Of a DNA stretch of 41,414 nucleotides, positions 1-41,414 are shown in pieces. Under the pieces are notes generated by a model. The model was given only the letters and a program-made list of their open reading frames with translations. It ran no database searches and was not told the origin of the DNA. Each line of letters opens with the position of its first letter. The stretch's first letter is position 1. Origin of the DNA: Mycobacteriales bacterium (GTDB lineage Bacteria > Actinomycetota > Actinomycetes > Mycobacteriales > CADCTP01); contig DASYKU010000095.1 of NCBI GenBank assembly GCA_035995165.1, positions 1-41,414 on the forward strand, given 5' to 3'. The position numbers and the translations under genes are program-made.

Positions 1-590
1 CGGGCCGCGGCCCCGACCGCGAACAGCACGTTGGCGGTCTTCGACTGCGCGTACGCGAGCCAGGGGTCGTACGGGCGGCGGTCGAAGAACAGGTCGTCGA
101 AGTCCACCCCGCCGTTGACGTGCCCGACCGAGCTGACCGAGACGACCCGGGCGTCGCCGGCCGCGGCCAGCGCCTCGGACAGGCCGGTGGCCAGCGCGAA
201 GTGGCCGAGGTGGTTGGTGGCGAACTGGAGCTCCCAGCCCTCGGCCGTGCGCAGCAGCGGGGTGGCCATGACCCCGGCGTTGTTCACCAGCACGTGCAGC
301 GGTCCGGTCCAGCCGGCCACGAACGCGGCCACCGACGCCTGGTCGGCCAGGTCCAGCGGCGCGACCAGGACGTCCCCCGCGATGCCGGCCGCCGCGCGCG
401 ACCCGGCCTCGACGTTCCGCACGGCCAGCGTCACCTCGGCGCCCGCGCCCGCCAGCGCCCGCGCGGTCTCGACCCCGATCCCGGAGGAGGCGCCGGTGAC
501 GATCGCCCGCCGGCCGGTGAGGTCGACGCCCGCGACCACCTCCGCCGCCGTCGACGTCGCCCCGAACCCTGTCCGCACCAAGCCGGTCAT
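1..590 (-). CDS. Short-chain dehydrogenase/reductase, C-terminus cut by window edge
   Basis: This is a cytosolic NAD(P)-dependent oxidoreductase of the SDR superfamily; the substrate cannot be told. 196 residues are visible and the frame stays open to the window edge, so the C-terminus is missing. The Rossmann glycine motif TGASSGIG lies near residues 33-40, the NNAG motif near 105, an active-site serine region (VSSVGH) near 150, and YAQSK (catalytic Tyr and Lys) near 180. The start is the ATG at 588-590, preceded on the minus strand by a strong GGAGGAGG ribosome site. The N-terminal extension of about 25 residues before the Rossmann fold and the NHLGHF motif are typical of the retinol-dehydrogenase/WW-domain-oxidoreductase-like SDRs of actinomycetes. 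It lies 24 bases upstream of the acyltransferase stop and is transcribed in the same direction, so it could be co-transcribed with it. Confidence 0.93.
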   Translation of the reverse strand, partial: MTGLVRTGFGATSTAAEVVAGVDLTGRRAIVTGASSGIGVETARALAGAGAEVTLAVRNVEAGSRAAAGIAGDVLVAPLDLADQASVAAFVAGWTGPLHVLVNNAGVMATPLLRTAEGWELQFATNHLGHFALATGLSEALAAAGDARVVSVSSVGHVNGGVDFDDLFFDRRPYDPWLAYAQSKTANVLFAVGAAA

Positions 591-614
591 CCGGTCCTCC
601 TCCGCGTCCGTCCC

Positions 615-1766
615 TCAGAGGCTAACCGGAGTCTCCTCCGCTTCTTCCCGTGGGTGGTGGAAGGGCCAGCCGCGGTGGCGCTGGAAGGGGATCTCGAAGA
701 CGGCGGCGAACAGCCGGGCCACGACCAGCGCGAGCGGGACGGCCACCCCGAGCGTGGCCCAGAACGTCGGCAGCCCGCGCGGGACGAGGTCATGGTGCTT
801 GATCGTGCGGCTCACGATCACCACCAGCGGCAGCTGGACCAGGTAGAGGCTGTAGGAGAACGAGCCCAGCCCGCGCACCGGCCGGGTGTCCAGCAGCCGG
901 ACCAGCGGCGCCGGCCGCCCGGACGTCACCGCCACCAGCAGCAGCACCAGCGCCGGGCCGATCGCGAGGTCGATCCAGACGTACTCGCGGACGGTCCAGA
1001 TGGTGCCGCGGATCACGATGACGGCCAGCACGGGAGCGGCGGCCAGTGCGGCCAGCCAGGGCCAGGGCAGCCGGCGGACCCGGTCCGAGGCGACCACGAT
1101 CCCGGCGCCGGCCATCCCGAGCACGAACAGCGGCGCCAGCTGCGGGGTCAGCCCGCTCAGCTTGTTCACCGGCGACACGGCCGGGCCGAACAGGCCGACC
1201 GCGACGGCCGGCAGCGTGGCCAGCACCACCATCGCCACGGTCCCGAGCCGGCGGCGGAGCAGGAGCAGCAGCGGGAACACGACGTACAGCTCGGCCTCGA
1301 CGGCGATCGACCAGAACGTGCCGTTCGGGGTCGGCGCGACCACGAGGTCCTGCAGCAGCAGGCCGTAGACGGCGACCGTCCGGCCGGTGGGCGCGACCGA
1401 GTGCGGCTGCGGCCCGTACGACCAGGCGACGATCAGGCTGAACACCAGCGCCGCCCAGTACGGCGGGAGGATCCGCCAGGCCCGGCGGCGCGCGTACCGC
1501 CCGATCCCGCCGAGCCGCCAGCCGTGCCGGGCCGGCGACACCGAGAGGGAGAAGCCCGAGACGACGAGGAAGAACACCACGGCCAGGTGCCCGAACAGCA
1601 GCCCGCCGAGCCACCACGGCCCGTGGTTGCGCGGGAAGCCGGGGTAGGTCAGCAGCCAGCAGTGGAACAGCAGCACGTAGAGCGCGGCGAACCCGCGCAG
1701 CCCGTCGAGCCCGGCCAGCCGGCTGCGGGCCGGGGCAGACACCGGAGCTTGCTCCACACGGGTCAC
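615..1766 (-). CDS. Acyltransferase 3 family integral membrane protein
   Basis: A 383-residue membrane acyltransferase of the OafA/YrhL type (Acyl_transf_3), which usually transfers acyl groups such as acetyl or succinyl to extracytoplasmic sugars or natural products. After a short cytosolic lead, the diagnostic GLRGFAALYVLLFHCW stretch (residues about 21-36, with the conserved H) opens the first membrane segment. About ten hydrophobic segments follow, including WSIAVEAELYVVFPLL (family WSLxxE-type motif) in the middle. The start is GTG at 1764-1766. The next gene upstream (VIT transporter) is divergent, so the 99-base gap between them holds both promoters and the palindromic box at 1811-1829. 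The acceptor is unknown; no polysaccharide cluster is adjacent. Confidence 0.93.
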   Translation of the reverse strand: MTRVEQAPVSAPARSRLAGLDGLRGFAALYVLLFHCWLLTYPGFPRNHGPWWLGGLLFGHLAVVFFLVVSGFSLSVSPARHGWRLGGIGRYARRRAWRILPPYWAALVFSLIVAWSYGPQPHSVAPTGRTVAVYGLLLQDLVVAPTPNGTFWSIAVEAELYVVFPLLLLLRRRLGTVAMVVLATLPAVAVGLFGPAVSPVNKLSGLTPQLAPLFVLGMAGAGIVVASDRVRRLPWPWLAALAAAPVLAVIVIRGTIWTVREYVWIDLAIGPALVLLLVAVTSGRPAPLVRLLDTRPVRGLGSFSYSLYLVQLPLVVIVSRTIKHHDLVPRGLPTFWATLGVAVPLALVVARLFAAVFEIPFQRHRGWPFHHPREEAEETPVSL

Positions 1767-1810
1767 CGTCCTCTGGTACGCCTTCGGACTCGCTGGGGTT
1801 CATGTCCAGA

Positions 1811-1829
1811 TCAGGCAAGTCTTGCCTTG
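1811..1829. promoter_or_regulatory. DtxR/IdeR/MntR-like palindromic metal box
   Basis: The sequence TCAGGCAAGTCTTGCCTTG contains a perfect 7-bp inverted repeat (AGGCAAG/CTTGCCT) around one central base. Geometry (19 bp, odd centre) and half-site (AGG...CCT) match the iron box TTAGGTTAGSCTAACCTAA recognised by DtxR-family repressors, with 11 of 18 non-central positions shared. It lies 36 bases before the start of a VIT/CCC1 Fe/Mn transporter gene. That it controls this gene is inference. Confidence 0.6.
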
Positions 1830-1865
1830 CTGGCGGCCGATCCCGGATCTGCGGACAGTGGTGGG

Positions 1866-2585
1866 GTGAGCGAGCAGCTGGCGACCCATCCGTACGAGCC
1901 CCATGCGGGCGGCCTGGCCGGGCGGCTGAACTGGCTGCGGGCCGGCGTCCTCGGGGCCAACGACGGGATCGTGTCGGTGGCCGGGATCGTCGTCGGCGTC
2001 GCCGGGGCGACCCCGGCCCGCGGACCGGTGTTCACCGCGGGCCTGGCCGGGCTGGTCGCGGGGACGGTCTCGATGGCGCTGGGCGAGTACGTCTCGGTCA
2101 GCAGCCAGCGCGACAGCGAGCGGGCGCTGCTGGCCAAGGAGGCGGCGGAGCTGCGGGACATGCCGGAGTCGGAGCTGGCCGAGCTGGCCGCGATCTACGA
2201 GGGCAAGGGGCTGCGGCCGGAGACCGCGCGGCAGGTCGCGGTCGAGCTGACCGCGCACGACGGGCTGACCGCGCACGCCGAGGCCGAGCTGGGCGTACAC
2301 CCCGACCAGCTGGCCAGCCCGGGGCGGGCGGCGCTCGCCTCCGCGGTGGCGTTCGTGGCCGGGGCGCTGCTGCCGCTGGTGGCGATCCTGCTGCCGCCGG
2401 TGGGGGCGCGGGTCTGGGTCACGGTCGCGGCCGTGCTGGCCGCGCTCGGGATCGCGGGGGCGGTCAGCGCCCGCATCGGCGGCAGCGACCCGCGCCGGGC
2501 GGTCCTGCGGGTGGTCCTCGGTGGCGCCGCGGGCCTGGCGCTGACCTGGTCCATCGGCTACCTCTTCGGAACCGCCCTGCACTGA
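1866..2585 (+). CDS. VIT1/CCC1 family Fe2+/Mn2+ transporter
   Basis: A 239-residue membrane protein of the vacuolar iron transporter (VIT1/CCC1) family, which moves Fe2+ or Mn2+ out of the cytosol. The family signature NWLRAGVLGANDGIVSVAG, with its conserved Asp-Gly, is at residues about 19-37. The second signature GLVAGTVSMALGEYVSVSSQRDSE (about 60-83) ends membrane helix 2. A charged cytosolic metal-binding-like helical segment (LLAKEAAELRDMPESELAELAAIYEGKG) follows, then three hydrophobic helices. GTG at 1866 gives the usual family length. A DtxR-like box sits just upstream, which fits a metal-efflux or detoxification role. A strong hairpin follows the stop codon. Confidence 0.93.
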   Translation: MSEQLATHPYEPHAGGLAGRLNWLRAGVLGANDGIVSVAGIVVGVAGATPARGPVFTAGLAGLVAGTVSMALGEYVSVSSQRDSERALLAKEAAELRDMPESELAELAAIYEGKGLRPETARQVAVELTAHDGLTAHAEAELGVHPDQLASPGRAALASAVAFVAGALLPLVAILLPPVGARVWVTVAAVLAALGIAGAVSARIGGSDPRRAVLRVVLGGAAGLALTWSIGYLFGTALH

Positions 2586-2589
2586 GGCC

Positions 2590-2621
2590 ACCCCCTCGGC
2601 GGCCCGTGGACCCGAGGGGGT
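2590..2621 (+). terminator. Hairpin terminator after the VIT gene
   Basis: ACCCCCTCGG (2590-2599) and CCGAGGGGGT (2612-2621) form a perfect 10-bp stem with a 12-base loop, 5 bases after the VIT stop. There is no T-tract, as is common in actinomycetes. The last base of the stem is the first base of the putative -10 of the next gene. Confidence 0.7.
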
Positions 2622-2626
2622 AGACA
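2621..2626 (+). promoter_or_regulatory. Putative -10 element of the phospholipase D-like gene
   Basis: TAGACA ends 6 bases before the GTG at 2633 and no ribosome-binding site is present, so the mRNA is probably leaderless. The final A instead of T makes this a weaker match than the others in the window. Confidence 0.4.
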
Positions 2627-2632
2627 GCAGTC

Positions 2633-4204
2633 GTGGGAGTGGAGGACTGGCTGCTGACGGCGGCCGAGCGCGGCAACCCGGCGACCGGGATCGACCGCCG
2701 GCACCCCGGCGGCGAGGCCTGGTCGACCGGCAACCGGGTCACCCCGCTGGTGCACGGCGGCCGCTACTTCGCCGCCCTCGTCGCCGCGGTGGACCGTACG
2801 GTCGCCGGGGACCTGGTGTTGTTCACCGACTGGCGCGGGGACCCGGACGAGCGGCTGACCGGCGAGCCCGGCAGCGAGGTGTCCGGGCTGCTGGCCCGGG
2901 CGGCCGGGCGCGGGGTCGACGTCCGGGGGCTGGTCTGGCGCTCGCACCTGGACCGGCTGGCGTTCTCGGCCGCGGAGAACCGGCGGCTCGGGGCCGAGAT
3001 CAACCGGGCCGGCGGCCAGTGCCTGCTGGACATGCGGGTCCGCCTCGGCGGCTCGCACCACCAGAAGTTCGTCGTGCTGCGGCACCCCGGGCGGCCCGAG
3101 CTGGACGTCGCCTACGTCGGCGGGATCGACCTGTGCCACAGCCGCCGGGACGACGCGACGCACGCCGGCGACCCGCAGCCGATGGGGATGGCCGCGGCGT
3201 ACGGACCGCGGCCGCCCTGGCACGACGTGCAGCTGGAGATCCGCGGGCCGGCCGTGGCCGACGTCGAGGCGGTGTTCCGGGAGCGGTGGGACGACCCGCA
3301 GCCGCTGTCCCGCAACCCGGTGCACCTGCTCGTGGACCGGGTCCGGGAGCACGAGCGGCGGCGGCGCCCGCTGCCGGGCCCGCTGCCGGAGCCGCCGGCG
3401 GCCGGGCCGCACACCGTGCAGCTGCTGCGGACGTACCCGGCCCGGCGCGGGGGGTACCCGTTCGCGCCGGCGGGGGAGCGCAGCGTCGCCCGGGGCTACC
3501 TCAAGGCGCTGGAGAGGGCCCGGCACCTGATCTACGTCGAGGACCAGTACCTCTGGTCGGCCGACGTGGCGTCGGTGTTCGTCGCGGCGCTGCGGCGGGA
3601 GCCGGAGCTGCGGCTGATCGTGGTGCTGCCGCACCACCCGGACCAGGACGGGCGGCTGTCGAAGCCGCCGAACCTGGTCGGCCGGGGCCGCGCGCTGGAC
3701 CGGATCCGGGCCGCCGGCGGGGACCGGGTCGCGATCTACGGCGTGGAGAACCCGCAGGGCACCCCGGTGTACGTGCACGCGAAGGTCTGCGTCGTCGACG
3801 ACATCTGGGCCTCGGTCGGGTCGGACAACCTCAACCGGCGGTCCTGGACCCACGACTCCGAGCTGGCCGCGGTCGTGCTGGACGAGACGGCCGGGGAGGC
3901 CGAGGGGCCGCGGGCGTTCGCCCGGGAGCTGCGGCTCACGCTGGCCCGGGAGCACCTCGACCGGGCCGACGGGGACGTCGCCGACCTGCTCGACGTCCGG
4001 TCCGCGTTCGACCCGATGGCGGCGTCGGCGCGGGCCCTGCAGGCCTGGCACGACCGGGGCCGTACGGGGCCGCGGCCGCCGGGCCGGCTGCGGCCGCTGG
4101 ACGACTCGGCCGATCCGCGGTCCTGGTGGGCGGCCGCGCTCTACCGCACGGCCTACGACCCGGACGGGCGGCCGCGCGAGCTCCGTCGCCGGCACACCTT
4201 CTGA
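2633..4204 (+). CDS. Phospholipase D-like protein (two HKD regions)
   Basis: A 523-residue phospholipase D-superfamily protein; members hydrolyse or transfer phosphodiester bonds, commonly phosphatidyl lipids. Two catalytic half-sites are visible. The first is SHHQKFVVL with His143 and Lys145. The second is VHAKVCVVDD with His382, followed by GSDNLNRRSW, a classic continuation of the second HKD motif. In the first motif the usual Asp five residues after Lys is Arg150, while a nearby Asp (in LDVAYVGGID) follows; many actinobacterial relatives look the same as far as I recall. There is no signal peptide, so it is likely cytosolic or peripheral. Start GTG 2633 is supported by the putative -10 at 2621. 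The gene converges on an EamA-like transporter. Confidence 0.9.
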   Translation: MGVEDWLLTAAERGNPATGIDRRHPGGEAWSTGNRVTPLVHGGRYFAALVAAVDRTVAGDLVLFTDWRGDPDERLTGEPGSEVSGLLARAAGRGVDVRGLVWRSHLDRLAFSAAENRRLGAEINRAGGQCLLDMRVRLGGSHHQKFVVLRHPGRPELDVAYVGGIDLCHSRRDDATHAGDPQPMGMAAAYGPRPPWHDVQLEIRGPAVADVEAVFRERWDDPQPLSRNPVHLLVDRVREHERRRRPLPGPLPEPPAAGPHTVQLLRTYPARRGGYPFAPAGERSVARGYLKALERARHLIYVEDQYLWSADVASVFVAALRREPELRLIVVLPHHPDQDGRLSKPPNLVGRGRALDRIRAAGGDRVAIYGVENPQGTPVYVHAKVCVVDDIWASVGSDNLNRRSWTHDSELAAVVLDETAGEAEGPRAFARELRLTLAREHLDRADGDVADLLDVRSAFDPMAASARALQAWHDRGRTGPRPPGRLRPLDDSADPRSWWAAALYRTAYDPDGRPRELRRRHTF

Positions 4205-4205
4205 T

Positions 4206-4221
4206 CCGCCGGCGTCGGCGG
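4206..4221. terminator. Bidirectional terminator hairpin
   Basis: CCGCCG (4206-4211) and CGGCGG (4216-4221) pair around a 4-base loop between the convergent phospholipase D-like gene (stop 4204) and the EamA-like transporter gene (stop 4263). It can serve both strands. Confidence 0.5.
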
Positions 4222-4262
4222 GTCAGGCGGGCGGTGCGGCCTGTCCGCCGGCCTCGGCAGGG

Positions 4263-5090
4263 TCAGGCGGGTTGTACGGCCTGGGTCCGGGAGAGGCGCA
4301 GCGCGCCGGCCAGGACGAGGGCGACGCCGGCCAGGGCCGCGGGCACCCAGCCCGGCCGGGGCGTGTCGCCGAGCAGGGCCGCGCCGGCCAGCGCCGGGGC
4401 CAGGGTCTCGGCCGCGACGACCGTGGCCGAGGTCGCGGTGACCGAGCCCCGCTGCAGCGCGGCCGGGTAGAGCACCTGGGAGACGGCGCCGGCCCCGAGC
4501 AGCGCCCACACCGCCGGATCCCGCACCAGCACGGTCGGGTCGAGGGTCGCCGGCACCACCCGGCCGGCCAGCGCGACCAGCCCGAACTCCAGCCCGGCCA
4601 GCAGCCCGAGCACGATCCCGGTCACGCCCGGCCGCCGCGCCAGCGCGGCCGCGACGAGCGACAGCAGCACGGCCGTCGCGAGCAGCCCCCAGCGCCCGGA
4701 TCCGGACAGCACGCCCGGGTGCTCCCGCCCGGCCGAGAGCGCGACCAGCCCGAGCCCGGCCACGACGGCGCCGACCGCCAGCCACGCCGGCCGGCCGATC
4801 CGCGCGTGCAGCACCGGCCCGGACAGCAGCGCGACGACCGCGAGGTTGGCCGAGATCGCCGACTGCACGGCGTACACGGGCAGCTGGCGGAGCGCGACCA
4901 GGCTGAGCGCGAAGCCGACCAGGTCGAGCAGCAGCCCGGCCGCGTACGGTCCGGACCGCAGCAGGCGCAGCAGCAGCCGCGGGTCCAGCCCCTCGGCCCG
5001 GTCGGCCCGGGCCGCGGCGACCGCCTGCAGGACGGTCGCCCCGCCGTACGCGACGGCGGCCGCCAGCGCGCACAGCAATGCGAGGACCAC
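4263..5090 (-). CDS. EamA/DMT-superfamily transporter
   Basis: A 275-residue integral membrane protein with nine to ten hydrophobic segments and short charged loops, in the drug/metabolite transporter (EamA-like) pattern of two tandem five-helix halves. The first helix begins at residue 2. The second half starts near VTGIVLGLLAGLEFGLVALAG. The substrate is unknown; relatives export amino acids or metabolites. The start is GTG 5088-5090. A TACGGT element 6 bases upstream argues for a leaderless transcript separate from the two-component operon, whose last gene ends 18 bases upstream in the same direction; read-through from that operon is also possible. Confidence 0.88.
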   Translation of the reverse strand: MVLALLCALAAAVAYGGATVLQAVAAARADRAEGLDPRLLLRLLRSGPYAAGLLLDLVGFALSLVALRQLPVYAVQSAISANLAVVALLSGPVLHARIGRPAWLAVGAVVAGLGLVALSAGREHPGVLSGSGRWGLLATAVLLSLVAAALARRPGVTGIVLGLLAGLEFGLVALAGRVVPATLDPTVLVRDPAVWALLGAGAVSQVLYPAALQRGSVTATSATVVAAETLAPALAGAALLGDTPRPGWVPAALAGVALVLAGALRLSRTQAVQPA

Positions 5091-5096
5091 GCGCCG

Positions 5097-5102
5097 ACCG
5101 TA
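5097..5102 (-). promoter_or_regulatory. -10 element of the EamA-like transporter gene
   Basis: On the minus strand TACGGT is followed by 6 bases and the GTG start (5090). This is a TANNNT -10 placed for leaderless transcription. Confidence 0.5.
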
Positions 5103-5108
5103 CGGGGA

Positions 5109-5792
5109 TCAGGGCGCCTCGTAGCGGTAGCCGTAGCCGCGCAGGGTGGTGATGCGACCGGTGAGGCCGGCCTCGCCGAGCTTCCGCCGTACGGCCAGGA
5201 CGTGCATGTCGAGGGTCTTGGTCGAGCCGAACCAGTTCTCGTCCCAGACGTCGGACATCAGCCGCTCCCGGCTCAGCGCCTCCCCGGCCGAGCGGGCCAG
5301 CACGGCCAGCAGGTCGAACTCCCGCGGCCGCAGCGGCACCTCCACCCCGTCCACGGTGACCCGGCGGCTGCCCGGGTCGACCAGCAGCGGGCCGACCCCG
5401 ATCGGCGGCTCGGGGGCCGGCTCGGAGTTGCCGCGGCGCAGGTGGGCCCGGACCCGGGCCAGCAGCTCGGTCAGCCGGAACGGCTTGGTCAGGTAGTCGT
5501 CGGCCCCGGCGTCCAGGCCGAGCACCACGTCGATCTCGTCCGTACGGGCGGTGAGCATGACGATCACCACGTCCGGCAGGGCCGAGCGCAGCTGCCGGCA
5601 CAGCGCGGTCCCGTCCAGGTCCGGCAGGCCGAGGTCGAGCAGGATCAGGTCGACCCGGGCCCCGCCGGCCATGTGCTCCAGCGCGGCCCGGCCGGTGCGG
5701 GCCCAGCGGACCCGGTGACCCTGGGTGGCGAGCGCGCCGGCCAGCTGGTCGCCGATGTCCGGGTCGTCCTCGACCAGGAGCAGCTCGGACAC
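5109..5792 (-). CDS. OmpR/PhoB-family response regulator
   Basis: A 227-residue DNA-binding response regulator. The receiver domain (residues about 1-115) has the acidic pocket Glu8-Asp9-Asp10, phosphoacceptor Asp53 in LILLDLGLP, Thr in VIVMLTA near 81, and Lys in YLTKPFR near 103. The C-terminal winged helix (about 130-225) contains LRPREFDLLAVLARSAGEALSRE and ends TLRGYGYRYEAP, the hallmark of OmpR-type effector domains. Start GTG 5790-5792 lies 7 bases after the stop of the sensor kinase gene, so the pair is an operon in kinase-regulator order, the reverse of the commoner order. It probably binds the phased GNTGACC repeats at 7340-7389. Confidence 0.95.
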   Translation of the reverse strand: MSELLLVEDDPDIGDQLAGALATQGHRVRWARTGRAALEHMAGGARVDLILLDLGLPDLDGTALCRQLRSALPDVVIVMLTARTDEIDVVLGLDAGADDYLTKPFRLTELLARVRAHLRRGNSEPAPEPPIGVGPLLVDPGSRRVTVDGVEVPLRPREFDLLAVLARSAGEALSRERLMSDVWDENWFGSTKTLDMHVLAVRRKLGEAGLTGRITTLRGYGYRYEAP

Positions 5793-5799
5793 GCAGCGA

Positions 5800-7398
5800 T
5801 TATGCCGCCGTCCACGACCGAAGGATCAGACTCACCACCGGCCCCGCCCCGGGCTGGCCTCCCGGCCCCGTTCCGGGCCCGGCTCCCGGCCCCGCCTCGG
5901 GCCCGGCTCCCGGCCCCGCCTCGGGCCCGGCTTCCGGCCCCGCCTCGGGCCCGGCTTCCGGCCCCGTTCCGGGCCCGACTTCGGGGCCGCGCAGCGGGCC
6001 GGAGCCGGGGTCGGTGACGACGAGGCGGGCGCCGATGGACTCGGCGAGATCGCGGGCGAGGGCGAGGCCGATCCCGGTGCCGCGAGCGCGAGGGTCCCCG
6101 CGGCGGAACGCGGCCGCGAGCCCGGCCGCGTCGAACCCCGGTCCCTGGTCGGACACGTCCACCGCGAGCCCGCCCCCGGCCGTGCGGACCGTGACCGTGA
6201 CCGTGCCGGCCCCGTGCGCGAGCGCGTTGGTGACCAGCACGTCCAGGACCTGGTGCAGGACCGCCGGGGTCGCCGCGGCCGGCGGCAGCCCGGGCTCGAC
6301 CCGGATCAGCGCCTCCCGGCCGCGGCCGGCCGCCAGCTCGGCCCAGCGGCCGGCCCGGGCCGACTCGACCAGCGTGCCCAGGTCCACCGGCCCGACCGGC
6401 GCGAGCGGGTCGCGACCGCGGGCGATCAGCTCGTCGACGGTCGACTCGACCCGGTCGGCCCGCGCCAGCGCCTCCCGGATCGCGGCGTCCCGGTCGGCGG
6501 TGGGCGTCAGCAGCGTCCGTTCCAGGCCGAGCCGGAGCGCGGTCAGCGGCGTACGGACCTGGTGGGAGGCGTCCGCGGCCACCGACCCGGCCCGCTCCAG
6601 CAGGCCGCCCAGCCGCCGGGCCGTGGCCCGCAGCGCCCGGCCCGCCTCGGCCGCCTCGTAGAGCCGGGACGACCGCGGCTCGACCGCGAAGTCGCCCTCG
6701 CCGAGCGCGTGCGCGGCCCGGGTCAGCTCCTCCAGCGGGGCCGCGATCCGGCCGGCCTGGCGGCGGGCCAGCAGGGCCGCGACCGCGAGCACGAGGACCG
6801 CGAGCACGGCCATCGCCCCGAACGTGGCCCAGGTCCGGTCCAGCACCCGGTCGTACGCGACCGCGGCCCGGACCACCACGTCCCGCCCGCCCGACCGGAC
6901 CGGGACGGCGACGGCCAGCTCGCCGCCGGAGAGCTCCTGCTCCTCGTCCCGGCCCGCGCCGACGGCGACCGCGAGGGCGCTGTGCGCGGGGCCGGTGCCG
7001 GTCAGGCGGGTGCCGCCGGCGTCGTACACGGCCAGGTGGGTCTCCGGGCGCCGGGGTTCGGGCAGGCCCGCGCCCAGGCCGGAGGTGTCGCCGGACAGGG
7101 ACCCGGCCGCCCGGCTGGCCTCGGCGGACAGGCGGGCGGCGGCCTCGCCGCGGTAGAGCCGGGCCGCCGCGATCGCCAGCGGGACCGCGAACAACGTCAC
7201 CGCGAGGACGGCGACGACGAGGATCGCCGAGCCGACCGCGCGCCGCACCGGCACCAGCCGCCCGTCCTCGTCCCGCCGAGGCCCCGGCACCGGCCCGGGC
7301 GCGGGGTCCGGAGGGGCGACGGGGGGCGGGGGAGCGGGCGTTGACCGTCCGCTGACCTCCGGTACCGGCGCCGTTGACCGGCGCTGACCTAGCGTCAT
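5800..7398 (-). CDS. Sensor histidine kinase with Gly/Pro tetrapeptide-repeat insertion near C-terminus
   Basis: A 532-residue membrane sensor kinase. A proline-rich cytosolic head (1-50) precedes membrane helix 1 (about 55-80). A periplasmic sensor (about 82-190), helix 2 (about 192-212) and a HAMP-like linker follow. The H-box DASHQVRTPL carries the phosphoacceptor His279. The N-box LVTNALAHG, G1 box DVSDQGPGFD and G2 box GTGIGLALAR are all present. The strange part is residues 469-520: thirteen xxGP tetrapeptides (mostly EAGP and GAGP) sit between LVVTDPGSGP and VVSLILRS, i.e. before the last beta strand of the ATPase domain. ATG 7396-7398 is used here, but no ribosome site is evident and the true start could be a GTG near residue 49, which would leave the operator repeats non-coding. 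Confidence 0.92.
   Translation of the reverse strand: MTLGQRRSTAPVPEVSGRSTPAPPPPVAPPDPAPGPVPGPRRDEDGRLVPVRRAVGSAILVVAVLAVTLFAVPLAIAAARLYRGEAAARLSAEASRAAGSLSGDTSGLGAGLPEPRRPETHLAVYDAGGTRLTGTGPAHSALAVAVGAGRDEEQELSGGELAVAVPVRSGGRDVVVRAAVAYDRVLDRTWATFGAMAVLAVLVLAVAALLARRQAGRIAAPLEELTRAAHALGEGDFAVEPRSSRLYEAAEAGRALRATARRLGGLLERAGSVAADASHQVRTPLTALRLGLERTLLTPTADRDAAIREALARADRVESTVDELIARGRDPLAPVGPVDLGTLVESARAGRWAELAAGRGREALIRVEPGLPPAAATPAVLHQVLDVLVTNALAHGAGTVTVTVRTAGGGLAVDVSDQGPGFDAAGLAAAFRRGDPRARGTGIGLALARDLAESIGARLVVTDPGSGPLRGPEVGPGTGPEAGPEAGPEAGPEAGPGAGPEAGPGAGPGTGPGGQPGAGPVVSLILRSWTAA
5839..5994. repeat. 12-bp tandem repeat inside the histidine kinase gene
   Basis: Thirteen consecutive 12-bp units encode xxGP tetrapeptides (4 perfect EAGP in a row plus GAGP, GTGP, EVGP, LRGP and GGQP variants). 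The central copies are nearly identical at DNA level, with alternating cggccccgcctc and gggcccggctcc blocks on the plus strand. The length is a multiple of three, so copy-number change would not shift the reading frame. Confidence 0.9.
7340..7389. promoter_or_regulatory. Phased direct repeats, probable response-regulator operator
   Basis: Four heptamers on the plus strand, GTTGACC (7340), GCTGACC (7351), GTTGACC (7373) and GCTGACC (7383), are spaced 11, 22 and 10 bases, i.e. on one face of the helix. OmpR/PhoP-family regulators bind such direct repeats with about 11-bp spacing; the Streptomyces PHO-box unit GTTCACC is very similar. The site lies between the divergent two-component operon and a small membrane-protein gene. 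It is inside the kinase frame if the first ATG is used. Confidence 0.6.
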
Positions 7399-7465
7399 GT
7401 CCGTCTACCGCGGCCGGCATCGGCGCCAGCACCACACCGATCGCCCGCACCCGCCGAGGAGCCCG

Positions 7466-7927
7466 GTGACCGAGTCCGTCCCACCCGCACACGGTCCCAC
7501 GCCCGGTTCCGTATGCCGCCGCGGTGCCGGGATCGTCGCACTGCTGCTGCTCGCCGGCACGCACGTCGCCCCGCTGCGGACCGGCGGAAGAGCCGCCTAC
7601 CTGGACGCCGGCCTGGCCACGGTCGCGGCCGCCGCGCTGCTCACCGCCGGCCTGCTCGCCGCCCGGGACACCCGCTGGGACTGGTACGGCGCGGGCCTGC
7701 TGGCCGCCGCGGCCCTGGCCGGCTACCTGGTCAGCCGCGGCATCGGCTGGCCCGGCGCCAGCACCGTCGTCGGCCACTGGAGGTCCCCGGCCGGCACCGC
7801 GGCCGTCGCCGCCGACCTGCTCACGCTGGCCGTGGTGGCGGCCGGGCCGGTCAGCGAGCGGCACGCAGGAGCGGCACGAACAGAACCAGGGCGACCGCCT
7901 GGACCGTCCCCACGAACGCGACCGTGA
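7466..7927 (+). CDS. Small membrane protein of unknown function
   Basis: A 153-residue protein with four hydrophobic segments and no recognised catalytic motif. The third segment is followed by YLVSRGIGWPGASTVVGHW. This resembles a loop (YxxSRxxGLPG...GNW) that I associate with many uncharacterised actinobacterial four-helix membrane proteins. GTG 7466 is chosen because AGGAG lies 5 bases upstream; an in-frame ATG at 7397 would overlap the kinase start codon and lacks a ribosome site. It is divergent from the two-component operon and shares its operator region, so it may be a target of that system. The last 25 codons overlap the 3' end of the convergent MFS gene by 77 bases. Confidence 0.65.
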   Translation: MTESVPPAHGPTPGSVCRRGAGIVALLLLAGTHVAPLRTGGRAAYLDAGLATVAAAALLTAGLLAARDTRWDWYGAGLLAAAALAGYLVSRGIGWPGASTVVGHWRSPAGTAAVAADLLTLAVVAAGPVSERHAGAARTEPGRPPGPSPRTRP

Positions 7928-9047
7928 CGCCGAGGCCGTGCTCGTAGAGCAGGCCGATCAGCGCCGCGCCGGCCAGCCAGGCCAGGCCGTACACGGCGGT
8001 GAAGGTGCCGTAGCCGGCGCCGCGGCGGTGCGCCGGGACGAGGTCGGCGACGGCGGCCCGCATGGTCGAGTCGTGCACGCCCATGGCGGCGCCCCAGACC
8101 ACCGCGCCGGCCACGAACAGCCCGGTCGTCGCGGAGAACGAGAGCAGCGGGACCACCGCGGCCAGCGGCGGCAGCACCACCAGCCCGCGCAGCCCGATCC
8201 GGTCGTAGACCCGGCCGAAGGCGACGGCGGCGATCGCGGCCGCGGCCATCGCCACCGCGTACAGGACCGGGACGAGCGGGGTGGCGAGCAGGTGCCGGCT
8301 GGTGAGGTGGAAGGCGAGCACGGCCCAGGTGGAGAAGCCGAGCATGGTGGTCGCGGAGAACGCCGCGTACTGCCAGAACCGGCGCGGCAGGCCGGCCTCC
8401 AGCCGCAGCCGTTTCTTCTCCGGGACCTCCACGGCCGGCTCCCAGACCGCCGGGTCCGGCGCCCGGCGGCGCAGCCGGGCCAGCGCCGCCAGCGCCAGCG
8501 CCCCCGGTACGGCCAGCAGCCCGAACGCCAGCCGGTACCCGCCGCCGAGCGCGATCGTCGCCGCGATCAGCAGCGGCCCGGTCATCGCGCCGACCTGGTC
8601 GACCGCCTCGTGCAGCCCGAAGGCGTAGCCGCGGCCGAGCTTCGCCGAGGCATGCGCGAGCATCGTGTCCCGGGCCGGGGTCCGCACCGCCTTGCCGACC
8701 CGCTCGCCGTTGTAGAGCAGGCCGGCCGCGGTCAGGCCGCCGGCCAGCGCGAGCAGCGGTACGCAGACCGCGGTCAGCCCGTAGCCGAGGATCGTCTGCG
8801 GCCAGGGCCGCCGGGACCGGTCCACGAACCGGCCGGTGACCAGCCGCAGCACCAGCGCGGCCGCCTCCCCGGCGCCGGTGACCAGCCCGACGACCGCGGC
8901 GGTCGCGCCGAGCGAGCCCAGGTACGGCCCGATGATCGAGCGGGCGCCCTCGTAGACCACGTCGGCCAGCGCGGAGACGATCCCGAAGCCGACGACGAAC
9001 CGGACCGGGCTGATCCGGTTGGCCGCCGGCTCAGGTCGGGGCGGCAC
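7851..9047 (-). CDS. MFS transporter, last gene of the envelope-lipid operon
   Basis: A 398-residue major facilitator superfamily protein with twelve hydrophobic segments. The loop between helices 2 and 3 reads GRFVDRSRRPWP, a version of the MFS GxxxDRxGRR motif. A long charged central loop (RRRAPDPAVWEPAVEVPEKKRLR) divides the two halves. The substrate is unknown. Start GTG 9045-9047 overlaps the stop of the PAP2 gene by 17 bases, so it is co-transcribed and perhaps translationally coupled with it. It may be a passenger or may export a product of the operon. Confidence 0.9.
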   Translation of the reverse strand: MPPRPEPAANRISPVRFVVGFGIVSALADVVYEGARSIIGPYLGSLGATAAVVGLVTGAGEAAALVLRLVTGRFVDRSRRPWPQTILGYGLTAVCVPLLALAGGLTAAGLLYNGERVGKAVRTPARDTMLAHASAKLGRGYAFGLHEAVDQVGAMTGPLLIAATIALGGGYRLAFGLLAVPGALALAALARLRRRAPDPAVWEPAVEVPEKKRLRLEAGLPRRFWQYAAFSATTMLGFSTWAVLAFHLTSRHLLATPLVPVLYAVAMAAAAIAAVAFGRVYDRIGLRGLVVLPPLAAVVPLLSFSATTGLFVAGAVVWGAAMGVHDSTMRAAVADLVPAHRRGAGYGTFTAVYGLAWLAGAALIGLLYEHGLGVTVAFVGTVQAVALVLFVPLLRAAR

Positions 9048-9774
9048 GTTCGGCGGCGGCCAGCGGCCGGGGCGCCGGCGCCCACCGCAGCACGCCGGTC
9101 GCGGCGGTCGCGGCCAGCGCGACGGCCACCCCGGCGACGACGTCGAGGGTGTAGTGGTTCGCGGTGGTGACCGTCACCGCGGCGGTGATCAGCGGGTAGA
9201 CGGCGGCCCCGATCTTCCGTACGCGGCCGGTCAGGACCGTGCCGGCCAGCACCGCGACCCAGGTCGCCCAGGCCAGGTGCAGCGAGGGCATGGCCGCGAA
9301 CTCGTCCGGGGACACCGGTCCGGCCGGTCCGGTGCCGAGCCCGGCCGCGGCCAGCGAGTCGACGAACCCGCCGCCGGGCAGCAGCCGCGGCGGCATCACC
9401 GGGTAGACCAGGAAGACCGCCAGCCCGACCAGGTTGATCGCGACCAGCGCGGTCCGGGCCGGCCGGTACGCGTCCGGCCGGAACCACCAGCACCAGGCCA
9501 GCAGCCCGATCGTGACCGGGATGTGCGCGAACTGGTACCAGCCGCCGGCCAGCAGCTCGAACAGCCCGTGCCGGGACAGCCAGTCGTTCGCCGGGTGCTC
9601 GAGGTCCAGGTGCAGGACCCGCTCCAGCGCGAGCACGTCGTCCGCGTGCCGCTCGGCCTCGCCGCTGCGGGTCGCGGCCAGCCGGCGGACCCAGTCGTAC
9701 ACCCGCACCAGCAGGAGCACGACGACGATCTCGCCGAGCAGGTACGGCCGGACGCGGTCGCGGCGCAATCCCAT
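9031..9774 (-). CDS. PAP2-superfamily membrane phosphatase/phosphotransferase
   Basis: A 247-residue membrane protein of the PAP2 superfamily, resembling the inositolphosphotransferase/AUR1-like branch. The second phosphatase motif is PSLHLAWAT (Ser and catalytic His) and the third is ANHYTLDVVAGV (His and Asp). The preceding FLVYPVMPPRLLPGGGFVDS is typical of this branch. The first motif (KxxxxxxRP) is not obvious, as is common there. About six membrane helices are present. Start ATG 9772-9774 overlaps the stop of the preceding flippase-like gene in a TGATG arrangement, so translation is coupled. Family members dephosphorylate lipid phosphates or transfer phospho-head groups at the outer membrane face, which fits the neighbouring glycosyltransferase and flippase-like genes. 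Confidence 0.88.
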   Translation of the reverse strand: MGLRRDRVRPYLLGEIVVVLLLVRVYDWVRRLAATRSGEAERHADDVLALERVLHLDLEHPANDWLSRHGLFELLAGGWYQFAHIPVTIGLLAWCWWFRPDAYRPARTALVAINLVGLAVFLVYPVMPPRLLPGGGFVDSLAAAGLGTGPAGPVSPDEFAAMPSLHLAWATWVAVLAGTVLTGRVRKIGAAVYPLITAAVTVTTANHYTLDVVAGVAVALAATAATGVLRWAPAPRPLAAAERAAPT

Positions 9775-10739
9775 CAAATGATGCGGCGTTTCACGAGCAC
9801 CCCGAGGGTCCAGGCGCCCGGCACGAGCGGCACCCACACCGTGAGGAACCGGTACGCCAGCAGCCCGCCCACGGCCGCCGGCACCGTCAGGCCGGACGCG
9901 ACCAACGCGGCTCCGAGCACGACGTCCAGGCTACCGATGCCGCCGGGTGACGGGATCAGCGCGCTCAGCGCGGACGAGCCGAGGTAGACCGCCAGCACCA
10001 CCCCGAGCGGGAGCGGGCTCCCGACCGCGTGCAGGACGCCGTACAGGACGATCCCGTGCACGACCGGCAGGGCGAGCGCGCCGGCCCAGAGCTGGGCCGC
10101 CCGCCGCGGGTGGGTGGCGACCGCGGCCAGCCGGCGGTACTCCTCGACCACCCGGACCCGCACCGCCCGCAGCGGCCGCCGGGCCAGCACCGCGGCGGCG
10201 GCCAGCACGACCAGGACACCGGCCAGCACGAGGCCGCCGGACCCGTCGGAGAGCCGGTCGACCCGGGTGCTCGCCTCCGTCCGCAGCGCCGGCGGGGCGA
10301 ACGCGATCGTCGCCACCAGCAGCGCCAGGTGGGTCACCGCGCCGGCGCTGGCGTTCAGTGCCTGGCAGGCGAACGCGGCGTCGCGGGTCATCCCCTGCCG
10401 GCGCAGGAACCGGACGTTCACGGCCAGCCCGCCGGCCCCGGCCGGCAGCACGTGGTTGACGAACGAGCCCGCGACCTGGACCGCGAACAGCCGCAGCAGC
10501 GGCGGCCGGTCGGCCAGCACGCCCATCTGCATGACCGTCCCGGAGATCCAGATCAGGCAGGCGGCCGCGGCGGCGAAGATCAGCCACTCGCCGTCCGCGG
10601 CCAGCAGCTGGCCGGCCCCACCGGCCAGCGCGGACCGGTGCAGCACCGCGACGACGACCGCGCCGAGCGCGACCAGCCCGGCCAGCCCGGTGGTCACCGG
10701 CGAGATCCGGCCGTCCTCGATCGGGTCGAGCGCGGTCAC
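9774..10739 (-). CDS. YbhN/UPF0104 flippase-like membrane protein (LPG_synthase_TM)
   Basis: A 321-residue polytopic membrane protein of the family named after the transmembrane half of lysylphosphatidylglycerol synthase (MprF). Typical features are SFVNHVLPAGAGGLAVNVRF near residue 90 with QGMTRDAAF after it, and SALIPSPGGIGSLDVVLGAAL near 250 with its conserved P-G-G-G-E/D-like turn. Around eight helices are present and the protein ends in a short basic tail (VKRRII). Known relatives flip or transport lipids or are found with GT4 and dolichol-type glycosyltransferases. GTG 10737-10739 overlaps the glycosyltransferase stop by a GTGA junction; the gene ends in a TGATG junction with the PAP2 gene. 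Confidence 0.88.
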   Translation of the reverse strand: MTALDPIEDGRISPVTTGLAGLVALGAVVVAVLHRSALAGGAGQLLAADGEWLIFAAAAACLIWISGTVMQMGVLADRPPLLRLFAVQVAGSFVNHVLPAGAGGLAVNVRFLRRQGMTRDAAFACQALNASAGAVTHLALLVATIAFAPPALRTEASTRVDRLSDGSGGLVLAGVLVVLAAAAVLARRPLRAVRVRVVEEYRRLAAVATHPRRAAQLWAGALALPVVHGIVLYGVLHAVGSPLPLGVVLAVYLGSSALSALIPSPGGIGSLDVVLGAALVASGLTVPAAVGGLLAYRFLTVWVPLVPGAWTLGVLVKRRII

Positions 10740-11848
10740 CGCCGGGCCCCGGTGAGCGGACGGGGCATGCCCAGCAGCGCCGCCGCCTCGTCGTACGCGG
10801 CGGCCGAGCGGGCCAGCACCGCGTCCCAGCTGATCGGGCAGGGCGTCTCCCGGTTGTGCCGGGAGATCGACTCGCGCAGCGGCTCGTCGGTGGCCAGCCG
10901 GACCAGCTGCGCGGCCATCTGCTCGTCGGTGCCGGACAGCAGCCCCTCCTGCCCGTGCCGGACGAACTCGACCACCCCGGTCGAGGCCCGGGCCAGCACC
11001 GGCAGCCCGGCGCAGCGGGCCTCCAGCGCCGCGATGCCGAACGACTCCAGCCCGGCCGGCGCCACGAACACGTCGGCCGAGTGCAGCAGGCCGGCGACGA
11101 CCGAGCGCGGGGCACTGCCGGGAAGGGTCACCCACGGCATCATGCCGTGTTCGCGCAGGTACCGCTGGGCCGCCGGCCGGCGCGGTCCGTCCCCGAGCAC
11201 CACGGCCCGCAGCCGGATCGAGTCCGGGATCTCGGCCCGGGCCTGCCGCAGCATGCGCAGCAGCGGCAGGGTGCGCTTGCGAACGGTCAGCCGCATCACC
11301 GCGGCGATCACGATCGTGTCCGGGATCCGGGGCCGCCGCGGCTGGTCCCAGTCCCCCTGGTCGATGCCGTTGGGCAGCATCGTCACGGTGGTGCCGCGGG
11401 GGAGCATCCGGCGGACCGGGGCCGCGGCGGCCGCGCTGACCGCGGTCCAGCGGATCGGCAACCGGCTGATCCCGGCGACCGCGTCGACCGACCGGAAGAT
11501 CGGGGCCACGTACGCCCAGAGCGAGTGCACGGTCACCACGGTCGGGATGCCGGCCCGGGCGGCCGCGCCCGCGACCGAGAACGCCAGCGGCGAGCCCACC
11601 CCGACGTGCACGTGCACGGCGTCGAACTTCCCGCCCAGGACCGTACGGACGGCGGCGGCGGGGCGGCGTACCCGCGGGCCGCTCACCCGGTGCACCGGCA
11701 GCGGATCGGGCTCCGGTCCCGGGCCGGAGCCGGTGACGACCTCGACGGTGTGCCCGGCCGCCTGCTGGTGGCCCGCGAGCCCGGCGATCTGCAGCTCCAT
11801 CCCGCCGAGCCGCGGCAGGTACGAGTCGCTGACGTGCGCGATCCTCAT
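10736..11848 (-). CDS. GT4-family glycosyltransferase
   Basis: A 370-residue GT-B fold glycosyltransferase of family GT4. The N-terminal domain starts MRIAHVSDSYLPRLGGMELQ with the glycine-rich acceptor loop. VTVHSLW and LPNGID (near 190-215) mark the domain boundary. The C-terminal nucleotide-sugar site has GDGPRR near 260 and the E-x7-E motif in GLESFGIAALEA near 300. The donor is probably a GDP- or UDP-sugar; members include PimB/PimA mannosyltransferases, MshA and PIG-A. ATG 11846-11848 overlaps the PIG-L stop in an ATGA junction. The run of overlaps with PIG-L upstream and the flippase-like gene downstream argues for a joint pathway. Confidence 0.93.
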   Translation of the reverse strand: MRIAHVSDSYLPRLGGMELQIAGLAGHQQAAGHTVEVVTGSGPGPEPDPLPVHRVSGPRVRRPAAAVRTVLGGKFDAVHVHVGVGSPLAFSVAGAAARAGIPTVVTVHSLWAYVAPIFRSVDAVAGISRLPIRWTAVSAAAAAPVRRMLPRGTTVTMLPNGIDQGDWDQPRRPRIPDTIVIAAVMRLTVRKRTLPLLRMLRQARAEIPDSIRLRAVVLGDGPRRPAAQRYLREHGMMPWVTLPGSAPRSVVAGLLHSADVFVAPAGLESFGIAALEARCAGLPVLARASTGVVEFVRHGQEGLLSGTDEQMAAQLVRLATDEPLRESISRHNRETPCPISWDAVLARSAAAYDEAAALLGMPRPLTGARR

Positions 11849-12693
11849 GCGTCCTGCCGGACCGGCGTACGCAGCGAGGCGAAGACGTCGTCGGACAGCG
11901 GCGGGCCCGGGACCCGGCCGCGCTCGACGTACCACTCCCGGCCGAGGACGCGGGCGAACACCGGGCGGGGCAGCCGCAGCAGCACCGCCACCGTCCGGAT
12001 CCCGGTGTCGGCGCCGGCCTGGCTGGCGTGCGCGGCCAGCGCCGCCCGCTTCGCCGCCAGGTACGGCCGGACGTCCAGCTCGTGGGTCAGCTCCGCCCGC
12101 GGCGTGTACGCCCGGTCCAGCGCCGGCATCGACCAGCGCCGCCGCAGCACGGGCAGCCGGCGCAGCAGCCGGACCACCCGCAGCAGCGTGTCCCGGTCCA
12201 CGGTCGCCTCCAGCACGACCGGCGTGCCGGCCAGCGCCGCGGCCCGGACCCCGACCCGGTGCACCTGCACGTGGTCGGGGTGGCCGTAGCCGCCGGCCGG
12301 GTCGTACACGGTCAGCGCGTCGGCCCGCTCGGCCCGCAGGATCACGGCCACCTGCTCGGCCACGGCCTCGACGTCGGCGTCGGCGAACGCGCCCGGGACC
12401 CGGTGCGCACCGTCCATGCCGGAGTCGGCGTGGCCGAGCCAGCGCACGTCGTAGCAGCCGAGCGCGGACGCGGCCGTCTCCAGCTCCCGGACCCGGCGGT
12501 CGCCGAGCCCGTCCCGGCGGGCGGCGTCGGTCAGCCCGGCCTCGCCGCGGGTCGCGACGACCAGCACGACCCGGTGCCCCTCGGCCGCCGCGCGGGCCAT
12601 CAGGCCGCCGGTCAGCAGGGCCTCGTCGTCGGGGTGGGCGTGCAGGCAGACGAGGGTGCGGGAGGCCGCGTCGACCGCGGACGGCGTGGTCAC
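11845..12693 (-). CDS. PIG-L/LmbE-family N-deacetylase
   Basis: A 282-residue zinc-dependent de-N-acetylase of the PIG-L family, which contains MshB (GlcNAc-inositol deacetylase of mycothiol synthesis), Mca and eukaryotic PIG-L. The metal site is visible: AHPDDEALLTGG near residues 19-30 (His, Asp-Asp) and GHPDHVQVH near 150 (second His pair). It also has VVATRGEAG after the second strand, a family hallmark. The start GTG 12691-12693 is 6 bases after a TAGCGT element, so the operon mRNA is probably leaderless. First gene of the five-gene minus-strand operon. Whether it is the genome's MshB or a paralogue acting on a lipid-linked amino sugar cannot be told from the window. Confidence 0.92.
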   Translation of the reverse strand: MTTPSAVDAASRTLVCLHAHPDDEALLTGGLMARAAAEGHRVVLVVATRGEAGLTDAARRDGLGDRRVRELETAASALGCYDVRWLGHADSGMDGAHRVPGAFADADVEAVAEQVAVILRAERADALTVYDPAGGYGHPDHVQVHRVGVRAAALAGTPVVLEATVDRDTLLRVVRLLRRLPVLRRRWSMPALDRAYTPRAELTHELDVRPYLAAKRAALAAHASQAGADTGIRTVAVLLRLPRPVFARVLGREWYVERGRVPGPPLSDDVFASLRTPVRQDA

Positions 12694-12699
12694 GGCGCG

Positions 12700-12705
12700 A
12701 CGCTA
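12700..12705 (-). promoter_or_regulatory. -10 element of the PIG-L/GT4 operon
   Basis: Minus-strand TAGCGT lies 6 bases before the GTG start at 12693. The same hexamer and spacing recur upstream of the genes starting at 22145 and 39120. Confidence 0.55.
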
Positions 12706-12780
12706 GAAACCCCCCGGCAAACGGACGGCAAACGGGCTCAGCCCAGGCGGAGGCGGCGAGGCGGTCCGGGTCGGCGAGCA

Positions 12781-12999
12781 CGTCGATGGCGGCCGGACCT
12801 GGCCGGGCCGGAGGCTCTCCCGATGGCCGGGCTCGTCCGGACGTACCTGCGAGCCACCGGGCGGCGCCGGCTGATCCTGCCGGTCCGCAGTCCGGCGGCG
12901 CGGGCGATCCGGGCCGGTGCGAACCTCGCCCCCGACCGCGCCGTCGGCGAACTCACCTGGGCCGACCACGTCGCCCACCGGGGCCCCGCTCCGCGCTGA
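12781..12999 (+). pseudogene. 3' relic of an NmrA-like NAD(P)-binding protein
   Basis: One plus-strand frame reads as the C-terminal fifth of an NmrA/atypical-SDR protein: DLAGPEALPMAGLVRTYL, then RATGRRRLILPV, then RAGANLAPDRAVGELTW, then a stop at 12997. Full-length relatives contain a matching GGPE...LARxYLxATGRRR...GANLAPDRAVG tail. No start codon, Rossmann fold or dinucleotide motif is present upstream, since the region before 12781 is the promoter of the PIG-L operon. It is therefore a truncated remnant. Its last 47 bases overlap the 3' end of the convergent MFS gene. Confidence 0.65.
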
Positions 13000-14173
13000 G
13001 CTCCCGTACGAGGACGGGGAGCGCGACGAGCAGGGCGAGCGCGCGGATCGCGCCGGCGACGGGATAGCCGGCGCGGACGCCGAGGGCGTGCGCCACCAGC
13101 CCGCCGGTGAGCGCGCCGGGCGGGATCAGCCCCCAGCCCAGCATCCGGTAGACGCTGTTGACCCGGCCCAGCAGTTCCGACGGCACGATCTGCTGGCGCA
13201 GGCTCACGGTCACGATGTTCCAGAGCCCGGTGACGAACCCGTTGCCGGCCAGCAGCACCGCCAGCACCGCCGGGTCCGGCGCCAGCCCGATGCCGACGAA
13301 CAGCAGCACGTTCGCCGCCAGCGCGGCCAGCAGCGCCGGCAGCGCGCCGGTCCGGGCGATGATCCGCGCGTTCACCAGCCCGCCGACCACGCTGCCGACG
13401 GCCCCGCCGGCGAGCAGCAGCCCGTACCCGCGGGCGTCGAGGTGCAGCGTCCGGGTGGCCAGCAGCACCAGCGTCACGCCGCCGAGCTGGAAACAGAAGT
13501 TGTTGACGCCGAGCAGCAGCGCGAGCGTGCGCAGCAGCCGGTGCCGGGTCAGGTAACGCAGGCCGTCCGCGATCGCGGTCCGGATCGGCAGCTGCCCCGA
13601 CGGCCGGGCCCGCCGGGGCAGCGTGGCCAGCAGCGCCGCCGACAGCGCGAACGTCCCGGCGTCCAGGCCGAACGGCAGCGCCACCGAGACCGCGAACAGC
13701 AGGCTGCCCACCGGCGGCCCGAGGAACAGCTGCCCGATCGTGGTGACCGTGTACTGGGCCGCGTTCGCCTTGTGCAGCAGGGGTTTCGGGACGAGGTCGG
13801 GCAGGATCGCCTGGGCCGCGTTGCCGAACACCACCTCGCCCGCGCCGAGCCCGAACGCGAGCACGGCGAGCACCGGGATCGTGATCGTCCCGAACGCGGC
13901 CAGCACGGCCACGACGGCGACCAGCCCGGCCTGCAGGGCCTGCGCGCGCCACATCAGCGCGGCCCGGTCGTACCGGTCGACGAGGGCGCCGGCCGGCAAC
14001 GACAACACCAGCCAGGGCAGGTACGTCGCGGCCGAGACGACCGAGATCAGCCGCGGATCGCGGGTGATCGTCACCGCCAGCAGCGCAACGGCGGCGGCGA
14101 ACGCGCCGTCGCCGACGTTGTCCACCGCCGCCGCCCACCACAGCCGCCGGTACTCGGTGGACAGTCGGGTCAC
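12953..14173 (-). CDS. MFS exporter (EntS-like) divergent from an ArsR-type regulator
   Basis: A 406-residue major facilitator with about twelve hydrophobic segments, of the EntS/MFS_3 type, which includes enterobactin exporters and multidrug pumps. LVLSLPAGALVDRYDRAALMW near residues 54-74 is the loop 2-3 motif, and NSVYRMLGWGLIPPGALTGG near 345 is the C-terminal family signature. The start is GTG 14171-14173 with GACACT 6 bases upstream. It is divergent from the DUF5937/ArsR regulator gene with a 65-base gap carrying two palindromes, the standard layout for a repressor controlling its exporter. Its 3' end covers the relic at 12781-12999. Confidence 0.92.
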   Translation of the reverse strand: MTRLSTEYRRLWWAAAVDNVGDGAFAAAVALLAVTITRDPRLISVVSAATYLPWLVLSLPAGALVDRYDRAALMWRAQALQAGLVAVVAVLAAFGTITIPVLAVLAFGLGAGEVVFGNAAQAILPDLVPKPLLHKANAAQYTVTTIGQLFLGPPVGSLLFAVSVALPFGLDAGTFALSAALLATLPRRARPSGQLPIRTAIADGLRYLTRHRLLRTLALLLGVNNFCFQLGGVTLVLLATRTLHLDARGYGLLLAGGAVGSVVGGLVNARIIARTGALPALLAALAANVLLFVGIGLAPDPAVLAVLLAGNGFVTGLWNIVTVSLRQQIVPSELLGRVNSVYRMLGWGLIPPGALTGGLVAHALGVRAGYPVAGAIRALALLVALPVLVRELSAERGPGGRRGRPR

Positions 14174-14181
14174 CGGGCGAG

Positions 14182-14196
14182 TGTCCGATCAGGACA
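14182..14196. promoter_or_regulatory. Inverted repeat at the MFS exporter promoter
   Basis: TGTCC-GATCA-GGACA forms a 15-bp dyad overlapping the putative MFS -10 (minus-strand GACACT). GGACAGT recurs at 14159, 14192 and 14204, so this may be a second recognition site, perhaps for the divergent regulator. Confidence 0.4.
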
Positions 14197-14211
14197 GTCG
14201 TCGGGACAGTG

Positions 14212-14228
14212 TGTAGCTCTGTGCTACA
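14212..14228. promoter_or_regulatory. Perfect palindrome, probable ArsR-type operator
   Basis: TGTAGCTCTGTGCTACA has perfect 6-bp arms around 5 bases and overlaps a TACATA-like -10 (14225-14230) located 8 bases before the regulator's GTG at 14239. Position over the promoter suggests autorepression. Confidence 0.55.
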
Positions 14229-14238
14229 TACTCGGCCG

Positions 14239-15282
14239 GTGGCCCTGACCGTGGAGCTCGGCGTCGACGACCTGGCCGGGACCCGGTTCGCGGTCTCGCC
14301 GCTGTCGGAGACGCTGTCGGCGCTGCAGCTGCTCGGCGGCGTCGCCGCCCGGCCGGAGCAGAGCCTGCGCTGGCTGCGCTGGGCCACCGACGAGCTCGCC
14401 GCCCGGCCGCTGGAGCTGCCGCGGACCTGGCCGCTGATCGTCAACGGCCGGCCGAGCTGGCCGCAGTTCCTGTTCCCGGCGCCGGTCTCGGCGGCCGGCA
14501 CCCTCGACGACGAGCTCGCCGCGATGCGCCGGACCACCGCCCGGCAGGTCCGGGCCAGCCTGCGCCGGGTCTTCGGCGACGACCTCCCGGACGCGGCGGC
14601 CGAGCTGGCCGCGCACCCGGCCGCCGGACTGCGGGCGATCGCGGCCGAGCTGCGGGCCGCGTACGACCGGCTGGTGGCGCCGCACTGGCCGCGGATCCGG
14701 GCCGTGCTCGACGCCGACATCGCGTACCGGGCCCGGCAGCTGACCGGCGGGGGAGCGCGGCGGCTGTTCGAGGACCTGCACCCGGACCTGGCCTGGCAGG
14801 ACGGGCGGCTGCGGGTGACCCGGCCCCGGACCGACCGGGTCGTGACGGCCGCCGGCGGCGGGCTGGTGCTGCTCCCGGTCGTGCTCGCCACCCCGTACGT
14901 GCTGGTCAAGCTGCACACGACCACGCGGACCACGGTGCGCTACCCGGCCCGCGGGGCCGGTGCGCTCTGGACCGCCGGCACCCGGCCGCCGCGCGGCTCC
15001 GCGGTCCGCCTGCTCGGCCGTCCCCGGGCGTCGCTGCTGGAGGCGCTGCGCTCGCCGGCGACGACCACCGACCTGGCCCGGGCCCTCGGCGTCACCCCGA
15101 GCGCGGTCTCCCAGCACCTGTCCGTCCTGCGCGACAGCGGCCTCGTCACGGCCGAACGCCGCGGCCGCACCGTCCTCTACCTCACCACCGCCCGCGCCCT
15201 CCCCCTCCTCGACCCCCTGACGGAGTCCGTGCCGCGTCCGTGCACGGGGGTGGCGCGGCCTGGCGGAGGGTGCGGTGGCTAG
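14239..15282 (+). CDS. ArsR-family regulator with N-terminal DUF5937-type domain
   Basis: A 347-residue transcription factor. The long N-terminal domain (residues about 1-255) resembles DUF5937: it has FAVSPLSETLSALQLL near 12-27 and a regular series of alpha helices with many W/P residues. The C-terminal winged helix (about 265-330) contains RASLLEALRSPATTTDLARALGV, VTPSAVSQHLSVLRDSGLV (recognition helix) and RRGRTVLYL (wing). GTG 14239 is chosen over an upstream ATG-like start because the palindrome and -10 lie directly before it. It probably senses a small molecule and represses itself and the divergent MFS gene. Confidence 0.88.
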   Translation: MALTVELGVDDLAGTRFAVSPLSETLSALQLLGGVAARPEQSLRWLRWATDELAARPLELPRTWPLIVNGRPSWPQFLFPAPVSAAGTLDDELAAMRRTTARQVRASLRRVFGDDLPDAAAELAAHPAAGLRAIAAELRAAYDRLVAPHWPRIRAVLDADIAYRARQLTGGGARRLFEDLHPDLAWQDGRLRVTRPRTDRVVTAAGGGLVLLPVVLATPYVLVKLHTTTRTTVRYPARGAGALWTAGTRPPRGSAVRLLGRPRASLLEALRSPATTTDLARALGVTPSAVSQHLSVLRDSGLVTAERRGRTVLYLTTARALPLLDPLTESVPRPCTGVARPGGGCGG

Positions 15283-15285
15283 GTT
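15280..15285 (+). promoter_or_regulatory. -10 element of the isomerase-like gene
   Basis: TAGGTT followed by 6 bases and GTG 15292; leaderless layout. The next gene uses the identical hexamer and spacing. Confidence 0.55.
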
Positions 15286-15291
15286 CGGCCG

Positions 15292-15894
15292 GTGGAGTCA
15301 CCGGAGCTGGTCGAGGGCGTGCGGGTGGCGCACGGGCGGTTGCACGGGACGGTCGGCGGCCTGGACGAGGCGGCCGTGCGGGCGCCGAGCCGGCTGCCGG
15401 GGTGGAGCGTCGGGCACGTGCTCACCCACCTCGCCCGCAACGCCGACTCGGTCGTCCGGCGGCTGGAGGCCGCGGCCGACGGCCGGCAGGTCGAGCAGTA
15501 CCCCGGCGGTGAGGCCCAGCGGACGGCCGAGATCGATGCGGGCGCGGGCCGGCCGGTGGAGGAGATCAGGGCCGACCTGCTCGCCGCCGACGCGGCCGTC
15601 GACCGCCTGCTCGGAACGCTCCCGGCCACGGTCTGGGAGCGGCCGGTGCGTCGTTCGGGCGACGGCGGGACGGTCCCGGCCGGCCGGCTGCTCTACTCGC
15701 GGTGGCGGGAGGTCGAGATCCACCACGTCGACCTGGGCCTGGCGTACACGCCGGCGGACTGGCCGGCCGAGTTGGTCGCGCTGATGCTGCCGGGCCTGGT
15801 GGCCGGGCTGCCGGACCGCGCCGGCGCGACCGCCCTGGCGGCCTGGGCACTGGACCGCGCGCCCGCGCCGGACCTGGACCGCTGGGACCGCTAG
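15292..15894 (+). CDS. Mycothiol-dependent maleylpyruvate isomerase-family protein
   Basis: A 200-residue protein of the MDMPI/DinB-like fold, a four-helix bundle whose three histidines bind a metal and whose founding member isomerises maleylpyruvate with mycothiol as cofactor. LPGWSVGHVLTHLARNADS (residues about 35-53) supplies the first His pair and EVEIHHVDLGLAY (about 140-152) the last. Both spacings fit the family. This gives only the fold and probable thiol/metal chemistry, since most members have unknown substrates. The start is GTG 15292 just after a leaderless promoter. The next gene (SRPBCC protein) follows after 19 bases with its own promoter. Confidence 0.88.
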   Translation: MESPELVEGVRVAHGRLHGTVGGLDEAAVRAPSRLPGWSVGHVLTHLARNADSVVRRLEAAADGRQVEQYPGGEAQRTAEIDAGAGRPVEEIRADLLAADAAVDRLLGTLPATVWERPVRRSGDGGTVPAGRLLYSRWREVEIHHVDLGLAYTPADWPAELVALMLPGLVAGLPDRAGATALAAWALDRAPAPDLDRWDR

Positions 15895-15901
15895 GCGCCG
15901 T

Positions 15902-15907
15902 TAGGTT
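15902..15907 (+). promoter_or_regulatory. -10 element of the SRPBCC gene
   Basis: TAGGTT followed by 6 bases and ATG 15914, the same layout as at 15280-15292. Confidence 0.55.
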
Positions 15908-15913
15908 GGGCGG

Positions 15914-16408
15914 ATGTACGCGACGCGGGTGACCCAGCACATCGCCGCACCCCGGGCCCGGGTGTACGCGGCTCTCCTGGATCCCGATGCGGTCGGGCGG
16001 TGGCGGGTGCCGGACGGGATGAGCAGCGTGGTGCACCAGTTCGAGCCGCGCGAGGGCGGCGCGTTCCGGGTCTCGCTCACGTACGACGCGCCGGACGCGC
16101 AGGGCAAGTCCGAGGCCCGCACCGACACGTACCACGGGCGGTTCGTGACGCTGGTGCCGGACGAGCGGGTGGTCGAGCGGTTCGAGTTCGAGACCGCCGA
16201 CCCGGCGCTGGCCGGCGAGATGACGATCACCACCACGCTCGCCGACGCCGGCGGCGGCACCGACGTGACGATGGAGCACGAGGGCCTCCCCGACGCGATC
16301 CCCGCCGCCGACAACGAGACCGGCACCCGCATGGCGCTGGACAACCTCGCCCGCCTGCTCACCTCCCACGGCATCGGGGACTTCCCCCAGGGCCCGCGCG
16401 CAGGGTGA
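15914..16408 (+). CDS. SRPBCC/AHSA1-type ligand-binding protein
   Basis: A 164-residue cytosolic protein of the SRPBCC (START/Bet v1-like) superfamily, closest to AHSA1 (activator of Hsp90 ATPase homologue 1-like). It opens with IAAPRARVYAALLDPDAVGRWRVPDGM, the family's first strand and helix with the conserved W. The middle contains GRFVTLVPDERVVERFEFET and TITTTLADAGGGTDVTMEHEGLP, and it ends in a long helix (NETGTRMALDNLARLL). Such proteins hold hydrophobic ligands; no catalytic function is assigned. ATG 15914 follows the promoter directly. Confidence 0.92.
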   Translation: MYATRVTQHIAAPRARVYAALLDPDAVGRWRVPDGMSSVVHQFEPREGGAFRVSLTYDAPDAQGKSEARTDTYHGRFVTLVPDERVVERFEFETADPALAGEMTITTTLADAGGGTDVTMEHEGLPDAIPAADNETGTRMALDNLARLLTSHGIGDFPQGPRAG

Positions 16409-16487
16409 CGCAGCCTGTATCAACGTCGGCCCAGCCGTCCTCCTGGTCAGGGAAGCGAACAAGCAGGGCCATCGATCGGAACACGTC

Positions 16488-18074
16488 ATGTCGGACACCG
16501 ACCTGTCCAAGACGCTGATCCGGGCCGCGAAGCGGGCCGAGACGTCATCCGAGTGCGTCCTGGAGCAGGCCTTCGTGCCGGTCGGCTCGCTGATGGCGCA
16601 TCTGCAGTCCTCCGATCACCACGTGCTGTTCGGCCGGCGCGGGACGGGCAAGACGCACGTGTTGCGTTACCTGCGGCAGGAGAAGATCGCCGACGGCCAG
16701 CTCGCCGTGTACGTCGACCTCCGCCGGATCGGCTCGCCCGAGGACATCTACTCGGCGAACCAGGAGGACTTCCTGCCGCAGGCGACGGCGCTGCTGGTCG
16801 ACGTCGTCGAGTCGATCCACGGTTCGATCTGCGACCAGGTGCTGGCCGACAGCTGGGGTGATCGGCTGGAACGGGTCAGCGCCGGCCTGGACGCCCTCGC
16901 CGCGGCGGCCACCCGGATCCGGGTCGTCGGCGAGGTCGAGATCGAGCGGCAGCAGGAGGAGCGGTCGGACTCCGGCCGCTCGGCCGAGATGGCGCTCGCG
17001 GTGTCCCGCGATCCCGGCGCCTCGGTCACGGTGGGCCGCCGGGCCGAGCGGTCGAAGCGACACCTGGAGCGCACGGTGAGCCGGGGACGCGAGTCCCACC
17101 ACGTGCTGCTCGGACCGCTGTCGGCGGCCATCCAGACGATCGCCGAAGCGATCGCGCCGGACGAGCTCTGGCTGCTGGTCGACGAGTGGTCGGCACTGCC
17201 GCTGGAGGTGCAGCCGCTGATGGCCGACCTGCTGCGCCGGACCTTCCTGGCCACCGGCGGGGTGGTCGTCAAGATCAGCGCCGTCCACGGGCGTTCGGTC
17301 TTCCAGAGCGCGGACACGGCCGTCGGACTGGAACTGGGCGCCGACACGGCGGCCAGCCTCGACCTCGACGACTTCCTGCTGTTCCGCAACGACGCGGCCG
17401 CCACCATGGACTTCTACGCCGACCTGCTGTTCCGGCACGTGAGCGCCATCGCCGGTCGTCTCGGTGTATCGGAGAAGGATCGGCTGCGCCGGCTGACGAG
17501 CCCGACCGCGCTGACCCGTGAGCTGTTCGCCGACGAGGCCAGCTTCCATCACCTCGTCCTCGGCGCGGAGGGCGTTCCCCGCGATGCGCTGCAGATCGCG
17601 GCGCTGGCGGCCGGGATGGCGTACGGCCGGCCGATCGGCTCGACCCAGGTGGCCAACGCCACCCGGGACTTCTACCTGCGGGACAAGGAACGGCAGCTGC
17701 CCCGGCAGGCGCACGAGGTGTTCACCAACCTCATCGAGCACTGCGCCCGGCAGAAGAGCCGGATCATCCCGCTGCGCCGCAAGGGCGAGTCGAACGAGAA
17801 GGTGATCCAGCGCCTGTACGACGCCCGCCTGATCCACCGGGTCCGCCAGGGGGTCTCACTGGATCCGCAGCATCCCAGCGACGTCTACGACGTGTACGTC
17901 ATCGACTACGGCTGCTTCCTCGGCCTGATCACCGCCGGCCGGATCCGCACCTCGGAGGACGGGCTGGATCCGGGGGCACGGTTCGCCGACTCCAACGAGG
18001 TGGAGATCCGCGGTCGCGCCTTCGTCCGGATGGCGCCGGGCTGGTATCGCCGCCCGCCGCAGCGACGACCCTGA
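16488..18074 (+). CDS. Solitary ORC/CDC6-like AAA (STAND-type) ATPase
   Basis: A 528-residue P-loop ATPase. Walker A is GRRGTGKT at 49-56, followed by HVLRYL. Walker B is LWLLVDEW at 227-234. KISAVHGRS near 262-270 resembles a sensor-1 strand. A charged, probably helical insertion (about 148-205) separates the two Walker motifs. The C-terminal third (about 410-500) looks like a winged helix. This plan matches ATPases annotated as ORC/CDC6-like or Sll1717-type; some related STAND ATPases are defence or signalling switches, but no effector domain or partner gene is visible here. ATG 16488 has only a weak GGAAC upstream. The gene stands alone, with 79 bases before and 247 bases after it. Confidence 0.8.
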   Translation: MSDTDLSKTLIRAAKRAETSSECVLEQAFVPVGSLMAHLQSSDHHVLFGRRGTGKTHVLRYLRQEKIADGQLAVYVDLRRIGSPEDIYSANQEDFLPQATALLVDVVESIHGSICDQVLADSWGDRLERVSAGLDALAAAATRIRVVGEVEIERQQEERSDSGRSAEMALAVSRDPGASVTVGRRAERSKRHLERTVSRGRESHHVLLGPLSAAIQTIAEAIAPDELWLLVDEWSALPLEVQPLMADLLRRTFLATGGVVVKISAVHGRSVFQSADTAVGLELGADTAASLDLDDFLLFRNDAAATMDFYADLLFRHVSAIAGRLGVSEKDRLRRLTSPTALTRELFADEASFHHLVLGAEGVPRDALQIAALAAGMAYGRPIGSTQVANATRDFYLRDKERQLPRQAHEVFTNLIEHCARQKSRIIPLRRKGESNEKVIQRLYDARLIHRVRQGVSLDPQHPSDVYDVYVIDYGCFLGLITAGRIRTSEDGLDPGARFADSNEVEIRGRAFVRMAPGWYRRPPQRRP

Positions 18075-18106
18075 CCGCCGACCTGGGGGCCGGCGCCGCA
18101 GGAGTC

Positions 18107-18142
18107 CTGGTCCGCGCCGGTCGCCGCTGCGGGTGGGACCAG
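18107..18142 (+). terminator. Possible hairpin after the AAA ATPase gene
   Basis: CTGGTCC (18107-18113) pairs with GGACCAG (18136-18142) over a 22-base loop, 33 bases after the ATPase stop. The rest of 18075-18321 holds no gene I can support; it contains two related 20-bp stretches starting ACCGCCGACCT at 18073 and 18202. Confidence 0.3.
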
Positions 18143-18321
18143 ACCCGCCGCGCCCGCTCCGCCGCCGCGACCCCACCGTCGTGGCGCCCGTTCGCCATCC
18201 GCACCGCCGACCTCGGCGCCGGTCTTGCCCGCGGGGTGTCGGGGCCGTGAGCGGGCGACCCCGGGTTGATACTCACGTGGCGGGCGGGGGTGCGCGCGGA
18301 CTGGTCACGGGGGCTCGGCGG

Positions 18322-19002
18322 ATGGCGAACTCGATCGCGTCGTTGCGGGACTGTGCCGCGCGGCACCTGGCGTACTACACCGACCCGGAGGGGCCGCGGG
18401 CGTTCCGGACGTATGACCGGCTCGGCGTTCCGGACGAGCTGACGCCGCTGGACTGCCTGGCCCCGGCGCTGCTCAGCGTCGGCATCAACTACCGGCAGGT
18501 GGTGCCGCTGTTCCGGCCGACCGGGCCCGGCCCGCTCGTGCTCGACGCGATGCAGGCCGTGCTGGACCACCCGGACAGCGCCACCGACCACTTCCTCGAC
18601 GCCGATCTGGGCGCGGACGACGGCCCACCCGCCGGCACCGCCTGGGCCGCGGTCGACGCCGCGATCGTCGCCTCCGGCGAGGCCGGCGGCGAGGGCCTGC
18701 ACGGGTTCAAGGCCGTGGCGGTGACGAAGATCCTGCACCGCAAGCGGCCGGACCTGGTGCCGATCTTCGACAGCCGGGTGCACCGGTTCTACACCGGCGA
18801 ACGCCCGCCGGCCGGTCCGTACAAGCAGACGCCGCGGCGGCTGTGGCGGCTGCTGCAGGCCGACCTGGTCGCGAACCGGGACTGGCTGGCCGAGCTCGCC
18901 GCGACCGTCCGGACGCCGGACGAGCGCCCGCTGTCGCTGCTGCGCGCGGCCGACATCGTCGTCTGGGAACACGAGACCAGCGGCGACGCCGTATTCCGGT
19001 AG
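18322..19002 (+). CDS. DUF6308-like protein of unknown function
   Basis: A 226-residue soluble protein. Its layout (RDCAARHLAYYTDPEGPRAFRTYDRL at the start; LHGFKAVAVTKILHRKRPDLVPIFDSRV in the middle; PRRLWRLLQADLVANRDWLAEL near the end) resembles actinobacterial proteins that I recall as DUF6308. The central LHGF...VTKILHRKRP...PIFDSRV has the look of the helix-hairpin-helix core of DNA-glycosylase-like folds, but no catalytic residue can be assigned. ATG 18322 is chosen; an in-frame GTG at 18278 sits only 3 bases from a GATACT sequence and would add 15 residues without homologous character. The methyltransferase gene follows after 34 bases in the same direction. Confidence 0.65.
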   Translation: MANSIASLRDCAARHLAYYTDPEGPRAFRTYDRLGVPDELTPLDCLAPALLSVGINYRQVVPLFRPTGPGPLVLDAMQAVLDHPDSATDHFLDADLGADDGPPAGTAWAAVDAAIVASGEAGGEGLHGFKAVAVTKILHRKRPDLVPIFDSRVHRFYTGERPPAGPYKQTPRRLWRLLQADLVANRDWLAELAATVRTPDERPLSLLRAADIVVWEHETSGDAVFR

Positions 19003-19036
19003 TGACGGCAGGGCGGTTCGTGCCACGGTCCGGTCC

Positions 19037-19753
19037 ATGAGCGGATGGGACGAGCAGGCCACCCGGTACGACGCGGACTCGGCCGACATGTACGCGCCGG
19101 ACATCCTCGGCCCGGCCGTCGGCTTCCTCGCCGCGCTCGCCCCCGGCGGCCGCGCGCTGGAGTTCGCGATCGGCACCGGCCGGATCGCCCTGCCGCTGCG
19201 GGAACACGGGATCGCGGTGTCCGGTGTGGACAGTTCGGCCGGGATGCTGGCGGCGCTGCGGGCGAAGCCGGGCGCGGACGGGATCGACGCCGTGCTCGGC
19301 GACATGGCCACCGACCGGGTGCCGGGGACGTTCGACCTCGTCTACCTGGTCTACAACACGATCACGAACCTGCTGACCCAGGCCGAGCAGGTCGCCTGCT
19401 TCCGCAACGCCGCCCGGCACCTGCGGCCCGGCGGGCACTTCGTGATCGAGGTGTTCGTGCCGGACCTGCGCCGGCTGCCGATCGGCGCGACGGCGCAGGC
19501 GTTCCGGATCGAGGACCAGCGGGTCGGCTTCGACACGTACGACCTGCTGCGGCAGGGCCTCGTCTCCCACCACTACTGGCTGGCGGAGGGCCAGGCCTTC
19601 CATTCCCGACACCGCTACGTCTGGCCGTCCGAAGTGGACCTGATGGCGGAGCTGGCCGGGCTGCGGCTGCGGGAGCGCTGGGCCGACTGGAGCCGGGCCG
19701 AGTTCACCGCCGAGAGCCCCTCCCACGTGTCGGTCTGGGAGCTGCCGGCCTGA
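19037..19753 (+). CDS. Class I SAM-dependent methyltransferase
   Basis: A 238-residue Rossmann-fold methyltransferase. Motif I is LEFAIGTGRIALPL (residues about 39-52), with the unusual Ala-Ile in place of the common Gly-Cys. The acidic end of strand 2 is GVDSSAGML, motif IV is FDLVYLVYNTITNL and the later HLRPGGHFVIEVF is standard. The C-terminal strand region (HRYVWPSEVDLMAELAGLRL) carries a typical methyltransferase tail. The acceptor is unknown. CACGGT lies 7 bases before the ATG, suggesting a leaderless transcript. It converges on an MFS gene with a terminator hairpin between them. Confidence 0.9.
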   Translation: MSGWDEQATRYDADSADMYAPDILGPAVGFLAALAPGGRALEFAIGTGRIALPLREHGIAVSGVDSSAGMLAALRAKPGADGIDAVLGDMATDRVPGTFDLVYLVYNTITNLLTQAEQVACFRNAARHLRPGGHFVIEVFVPDLRRLPIGATAQAFRIEDQRVGFDTYDLLRQGLVSHHYWLAEGQAFHSRHRYVWPSEVDLMAELAGLRLRERWADWSRAEFTAESPSHVSVWELPA

Positions 19754-19780
19754 GCGCGCCAGGCCCGGCCTGCTCCCGGG

Positions 19781-19799
19781 GGCCGGCCTCTCGCCGGCC
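19781..19799. terminator. Bidirectional terminator hairpin
   Basis: GGCCGGC (19781-19787) and GCCGGCC (19793-19799) pair around a 5-base loop between the convergent methyltransferase gene (stop 19753) and MFS gene (stop 19846). Confidence 0.6.
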
Positions 19800-19845
19800 G
19801 CGAGACCACCGGCCCGAACTCGCCGGGTCGAGAGCCTGGTAGGAC

Positions 19846-20988
19846 TCAGCGCGGCGCCGCGACGATCGCGGGCTCGGGCAGCCGCCGGACGAACAGCCAG
19901 CTGACCACCGGCAGCGCGATCAGCGGGGTCAGCGCGGTCTGCAGGCTGCTCGCGTCGGCGATCGCGCCGAGAACCGGGCTGGCCAGGCCGCCCACGCTGA
20001 CCGTGAGCCCGAGCGTGACCCCGCTGGCGGTGCCGACCCGGCTGGGCAGGTAGTCCTGCCCGAGCGTGACCTGCAGGGAGAACGGCACGTACAGGCCGGC
20101 CGAGGCGAGCGCGACGAAACCGAACAGCGCCGGTCCCGGGACCAGGACGACGCCGGCCACCGCGAGCACCGTCAGCAGGTACGACCAGCGCACCACCGTG
20201 ACCCGGCTCCACCGCTCGGCCAGCCGGCCGCCGGCCACGGTGCCGACGGCGCCGCCGGCGTACAGGACGAGCAGGGCGGCCGCGCCGACCGCGGGGCCGC
20301 CGCCGACCCGCTGCTGGGCGTACAGGGAGACGAAGGCGCTGAGGCCCACGAACACGATCGAGCGGAACACGATCGCCCCGGCCAGCCGCAGGAACGAACG
20401 CCGGTCGTCGGTCCCGGCGCGGTCGGGGCGCGGGGCCGTCCGGCTGCCGGAGATGACCCGCAGGGCCGCCACCGCGGCGACCGCGCCGGCCAGCGCCGGG
20501 ATCACCAGCAGCGGGGTCCGGGTCAGGCCGCCGGTGGCGACCACGGCGGTGACCAGCAGCGGCGCGGTGGCGAAGCCGATGTTGCCGCCGAGGGAGAACC
20601 AGCCCATCGCGGTGTGGCTGCCGGCGCTGGCGGTCCGGGCCACCGCGGCCGACTCGGGGTGGTAGGCGGCCACCCCGACCCCGGACACCGCCACCGCCAG
20701 CAGCGTCAGCGCGTACGAGGAGCTGACGCCGGACAGCGCGATCCCGATCCCGGCGGTCGCGGTCGCCGCCGGCAGCAGCCAGGGCAGCGGCCGCCGGTCG
20801 GTCAGCGCCCCGAACAGCGGCTGCGCGACCGAGGACAGCAGCGAGGCCGCCAGCACGATGCCGGACGCGGCCGCGTAGGAGTAGGCGCGTTCGGAGACGA
20901 AGAACGGGACCAGCGCGGCGACCGCGCCCTGGTAGACGTCGACGCAGGCGTGCCCGGCGGCGAGCAGGCCGATCGACCGGCGGGTCAT
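19846..20988 (-). CDS. MFS transporter (fosmidomycin-resistance-like)
   Basis: A 380-residue twelve-helix major facilitator. It starts MTRRSIGLLAAGHACVDVYQ, where GHxxxDxxQG is characteristic of the fosmidomycin-resistance (Fsr) type. GALTDRRPLPWLLP is loop 2-3, AYHPESAAVAR near 120 is another Fsr-type signature and GGRLAERWSRV is the loop 8-9 repeat. The substrate is not known. ATG 20986-20988 overlaps the stop of the upstream MFS gene in an ATGA junction, so the two transporters are co-translated. Longer frames extending upstream are antisense-composition artefacts. Confidence 0.92.
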   Translation of the reverse strand: MTRRSIGLLAAGHACVDVYQGAVAALVPFFVSERAYSYAAASGIVLAASLLSSVAQPLFGALTDRRPLPWLLPAATATAGIGIALSGVSSSYALTLLAVAVSGVGVAAYHPESAAVARTASAGSHTAMGWFSLGGNIGFATAPLLVTAVVATGGLTRTPLLVIPALAGAVAAVAALRVISGSRTAPRPDRAGTDDRRSFLRLAGAIVFRSIVFVGLSAFVSLYAQQRVGGGPAVGAAALLVLYAGGAVGTVAGGRLAERWSRVTVVRWSYLLTVLAVAGVVLVPGPALFGFVALASAGLYVPFSLQVTLGQDYLPSRVGTASGVTLGLTVSVGGLASPVLGAIADASSLQTALTPLIALPVVSWLFVRRLPEPAIVAAPR

Positions 20989-22145
20989 GTCGCCCGGCTG
21001 CGGACCGCCGACACCGTGCCCTGGGTGAGCGCGATCGCGGCGATCAGCAGCAGTGCCGGCGTCCAGGAGCCGGTCCGGTCGCGCAGCCAGCCGACCACCA
21101 CCGGCCCGGTCGCGGCCAGCAGGTAGCCGATCGACTGGGCCATGCCCGAGAGCCGGGTGGCGTGCGCGGAGGTCCGGGCGGTCAGGCTGATCCGGGTCAG
21201 CGCGTAGACCAGGGCGGCGCCGGAGCTGGCCCCGGCCAGGACCACCCAGAGCGGCAGCGCGGCCGGCAGCACCACGATCCCGAGGGCGGCCGCGACCATC
21301 GGCGCGCTCACGATCGCCCCGGTGGCCGCGGTCCCGGTGCGGTGCAGGATCGCGGGCACGGCCAGGCCGGTCAGCAGGCCGACCACCTGGTACGCGAACA
21401 GGTACCAGCCGCCGAGCGTGCCGGACACGCCGTGGCTGGTCGCGATCGACGGCAGCCAGGCGGCCATCACGTAGAAGCTGGTCGACTGCAGGCCCATGAT
21501 CGCGGTCAGCCGCCAGGCCGCGGCCGACCGCCAGACGGGTCGGTGGTCGACCTCCGGGGGCGGCACCGCCTGTTCCCGCGGCGGCCGCAGGCTCCAGAAC
21601 ACCACCGCCGCGGCGGCCGGCAGCGCCCAGACCCCCAGCGACCAGCGCCACTCGCCCGGCAGGTGGGACAGCGGCAGCGAGACCCCCGAGGCCAGCGCCG
21701 CGGCCGTCCCCATCGTCGCGGAGTAGAGCCCGGTCATCAACGCGACCCGAGCGGGGTGGTCGCGGCGGACCACGACCGGGATCAGCACGTTGCAGACGGC
21801 GATGCCGGCGCCGGCCAGCGCGGTGCCGAGCCAGAGCGACGGCAGCCCCGGCAGCGACCGGACCACCACCCCGACGGCCAGCGCGGCCAGCGCCCAGACC
21901 ACCGTCCGCTCGATGCCGAGCCGCCGGGCCGGCCCCTGCACCAGCGGCGACACCGCCGAGAACGCCAGCAACGGGAGCGCGCTGAGCAGGCCCAGCAGGG
22001 TGTTGCTCAGCCCGGTGTCGTCGCCGATCAGCGTGAGCACGGGGCCGACGGAGGTCAGCGCCGGGCGCAGGCAGACCGCCGCGACGATGATCGCGGCGAC
22101 GCCGGCTCCTCTGCCGGTGCTGACCCTTACCTGCTCGTCCTGCAC
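20985..22145 (-). CDS. MFS transporter, CynX/NimT type
   Basis: A 386-residue twelve-helix major facilitator of the CynX/NimT branch, which includes cyanate and 2-nitroimidazole transporters. The signature is AAVCLRPALTSVGPVLTLIGDDTGLSNTLLGLLSALPLLAFSAVSPL at residues about 22-68, with LRPxxxxVGP diagnostic for the branch. Loop 2-3 is QGPARRLGIERTV. The start GTG 22143-22145 is 6 bases after TAGCGT, giving a leaderless mRNA. It is followed by a second MFS gene with a 4-base overlap. Divergent regulators are absent; the next gene upstream (VOC protein) points the same way. Confidence 0.93.
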   Translation of the reverse strand: MQDEQVRVSTGRGAGVAAIIVAAVCLRPALTSVGPVLTLIGDDTGLSNTLLGLLSALPLLAFSAVSPLVQGPARRLGIERTVVWALAALAVGVVVRSLPGLPSLWLGTALAGAGIAVCNVLIPVVVRRDHPARVALMTGLYSATMGTAAALASGVSLPLSHLPGEWRWSLGVWALPAAAAVVFWSLRPPREQAVPPPEVDHRPVWRSAAAWRLTAIMGLQSTSFYVMAAWLPSIATSHGVSGTLGGWYLFAYQVVGLLTGLAVPAILHRTGTAATGAIVSAPMVAAALGIVVLPAALPLWVVLAGASSGAALVYALTRISLTARTSAHATRLSGMAQSIGYLLAATGPVVVGWLRDRTGSWTPALLLIAAIALTQGTVSAVRSRAT

Positions 22146-22151
22146 CCGGCC

Positions 22152-22157
22152 ACGCTA
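22152..22157 (-). promoter_or_regulatory. -10 element of the double MFS operon
   Basis: Minus-strand TAGCGT, 6 bases before GTG 22145; leaderless layout. Confidence 0.55.
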
Positions 22158-22188
22158 ACCGGGCGGGGCCGCCTCAGCCGCGGGCCCG

Positions 22189-22605
22189 TCAGGTGAGGCA
22201 GAACTCGTTGCCCTCGGGGTCGGCCATGACGATGTGGTGGGTGCCGTCCACGGCGAGCACCCGGCCGCCGGCCTCGGTCAGGCGCCGCGCCGCCGCCGTC
22301 ACCTCGGTCCAGCGCTGCTCCGGCGTTCCGGCGCCGGACACCCGGACGTCCATGTGCAGCCGGTTCTTCGCCACCTTGGGCTCGGGCACCTTGAGGATCG
22401 ACAGCCGCGGGCCGACCCCGGCCGGGTCCCGCAGGTAGGCCGAGTCGTTCCACTCCTCCGGCGGTACGTCGTAGTGGGCCAGCCAGTCCTCGCGGGTCGC
22501 GTACGGCGCCGGCGGCGGCTCGTCCTCGTAGCCGAGGGCCAGCCGCCAGAACGCGGCCAGCCGCTGGGCGTCGGTGCAGTCGAAGGTCAGGTCGACTCGA
22601 GGCAT
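22189..22605 (-). CDS. VOC-family (glyoxalase/bleomycin-resistance-like) protein
   Basis: A 138-residue vicinal-oxygen-chelate protein. It begins MPRVDLTFDCTDAQRLAAFWRLALGYE, the beta-alpha-beta unit with FW and GY of the Glyoxalase_6 type. DPAGVGPRLSILKVPEPKVAKNRLHMDV is the second half and HHIVMADPEGNEFCLT closes the fold with the ADPEGNEFC signature. The reaction is unknown; related proteins bind or inactivate small molecules. ATG 22603-22605 is chosen because TAGGGT lies 5 bases upstream and the family starts here; longer frames extend into a neighbouring promoter region. Confidence 0.92.
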   Translation of the reverse strand: MPRVDLTFDCTDAQRLAAFWRLALGYEDEPPPAPYATREDWLAHYDVPPEEWNDSAYLRDPAGVGPRLSILKVPEPKVAKNRLHMDVRVSGAGTPEQRWTEVTAAARRLTEAGGRVLAVDGTHHIVMADPEGNEFCLT

Positions 22606-22610
22606 GCGCC

Positions 22611-22616
22611 ACCCTA
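22611..22616 (-). promoter_or_regulatory. -10 element of the VOC gene
   Basis: Minus-strand TAGGGT followed by 5 bases and ATG 22605; leaderless layout with slightly short spacing. Confidence 0.45.
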
Positions 22617-22721
22617 GGACGCGGGCCCGGCCGGGTCGGAGAGAGCCGCGTCCCGAGCGATCCGTCCCGGCCGGCGACTGCGCTCCGCGCACGGCTGAAG
22701 ACCTCTCCACCCCGGTCGGGT

Positions 22722-22746
22722 GGTTCGCCGGGCCGAGCGGGGGTAC
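22722..22746 (+). promoter_or_regulatory. SigB/SigF-type stress promoter of the anti-sigma-like gene
   Basis: GGTT (22722-22725), 15 bases, then GGGTAC (22741-22746). This fits the general-stress sigma consensus of actinomycetes (GTTT or GGWWT-like -35, 14-17 bases, GGGTAY -10). Transcription would start near 22753, giving a leader of about 35 bases to GTG 22788 with its GGAGG ribosome site. Confidence 0.6.
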
Positions 22747-22787
22747 CTAAAAGGATGTCCCGCTGCGGGGCGAAAGCGGAGGTTTCG

Positions 22788-23240
22788 GTGTGCTGGCGAC
22801 GGCGGCACGACGCTACGTGTGAGAAGACCGCGATCGGAGAGGTACGCCGATTCGTCCGGTCGTGCATCCACGACGTCTTCCGCACCCACGACGCCCACGA
22901 GCTGGTCGGCGATGCCGAGCTCGTGGTCAGCGAGCTGGCCGCCAACTCCGTGAACGCCGACTGCGACCACGTCGAGGTGAGCGTCACCGTGCACGACCAG
23001 TGGCTGGAGATCTCGGTGCAGGACGACGCCGCCGGGACCCCGACGATGCGTCCGCCGACACCGCATGCGGCCTGCGGACGAGGGTTACGGATCGTGGCCG
23101 CCCTGTCCTCGGACTGGGGCGTGATCCCGGTCGCGGGCGGCGGGAAGACGGTCTGGAGCCGGCTCGCGGTGCCGCGAGACCTGCCGGCGCAGCCGCGCTG
23201 CCGCCGTCCCGGCCCGCCGTCCCGGCCCGCCGCCGCCTGA
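22788..23240 (+). CDS. Anti-sigma-factor-type serine kinase/HATPase
   Basis: A 150-residue protein of the RsbW/SpoIIAB-like HATPase_c family common in actinomycetes, which bind anti-anti-sigma proteins or sigma factors. GEVRRFVRSCIHDVF is the first helix and AELVVSELAANSVNAD (N-box, E and N for ATP/Mg) is near residue 50. ISVQDDAAGTPTM is the G1-like motif, GRGLRIVAALSSDWGV is the G2 box and GGKTVWSRL ends the fold. GTG 22788 is favoured because AGCGGAGG lies just before it. An in-frame ATG at 22755 would sit about 2 bases from the predicted transcription start. The stress-type promoter fits feedback control of a sigma factor, but no sigma or antagonist gene is adjacent. Confidence 0.85.
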   Translation: MCWRRRHDATCEKTAIGEVRRFVRSCIHDVFRTHDAHELVGDAELVVSELAANSVNADCDHVEVSVTVHDQWLEISVQDDAAGTPTMRPPTPHAACGRGLRIVAALSSDWGVIPVAGGGKTVWSRLAVPRDLPAQPRCRRPGPPSRPAAA

Positions 23241-23320
23241 CACCCGCCCCTCGCCCCCGCCGGCCGGGCCCGCCGGTCGGCGGTCCGGGCCGCTCCTGGG
23301 TAGGTCGGCATCATGGGGTG

Positions 23321-24469
23321 ATGGACGAGCGACCCGGCTTCGCCGCGAGCCTGGGCGACTTCCGGCTGGAGACGTACTTCTCCCGCTGGGAGTTCGCCGC
23401 CACCCACCACCTCACCGCGTCCGACGCCGAGACCCTGACCGTCGGCGAGCTGCTCGCGCTCGGCGGCGAGGAGGAGTCCTTCGCCGACCTCCGGCTGTCC
23501 TACGTCGAGACCTGGGGCACCGACCGGCTCCGGACGGCGATCGCCGCCACGTACGAGACCTGCACGCCCGAGGACGTCCTCGCCTTCGCCGGTGCCGAGG
23601 AGGCGATCTTCTGGGCGATGCAGCTGCTGGCCGGACCGGGTGACCACGTCGTCGTCACCGTGCCGAACTACCAGGCGCTGGAGGAGGTCCCGCGCGCCGC
23701 CGGGGCCGAGGTGAGCGGCGTGCTGCTGGACGAGGCCGACGGCTGGCGACTGGACCTCGACGCCGTGCGGGCCGCGCTGCGCCCGAACACCACCCTGGTC
23801 GCGGTGAACTTCCCCAACAACCCGACCGGTGCCGTACCCGACCACGCCACCTGGCAGGGCCTGGTCGACCTGTGCGAGGAACGCGGCCTCCGGCTGCTCG
23901 CCGACGAGGTCTACCGCGGCCTCGAGCTCGACGGCGACCGCACCCTGGCCCAGGCCGCGGACCTGTCGCCGACGGCGGTCTCGGTCAACGTGCTGTCCAA
24001 GTCGTACGGGCTGCCGGGGCTGCGGGTGGGCTGGATCGCCTGCCGCGACCACGCGCTGCTGCAGTCGCTGGAACGGCACAAGCACTACACGTCGATCTGC
24101 AACGCCGGCCCGAGCGAGCGGCTGGCCGCGATCGCGCTGGAGTCCGGGCCGCGGATACAGCAGCGCAACCGGGAGATCGTGCGGGCCAACCTCGGCCCGG
24201 TCGGCGACTTCTTCGCCCGGCACGAGGACCTCTTCGACTGGGCGCCGCCGCAGGGCGGCTGCGTGGCCTTCCCGCGCTACCGCGGCCCGGACGGCGTCGA
24301 GGCGTTCTGCCGTGAGCTGGTCGAGACCGCGGGCGTGCTGCTGCTGCCGGCCGGCATCTACGCCTCGGAGCTGGCGCCGGTGCCGGCCGACCGGTTCCGC
24401 ATCGGCCTCGGCCGCCGCGATCCCGAGCCCGGCCTGGCCGCGCTGGAAGGGTTCCTCAGCTCGCGCTGA
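23321..24469 (+). CDS. PLP-dependent aminotransferase, class I/II
   Basis: A 382-residue fold-type I aminotransferase. The PLP lysine is Lys227 in VLSKSYGLPGLRVGW. NFPNNPTGAVP near 165-175 supplies the cofactor-binding Asn, ADEVYRGLELDG near 200 the Asp and Tyr, and FRIGLGRRDPEPGLAAL near 365 the substrate-carboxylate Arg. The N-terminus (FSRWEFAATHHLTASDAETLTVGELL) matches a subgroup annotated as aminotransferases of unknown amino donor. ATG 23321 is the first good start; the ATG is preceded by CATCAT and 6 bases. It ends 3 bases from the convergent nitroreductase stop. Confidence 0.93.
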   Translation: MDERPGFAASLGDFRLETYFSRWEFAATHHLTASDAETLTVGELLALGGEEESFADLRLSYVETWGTDRLRTAIAATYETCTPEDVLAFAGAEEAIFWAMQLLAGPGDHVVVTVPNYQALEEVPRAAGAEVSGVLLDEADGWRLDLDAVRAALRPNTTLVAVNFPNNPTGAVPDHATWQGLVDLCEERGLRLLADEVYRGLELDGDRTLAQAADLSPTAVSVNVLSKSYGLPGLRVGWIACRDHALLQSLERHKHYTSICNAGPSERLAAIALESGPRIQQRNREIVRANLGPVGDFFARHEDLFDWAPPQGGCVAFPRYRGPDGVEAFCRELVETAGVLLLPAGIYASELAPVPADRFRIGLGRRDPEPGLAALEGFLSSR

Positions 24470-24472
24470 GCG

Positions 24473-25111
24473 TCACCACGTGTCCCAGTGGATCACCGTG
24501 TCCGGAGCCGGGCGGGCGGCGGGGGAGAAGTCGGTGCCGACCGTGTACGCGACCGGGGTGAGGACGGCCTGGGCCACCGTCTCGTACGGGATGCCGAGGA
24601 TGTCGGCGACGTCCCGCTCCCGGGCGCGGTGCATCGTGGTCCAGGCGGTGCCGAGGCCGCGGGCCCGGGCGGCGAGCATGAAGCTCCACATCCCCGGCAG
24701 GATGTTGCCCTGGCCCGCCTCGGCCGCGGCCCGGTTCCGGCCCTGCGTGCAGCCCAGCACCAGGACGGGCACCTCGCCCAGGTGCTCGCCGAGGTGGTCG
24801 GCGGACGCGGCGACCCGGGCCTGGACCCGGTCCCGCCCGGGGTCGCCGGTCGCGTTGCCGGGGTAGCCCGCGGACGCGCGGTAGCCCGCGTACACCTGGC
24901 GGTAGACCTCGCCGATCGCGGCCCGGGCGGCCTGGTCACGGACCACCACGAACCGCATCGTCACGACGTTCGAGCCGGACGGAGCCTGCAGGGCCAGCGC
25001 GACGCACTCGCGGATCAGCTCGTCCGGCACCGGCCGGGTGAGATCGAGCCGCTTCCGTACGGCGCGGGTCGTCGACAGCAACTGATCCGGATCCAGGTCC
25101 AGCAGGCTCAT
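24473..25111 (-). CDS. Nitroreductase-family FMN oxidoreductase
   Basis: A 212-residue flavoprotein of the nitroreductase fold, using NAD(P)H to reduce nitro compounds, quinones or similar acceptors. RAVRKRLDLTRPV (residues about 16-28) matches the conserved R-S/A-x-R flavin-binding start, ALQAPSGSNVVTMRFVVVRD (about 40-60) is the FMN loop and ARARGLGTAWTTMH followed by LGIPYETVAQAVLTPVAYTVG gives the rest of the FMN site. The start is ATG 25109-25111. Its TAACCT -10 lies 6 bases upstream and overlaps the stop codon of the upstream MFS gene, so it probably has its own promoter besides any read-through. Confidence 0.93.
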   Translation of the reverse strand: MSLLDLDPDQLLSTTRAVRKRLDLTRPVPDELIRECVALALQAPSGSNVVTMRFVVVRDQAARAAIGEVYRQVYAGYRASAGYPGNATGDPGRDRVQARVAASADHLGEHLGEVPVLVLGCTQGRNRAAAEAGQGNILPGMWSFMLAARARGLGTAWTTMHRARERDVADILGIPYETVAQAVLTPVAYTVGTDFSPAARPAPDTVIHWDTW

Positions 25112-25117
25112 GTCCCG

Positions 25118-25123
25118 AGGTTA
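25118..25123 (-). promoter_or_regulatory. -10 element of the nitroreductase gene, overlapping a stop codon
   Basis: Minus-strand TAACCT lies 6 bases before ATG 25111. Its first three bases are the TAA stop of the MFS gene (25121-25123), so one sequence ends a gene and begins a promoter. Confidence 0.5.
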
Positions 25124-26383
25124 GGACTGGGTCTGCAGCTGGGGGCAGGGGCGGGCCGCCGTGGCGGCCGGGCGGGCGACCACCGACCCCGCGACCAGGC
25201 TGACCAGCGCGGCGACGCCGACCAGCCCGCCGTACCAGAGCGCGGTCTCGCGCAGCCCGACGTGCGTGATGAGCACGCCCGCGACCAGCGCCGGGATGCT
25301 GAACGCGAGGTAGCTGGCCAGGTAGACGGCCGACAGCAGCGCCGCCCGCTCGTGCGGCCGGGCCAGTTGCGTCACCGACCGCAGCGAGCCGAGGAATCCG
25401 GCCCCGAACCCGCTGCCGGCGACCACGGCCGCGACCACGAACAGCCCGAGCGAGGAGAGCGCCAGCGCGGTCAGGAACAGCCCGCTGCCGACGACCAGCG
25501 CGAGCGTCCCGAGCCGCTCCATCGGCGCCGGTGCCATCCGGCTGACCAGCACCGCGGCCAGCGCGCCGGAGCCCGCGAAGATCCCGAGCACCAGCCCGAC
25601 GACGGCCGAGTTCGGCGCGCCGAAGACGGTGCGCACCAGGGACCCGCCGACCGAGAGCATCAGCCCGCCCAGGGCCCAGGTCGCCATCATCGTCGGCACC
25701 GCGGCCGCGAACGCCTTCCGGGCCGGTGCCGGCACCGCGACCTGCGGCCGCAGCGAGGCGACCGCCCCGGGCATCCGGCGGACCGTCTCCGGCAGCGCCG
25801 CCGTGACCACGGCCAGCGCGGCGAAGACCACGATGAGGATGAGGAAGACCAGCCGGGTCGGGTGCGGGCCGTACTGGACGAGCAGGCCGGTGCCGAGCGC
25901 GCCCACGCCGAGCCCGGTCGCGGGCGCGGCGCTGTTCACCAGCGAGCCGAGGCGGGAGCCGTCGGCCGGCTGGAGGTCCAGCAGGTACGCGCCGAGCACG
26001 CCGATCGCGGCCCCGGTCGCCAGCCCCTGCACGGTCCGTGCGGCCAGCAGCCAGGTGCTGCTGCCGGCGTCGAGGAAGACGGCCATCGCGATCGCCTCGA
26101 CGGCGAGGGCGGCGGCCAGCACCGGGCGCCGCCCGACGAAGTCCGACAGCCGGCCGACGGTGAGCAGGCTGACCAGCAGGGCCAGCACGTACACGGCGAA
26201 GATCGTGGTCAGCTCCAGCGCGGAGAAGCCGAACTCCTGCTGGTAGACGGGGTAGAGCGGGCTCGGCGCGCTGGAGGCGGCGAGCATCGCGACCACGGTG
26301 GCGCCGACGACCCAGAAGGCCGCGGCCCGGGGCATGCGCCGGGCGAGTGCCGCGGGATGTGAGATGAGTCTCAGGGTGGACAC
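25121..26383 (-). CDS. MFS exporter under divergent ArsR control
   Basis: A 420-residue major facilitator with twelve hydrophobic segments. APSPLYPVYQQEFGFSALELTTIFAVYVLALLVSLLTVGRLSDFVGRRPVL (residues about 42-92) contains helix 1-2 and the loop 2-3 motif GRLSDFVGRRP. Its closest relatives are uncharacterised drug-efflux-type MFS proteins of actinomycetes. Start GTG 26381-26383 is chosen because GGAG lies 7 bases upstream on the minus strand; longer frames run through the operator. The gene is divergent from a small ArsR repressor with a 30-bp dyad between them. The nitroreductase follows in the same direction. Confidence 0.92.
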   Translation of the reverse strand: MSTLRLISHPAALARRMPRAAAFWVVGATVVAMLAASSAPSPLYPVYQQEFGFSALELTTIFAVYVLALLVSLLTVGRLSDFVGRRPVLAAALAVEAIAMAVFLDAGSSTWLLAARTVQGLATGAAIGVLGAYLLDLQPADGSRLGSLVNSAAPATGLGVGALGTGLLVQYGPHPTRLVFLILIVVFAALAVVTAALPETVRRMPGAVASLRPQVAVPAPARKAFAAAVPTMMATWALGGLMLSVGGSLVRTVFGAPNSAVVGLVLGIFAGSGALAAVLVSRMAPAPMERLGTLALVVGSGLFLTALALSSLGLFVVAAVVAGSGFGAGFLGSLRSVTQLARPHERAALLSAVYLASYLAFSIPALVAGVLITHVGLRETALWYGGLVGVAALVSLVAGSVVARPAATAARPCPQLQTQS

Positions 26384-26399
26384 TGGTGGCTCCGATCGG

Positions 26400-26429
26400 C
26401 GGACCGTTCGAGTTGTATCGAACGGTCCG
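26400..26429. promoter_or_regulatory. 30-bp perfect dyad, operator of the ArsR/MFS pair
   Basis: CGGACCGTTCGA (26400-26411) and TCGAACGGTCCG (26418-26429) are perfect reverse complements around GTTGTA. The site lies between the divergent MFS and ArsR starts, and a further TCGAAC half-site occurs at 26463-26468. It is the expected binding site of the ArsR protein. Confidence 0.75.
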
Positions 26430-26472
26430 AACACCACCACCGCGAGAATAGTTCCAAGAAAGTCGAACTGTC

Positions 26473-26784
26473 ATGGCTGTCACCACCCGCGAGCTGACGC
26501 ACCCGCCGCTGACCGAGGTCGAGCTGACCGCGGTCCTGTTCGCGCTGAGCGACCCGGCCCGCCTCGATCTCGTCCGGCTCATCGCCCGCAGCGGGCCGCA
26601 GACCGTCGCGAACTGCCAGGTCGTCGACCCGGACGCGCCGAAGTCGACGTTCTCGCACCACCTGAAGACGCTGCGCGAGGCCGGCCTGGTCCGCAACGAG
26701 CCGGCCGGGCGGCAGCGGATGATCTCACTGCGCCGGGACGAGGTGGACGCCCGCTTCCCCGGGCTGCTCGACTCCGTGCTCTGA
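26473..26784 (+). CDS. ArsR/SmtB-family winged-helix repressor
   Basis: A 103-residue single-domain winged helix. FALSDPARLDLVRLIARSGPQ (residues about 24-44) is the dimer/DNA-binding start, PKSTFSHHLKTLREAGLVRNEPAGRQRMISLRRDEVD (about 58-94) holds the recognition helix and wing. No cysteine pair or histidine cluster typical of metal sensors is visible (one Cys at about 49, in VANCQVVD), so it may respond to an organic ligand or stress rather than a metal. ATG 26473 is the first start. It should bind the dyad at 26400-26429 and control both itself and the MFS gene. Confidence 0.93.
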   Translation: MAVTTRELTHPPLTEVELTAVLFALSDPARLDLVRLIARSGPQTVANCQVVDPDAPKSTFSHHLKTLREAGLVRNEPAGRQRMISLRRDEVDARFPGLLDSVL

Positions 26785-26795
26785 GCAGCCCGCCG

Positions 26796-27176
26796 TCAGG
26801 CGGTGTCGCAGACCAGGAAGTCCTCGACCCGGATCGCCCGCAGGATCAGCCGGACGGGTGCGTTGATCTCGGCCCGGGTCTCGTCGTGCACCAGCCGCGG
26901 GCCGACCAGGTGCAGGCTGCGGCCGCCGCGGACGCGCAGGTCGCAGGAGCCGGCCGCGAGCACGTTCTTCACCCAGTCGCTGTCCTTGCCGTACGTGAGG
27001 GCGAAGACGACGCGGCCGGGCTTGAGGAAGACGCTGACCGGTGTCCGGAACTCCCGCCCGGACCGGCGGCCGCGGTGGGTGACCTCGCCGAAGCCGGGCA
27101 ACCGCAGCACGATCGGGCGCAGCACCTTGTTCGACACCCGCTTGTTGACCCGGGCCATCACCCGCGGTATCGGCAT
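26796..27176 (-). CDS. Deazaflavin (F420)-dependent nitroreductase-family protein (Ddn-like)
   Basis: A 126-residue split-barrel protein of the DUF385/Ddn family, whose characterised members use coenzyme F420 to reduce nitroimidazoles and other substrates. LPGFGEVTHRGRRSGREFRTPVSVF (residues about 26-50) is the signature with T-RGR-SG-xRxTP, YGKDSDWVKNVLAAGSCDLRVRG (about 62-84) holds the conserved W-N-AG-C segment, and it ends DFLVCDTA. ATG 27174-27176 is fixed by AAAGGAG 7 bases upstream. It converges on the ArsR gene with an 11-base gap. Confidence 0.92.
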   Translation of the reverse strand: MPIPRVMARVNKRVSNKVLRPIVLRLPGFGEVTHRGRRSGREFRTPVSVFLKPGRVVFALTYGKDSDWVKNVLAAGSCDLRVRGGRSLHLVGPRLVHDETRAEINAPVRLILRAIRVEDFLVCDTA

Positions 27177-27220
27177 GCACACGCTCCTTTGCGACGTCCC
27201 CGCGGCATGGTCCCACCCAC

Positions 27221-27327
27221 GCCGATCACCACCAGCCCGCGGCTCACTCCTGCCGGTGCTGATCAGGACAGCCCGCGGCTCGGTTCTACCCCCCGCGCCG
27301 ATCACCACGAGCCGCGTCCTGGTTGAC
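27221..27327. repeat. Three imperfect repeats of about 37 bp
   Basis: Units begin GCCGATCACC (27221), GCTGATCAGG (27258) and GCCGATCACC (27297), each continuing into an AGCC-CG-GCTC-like block and a pyrimidine-rich end. Period is 37 then 39 bases. They fill the gap before the small acidic ORF. A similar GGTGCTGATC stretch occurs at 34764-34773. Confidence 0.55.
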
Positions 27328-27334
27328 TGGTCCG

Positions 27335-27502
27335 ATGGTGGAACCGGAACTCGACCCGGCCAGCTACCCACCGATCGACCCGGGCGAGGCCGCCCCGGAC
27401 GATCCCGGCGAGCTGCTCCCGGACACCCCCGAGACCCTGCCGCCCGCTCCGGCCGAGCCCGGCCCGGGCGACCCCGAGGACCCCGACGGCGTCCCCGCCT
27501 GA
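27335..27502 (+). CDS. Possible 55-residue acidic, proline-rich protein
   Basis: An ORF starting MVEPELDPASYPPIDPGE and ending DPEDPDGVPA. It is extremely rich in Pro, Asp and Glu, has no hydrophobic core, Cys or Lys, and would be intrinsically disordered. It lies between the repeat block and the DUF1801 relic. The start ATG 27335 is preceded by GGTTGACTGGTCCG, which contains no ribosome site but may contain a promoter. Third-base GC is high, as expected for coding, but such composition also arises by chance in this DNA. No function can be named. Confidence 0.4.
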   Translation: MVEPELDPASYPPIDPGEAAPDDPGELLPDTPETLPPAPAEPGPGDPEDPDGVPA

Positions 27503-27514
27503 CCCGGCCAGGTG

Positions 27515-27625
27515 GGGTTCCTCAGCTTCCGCCAGCCGCCGGCCCGGTTGGTCGCGATGATCTGCCGGGCCATCCGGCAGCGCGTCGATGTACTGGTCCG
27601 CCCGCGGATCGGCGACGTACGGCAT
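27515..27625 (-). pseudogene. Internally deleted DUF1801 gene
   Basis: On the minus strand from ATG 27625 the frame reads MPYVADPRADQYIDALPD, the usual start of DUF1801 proteins. Directly after this, shifted by one base, the sequence reads RMARQIIATNRAGGWRKLR, the usual end of the same family (FRQIIANNRAGGWRKLK in members as I recall them). The middle of roughly 90-100 residues is missing and the frame is broken at about 27572, where CCGG-rich microhomology lies. The rest of the family fold is not present nearby. Confidence 0.75.
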
Positions 27626-27672
27626 GGCCGGAGACCGTAGCCGCCCGGGCCGCGGCCGGGCAGACTCTGGCG

Positions 27673-28005
27673 ATGCCGTACGACGCCGAGCTCGCCGACC
27701 GGATCCGCACCGTCGTCGGGGCCGAACCGGGCCTGACCGAGAAGCGCATGTTCGGCGGGCACGCGTTCCTGATCGGCGGGTCCATGGCGGTCGCCGCCAG
27801 CAGCCAGGGCGGCCTGCTGCTGCGGGTCGACCCGGCCGACACCGAGTCGCTGCTGGACGAGCCGCTGGTCCGGCGGTTCGAGATGCGCGGCCGGGAGATG
27901 GACGGCTGGCTGCGGGTGGACCCGGAGGCGGTCCGGACCGACGACGAGCTGCGGCGCTGGGTCGCCCACGGCGTTGCGTACGCCCGGTCACTGCCGCCGA
28001 GGTAG
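27673..28005 (+). CDS. TfoX/Sxy N-terminal domain protein
   Basis: A 110-residue protein with the N-terminal domain of the TfoX/Sxy family. It reads MPYDAELADRIRTVVG, then LTEKRMFGGHAFLIGGSMAVAAS, the family core with conserved MFGG, then LLLRVDPADTESLL and EMRGREMDGWLRVDPEAV. In proteobacteria TfoX regulates competence; single-domain actinobacterial versions have no assigned role. ATG 27673 follows CAGACT and 6 bases, again suggesting a leaderless mRNA. Confidence 0.9.
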   Translation: MPYDAELADRIRTVVGAEPGLTEKRMFGGHAFLIGGSMAVAASSQGGLLLRVDPADTESLLDEPLVRRFEMRGREMDGWLRVDPEAVRTDDELRRWVAHGVAYARSLPPR

Positions 28006-28049
28006 CGCCGCCGAAGCAGCGCCGCCGCGCCGAGGAGAACCGGGGGAGG

Positions 28050-28086
28050 TACGGTCGCGGCGGCTCCGCGGGGGGAATGCCCGCGG
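28050..28086 (+). promoter_or_regulatory. Promoter and leader hairpin of the DHA2 exporter gene
   Basis: TACGGT (28050-28055) may be a -10. Downstream, CCGCGGG (28066-28072) pairs with CCCGCGG (28080-28086) around 7 bases, 30 bases before the exporter's ATG. The hairpin could terminate transcription of the upstream TfoX gene or attenuate the exporter. Confidence 0.35.
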
Positions 28087-28116
28087 GCCTCCACCCTTGA
28101 TCGGAGCGAGACGGCG

Positions 28117-29691
28117 ATGACGGAGACCGGCACCAGTGCCGCACCGGTGGAGGGCGCGGAGCCCGACCACGGGACCACGAAGTGGTGGACGCTGGTGGCG
28201 GTCTGCCTCGGCACGTTCATGCTGTTGCTGGACATCACGATCGTCAACGTCGCGCTGCCGGACATCCAGACGGCGCTGGGGGCGAGCTTCTCCGGCCTGC
28301 AGTGGGTCGTCGACGCGTACGCCCTGACGCTGGCGGCGTTGCTGCTCACCGCCGGCAGCCTGGCCGACCTCTACGGGCGGCGCCGGCTCTACGTCGTCGG
28401 GCTGGCCGTGTTCACCCTGGCCTCGCTGCTCTGCGGGGTCGCCGGGTCCACGCTGATCCTCCAGCTCTCCCGCGGCCTGCAGGGCGTCGGCGGCGCGATC
28501 ATGTTCTCGGTCTCGCTGGCGCTGCTCGCGGACGCCTTCCGGGGCAAGGAGCGGGGCACCGCGTTCGGCGTCTGGGGCGCGATCACCGGGCTGGCCGTCG
28601 CGATCGGCCCGCTGCTCGGCGGCGCGCTGACCTCGGGCCTGTCCTGGCGCTGGATCTTCCTGGTCAACCTGCCGCTCGGCGTGATCGCGATCGTCATCGC
28701 GGCGACCCGGGTGGCCGAGTCCCGGGCGCCGCGGGCCCGCCGGCCCGACTGGGTCGGCTTCGCGCTGTTCACCCTGGCGCTGGCGAGCCTCGTCTACGGC
28801 CTGATCGAGTCCAACCAGCGCACCTTCTCCGACGGCCGGGTGCTCGGCTTCCTGATCGCCGCGGCGGTGCTGATGGCCGCGTTCCTGGTCGTGGAGTGGC
28901 GCGGGCGGCAGCCGATGTTCGACCTGAGCCTGTTCCGGCTGCCGACCTTCACCGGCGGCTCGGTCGCGGCCTTCGGGATGAGCGCGTCGATCTTCGCGCT
29001 GCTGCTCTACCTCGTCCTCTACGTCCAGGACGTGCTCGGTTACAGCGCGCTCGGCACCGGCCTGCGGCTGCTGGTGCTCTCCGGCGGGACGCTGGCGACC
29101 TCGACCCTGGCCGGCCGGCTGTCCTCCCGGGTCCCGGTCCGGCTGCTCATCGGGCCGGGGCTGCTGCTGGTCGGCATCGGGCTGCTGCTCATGCGCGGGC
29201 TGGACGCGACCTCGAGCTGGACCCACCTCATCCCCGGCCTGATCGTCGCGGGCGCGGGCATCGGCATGGTCAACCCGCCGCTGGCCTCGACCGCGGTCGG
29301 CGTGGTCCGGCCGCAGCAGGCCGGCATGGCCTCGGGCATCAACTCGACCTTCCGCCAGGTCGGCATCGCCACCGGCATCGCGCTGCTGGGCACGCTGTTC
29401 TCCAGCCGGGTCCAGGGCTACGTGCTCGACCACGTCGCCGCCGTACCGGGGCTGGCCGGGAAGGGCGAGACGCTGGCCACCGCGATCCGCTCCGGCGACG
29501 TCGGCCCGGCGCTCGGCAGCCTGCCGGCCTCGTCCCGCGGACCGGCGGCGCAGATCGCCACCGCCGCGTTCGCGGCCGGGTTGAACCGCATCCTGCTCGT
29601 CGCGGCGATCATCGCGCTCGCCTCCGCGGTCGTGGCCTTCGTCGCGATCCGCACCAAGGACTTCGTCCAGCACGACCCCGGCCGGGCCTGA
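28117..29691 (+). CDS. DHA2 (EmrB/QacA-type) multidrug MFS exporter
   Basis: A 524-residue, fourteen-helix drug:H+ antiporter. FMLLLDITIVNVALPDIQTALGAS (residues about 29-52) is the helix-1 signature with LDxTIVNVALP, GSLADLYGRRRLY is loop 2-3, QGVGGAIMFSVSLAL is helix 4 and GPLLGGALTSGLSWRWIFLVNLPLG is the antiporter motif C region. It ends in a cytosolic tail DFVQHDPGRA. ATG 28117 has GGAG 10 bases upstream. Likely substrates are antibiotics or hydrophobic toxins. It converges on the ABC exporter operon. No TetR or MarR regulator is adjacent, unusual for this family; the leader hairpin may matter instead. Confidence 0.94.
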   Translation: MTETGTSAAPVEGAEPDHGTTKWWTLVAVCLGTFMLLLDITIVNVALPDIQTALGASFSGLQWVVDAYALTLAALLLTAGSLADLYGRRRLYVVGLAVFTLASLLCGVAGSTLILQLSRGLQGVGGAIMFSVSLALLADAFRGKERGTAFGVWGAITGLAVAIGPLLGGALTSGLSWRWIFLVNLPLGVIAIVIAATRVAESRAPRARRPDWVGFALFTLALASLVYGLIESNQRTFSDGRVLGFLIAAAVLMAAFLVVEWRGRQPMFDLSLFRLPTFTGGSVAAFGMSASIFALLLYLVLYVQDVLGYSALGTGLRLLVLSGGTLATSTLAGRLSSRVPVRLLIGPGLLLVGIGLLLMRGLDATSSWTHLIPGLIVAGAGIGMVNPPLASTAVGVVRPQQAGMASGINSTFRQVGIATGIALLGTLFSSRVQGYVLDHVAAVPGLAGKGETLATAIRSGDVGPALGSLPASSRGPAAQIATAAFAAGLNRILLVAAIIALASAVVAFVAIRTKDFVQHDPGRA

Positions 29692-29694
29692 CCG

Positions 29695-29714
29695 GCCGCT
29701 GCGGACTCAGCGGC
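29695..29714. terminator. Bidirectional terminator hairpin
   Basis: GCCGCTG (29695-29701) and CAGCGGC (29708-29714) form a 7-bp stem with 6-base loop in the 15-base gap between convergent stops, overlapping the last codons of the ABC permease gene. Confidence 0.5.
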
Positions 29715-30552
29715 TGAGGGCTCGGTAGCGGCGGGTGCAGAGGACGCCGAAGAGCAGGCCGATGCCGAGGGTCCAGGCCAGCGACTGCAGCACCAGCGAA
29801 CCCGTCCCGGTGTTGCCGAGCAGCAGCTCGCGCTGCTGGGGCGTGGCCGTGTCGCCGAGGATCAGCGAGCGGGCCGCGTTGATCACGATGCTGACCGGCT
29901 GGTGCGTCGCGAAACCCTGCAGCCAGCTCGGCATCGTCTTCACCGGCACGAACGCCGAGGACGCGAACGTCAGCGGGAAGATGATCGGGAACGTCGCCGC
30001 GTTGACCGCCTCCGGGCTGCGGACGGTCATGCCGATCAGCGCGTAGCCGAGGCTGGTGGCCAGCGCGAACAGCAGCAGCAGCAACGCCGCGAGCACCAGG
30101 CCGAGCGCGTTGGCCGGCCGGAAGCCGACCGCGAACCCGGTGGCGAGCAGGACCACCAGGCCGAACGCGTTGAGCACCGTGTCCGACGCGACCCGGCCGC
30201 CGAAGACGGCGCTGCGGGCCATCGGCAGCGACCGCAGCCGCTTGACGAACCCCTTCTGCATGTCGTCGGCGAGCGCGAACCCGGTGGTGCCGGCGCTGAA
30301 CAGCACCGTCTGCACGGCGATCCCGGGGATCAGGTAGTTGACGTAGTTCAGCCCCTGCAGACCGCTGATCGCGCCGCCGAAGACGTACCGGAACAGCAGT
30401 ACGAACATGATCGGCGAGACCAGGTTGAACACGATCTGCTCGGGCTGGCGGGTGAGCCGGCGCAGGTTGCGCCCGGCCATCGCGCCGGTGTCGCGCAGCG
30501 CCCAGGCCGGGCCGCTGCCCTGGGAGGGCCGGCGTTCGGTCACGGTGGTCAT
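29707..30552 (-). CDS. ABC-2 type exporter permease (DrrB-like)
   Basis: A 281-residue ABC-2 membrane permease with six helices. RQPEQIVFNLVSPIMFVLLFRYVFGGAI (residues about 35-62) is helix 1 with the usual preceding basic face, GFVKRLRSLPMARSAVFGGR (about 104-123) is the conserved cytosolic KRL-RSLPM motif of DrrB-type permeases and SSAFVPVKTMPSWLQGFATHQPVS is the periplasmic loop before helix 5. It works with the ATPase encoded directly upstream, overlapping by 4 bases. Substrates of relatives are antibiotics or lipids. Start ATG 30550-30552. Confidence 0.93.
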   Translation of the reverse strand: MTTVTERRPSQGSGPAWALRDTGAMAGRNLRRLTRQPEQIVFNLVSPIMFVLLFRYVFGGAISGLQGLNYVNYLIPGIAVQTVLFSAGTTGFALADDMQKGFVKRLRSLPMARSAVFGGRVASDTVLNAFGLVVLLATGFAVGFRPANALGLVLAALLLLLFALATSLGYALIGMTVRSPEAVNAATFPIIFPLTFASSAFVPVKTMPSWLQGFATHQPVSIVINAARSLILGDTATPQQRELLLGNTGTGSLVLQSLAWTLGIGLLFGVLCTRRYRALSR

Positions 30553-31541
30553 CGGTCGCTCCCGTCGTCGCGGCGTCGGCCGGGCGCCCCGGCCGTGTTC
30601 TCCTCGGCGGCGTGCCCGGTCAGGGAGAGGAAGACGTCGTCCAGGCTCGGCTCCCGCAGCTGCAGCCCGCGGGCCTGGACCCCGGCCGCGTCCAGCCGCC
30701 GGACGACCTCGGCCAGCGTCGCGGTCCCGTCCTTGGCCGGCACCCGGACCAGCTCGTCGTCGGTGGTCGCGTCCCCGCTGCCCGCGCCGGACAGCGTGGC
30801 CACGACCCGGCTCGCCTCGGCCGCGTCGGCCAGCCGGACCTCGACCAGCGCCCCGCCGAGCGTGGCCTTGAGCTCGGACGAGGTGCCCTCGGCGATGACC
30901 CGGCCCCGGTCGACCACCGAGATGCGGTCGGCCAGCCGGTCGGCCTCCTCCAGGTACTGCGTGGTCAGCAGCAGCGTGGTCCCCTCCCGGACCAGGTCCT
31001 CGATCACGCCCCAGAGCTCGATCCGGCTGCGCGGGTCGAGCCCGGTGGTCGGCTCGTCCAGGAACAGCACCGGCGGCCGGGCCACCAGCGCCGCGGCCAG
31101 GTCCAGCCGCCGCCGCATCCCCCCGGAGTACGTCTTGGCCGTCCGCCCGGCGGCGTCGGAGAGCTCGAAGCGCTCCAGCAGCTCGGCCGCCCGGGACTTC
31201 GCCTCGGCCGTCGGCAGGTGGTTGAGCCGGCCGACCAGCGTGAGGTTCTCCGAGCCGGTCAGGTTCTCGTCCACGGCCGCGTACTGCCCGGCCAGGCCGA
31301 TCTTGCGGCGGACCGCCTCGGGGTCGCGCAACACGTCGATGCCGGCCACCTCGGCCCGTCCGGAGTCCGGCTGCAGCAGCGTGGTCAGGATGTCGACGGT
31401 CGTGGTCTTGCCGGCGCCGTTCGGCCCGAGCAGGCCCAGCACGGTGCCCTGCTGGACCTCCAGCGACACCCCGTCCAGGGCCCGGACGTCCTTGCCGAAG
31501 GTCTTGACCAGTGTGTCGGCGATCACCGCGGGACCGTTCAT
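30549..31541 (-). CDS. ABC exporter ATPase (DrrA-like)
   Basis: A 330-residue ATPase of the DrrA/CcmA type. Walker A GPNGAGKTTT lies near residues 40-49, the Q-loop in AGQYAAVDENLTG, the ABC signature TYSGGMRRRLDLA near 138-150, Walker B VLFLDEPTTGLD near 160-170 and the switch His is replaced by Gln in LLTTQYLEEADRLAD, a known DrrA-type feature. The C-terminal 100 residues are the DrrA accessory domain ending TGHAAEEN. Start ATG 31539-31541 follows TACGAT by 7 bases (leaderless). The gene order ATPase then permease is the usual one. Confidence 0.95.
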   Translation of the reverse strand: MNGPAVIADTLVKTFGKDVRALDGVSLEVQQGTVLGLLGPNGAGKTTTVDILTTLLQPDSGRAEVAGIDVLRDPEAVRRKIGLAGQYAAVDENLTGSENLTLVGRLNHLPTAEAKSRAAELLERFELSDAAGRTAKTYSGGMRRRLDLAAALVARPPVLFLDEPTTGLDPRSRIELWGVIEDLVREGTTLLLTTQYLEEADRLADRISVVDRGRVIAEGTSSELKATLGGALVEVRLADAAEASRVVATLSGAGSGDATTDDELVRVPAKDGTATLAEVVRRLDAAGVQARGLQLREPSLDDVFLSLTGHAAEENTAGAPGRRRDDGSDR

Positions 31542-31548
31542 CCGCGCG

Positions 31549-31554
31549 ATCGTA
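31549..31554 (-). promoter_or_regulatory. -10 element of the ABC exporter operon
   Basis: Minus-strand TACGAT is 7 bases before ATG 31541; leaderless layout. The divergent NAD(P)-binding gene has a different, stress-type promoter in the same gap. Confidence 0.5.
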
Positions 31555-31577
31555 CTGTTCGGCGCGAGCGCAAGCCT

Positions 31578-31602
31578 GTTCACAACGCTCCGGGCCGGGT
31601 AC
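31578..31602 (+). promoter_or_regulatory. SigB/SigF-type stress promoter of the NAD(P)-binding/CPBP genes
   Basis: GTTC (31578-31581), 15 bases, GGGTAC (31597-31602). This is the same architecture as at 22722-22746. Transcription would begin near 31609, 28 bases before GTG 31637. Confidence 0.55.
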
Positions 31603-31636
31603 GGGGACCGGCAGGCGACAGGACGGGGGTCATCGG

Positions 31637-32527
31637 GTGCGGGTACTGGTAGCGGGGGCGTCGGGCTTCGTGGGGCGGCGGCTGACCCCGGCGTTGGCCG
31701 AGGCGGGGCACGAGGTGCGGGCGATGACCCGGCATCCCGACACGTACCAGGGTGCGGGGGAGCCGGTCCGCGGCGACGTGTCCCAGCCGGAGACGCTGGG
31801 CGGCGCGCTGGCGGGCTGCACCGCTGCCTACTACCTGGTGCACTCGCTCGACAAGCCCGAGTTCGCCGCGGACGACGCCGAGGGCGCGACGGCGTTCGCG
31901 GCGGCCGCGGCCGAGGCCGGGCTGTCGCGGATCGTCTACCTCGGGGGGCTCGGCGAGGACTCCGACACGCTCTCGGCCCACCTGCGCAGCCGGCGCCAGG
32001 TCGAGCAGCTGCTCGGCAGCACCGGCGTGCCGACCACGACGCTGCGGGCCGGCATCATCGTCGGCAACGGCGGGATCTCCTGGGAGCTGACCCGGCAGCT
32101 GGTCGAGCACCTGCCCGCGATGATCACCCCGCGCTGGGTGCACACCCGGACCCAGCCGATCGCGATCGCCGACGTGATCCGGTATCTGGTCGGCGTGCTG
32201 GAGCTGCCCGAGGCGGCCGGCCGGCACTTCGACATCGGCGGCCCGGACGTCCTGGAATACCTGGAGATGCTGCGGCGGGTCGGCCGCATCGAGGGCCGCC
32301 GCCCGCTGATCGTGCCGGTGCCACTGCTGACCCCGTCGCTGTCGGCCCGCTGGCTGTCGCTGGTGACGAGCGTCGACGTGACCACCGGGCGGTCGCTGAT
32401 CGACTCGATGACCAACGAGGTGGTCGTCCGGGACGACAGCATCCGCAAGCTGGTCCCGTTCGAGCCGCTGGACTACGACTCGGCGGTGCTGCAGGCGCTG
32501 GGCGAGCGGGCGAAGGAGGGACGGTGA
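31637..32527 (+). CDS. NAD(P)-binding (NmrA/atypical SDR) protein
   Basis: A 296-residue Rossmann protein of the extended/atypical SDR group. VRVLVAGASGFVGRRLTPALAEAGHEVRAMTRHP (1-34) has the GxSGxxG dinucleotide motif at residues 7-13 and a basic residue after strand 2 that favours NADP. VYLGGLGED replaces the usual catalytic Ser/Tyr region, and no YxxxK motif stands out, so it may be a redox sensor or an oxidoreductase with altered site. The tail FDIGGPDVLEYLEMLRRVGRIEGRRP fits the subgroup. Start GTG 31637. Its stop overlaps the start of the CPBP gene by GTGA, so the two are coupled. A stress-type promoter lies upstream. Confidence 0.88.
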   Translation: MRVLVAGASGFVGRRLTPALAEAGHEVRAMTRHPDTYQGAGEPVRGDVSQPETLGGALAGCTAAYYLVHSLDKPEFAADDAEGATAFAAAAAEAGLSRIVYLGGLGEDSDTLSAHLRSRRQVEQLLGSTGVPTTTLRAGIIVGNGGISWELTRQLVEHLPAMITPRWVHTRTQPIAIADVIRYLVGVLELPEAAGRHFDIGGPDVLEYLEMLRRVGRIEGRRPLIVPVPLLTPSLSARWLSLVTSVDVTTGRSLIDSMTNEVVVRDDSIRKLVPFEPLDYDSAVLQALGERAKEGR

Positions 32528-33255
32528 CGGCCCTGTTCCGGCCGGTCCCGCGGGATCACCACGAGACCGACGCCGCGTTCCGGCGCCGCCGGAAGATCGT
32601 CGCCGGGGTGTCGCTGGCGGGGGCGGGCCTGCTCGGGGTGTCGCTGTCCACCGAACCGGACTCGCCCGAGTTCTACGCGCTGACCCTCGGCGTGGCCGGC
32701 ACCTGGGCCGCCGGCGGCGTGCTGTCCGGCCCGCTGCACCTCGGCCGGATCGAGCACGGGCCGGAGCTCCGGCGGCCGGTCCTGGTGCCGGTCCTGATCG
32801 GGGCGGCCGCGTTCGGCGCGTTCTACGGGGCCGCGCTGGTCGCCCGGGAGATCCCGGTGCTGGACACCGCGCTGCGCTCGATCCTGCAGTACGCGAAGCA
32901 GGGCTCCGGCCCGCTGGTCGCGTTGACCACGCTGGCCAACGGGGCGGCCGAAGAGTTCTTCTTCCGCGGCGCGCTCTACGCGGCGGTCGGCGTCGAGGGC
33001 CCGGTCGCCGGCTCCACCGCCGGCTACGTGCTGGCCACCGCCGCGACCCGCAACCCGGCCCTGATCCTGGCCTCGGTCCCGATGGGCGCGTTGTTCGCCC
33101 TGCAGCGCAAGGCGTCCGGCGGCATCCAGGCGCCGATCGTCACCCACCTGACCTGGTCGGCACTGATGCTGCGCTATCTTCCGCCGCTGTTCCGGGACGC
33201 GCCCGCCGACCGGGCCGCGCGGCTGCGAGACTGGTACCCGTGGCGAACCGGATGA
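32524..33255 (+). CDS. CPBP-family intramembrane metalloprotease
   Basis: A 243-residue membrane protein with about six helices and the CPBP (CaaX protease/bacteriocin-processing) motifs. Motif 1 is NGAAEEFFFRGALY near 139-152 (EExxxR), motif 2 is the helix with Arg/Asn further on and the final motif includes VTHLTWSALMLRYLP near 205-220 (HxxxS/N region). Members process prenylated or membrane proteins or contribute to self-protection against peptides. GTG 32524 overlaps the previous stop. The following unknown gene begins 16 bases before this one ends, so the three genes form one transcript. Confidence 0.88.
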   Translation: MTALFRPVPRDHHETDAAFRRRRKIVAGVSLAGAGLLGVSLSTEPDSPEFYALTLGVAGTWAAGGVLSGPLHLGRIEHGPELRRPVLVPVLIGAAAFGAFYGAALVAREIPVLDTALRSILQYAKQGSGPLVALTTLANGAAEEFFFRGALYAAVGVEGPVAGSTAGYVLATAATRNPALILASVPMGALFALQRKASGGIQAPIVTHLTWSALMLRYLPPLFRDAPADRAARLRDWYPWRTG

Positions 33256-33878
33256 CGGGATACGAGGCGACGCGGCACGGCCTGCATGCGGTGGCCGAGA
33301 GGCTCCTGGCCGGCCCGCAGTACCGGGCGACCGGCACGGTGCGGCTGCGCCAGCTCGCGGGCGGCTTCGGCACCGTCCGGCCGTACGGGGACGTCCTGCT
33401 GGTGACCGTCGACGGGACCGAGCTGGTCGTGTCGCGTGTGGACGGTGGCGCGGACCGGCACCCGCTGCGCGGCACGCTCGGCGAGCTGGCCGCGGCGACC
33501 GGGCTGGAGTACGGCGGCCCGGACGGCGTCTACGCCGACGGCTCCGGCGCGACCCCCGACCTCGCGCTCGACCTCGATGCCGACGCGGCGGCCGTGCTCG
33601 CCGACGCCTTCGCCACCGGCGCCGCCGCACTGGACGCCCTCGGCGACCCGGTGATCTGGCCCGAGCACTTCGACATCGCGGTCACCGTCGACGAGGTGAA
33701 CTACGGCGTCTCGCCCGGCGACGCCGCGATCGCCGAGCCCTACGCGTACGTCGGCCCGCACCGGCCGCGGACCGGTCCGTTCTGGAACCAGTCCTTCGGT
33801 GCCGCCCACCCGCTGCGCGAGGTCCCCGACGTCGCCGCGTTCTTCGCCGAGGGCCGCCGGCTCACCGCCGGCGAGTGA
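33240..33878 (+). CDS. Conserved hypothetical protein, end of the stress-promoter operon
   Basis: A 212-residue soluble protein that I do not recognise. It starts VANRMTGYEATRHGLHAVAERLLAG and has a middle with alternating strands (GDVLLVTVDGTELVVSRVDG), a segment DPVIWPEHFDIAVTVDEVNYGVSPGDAAIAEPYAYVGPH, and a C-terminal GPFWNQSFGAAHP. The W-P-E-H-F-D-I and N-Y-G-V-S-P-G-D patterns look strongly conserved and could form a binding site. There is no membrane helix or signal peptide. GTG 33240 overlaps the CPBP gene by 16 bases; an ATG at 33252 is an alternative start. Confidence 0.75.
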   Translation: MANRMTGYEATRHGLHAVAERLLAGPQYRATGTVRLRQLAGGFGTVRPYGDVLLVTVDGTELVVSRVDGGADRHPLRGTLGELAAATGLEYGGPDGVYADGSGATPDLALDLDADAAAVLADAFATGAAALDALGDPVIWPEHFDIAVTVDEVNYGVSPGDAAIAEPYAYVGPHRPRTGPFWNQSFGAAHPLREVPDVAAFFAEGRRLTAGE

Positions 33879-33909
33879 CCAGCCACCGGCGGGCGGGTGA
33901 CCAGCCGCG

Positions 33910-34623
33910 TCACGGCCGGCGGCCGATCGTGATCAGCTCGGGGCTGTCGTCGGTGACCGGCGTACGGTCCCAGTCGCCGAAGCGGGACTCCGGCACCAGA
34001 CCGGCCCCGGCCAGGAACCGGTCCAGCGCGGCCGCGGACAGGAACCGCAGCGTGCCCCGGTCGGCCTGGGCGCGCCAGCGCCCGCCGTCGGTCGTCTCGG
34101 TGAACGTGACCAGGTCGCCCTCGACCCCGTGGACCTCGTACGAGACCCGGACCGGCGCGCCCGCGTACGCGACCTCGAAGGCGGCGCCGTGCCAGCGCTC
34201 CCACGCCCGCGCGGCCGGGTTGCGGGTCTCGAACGCGACCCGCCCGCCGGGCCGCAGCGCGTCCCGCATCCCGGCCAGCACGGACGCGACCTCCGCGTCC
34301 GCCCGCAGCTCCTGGAACGCGTGCCCGGTCATCGTCACGAGGTCGAACGCGGCCGAGTACGCCCCCGGCGCCAGCGTCCCGGCCACCCACTCGACCGCGG
34401 GTTCCGCGCGGGCCACGGCGAGCATCCCCGCACCCGGGTCGAGGCCGACGAGCCGGCCCCGGTGCCCGTCGCGGCGGGCCCGCTTGAGCAGGGTCCCGGT
34501 GCCGCAGCCGACGTCGAGCACGTCCCCGGCCGCCCGGACCAGCCCGAGATAGAAGTCGTCCGATGCCCCCCACACGTTCTGCACGTCGTAGAGACGGGCG
34601 TCCTCGAGGTCGTCGTAGCTCAC
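33910..34623 (-). CDS. Class I SAM-dependent methyltransferase
   Basis: A 237-residue methyltransferase. VSYDDLEDARLYDVQNVWGASDDFYLGL precedes motif I VLDVGCGTGTLLKRA (residues about 34-48), with LVGLDPGAGMLAVARA after it, then FDLVTMTGHAFQEL and ALRPGGRVAFETRNP. The region SRFGDWDRTPVTDDSPELITIGRR at the end is typical of small-molecule methyltransferases. The substrate is unknown. GTG 34621-34623 is chosen because TACGGT lies 7 bases upstream. It converges on the unknown gene at 33240 with a 31-base gap. Confidence 0.92.
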   Translation of the reverse strand: MSYDDLEDARLYDVQNVWGASDDFYLGLVRAAGDVLDVGCGTGTLLKRARRDGHRGRLVGLDPGAGMLAVARAEPAVEWVAGTLAPGAYSAAFDLVTMTGHAFQELRADAEVASVLAGMRDALRPGGRVAFETRNPAARAWERWHGAAFEVAYAGAPVRVSYEVHGVEGDLVTFTETTDGGRWRAQADRGTLRFLSAAALDRFLAGAGLVPESRFGDWDRTPVTDDSPELITIGRRP

Positions 34624-34630
34624 GCGCAGC

Positions 34631-34636
34631 ACCGTA
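34631..34636 (-). promoter_or_regulatory. -10 element of the methyltransferase gene
   Basis: Minus-strand TACGGT is 7 bases before GTG 34623; leaderless layout. The remaining gap to 34828 holds no coding sequence I can support. Confidence 0.5.
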
Positions 34637-34828
34637 GCCAGCGCCTGCGCCGGCCCGACAGCGAGTTTGGGTGGGCCGGTGACGACGGACTGGTGGCGGG
34701 CCCCGACCACCGCGACGTCGACCGGGACGAACTTCTGGGTCCTCGCCGGCGGTCGGTGCTGATCGCTGCCCCTGAGTCCCTGCCCGGAACGGGGAGCGAC
34801 CGGCTACGGTCCCTTCGCGCAGTCGGGT

Positions 34829-35698
34829 GTGGGGGTGGGGCGCGTGCGGACGACGGCGTACCGGTGGGTGCCGATCGCGGTCGGGCTCGTCTTCGGCGGT
34901 TGGTTCGTGGCCACCTCGGCGTACCGGGACCAGCCGTTGTGGACGGTGTGGGCGCCGCTCGTGGTCGCGCTGACCACCGCGGCCGGCGTGATCTTCGGCT
35001 ACGGCGTCGACCGCTGGCGCGAGCTGACCGCGCTGGGCGCGAGCGCGGGCCGGACCGCCCGGCAGGTGACCGCCGCCGCCGCGACCGCCCTGGTGCCGCT
35101 GGTGGTCTCGCTGGTGCTGCCGGTCACCGACACCCGCGCGGCCGTCCGGGCGGCCGTGCTGCTCACGGTCACCGTGATCGGCGGCGCGCCCGCGGCCGCG
35201 GTGCTCTACCGGATCCGGAGCGTCGCGGTCGGCCGGCCGACCGGAGGGCGAGGGGCCGAGGCCGAGCTGCTGCTGCGGCTGCGCCGGGTGCTGCAACGGA
35301 TCCTCGCCGCCGTCGGCACTCTCGTCGCACTGTCCACAGTGGCCACCGCGGCGGTGATCGCGCTGGGCCAGCAGGGCGCCCGGGCGGCCGGGCGGCCGGT
35401 CCCGCAGACGCCGGCGGAGGTCGTGGTCGTCTTCGGCGGCGCCGGCTCGCTCCTCGTCGCGCTGATCTATGCGCCGGCGGCCGTGGCCGTCTCCGACCGC
35501 GCCCGCCGGCTCTGCGACGAGCTGTTCCCGCTGCGCGGGGCCGAGGAGCCGGCCGACATCCTGGCCGTGGCCGAGAGCCGCCGCACGCTGGAGTCGTTCC
35601 TCGGCGCCGACCGCGGCCTGCTGGCCGACCTGCAGACCGGGCTGGTCGTGCTCGCCCCGCTGCTCGCCAGCGGCTTCGCCGTGTTCCTGCCCGGCTGA
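34829..35698 (+). CDS. Integral membrane protein of unknown function
   Basis: A 289-residue protein with about six hydrophobic segments grouped in two sets: roughly 12-30, 41-58, 88-106 and 110-128, then a soluble stretch, then 160-178, 202-222 and a final one at the end. A helical charged stretch before the last segment (VSDRARRLCDELFPLRG...VAESRRTLESFLG) may be cytosolic. No known family motif is seen. Several in-frame GTG codons exist (34829, 34835, 34844); TACGGT lies upstream at 34813 but the spacing does not decide between them. The PLP decarboxylase gene follows after 29 bases and may be in the same transcript. Confidence 0.7.
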   Translation: MGVGRVRTTAYRWVPIAVGLVFGGWFVATSAYRDQPLWTVWAPLVVALTTAAGVIFGYGVDRWRELTALGASAGRTARQVTAAAATALVPLVVSLVLPVTDTRAAVRAAVLLTVTVIGGAPAAAVLYRIRSVAVGRPTGGRGAEAELLLRLRRVLQRILAAVGTLVALSTVATAAVIALGQQGARAAGRPVPQTPAEVVVVFGGAGSLLVALIYAPAAVAVSDRARRLCDELFPLRGAEEPADILAVAESRRTLESFLGADRGLLADLQTGLVVLAPLLASGFAVFLPG

Positions 35699-35727
35699 CC
35701 TCCCTTATCGTGGCGGCGTGGGTGGGG

Positions 35728-37134
35728 ATGGCTGAGACCGACTGGGACTGGGGTCCCGAGGAGCTGCGCGCGCACGGGCACCGGATGGTCGACCTGCTGG
35801 TCGAGCACCTGAGCACGCTGCCGGAACAGCCGGTGTTCCGGCCGTACCCGCGGGCGCTGGCGCAGGAACGGCTGTCCGCGCCGCTGCCGGAGCTGGGCCG
35901 CCCGGCCGGGGAGCTGTTCGACGAGCTGGCCGGCACCGTGCTGCCGTGGCCGTTCGGCAACGGGCACCCGCGCTGGGCCGGCTGGGTCAACGGGCCGCCG
36001 AGCCCGGTCGCGGTGCTCGCGGACGCGCTGGCCGCGGCGATGAACCCGTCCGTGGCCGGCGGCAACCACGCCGCGACGTACGTGGAGAAGCAGGTCGTGC
36101 GCTGGCTCGGCGAGCTGCTCGGCCTGCCGGGCTGGGGCGGCCTGCTGGTCAGCGGCGGCTCGGCCGCGACCGTGCACGCGCTGGCCGCGGCCCGGCACCG
36201 GGCCACCGCCGGCGCGGTCCGCCAGTCCGGCCTGGACCAGTCCACGGCCCCGCTGACCGTGTACGCCTCGGACCAGACCCACAGCGCGGTCGCCAAGGCG
36301 GTCGAGCTGCTCGGCCTCGGCGCCGCGGCCCTGCGGGTGCTGCCCGCGGACCGCGATCGCCGGCTGCCGGTCGCCGCGCTGGCGTCGGCGCTGGCGTCCG
36401 ACCGCGCCCGGGGCGCCCGGCCGATGGCGGTGGTGGCCTCGGCCGGCACGGTGAACACCGGCGCGATCGACCCGCTGGCCGAGATCGGTTCGCTCTGCGC
36501 GGCCGAGCGGGTCTGGCTGCACGTCGACGGCGCGTACGGCGCCCCCGCGGTGCTCGACCCGCGGCACGCCGCCGCGCTGGCCCCGATGGCCGCCGCCGAC
36601 AGCGTCGCGGTGGACGCGCACAAGTGGCTGTCGGTGCCGTACGAGGCCGGGGCCGTGCTGGTGCGGGACGAGGAGACGCTGCGGGCGGCGTTCAGCCGGG
36701 TGGCGGCGTACCTGGCCGAGGACAGCGACCCGGACGGGGTCACCTGGCTGCCCTGGTTCAGCGAGTACGGCAGCCAGCAGACCCGGGGCTTCCGCGCGCT
36801 CAAGGTCTGGGCCGCGCTGGCCCACCACGGCCGGTCCGGGTACGCGACCACCATCGGGCACGACCTCGACCTGGCCGAGCGGCTCGCGGCCACGGTCGAC
36901 CGGTCGCCGCTGCTGACCCTGGTCTCCACCGGGCTCAGCGTGGTGACGTTCCGGTCCCGTGCCTCGGACGACCGCGAGGTGCTGCGCCGGGTCCAGCTCG
37001 GCGGCGAGGCCTTCCTGACCGGCACCGCGCTGGACGGCGGGTTCGTCCTGCGGGCCTGTATCACCAACCCCCGGATGCGGGCCGAGGACGTCGACCGGAT
37101 CGTCGCCGCGGTCGAGGCCGCCGCCCGGCCGTGA
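35728..37134 (+). CDS. PLP-dependent decarboxylase (group II, aromatic amino acid/glutamate type)
   Basis: A 468-residue fold-type I enzyme of PLP decarboxylase group II. WGPEELRAHGHRMVDLLVEHL near the start, PWPFGNGHPRWAGWVNGPPSP (residues about 73-93) and NPSVAGGNHAATYVEKQV (about 106-123) form the substrate side, HVDGAYGAP has the cofactor Asp267, and VDAHKWLSVPYEAG has the PLP lysine Lys299. Relatives decarboxylate aromatic amino acids, diaminobutyrate or glutamate; the substrate cannot be read off. ATG 35728 has only weak ribosome-site character; GTG 35722 is in frame just upstream and TATCGT lies 16 bases before that region. The DinB gene overlaps its stop. Confidence 0.92.
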   Translation: MAETDWDWGPEELRAHGHRMVDLLVEHLSTLPEQPVFRPYPRALAQERLSAPLPELGRPAGELFDELAGTVLPWPFGNGHPRWAGWVNGPPSPVAVLADALAAAMNPSVAGGNHAATYVEKQVVRWLGELLGLPGWGGLLVSGGSAATVHALAAARHRATAGAVRQSGLDQSTAPLTVYASDQTHSAVAKAVELLGLGAAALRVLPADRDRRLPVAALASALASDRARGARPMAVVASAGTVNTGAIDPLAEIGSLCAAERVWLHVDGAYGAPAVLDPRHAAALAPMAAADSVAVDAHKWLSVPYEAGAVLVRDEETLRAAFSRVAAYLAEDSDPDGVTWLPWFSEYGSQQTRGFRALKVWAALAHHGRSGYATTIGHDLDLAERLAATVDRSPLLTLVSTGLSVVTFRSRASDDREVLRRVQLGGEAFLTGTALDGGFVLRACITNPRMRAEDVDRIVAAVEAAARP

Positions 37135-37637
37135 CCGACCTGCCGCCGCTCGCCGGCGAGGACCACGTCTGCGCCGCCTGCGGCCTCGCGTACGCGGACC
37201 TCGCCGTCGCCGAGGCGCCCGCACGCCTGGAAGTCCTGGTCCGGGACTTCGAGGCCGCCGTCGTGGCCGCGCCCGACCCGGCGGTGCGCCCGCAGCCGTC
37301 GGTCTGGTCGCCGGCCGAGTACGCCTGCCACGTGCGCGACGTGCTCGTGACGTACACGGTCCGGCTGCACCGGGCGCGCCGGGAGGACCGCCCGGTGCTG
37401 GAGCCGATGTACAACGACCTGCGGGCCCGGCGTTTCGACTACGCCCACGCCGACCTCGCGGCCGTCCGGGCCGAGAGCCGGGCGGCCGCCGCCGGCCTCA
37501 CCGCCGAGATCGCCCGCATCACCGACGCGGACCGGCTCGTCAGCCGGTTGCCGGGCGAGCACCGCAGCACCCGCTGGCTCGTCCGCCAGACCCTGCACGA
37601 GGTCCGCCACCACACCCTGGACATCCGCTCCCAGTAG
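37131..37637 (+). CDS. DinB-family metal-binding protein
   Basis: A 168-residue DinB/YfiT-like four-helix bundle protein. The three-histidine site is formed by YACHVRDVL (residue about 66) and LHEVRHHTLDI near the end. An N-terminal CAACGLAY pair of cysteines may bind zinc, as in many actinobacterial members. Such proteins include thiol-dependent transferases, though most functions are unknown. GTG 37131 overlaps the stop of the decarboxylase by a GTGA junction, so translation is coupled and the two proteins are probably partners in one process. Confidence 0.85.
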   Translation: MTDLPPLAGEDHVCAACGLAYADLAVAEAPARLEVLVRDFEAAVVAAPDPAVRPQPSVWSPAEYACHVRDVLVTYTVRLHRARREDRPVLEPMYNDLRARRFDYAHADLAAVRAESRAAAAGLTAEIARITDADRLVSRLPGEHRSTRWLVRQTLHEVRHHTLDIRSQ

Positions 37638-37671
37638 TCCGGATCCGCGGACCTGGGCGGTGCTTGCTCCG

Positions 37672-37677
37672 TACTGT
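37672..37677 (+). promoter_or_regulatory. -10 element of the cNMP-domain kinase gene
   Basis: TACTGT, 6 bases, ATG 37684; leaderless layout with no ribosome site. Confidence 0.55.
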
Positions 37678-37683
37678 CGCCAG

Positions 37684-39078
37684 ATGAGCGTCGAGGACCT
37701 CCGCGCGATCGCCCTGTTCGACGGGCTGAGCGACGGACAGCTGGGGGAGCTGCTGGCGGCCGGCGAGGTCCGGCGGTTCGAGCCCGGCGAGGAGCTGTTC
37801 ACCGAGGCCCGGGCGGCCGACGTCTGGTGGGTGCTGCTGGCCGGGACCGTCACGCTGGTGCGCCGGGTCGGCCACGAGGACACCGTGCTCGGCCGGATGG
37901 AGACGCCGGGCCAGTGGGCCGGCGGCTTCCGGGCCTGGGACGCGCACGGCGTCTACCTCGCGTCCGGGCGCGCGGTCACGGCCGGCCGGGTGCTGCGGGT
38001 GCCGGCCGACCGGCTGCGGGCGCTGGCCGACGTCTGGTTCCCGTTCGGCGTCCACTTCATCGGCGGGCTGGTCGGCACGGTCCGCCGGATCGAGTCGGTG
38101 GCCCGCCAGCGCGAGGCCCTGGTCGCCCTGGGCACGCTCGCCGCCGGGCTCGCGCACGAGATCAACAACCCGGCCGCGGCGGCCACCCGCGCGGTCGACA
38201 CGCTGCGCGACACCACCGAGGTGCTGCTGGCCTCGCTGGGACAACTGGCGGCGGCGCCGGTCTCGGCGGCCCAGTTCCGCGCGCTGGACGCGCTGCGCCG
38301 GGAGATCGTGCCGCCCGCGGTGCCGCCCTCGCCGCTGGCCCTGGCCGACCGGGAGGACGAGCTGTCCGACTGGCTGGTCGAGCGCGGCGTCGAGCGGGAC
38401 TGGCTGATCGCCGCGCCGTTCGCCGCCGCCGGGCTCGACGTGGCCTGGTGCGAGCGGGCCGCCGCCGTGCTCGACGGCGCCCCGCTGGCGGCCGGGCTGC
38501 ACTGGGTCGCGAGCTCGCTGTCGATGGCGACCCTGCTGGCCGAGGTCAAGGAGTCGACCGGGCGGATCACCGACCTGGTCGCCGCGGTCCGGACGTACTC
38601 GCAGCTGGATCGGGCCTCGCTGCAGTGGGCCGACGTCTCCGAGGGGCTGGAGAGCACCCTGGTCATGCTCGCGCACCGGCTGCCCGGCGGGATCACGGTC
38701 GTGCGCGACTACGGCCCGGACGTGCCGCGGATCGAGGCCGTGCCGGGCGAGCTGAACCAGGTCTGGACCCACCTGATCGACAACGCCGCCGACGCGATGG
38801 GGGAGAAGGGGACGCTGCGCATCTCCGTACGGGGGCACGGCGACGGCGTCCAGGTCGAGATCGGCGACACCGGCGCGGGGATGAGCGACGAGGTGCGCAC
38901 GCACGCGTTCGAGCCGTTCTTCACCACCAAGGGCGTCGGCGAGGGCACCGGCCTCGGCCTGGACACCTCCCGCCGGATCGTCGTCGAGCGGCACGGCGGC
39001 GAGATCACCATCGACCCGGGTCCCGGCGAGACCGTCCTGCGCGTCACGCTCCCGGCCCGCTCCCACCCGCATCCCTGA
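37684..39078 (+). CDS. Soluble histidine kinase with N-terminal cyclic-nucleotide-binding-type domain
   Basis: A 464-residue cytosolic protein with no membrane helix. Residues 8-125 are a cNMP-binding (Crp/Fnr-type) beta-roll: LFDGLSDGQLGELLAAGEVRRFEPGEELF opens it and VLRVPADRLRAL closes it. The kinase follows: H-box GLAHEINNPAAAATR with His158, a long helical stretch (about 170-290) that is larger than the usual dimerisation domain, N-box NQVWTHLIDNAADAM, G1 IGDTGAGM, F-box FEPFFTTK, and G2 GEGTGLGLDTSRRI. No response regulator is adjacent; the LysR gene 41 bases downstream has its own promoter. The last codons lie in the first unit of a 13-bp tandem repeat. Confidence 0.9.
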   Translation: MSVEDLRAIALFDGLSDGQLGELLAAGEVRRFEPGEELFTEARAADVWWVLLAGTVTLVRRVGHEDTVLGRMETPGQWAGGFRAWDAHGVYLASGRAVTAGRVLRVPADRLRALADVWFPFGVHFIGGLVGTVRRIESVARQREALVALGTLAAGLAHEINNPAAAATRAVDTLRDTTEVLLASLGQLAAAPVSAAQFRALDALRREIVPPAVPPSPLALADREDELSDWLVERGVERDWLIAAPFAAAGLDVAWCERAAAVLDGAPLAAGLHWVASSLSMATLLAEVKESTGRITDLVAAVRTYSQLDRASLQWADVSEGLESTLVMLAHRLPGGITVVRDYGPDVPRIEAVPGELNQVWTHLIDNAADAMGEKGTLRISVRGHGDGVQVEIGDTGAGMSDEVRTHAFEPFFTTKGVGEGTGLGLDTSRRIVVERHGGEITIDPGPGETVLRVTLPARSHPHP

Positions 39079-39105
39079 CCCGCATCCATGACTCGGTATC
39101 CATGA
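39066..39105. repeat. Three tandem 13-14-bp repeats at a gene junction
   Basis: CCCGCATCCCTGA (39066-39078), CCCGCATCCATGA (39079-39091) and CTCGGTATCCATGA (39092-39105). The first copy encodes the last codons and TGA of the kinase gene; the third touches the LysR promoter. They could be a LysR binding region or a local duplication. Confidence 0.6.
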
Positions 39106-39107
39106 TC

Positions 39108-39113
39108 TAGCGT
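39108..39113 (+). promoter_or_regulatory. -10 element of the LysR gene
   Basis: TAGCGT, 6 bases, ATG 39120; same hexamer and spacing as upstream of the PIG-L operon and the CynX-type MFS gene. Confidence 0.55.
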
Positions 39114-39119
39114 CATGGG

Positions 39120-40028
39120 ATGGACACTGACGCGCTGCGGTGGTTCCAGCAGGTCGCGGACGGGGTGACGGTCACCGAGGTCAGCGGGACCGCGGCGGTC
39201 AGCCAGCCCGGGGTGTCCCGGGCGCTGGCCCGGCTGGAGGCCGAGCTGGGGACCCCGCTGCTGCGGCGCTCCGGCCGGACGCTGCGGATGACCCAGGCCG
39301 GCGCCGCCTTCAAGCGGCACGTCGACGCGGCGCTGCACAGCCTCGATGACGGGATCGCCGAGATCGAGCAGCTGCTGGACCCGGAGACCGGGCGGGTGGC
39401 GCTGGCGTTCCAGCACTCGTTCGGGACCTGGCTGGTGCCGGATCTGATCCGGTCGTTCCGGATCGACCACCCGGAGGTCCAGTTCGCGCTGACCCAGGTC
39501 CGGGACGACCCGCCCGGGCCGGGCGTGGAGGACGGTCTCGAGCTCGGCACCCGTACTCCGGGCGGATCGACGCGGTCGCAGTTGCTCGGCGTCGAGCCGC
39601 TGCGGCTGGTGCTGCCGCGCGACCACCGGCTGCGGCGGCGGCGGAAGGTCGCGCTCGCGGACCTGGCCGGGGAGGCGTTCGTGGGGCTGCCGCCGTCCTC
39701 GGCGCTGCGGCGGCTGACCGACGAGCTCTGCCAGCGCGCCGGGTTCGCCTCATCGGTCGTCTTCGAGGGCGACGACCTCTCGACCGTACGGGGGATGGTG
39801 GCGGCCGGGCTCGGCGTCGCCGTGGTCCCGGCGCCGCGGACGGGCACGGCCGAGGCGGCCGGCGGGCCGGTGCACTACTGCGAGATCCTCGACGCCGGCG
39901 CGTCCCGGCAGATCCGGCTGACCTGGCCGGCCGATCGGCGGCTGTCGCCGGCCGCGCTCGCGTTCCGGGAGCACGTGCTGCGCCGGTTCCGGGCCGGGAA
40001 GATCCCGGCGGTCAGCGACGGTCGCTAG
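39120..40028 (+). CDS. LysR-family transcriptional regulator
   Basis: A 302-residue LysR-type regulator. The winged helix at the N-terminus reads DALRWFQQVADGVTVTEVSGTAAVSQPGVSRALARLEAELGTPLLRRSGRTLRMTQAG (residues about 4-62), with the usual recognition helix. The effector domain (about 90-295) has two Rossmann-like halves and ALAFQHSFGTWLVPDLIRSFRIDHPEV, VGLPPSSALRRLTDELC and VRGMVAAGLGVAVVP motifs. The inducer is unknown and no divergent target gene is present, so its target may be elsewhere or be itself. Promoter TAGCGT and tandem repeats lie upstream. It converges on methylglyoxal synthase. Confidence 0.94.
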   Translation: MDTDALRWFQQVADGVTVTEVSGTAAVSQPGVSRALARLEAELGTPLLRRSGRTLRMTQAGAAFKRHVDAALHSLDDGIAEIEQLLDPETGRVALAFQHSFGTWLVPDLIRSFRIDHPEVQFALTQVRDDPPGPGVEDGLELGTRTPGGSTRSQLLGVEPLRLVLPRDHRLRRRRKVALADLAGEAFVGLPPSSALRRLTDELCQRAGFASSVVFEGDDLSTVRGMVAAGLGVAVVPAPRTGTAEAAGGPVHYCEILDAGASRQIRLTWPADRRLSPAALAFREHVLRRFRAGKIPAVSDGR

Positions 40029-40030
40029 TG

Positions 40031-40051
40031 GACCGTCGTGTGTGGACGGTC
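40031..40051. terminator. Bidirectional terminator hairpin
   Basis: GACCGTC (40031-40037) and GACGGTC (40045-40051) pair around GTGTGTG between the convergent LysR (stop 40028) and methylglyoxal synthase (stop 40050) genes, overlapping the latter's stop codon. Confidence 0.65.
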
Positions 40052-40490
40052 ACTGGGGGATCAGCTCGACGTGGTCGCGGGCGCCGATGTCCGGGCGCAG
40101 CCCGCGGTAGTCGCTGCCGAACAGCGGCGAGGAGATGATGAGGTCGGCCGTGGCCAGGTTGGTCGCGACCGGGACGTTCCACACCGTCGCCAGCCGGAGC
40201 AGGGCCTTGACGTCCGGGTCGTGCGGCTGCGGCTCCAGCGGGTCCCAGAAGAAGATGAGCATGTCGATCGCGCCCTCGGCGATCTTGGCGCCGATCTGCT
40301 GGTCGCCGCCGACCGGCCCGCTGAGGAAGCGGGTCACCGACAGGCCGAGCTCGAACTCGAGCATCGCCCCGGTGGTGCCGGTCGCGTAGAGCCGGTGCTG
40401 GCTGAGGGTGAGGCGGTTGTAGTCCGCCCAGGCCAGCAGCTCCACCTTCTTGTTGTCGTGCGCCACCATGGCGACGTGTCGTTGTGGCAT
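40050..40490 (-). CDS. mgsA: Methylglyoxal synthase
   Basis: A 146-residue cytosolic enzyme that converts dihydroxyacetone phosphate into methylglyoxal and phosphate, a bypass that relieves phosphate limitation or sugar-phosphate stress. [15 protein letters not shown] (residues about 8-22), the phosphate loop [10 protein letters not shown] (about 35-44), [17 protein letters not shown] with catalytic Asp63 (equivalent to E. coli Asp71), [37 protein letters not shown] are all present. The length is close to the 152 residues of E. coli MgsA. ATG 40488-40490 has AGGAAGGA about 5 bases upstream, a clear ribosome site, unlike most genes here. Confidence 0.96.
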
Positions 40491-40608
40491 CTGATCCTTC
40501 CTTCCCCCGCGGGTACTTGACCGATCCAGTGTCGCTCGGATCGGTCCATGCGTCCAATGCCTCGATGTGCGGCTACTGATGCAGCTGAAGCATGGGACGT
40601 GACATGGC

Positions 40609-40614
40609 TAGCCT
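40609..40614 (+). promoter_or_regulatory. -10 element of the frameshifted small gene
   Basis: TAGCCT, 7 bases, GTG 40622; leaderless layout. Confidence 0.4.
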
Positions 40615-40621
40615 CGCGCGG

Positions 40622-40919
40622 GTGGCCGTCGAGATCACCGTCATGCACGACTACCAGTGCGATCCGCTCTGGGTGTCGCGGGACGGCGCCCTGCGGGAGC
40701 CGGAGGCGCCCGCGGACCACGGGCTGTCCGCCCCGCTGACCGGCCGTTTCGAGGCCTGGCGGCAGTGGGGCGAGAGCCGGCTGAACCTCGCCGATCCGCA
40801 CGACAGCCGTGCGGTCTCCGCCACCGAGGACGCTGCGTTCGACGCCGAGGGCCGGGAGCTCGGCCCGGACCGCGGCCGAGCTCCCGCACGCGCTCGTCCG
40901 CTACTGGAAGGACGGCTAG
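40622..40919 (+). pseudogene. Small conserved-looking gene broken by a frameshift
   Basis: The frame from GTG 40622 reads VAVEITVMHDYQCDPLWVSR, then TGRFEAWRQWGESRLNLADP and then FDAEGREL up to about 40860. Continuing in that frame gives an Arg-rich run with no stop in the window. One base removed near 40861-40865 restores a sensible ending, ARTAAELPHALVRYWKDG, with TAG at 40917-40919. Either a one-base insertion has inactivated the gene or this is a sequencing error. The intact form would be about 98 residues, without a membrane segment or known motif. Its TAG shares the CTAG palindrome with the stop of the convergent VOC gene. Confidence 0.6.
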
Positions 40920-41293
40920 GAAACCTCCCGGGAACGTTCGCTGAAGTCGGGCGACTCGGCCGGGACCACGCAGAACAACAGCCCGGCCGGGTCGCGCAGC
41001 ACCGTCCAGGTCCGGCCCCGGCCCACCTCCCGGGCCCCGAGCCGGACCAGCCGGGCGACCTCGGCCGCGACGTCGTCGGTCTCGATGTCGAGGTGAAGGC
41101 GGGCCCGGTCCGTACCGATGTCCTGCAGGCCCACGACCGACAGCGCGGCCGGGTCCTCCAGCGCGGTGAACTCCGGGTAGTCCCCCACCAGCCGGGCCCG
41201 CGCCAGCAGCGCCGCGGCCCAGAAGTCCCGTGTCGCCGCGAAGTCCTCGGTCGGCGCGTCGATGACGACCTCACGCAACAGGATCCGGTGCAT
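40916..41293 (-). CDS. VOC-family (glyoxalase-like) protein
   Basis: A 125-residue vicinal-oxygen-chelate protein of the Glyoxalase_6 type. MHRILLREVVIDAPTEDFAATRDFWAAAL is the first half with DFW, ALSVVGLQDIGTDRARLHLDIETDDVAAEVARLVRLGAREVGRG is the second, and TVLRDPAGLLFCVVP carries the DPxGxxFC signature. Function unknown; the reaction could be binding or detoxification of a small electrophile. ATG 41291-41293 is chosen by homology; a longer frame reaches the window edge but passes through a promoter-like region. It lies 0.4 kb from methylglyoxal synthase, but there is no evidence that it is a glyoxalase I, and several metal ligands cannot be assigned. Confidence 0.88.
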   Translation of the reverse strand: MHRILLREVVIDAPTEDFAATRDFWAAALLARARLVGDYPEFTALEDPAALSVVGLQDIGTDRARLHLDIETDDVAAEVARLVRLGAREVGRGRTWTVLRDPAGLLFCVVPAESPDFSERSREVS

Positions 41294-41390
41294 CCCGACA
41301 TTCAAGCGTGCCGGTCCGGGGGTGGTCCTCGCGGCGGTGCCAGGGTAGGGAAGGGTAGCCGGGAACACCGGCGGGACGAGTGGAGGACGC

Positions 41391-41414
41391 GTGGCGCCGA
41401 TCGACATCACCACG
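41391..41414 (+). CDS. First eight codons of a gene that continues beyond the window
   Basis: GTG 41391 begins VAPIDITT and runs off the edge. GGAGGA lies 3 bases upstream of the GTG, which is a strong ribosome site. Nothing can be said about function. Confidence 0.45.

Follow-up and report, generated by a model that had tools for sequence, protein, structure and literature searches.

A recurrent GT4 and PIG-L gene set in actinobacteria and its proposed role in building a glucosamine-bearing membrane lipid

Within the window (the whole stretch of 41,414 nucleotides analyzed here, from a Mycobacteriales bacterium), five overlapping genes contain a module that is probably an actinobacterial synthase-deacetylase-flippase set for a glucosamine-bearing membrane lipid, built inside the cell and flipped out. 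The gene set, its linkage, its distribution, its active sites and its independence from mycothiol are established here. In the proposed pathway, a GT4 glycosyltransferase would transfer GlcNAc, presumably from UDP-GlcNAc, to a membrane-lipid head group on the cytoplasmic face. A PIG-L protein, judging by its family and intact active site, would then strip the acetyl group to leave a free amine, by which an anionic lipid would turn zwitterionic. The lipid would subsequently be moved to the outer leaflet by a UPF0104/MprF-type protein and, where a PAP2 protein is present, the fold and motifs of this Aur1-like protein suggest that it would act outside on the phospho-head group as a transferase or phosphatase.

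All five genes lie on the minus strand and were assigned to a PIG-L N-deacetylase (11845..12693, GTG start), a GT4 glycosyltransferase (10736..11848), a UPF0104/MprF-TM-type membrane protein (9774..10739), a PAP2_3 membrane protein (9031..9774) and an MFS transporter (7851..9047), with PIG-L and GT4 as the core and PAP2 as an accessory; each Pfam family match exceeded the gathering score. An earlier boundary of 12705 for the PIG-L gene includes an upstream stop codon, and the open reading frame (ORF) itself starts at 12693. The first-pass annotation had described the five genes as joined by overlaps, and this was borne out by the ORFs, the Pfam matches and the DNA, in which the junctions were read as ATGA for PIG-L/GT4 (4 bases), GTGA for GT4/UPF0104 (4 bases), TGATG for UPF0104/PAP2 (1 base) and a 17-base overlap for PAP2/MFS. 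Such overlaps are not unusual in this DNA: our own gene caller placed them (1-20 bases) at 5 of the 24 same-strand junctions elsewhere in the window, a rate that gives a rough figure of 0.002 for four overlaps in succession. Stronger evidence comes from overlaps recurring at other loci, where 26/58 same-strand junctions between module genes (with script-called starts) overlapped by exactly 1 or 4 bases.

The two core proteins retain the motifs of their families. The PIG-L protein matched PF02585 (97.2 bits), its sole Pfam match at E 0.001, and carries an AHPDDE motif (12622..12639, minus strand; each residue in 91/91 aligned rows) and a GHPDH motif (12271..12285, minus strand; G137, H138, D140 and H141 each in 91/91 rows). 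It is therefore proposed, from family and motifs, as a GlcNAc-lipid deacetylase. The GT4 protein matched PF00534 (76 bits) and PF13439 (63 bits), and its E-x7-E motif, ESFGIAALE (11021..11047, minus strand), was conserved at E268 in 82/82 rows and at E276 in 81/82. Its closest NCBIfam model was BshA (73.6 bits, cut-off 273.7), and it passed neither the MshA model TIGR03449 (56.3 bits, cut-off 462.5) nor the curated GlcNAc-PG synthase model NF053787 (36.0 bits, cut-off 480); the latter score indicates that the window GT4 is not GpgS. Against NF053787, four of six other module GT4s scored 43-55 bits and two had no match at E 1e-10. We propose the window GT4 as a candidate GlcNAc transferase to a membrane lipid. 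A weak Pfam match to a GT4-conflict family had hinted at a defense system, an idea rejected after PADLOC matched 0/5 proteins.

Linkage between the core genes was determined across 393 genomes of the class, using thresholds of E 1e-50 for PIG-L, E 1e-45 for GT4 and a distance of 3 kb. A module-type PIG-L was found within 3 kb of 75/81 GT4 places; in the reverse view, 75 of 98 PIG-L places had a GT4 within this distance and 23 did not. Counted per genome, both genes were present in 76, GT4 only in 3, PIG-L only in 19 and neither in 295 (Fisher P 9e-59, treating genomes as independent and leaving relatedness uncorrected). These counts are less biased than those from the locus set, in which GT4 lay beside PIG-L in 88/91 loci, or 88/100 when set-aside loci were included. 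The set of 91 omits L061-L068 and L152, whose PIG-Ls have 45-53% identity with no GT4 seen adjacent; given that this cut was made by outcome and that kept loci reach down to 44% identity, the 88/91 figure is partly circular. L080 and L136 are true exceptions without GT4, and the absence of GT4 at L118 is uninformative because this locus lies at a contig edge. L087 and L088 gave identical scores and look like near-copies. Thirteen control loci around other PIG-Ls gave no GT4, UPF0104, PAP2 or DMT match.

The module is spread over many actinobacterial families with orders and strands shuffled between loci, so the expectation of a conserved gene order did not hold. Since the genes stay together despite this shuffling, the loss of order was not taken as refuting the pathway; what is conserved is a gene set. 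Its core is restricted to GT4 and PIG-L, because 43/91 loci have no UPF0104 relative and 74/91 no PAP2 relative within 8 kb. UPF0104 and PAP2 are thus optional, and the MFS transporter and the neighboring two-component system are not conserved partners.

The UPF0104 protein, a proposed lipid flippase by its sequence family, matched PF03706 (LPG_synthase_TM; 102 bits) and fell below the cut-offs of TIGR00374 (25.1 bits, cut-off 43.2) and the MprF model (40.7 bits, cut-off 600). Its predicted structure (pLDDT 50.5) was too poor for a fold test. The flippase-type partner suggested by the first-pass annotation was upheld insofar as a relative recurs within 8 kb in 48/91 loci, and not as a fixed part of the pathway. 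Its specificity was lower, with 5 of the 8 best non-self places at PIG-L/GT4 loci, and a paralogue with 50% identity is encoded elsewhere in the genome. A DMT_1-type transporter downstream (4263..5090, minus strand; NF038012 32.5 bits, below the cut-off of 50) is a possible alternative exporter; DMT relatives were found in 10/90 other loci, and 7 of these 10 had no UPF0104 relative. The MFS protein (PF07690, MFS_1; 106 bits), earlier grouped with the pathway, was rejected as a module part, with a relative within 8 kb in only 2/90 other loci. The two-component system at 5109-7398 was likewise rejected: regulator relatives (at least 150 bits, within 8 kb) were found in 6/91 loci, window included, and kinase relatives in 3/91, which, by our estimate, does not exceed what would be expected if a genome encodes tens of two-component systems.

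The PAP2 protein matched PF14378 (PAP2_3; 152 bits), and its catalytic stretch (9142..9393, minus strand) comprises PPR (9385-9393), PSLH (9277-9288) and NHYTLD (9142-9159), with R130, H166, H207 and D211 each in 21/21 rows. An AUR1/inositolphosphotransferase-type look had been noted previously and was supported by structure prediction, in which the model ranked IPC synthase and Aur1 first (Z 17.7 for 9vj4 over 217 residues, Z 17.3 for 9ivc over 232 residues, both at about 20% identity), followed by LpxE (Z 15.7). It did not pass the curated phosphoinositol-dihydroceramide synthase model (28.5 bits, cut-off 480), and phmmer against PDB sequences returned 0 matches at E 0.01. The ten best PAP2 homologues in the 393 genomes were all at PIG-L/GT4 loci. 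Its absence from most loci speaks against a fixed pathway role, as had been supposed; moreover, L044, L045 and L049 were recruited via PAP2 and the window was the query, so the unbiased PAP2 count is 13/87. One Frankiaceae MAG had the PAP2 with no such PIG-L at E 1e-40.

The MshA-then-MshB enzymatic logic and the family resemblance would fit PIG-L and GT4 being the organism's own mycothiol enzymes, overlapping membrane genes by chance. MshB was the nearest curated model for PIG-L (TIGR03445, 148.8 bits, cut-off 224.35, not passed), and the best PDB relatives of PIG-L by sequence were also MshB. This explanation is very improbable and in the main refuted, as curated MshA (621.5 bits), MshB (381.6 bits) and Mca (479.2 bits) were all found elsewhere in the genome. 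The separate mshA/mshB pair that the first-pass annotation had asked after is therefore present, and PIG-L as the sole MshB, which it had named as a refuter, was rejected. Furthermore, module PIG-Ls branch apart from MshB and Mca in the tree, and the GT4/PIG-L pair is kept across the class. The 31 module rows in this tree are not a single clade; among them, next to f45 rows, are placed L068, L152 and L136, the last of which lacks GT4.

The core could also act on a soluble acceptor. A pair of MshA/MshB paralogues acting on a new acceptor, making a mycothiol-like glucosaminyl molecule for export by the MFS protein, would agree with the nearest curated models (MshB for PIG-L, BshA for GT4), with the MshB structures and with the loci without a nearby UPF0104 relative; this reading is quite unlikely, given that the MFS gene is not conserved and that membrane partners (UPF0104, PAP2 or DMT) recur. 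Reading the 40 largest neighbor clusters by eye showed a CysS/MshC-like gene beside five f29 loci and no other thiol-pathway genes. UPF0104 and DMT-type proteins are able to flip carrier-linked sugars, and the PAP2 model also matches, at Z 12.2, PgpB (8bm3), whose described activity is that of a C55-PP phosphatase. An amino sugar linked to polyprenyl phosphate or another carrier, which after flipping would be transferred onto a wall polymer while PAP2 recycles the lipid pyrophosphate, was accordingly considered and judged unlikely: the PAP2 fits Aur1 and IPC synthase better than PgpB, and no outer transferase, ligase or polymerase was seen by eye among the 40 largest neighbor clusters.

The module, with a glucosamine-bearing membrane lipid as its preferred product, may account for the glucosamine lipids of actinomycetes, recorded by taxonomists for decades as "unknown glucosamine phospholipids". 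Actinomycetes have reportedly been classed by glucosamine-containing phospholipids (GluNu, phospholipid type PIV) since Lechevalier 1977. Nonomuraea carries the module, as does Thermobispora by inference, which suggests a link to these lipids; Actinomadura and Nocardioides speak against it. In GPI anchors, the first two steps are the transfer of GlcNAc to PI by PIG-A (a GT4) and deacetylation by PIG-L. It is conceivable, if doubtful, that the module is the GluNu/PIV gene set and that its lipid is glucosaminyl-phosphatidylinositol, made by these two steps, flipped by UPF0104 and, in PAP2 lineages, passed outside to an Aur1-type phosphoinositol transferase. Open-licence literature, judged by titles and the start of abstracts, yielded no gene assignment for actinomycete glucosamine phospholipids, and a search on GluNu structure gave nothing usable. 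If the link is true, the module provides candidate genes for these lipids, and their structure, role in membrane charge and link to cationic antibiotics become testable by single deletions.

Among known systems, MshA/MshB of mycothiol likewise pairs a GT4 with a PIG-L, and MshB comes closest among curated deacetylases and, by sequence, among solved structures; unlike that pair, both window proteins are below curated cut-offs and the true enzymes lie elsewhere. The window pairing also resembles PIG-A/PIG-L, with the difference that no later GPI-type steps were seen here. The predicted PAP2 fold and its His-His-Asp (H166, H207, D211) resemble Aur1/IPC synthase (9ivc, 9vj4), from which it differs in its low identity and in not passing the phosphoinositol-dihydroceramide synthase model. 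In 2023 and 2025, papers on two distant bacteria described synthase-deacetylase-flippase operons that make amino-sugar lipids (PMC10128005, PMC12713373), and by analogy of plan these are the closest published systems. According to the latter paper, gpgSDF of Pseudomonas aeruginosa is a predicted operon that combines a GT4 synthase and a deacetylase with a flippase of the UPF0104 (AglD2/YbhN) type and makes a GlcNAc-then-GlcN lipid, GlcN-PG; the deacetylase there is COG3233 and here PIG-L (PF02585), the window adds PAP2_3 and MFS, and its GT4 scores far below the GlcNAc-PG synthase cut-off (PMC12713373). The former describes hexSDF and HexRK of Clostridioides difficile, in which a synthase, a deacetylase, an MprF-like flippase and an adjacent two-component system yield aminohexosyl-hexosyl-diradylglycerol via an N-acetyl intermediate, where HexS carries an MGDG synthase annotation and HexD that of a polysaccharide deacetylase (PMC10128005). 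The two-component system near the window, which would parallel HexRK had it been kept, is unlike it not a conserved partner. New here is the same plan with a different deacetylase family and, in some lineages, an Aur1-like partner.

Five overlapping minus-strand genes at 12693-7851, read in the first-pass annotation as a possible lipid-linked amino-sugar pathway, were recovered with junctions and Pfam families in agreement. These are PIG-L deacetylase (12693-11845, GTG start), GT4 (11848-10736, ATG start), UPF0104 (10739-9774, GTG start), PAP2_3 (9774-9031, ATG start; PAP2 below) and MFS (9047-7851, GTG start), each with a Pfam match above the gathering score; the first four are referred to as the module. 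The junctions read from the window DNA, in order from PIG-L to MFS, are ATGA, GTGA, TGATG and a 17-base overlap. Because overlaps of 1-20 bases also occur at 5/24 other same-strand junctions of the window, the tight packing, taken alone, is suggestive and no proof of a unit. A two-component pair and a DMT_1-type transporter (DMT) lie downstream of the MFS gene (4263-7398), and the histidine kinase carries a long repeat rich in Gly, Pro, Glu and Ala as its C-terminal tail (5800-6010). Between the MFS and histidine kinase genes, a short reading frame on the plus strand (7397-7927), with stretches of membrane type, overlaps the MFS end; an NCBIfam search of the reading frame 7463-7924 returned no match.

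The GT4 and PIG-L pair follows the logic of mycothiol synthesis (MshA, MshB), and separate copies of both enzymes were found away from the window in its own genome (G000; 5.37 Mb, 162 contigs), which contains five PIG-L genes. Contig 152 carries MshA proper, the one of 21 MshA-model matches above cut-off (621.5 bits against a cut-off of 462.5), contig 136 carries MshB (381.6 against 224.35) and contig 127 Mca (479.2 against 277.15). The window PIG-L scored 148.8 bits on the MshB model and the window GT4 56.3 bits on the MshA model, both under cut-off, and a role of the pair as mycothiol enzymes was therefore ruled out. In a maximum-likelihood tree of 42 PIG-Ls, MshB and Mca grouped together outside all others (94/71) and the fork spanning all module rows received 91/97, neither being starred, and long branches in three rows, including Mca, weaken the placement of those rows. 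The window PIG-L belonged to two starred sets, one of 10 and one of 18 module rows.

A search with the window PIG-L across 61 genomes (its own and relatives) identified a further 16 places, with E 1e-55 or lower and 45-64% identity, and the regions around all 16 were retrieved. Among 393 genomes sampled from the class, PIG-L was matched at E 1e-50 or better in 95 (98 places) and GT4 at E 1e-45 or better in 79 (81 places); PIG-L lay within 3 kb at 75/81 GT4 places, and GT4 within 3 kb at 75/98 PIG-L places. Regions were retrieved for 80 of these 98 places, and a further three of the 98 were already covered by the regions from the search of relatives. Profile searches were run on 91 loci (the window, three Actinomadura, eight relatives and 79 class loci), a partly circular selection that left out a set-aside group of PIG-Ls without GT4 beside them, and these placed within 8 kb GT4 at 88, UPF0104 at 48, PAP2 at 17 and DMT at 11 loci, with PIG-L, GT4, UPF0104 and PAP2 all together at 15. 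At 13 control loci around other PIG-Ls (four own-genome paralogues and nine of the set-aside group), no GT4 of the window kind was present, and UPF0104, PAP2 and DMT all went unmatched at E 1e-3. The genes stay together, but the order PIG-L, GT4, UPF0104, PAP2 is not conserved: locus L053 has PIG-L>UPF0104>GT4>PAP2 (overlaps 4, 49 and 4 bases), L078 and L086 have UPF0104>GT4>PIG-L>PAP2, and in Actinomadura PIG-L and GT4 are divergent, with PAP2 and UPF0104.

Of the 11 DMT-bearing loci, seven have no UPF0104, which would fit DMT as an alternative exporter where UPF0104 is missing. A relative of the regulator of the two-component pair is beside the module at 6/91 loci, window included. On inspection by eye, the GT4/PIG-L pair is flanked in 27 loci by a gene resembling miaA and in 27 by one resembling dapF; hflX- and miaB-like genes lie more distally, and this arrangement is found chiefly in families f46 and f49. 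This miaA/dapF setting (within L099-L150, e.g. L126, L131 and L144) is mostly without UPF0104 nearby, housekeeping-like and fixed.

Carriers include two Nocardioides genomes and four Actinomadura genomes, all four of the latter with PIG-L and GT4 (the fourth GT4 is cut by a contig edge). Nonomuraea gerenzanensis has PIG-L, GT4 and UPF0104 together; G473, a genome of the same family, also carries all three. The Nonomuraea record (NZ_LT559118.1; 11.85 Mb) is catalogued as a plasmid and annotated with just 10 features; it is presumably the chromosome. Loci of family f29 align with it over kilobases; in pieces >1 kb, two loci of genus g106 showed 82-88% (L092) and 77-88% (L094) identity. With the Nonomuraea GT4 as query, 76/150 genomes of that family (30/64 genera) had a match at E 1e-60.

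PAP2 is a partner dedicated to PIG-L/GT4, though not an obligatory one. The window PAP2 was matched at E 1e-25 in 150 of 393 genomes; compared with the PIG-L places above, the ten best, including the window (at least 189.7 bits), all coincide with PIG-L/GT4 loci, whereas the place ranked eleventh (148.9 bits) is away from any. In two Nocardioides genomes PAP2 is apart from the PIG-L/GT4/UPF0104 locus, and one Frankiaceae MAG has PAP2 with no PIG-L of the window kind at E 1e-40. UPF0104 is less specific, with 5/8 best non-self places at PIG-L/GT4 loci. At L056 (9899-12238, minus strand), a 780-residue protein adjoining the GT4/PIG-L pair matches the MprF/UPF0104 flippase region over residues 484-771 and is a fusion with a further N-terminal part. 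Elsewhere in G000 (locus L162 on contig C148, 6601-8627), a second GT4 relative is broken into two frames, the first covering profile positions 177-256 and the second 257-333, through either decay of a second copy or a sequence error; it directly precedes a UPF0104 paralogue with 50% identity to that of the window.

Residues were compared across the retrieved loci, not a random family sample: PIG-L H20, P21, D22, D23, E24, H138, D140 and H141 are kept in 91/91 rows, GT4 R186, K191 and E268 in 82/82 and E276 in 81/82, and PAP2 R130, P163-S164-L165-H166, N206, H207 and D211 in 21/21. Foldseek matches of a PAP2 model predicted from nine sequences (pLDDT 76.4, pTM 0.75) included LpxE, Aur1-Kei1 and an inositol phosphorylceramide (IPC) synthase. 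In a second comparison, IPC synthase 9vj4 (Z 17.7, 217 residues, 3.5 Å) and Aur1 9ivc (Z 17.3, 232 residues, 5.3 Å) ranked above LpxE (15.7) and the B. subtilis phosphatidylglycerolphosphate phosphatase (13.2). The AUR1-type look noted earlier is thus supported by the predicted model at the level of fold, from which phosphoinositol transfer does not follow. The UPF0104 model (pLDDT 50.5) was too low for fold comparison.

Actinomadura and Nocardioides carry the module and belong to a phospholipid type that is not known to include glucosamine-containing lipids, so a link to the glucosamine-containing phospholipids (GluNu) of actinomycete taxonomy is a lead; jointly with a PI-based structure, we consider it unlikely. 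Glucosamine-containing lipids are reported for Intrasporangium (PMC3035309), Saccharomonospora xinjiangensis (PMC4585250) and Pseudonocardia (PMC11533595). Microbispora is described as belonging to type IV, in which PG is absent and unknown glucosamine-containing compounds are present (PMC8049491). Microbispora and Nonomuraea belong to the same family. If a separate, loosely worded published description of carrier lipids holds, PG would be an unlikely acceptor in those carriers, and PI or another lipid would be favoured.

gpgSDF of P. aeruginosa combines a GT4 with a deacetylase of the COG3233 type and a putative UPF0104 flippase, with GlcNAc-PG formed first and GlcN-PG after in mutants and E. 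coli expression (PMC12713373). In hexSDF of C. difficile, a synthase is joined by a polysaccharide deacetylase and a flippase resembling MprF, and HexRK lies alongside; hexSDF is needed to make an aminohexosyl lipid and to resist daptomycin and bacitracin (PMC10128005). The window module has the same three predicted functions (synthase, deacetylase, flippase). It differs from gpgSDF in that its deacetylase is of the PIG-L family and its GT4 scored 36.0 bits on the curated GlcNAc-PG synthase model (cut-off 480; the highest score among six further module GT4s was 54.7 bits), and from both systems in its additional Aur1-like PAP2. Because of these three differences it is not a gpgSDF member by sequence, yet by analogy it would work like gpgSDF.
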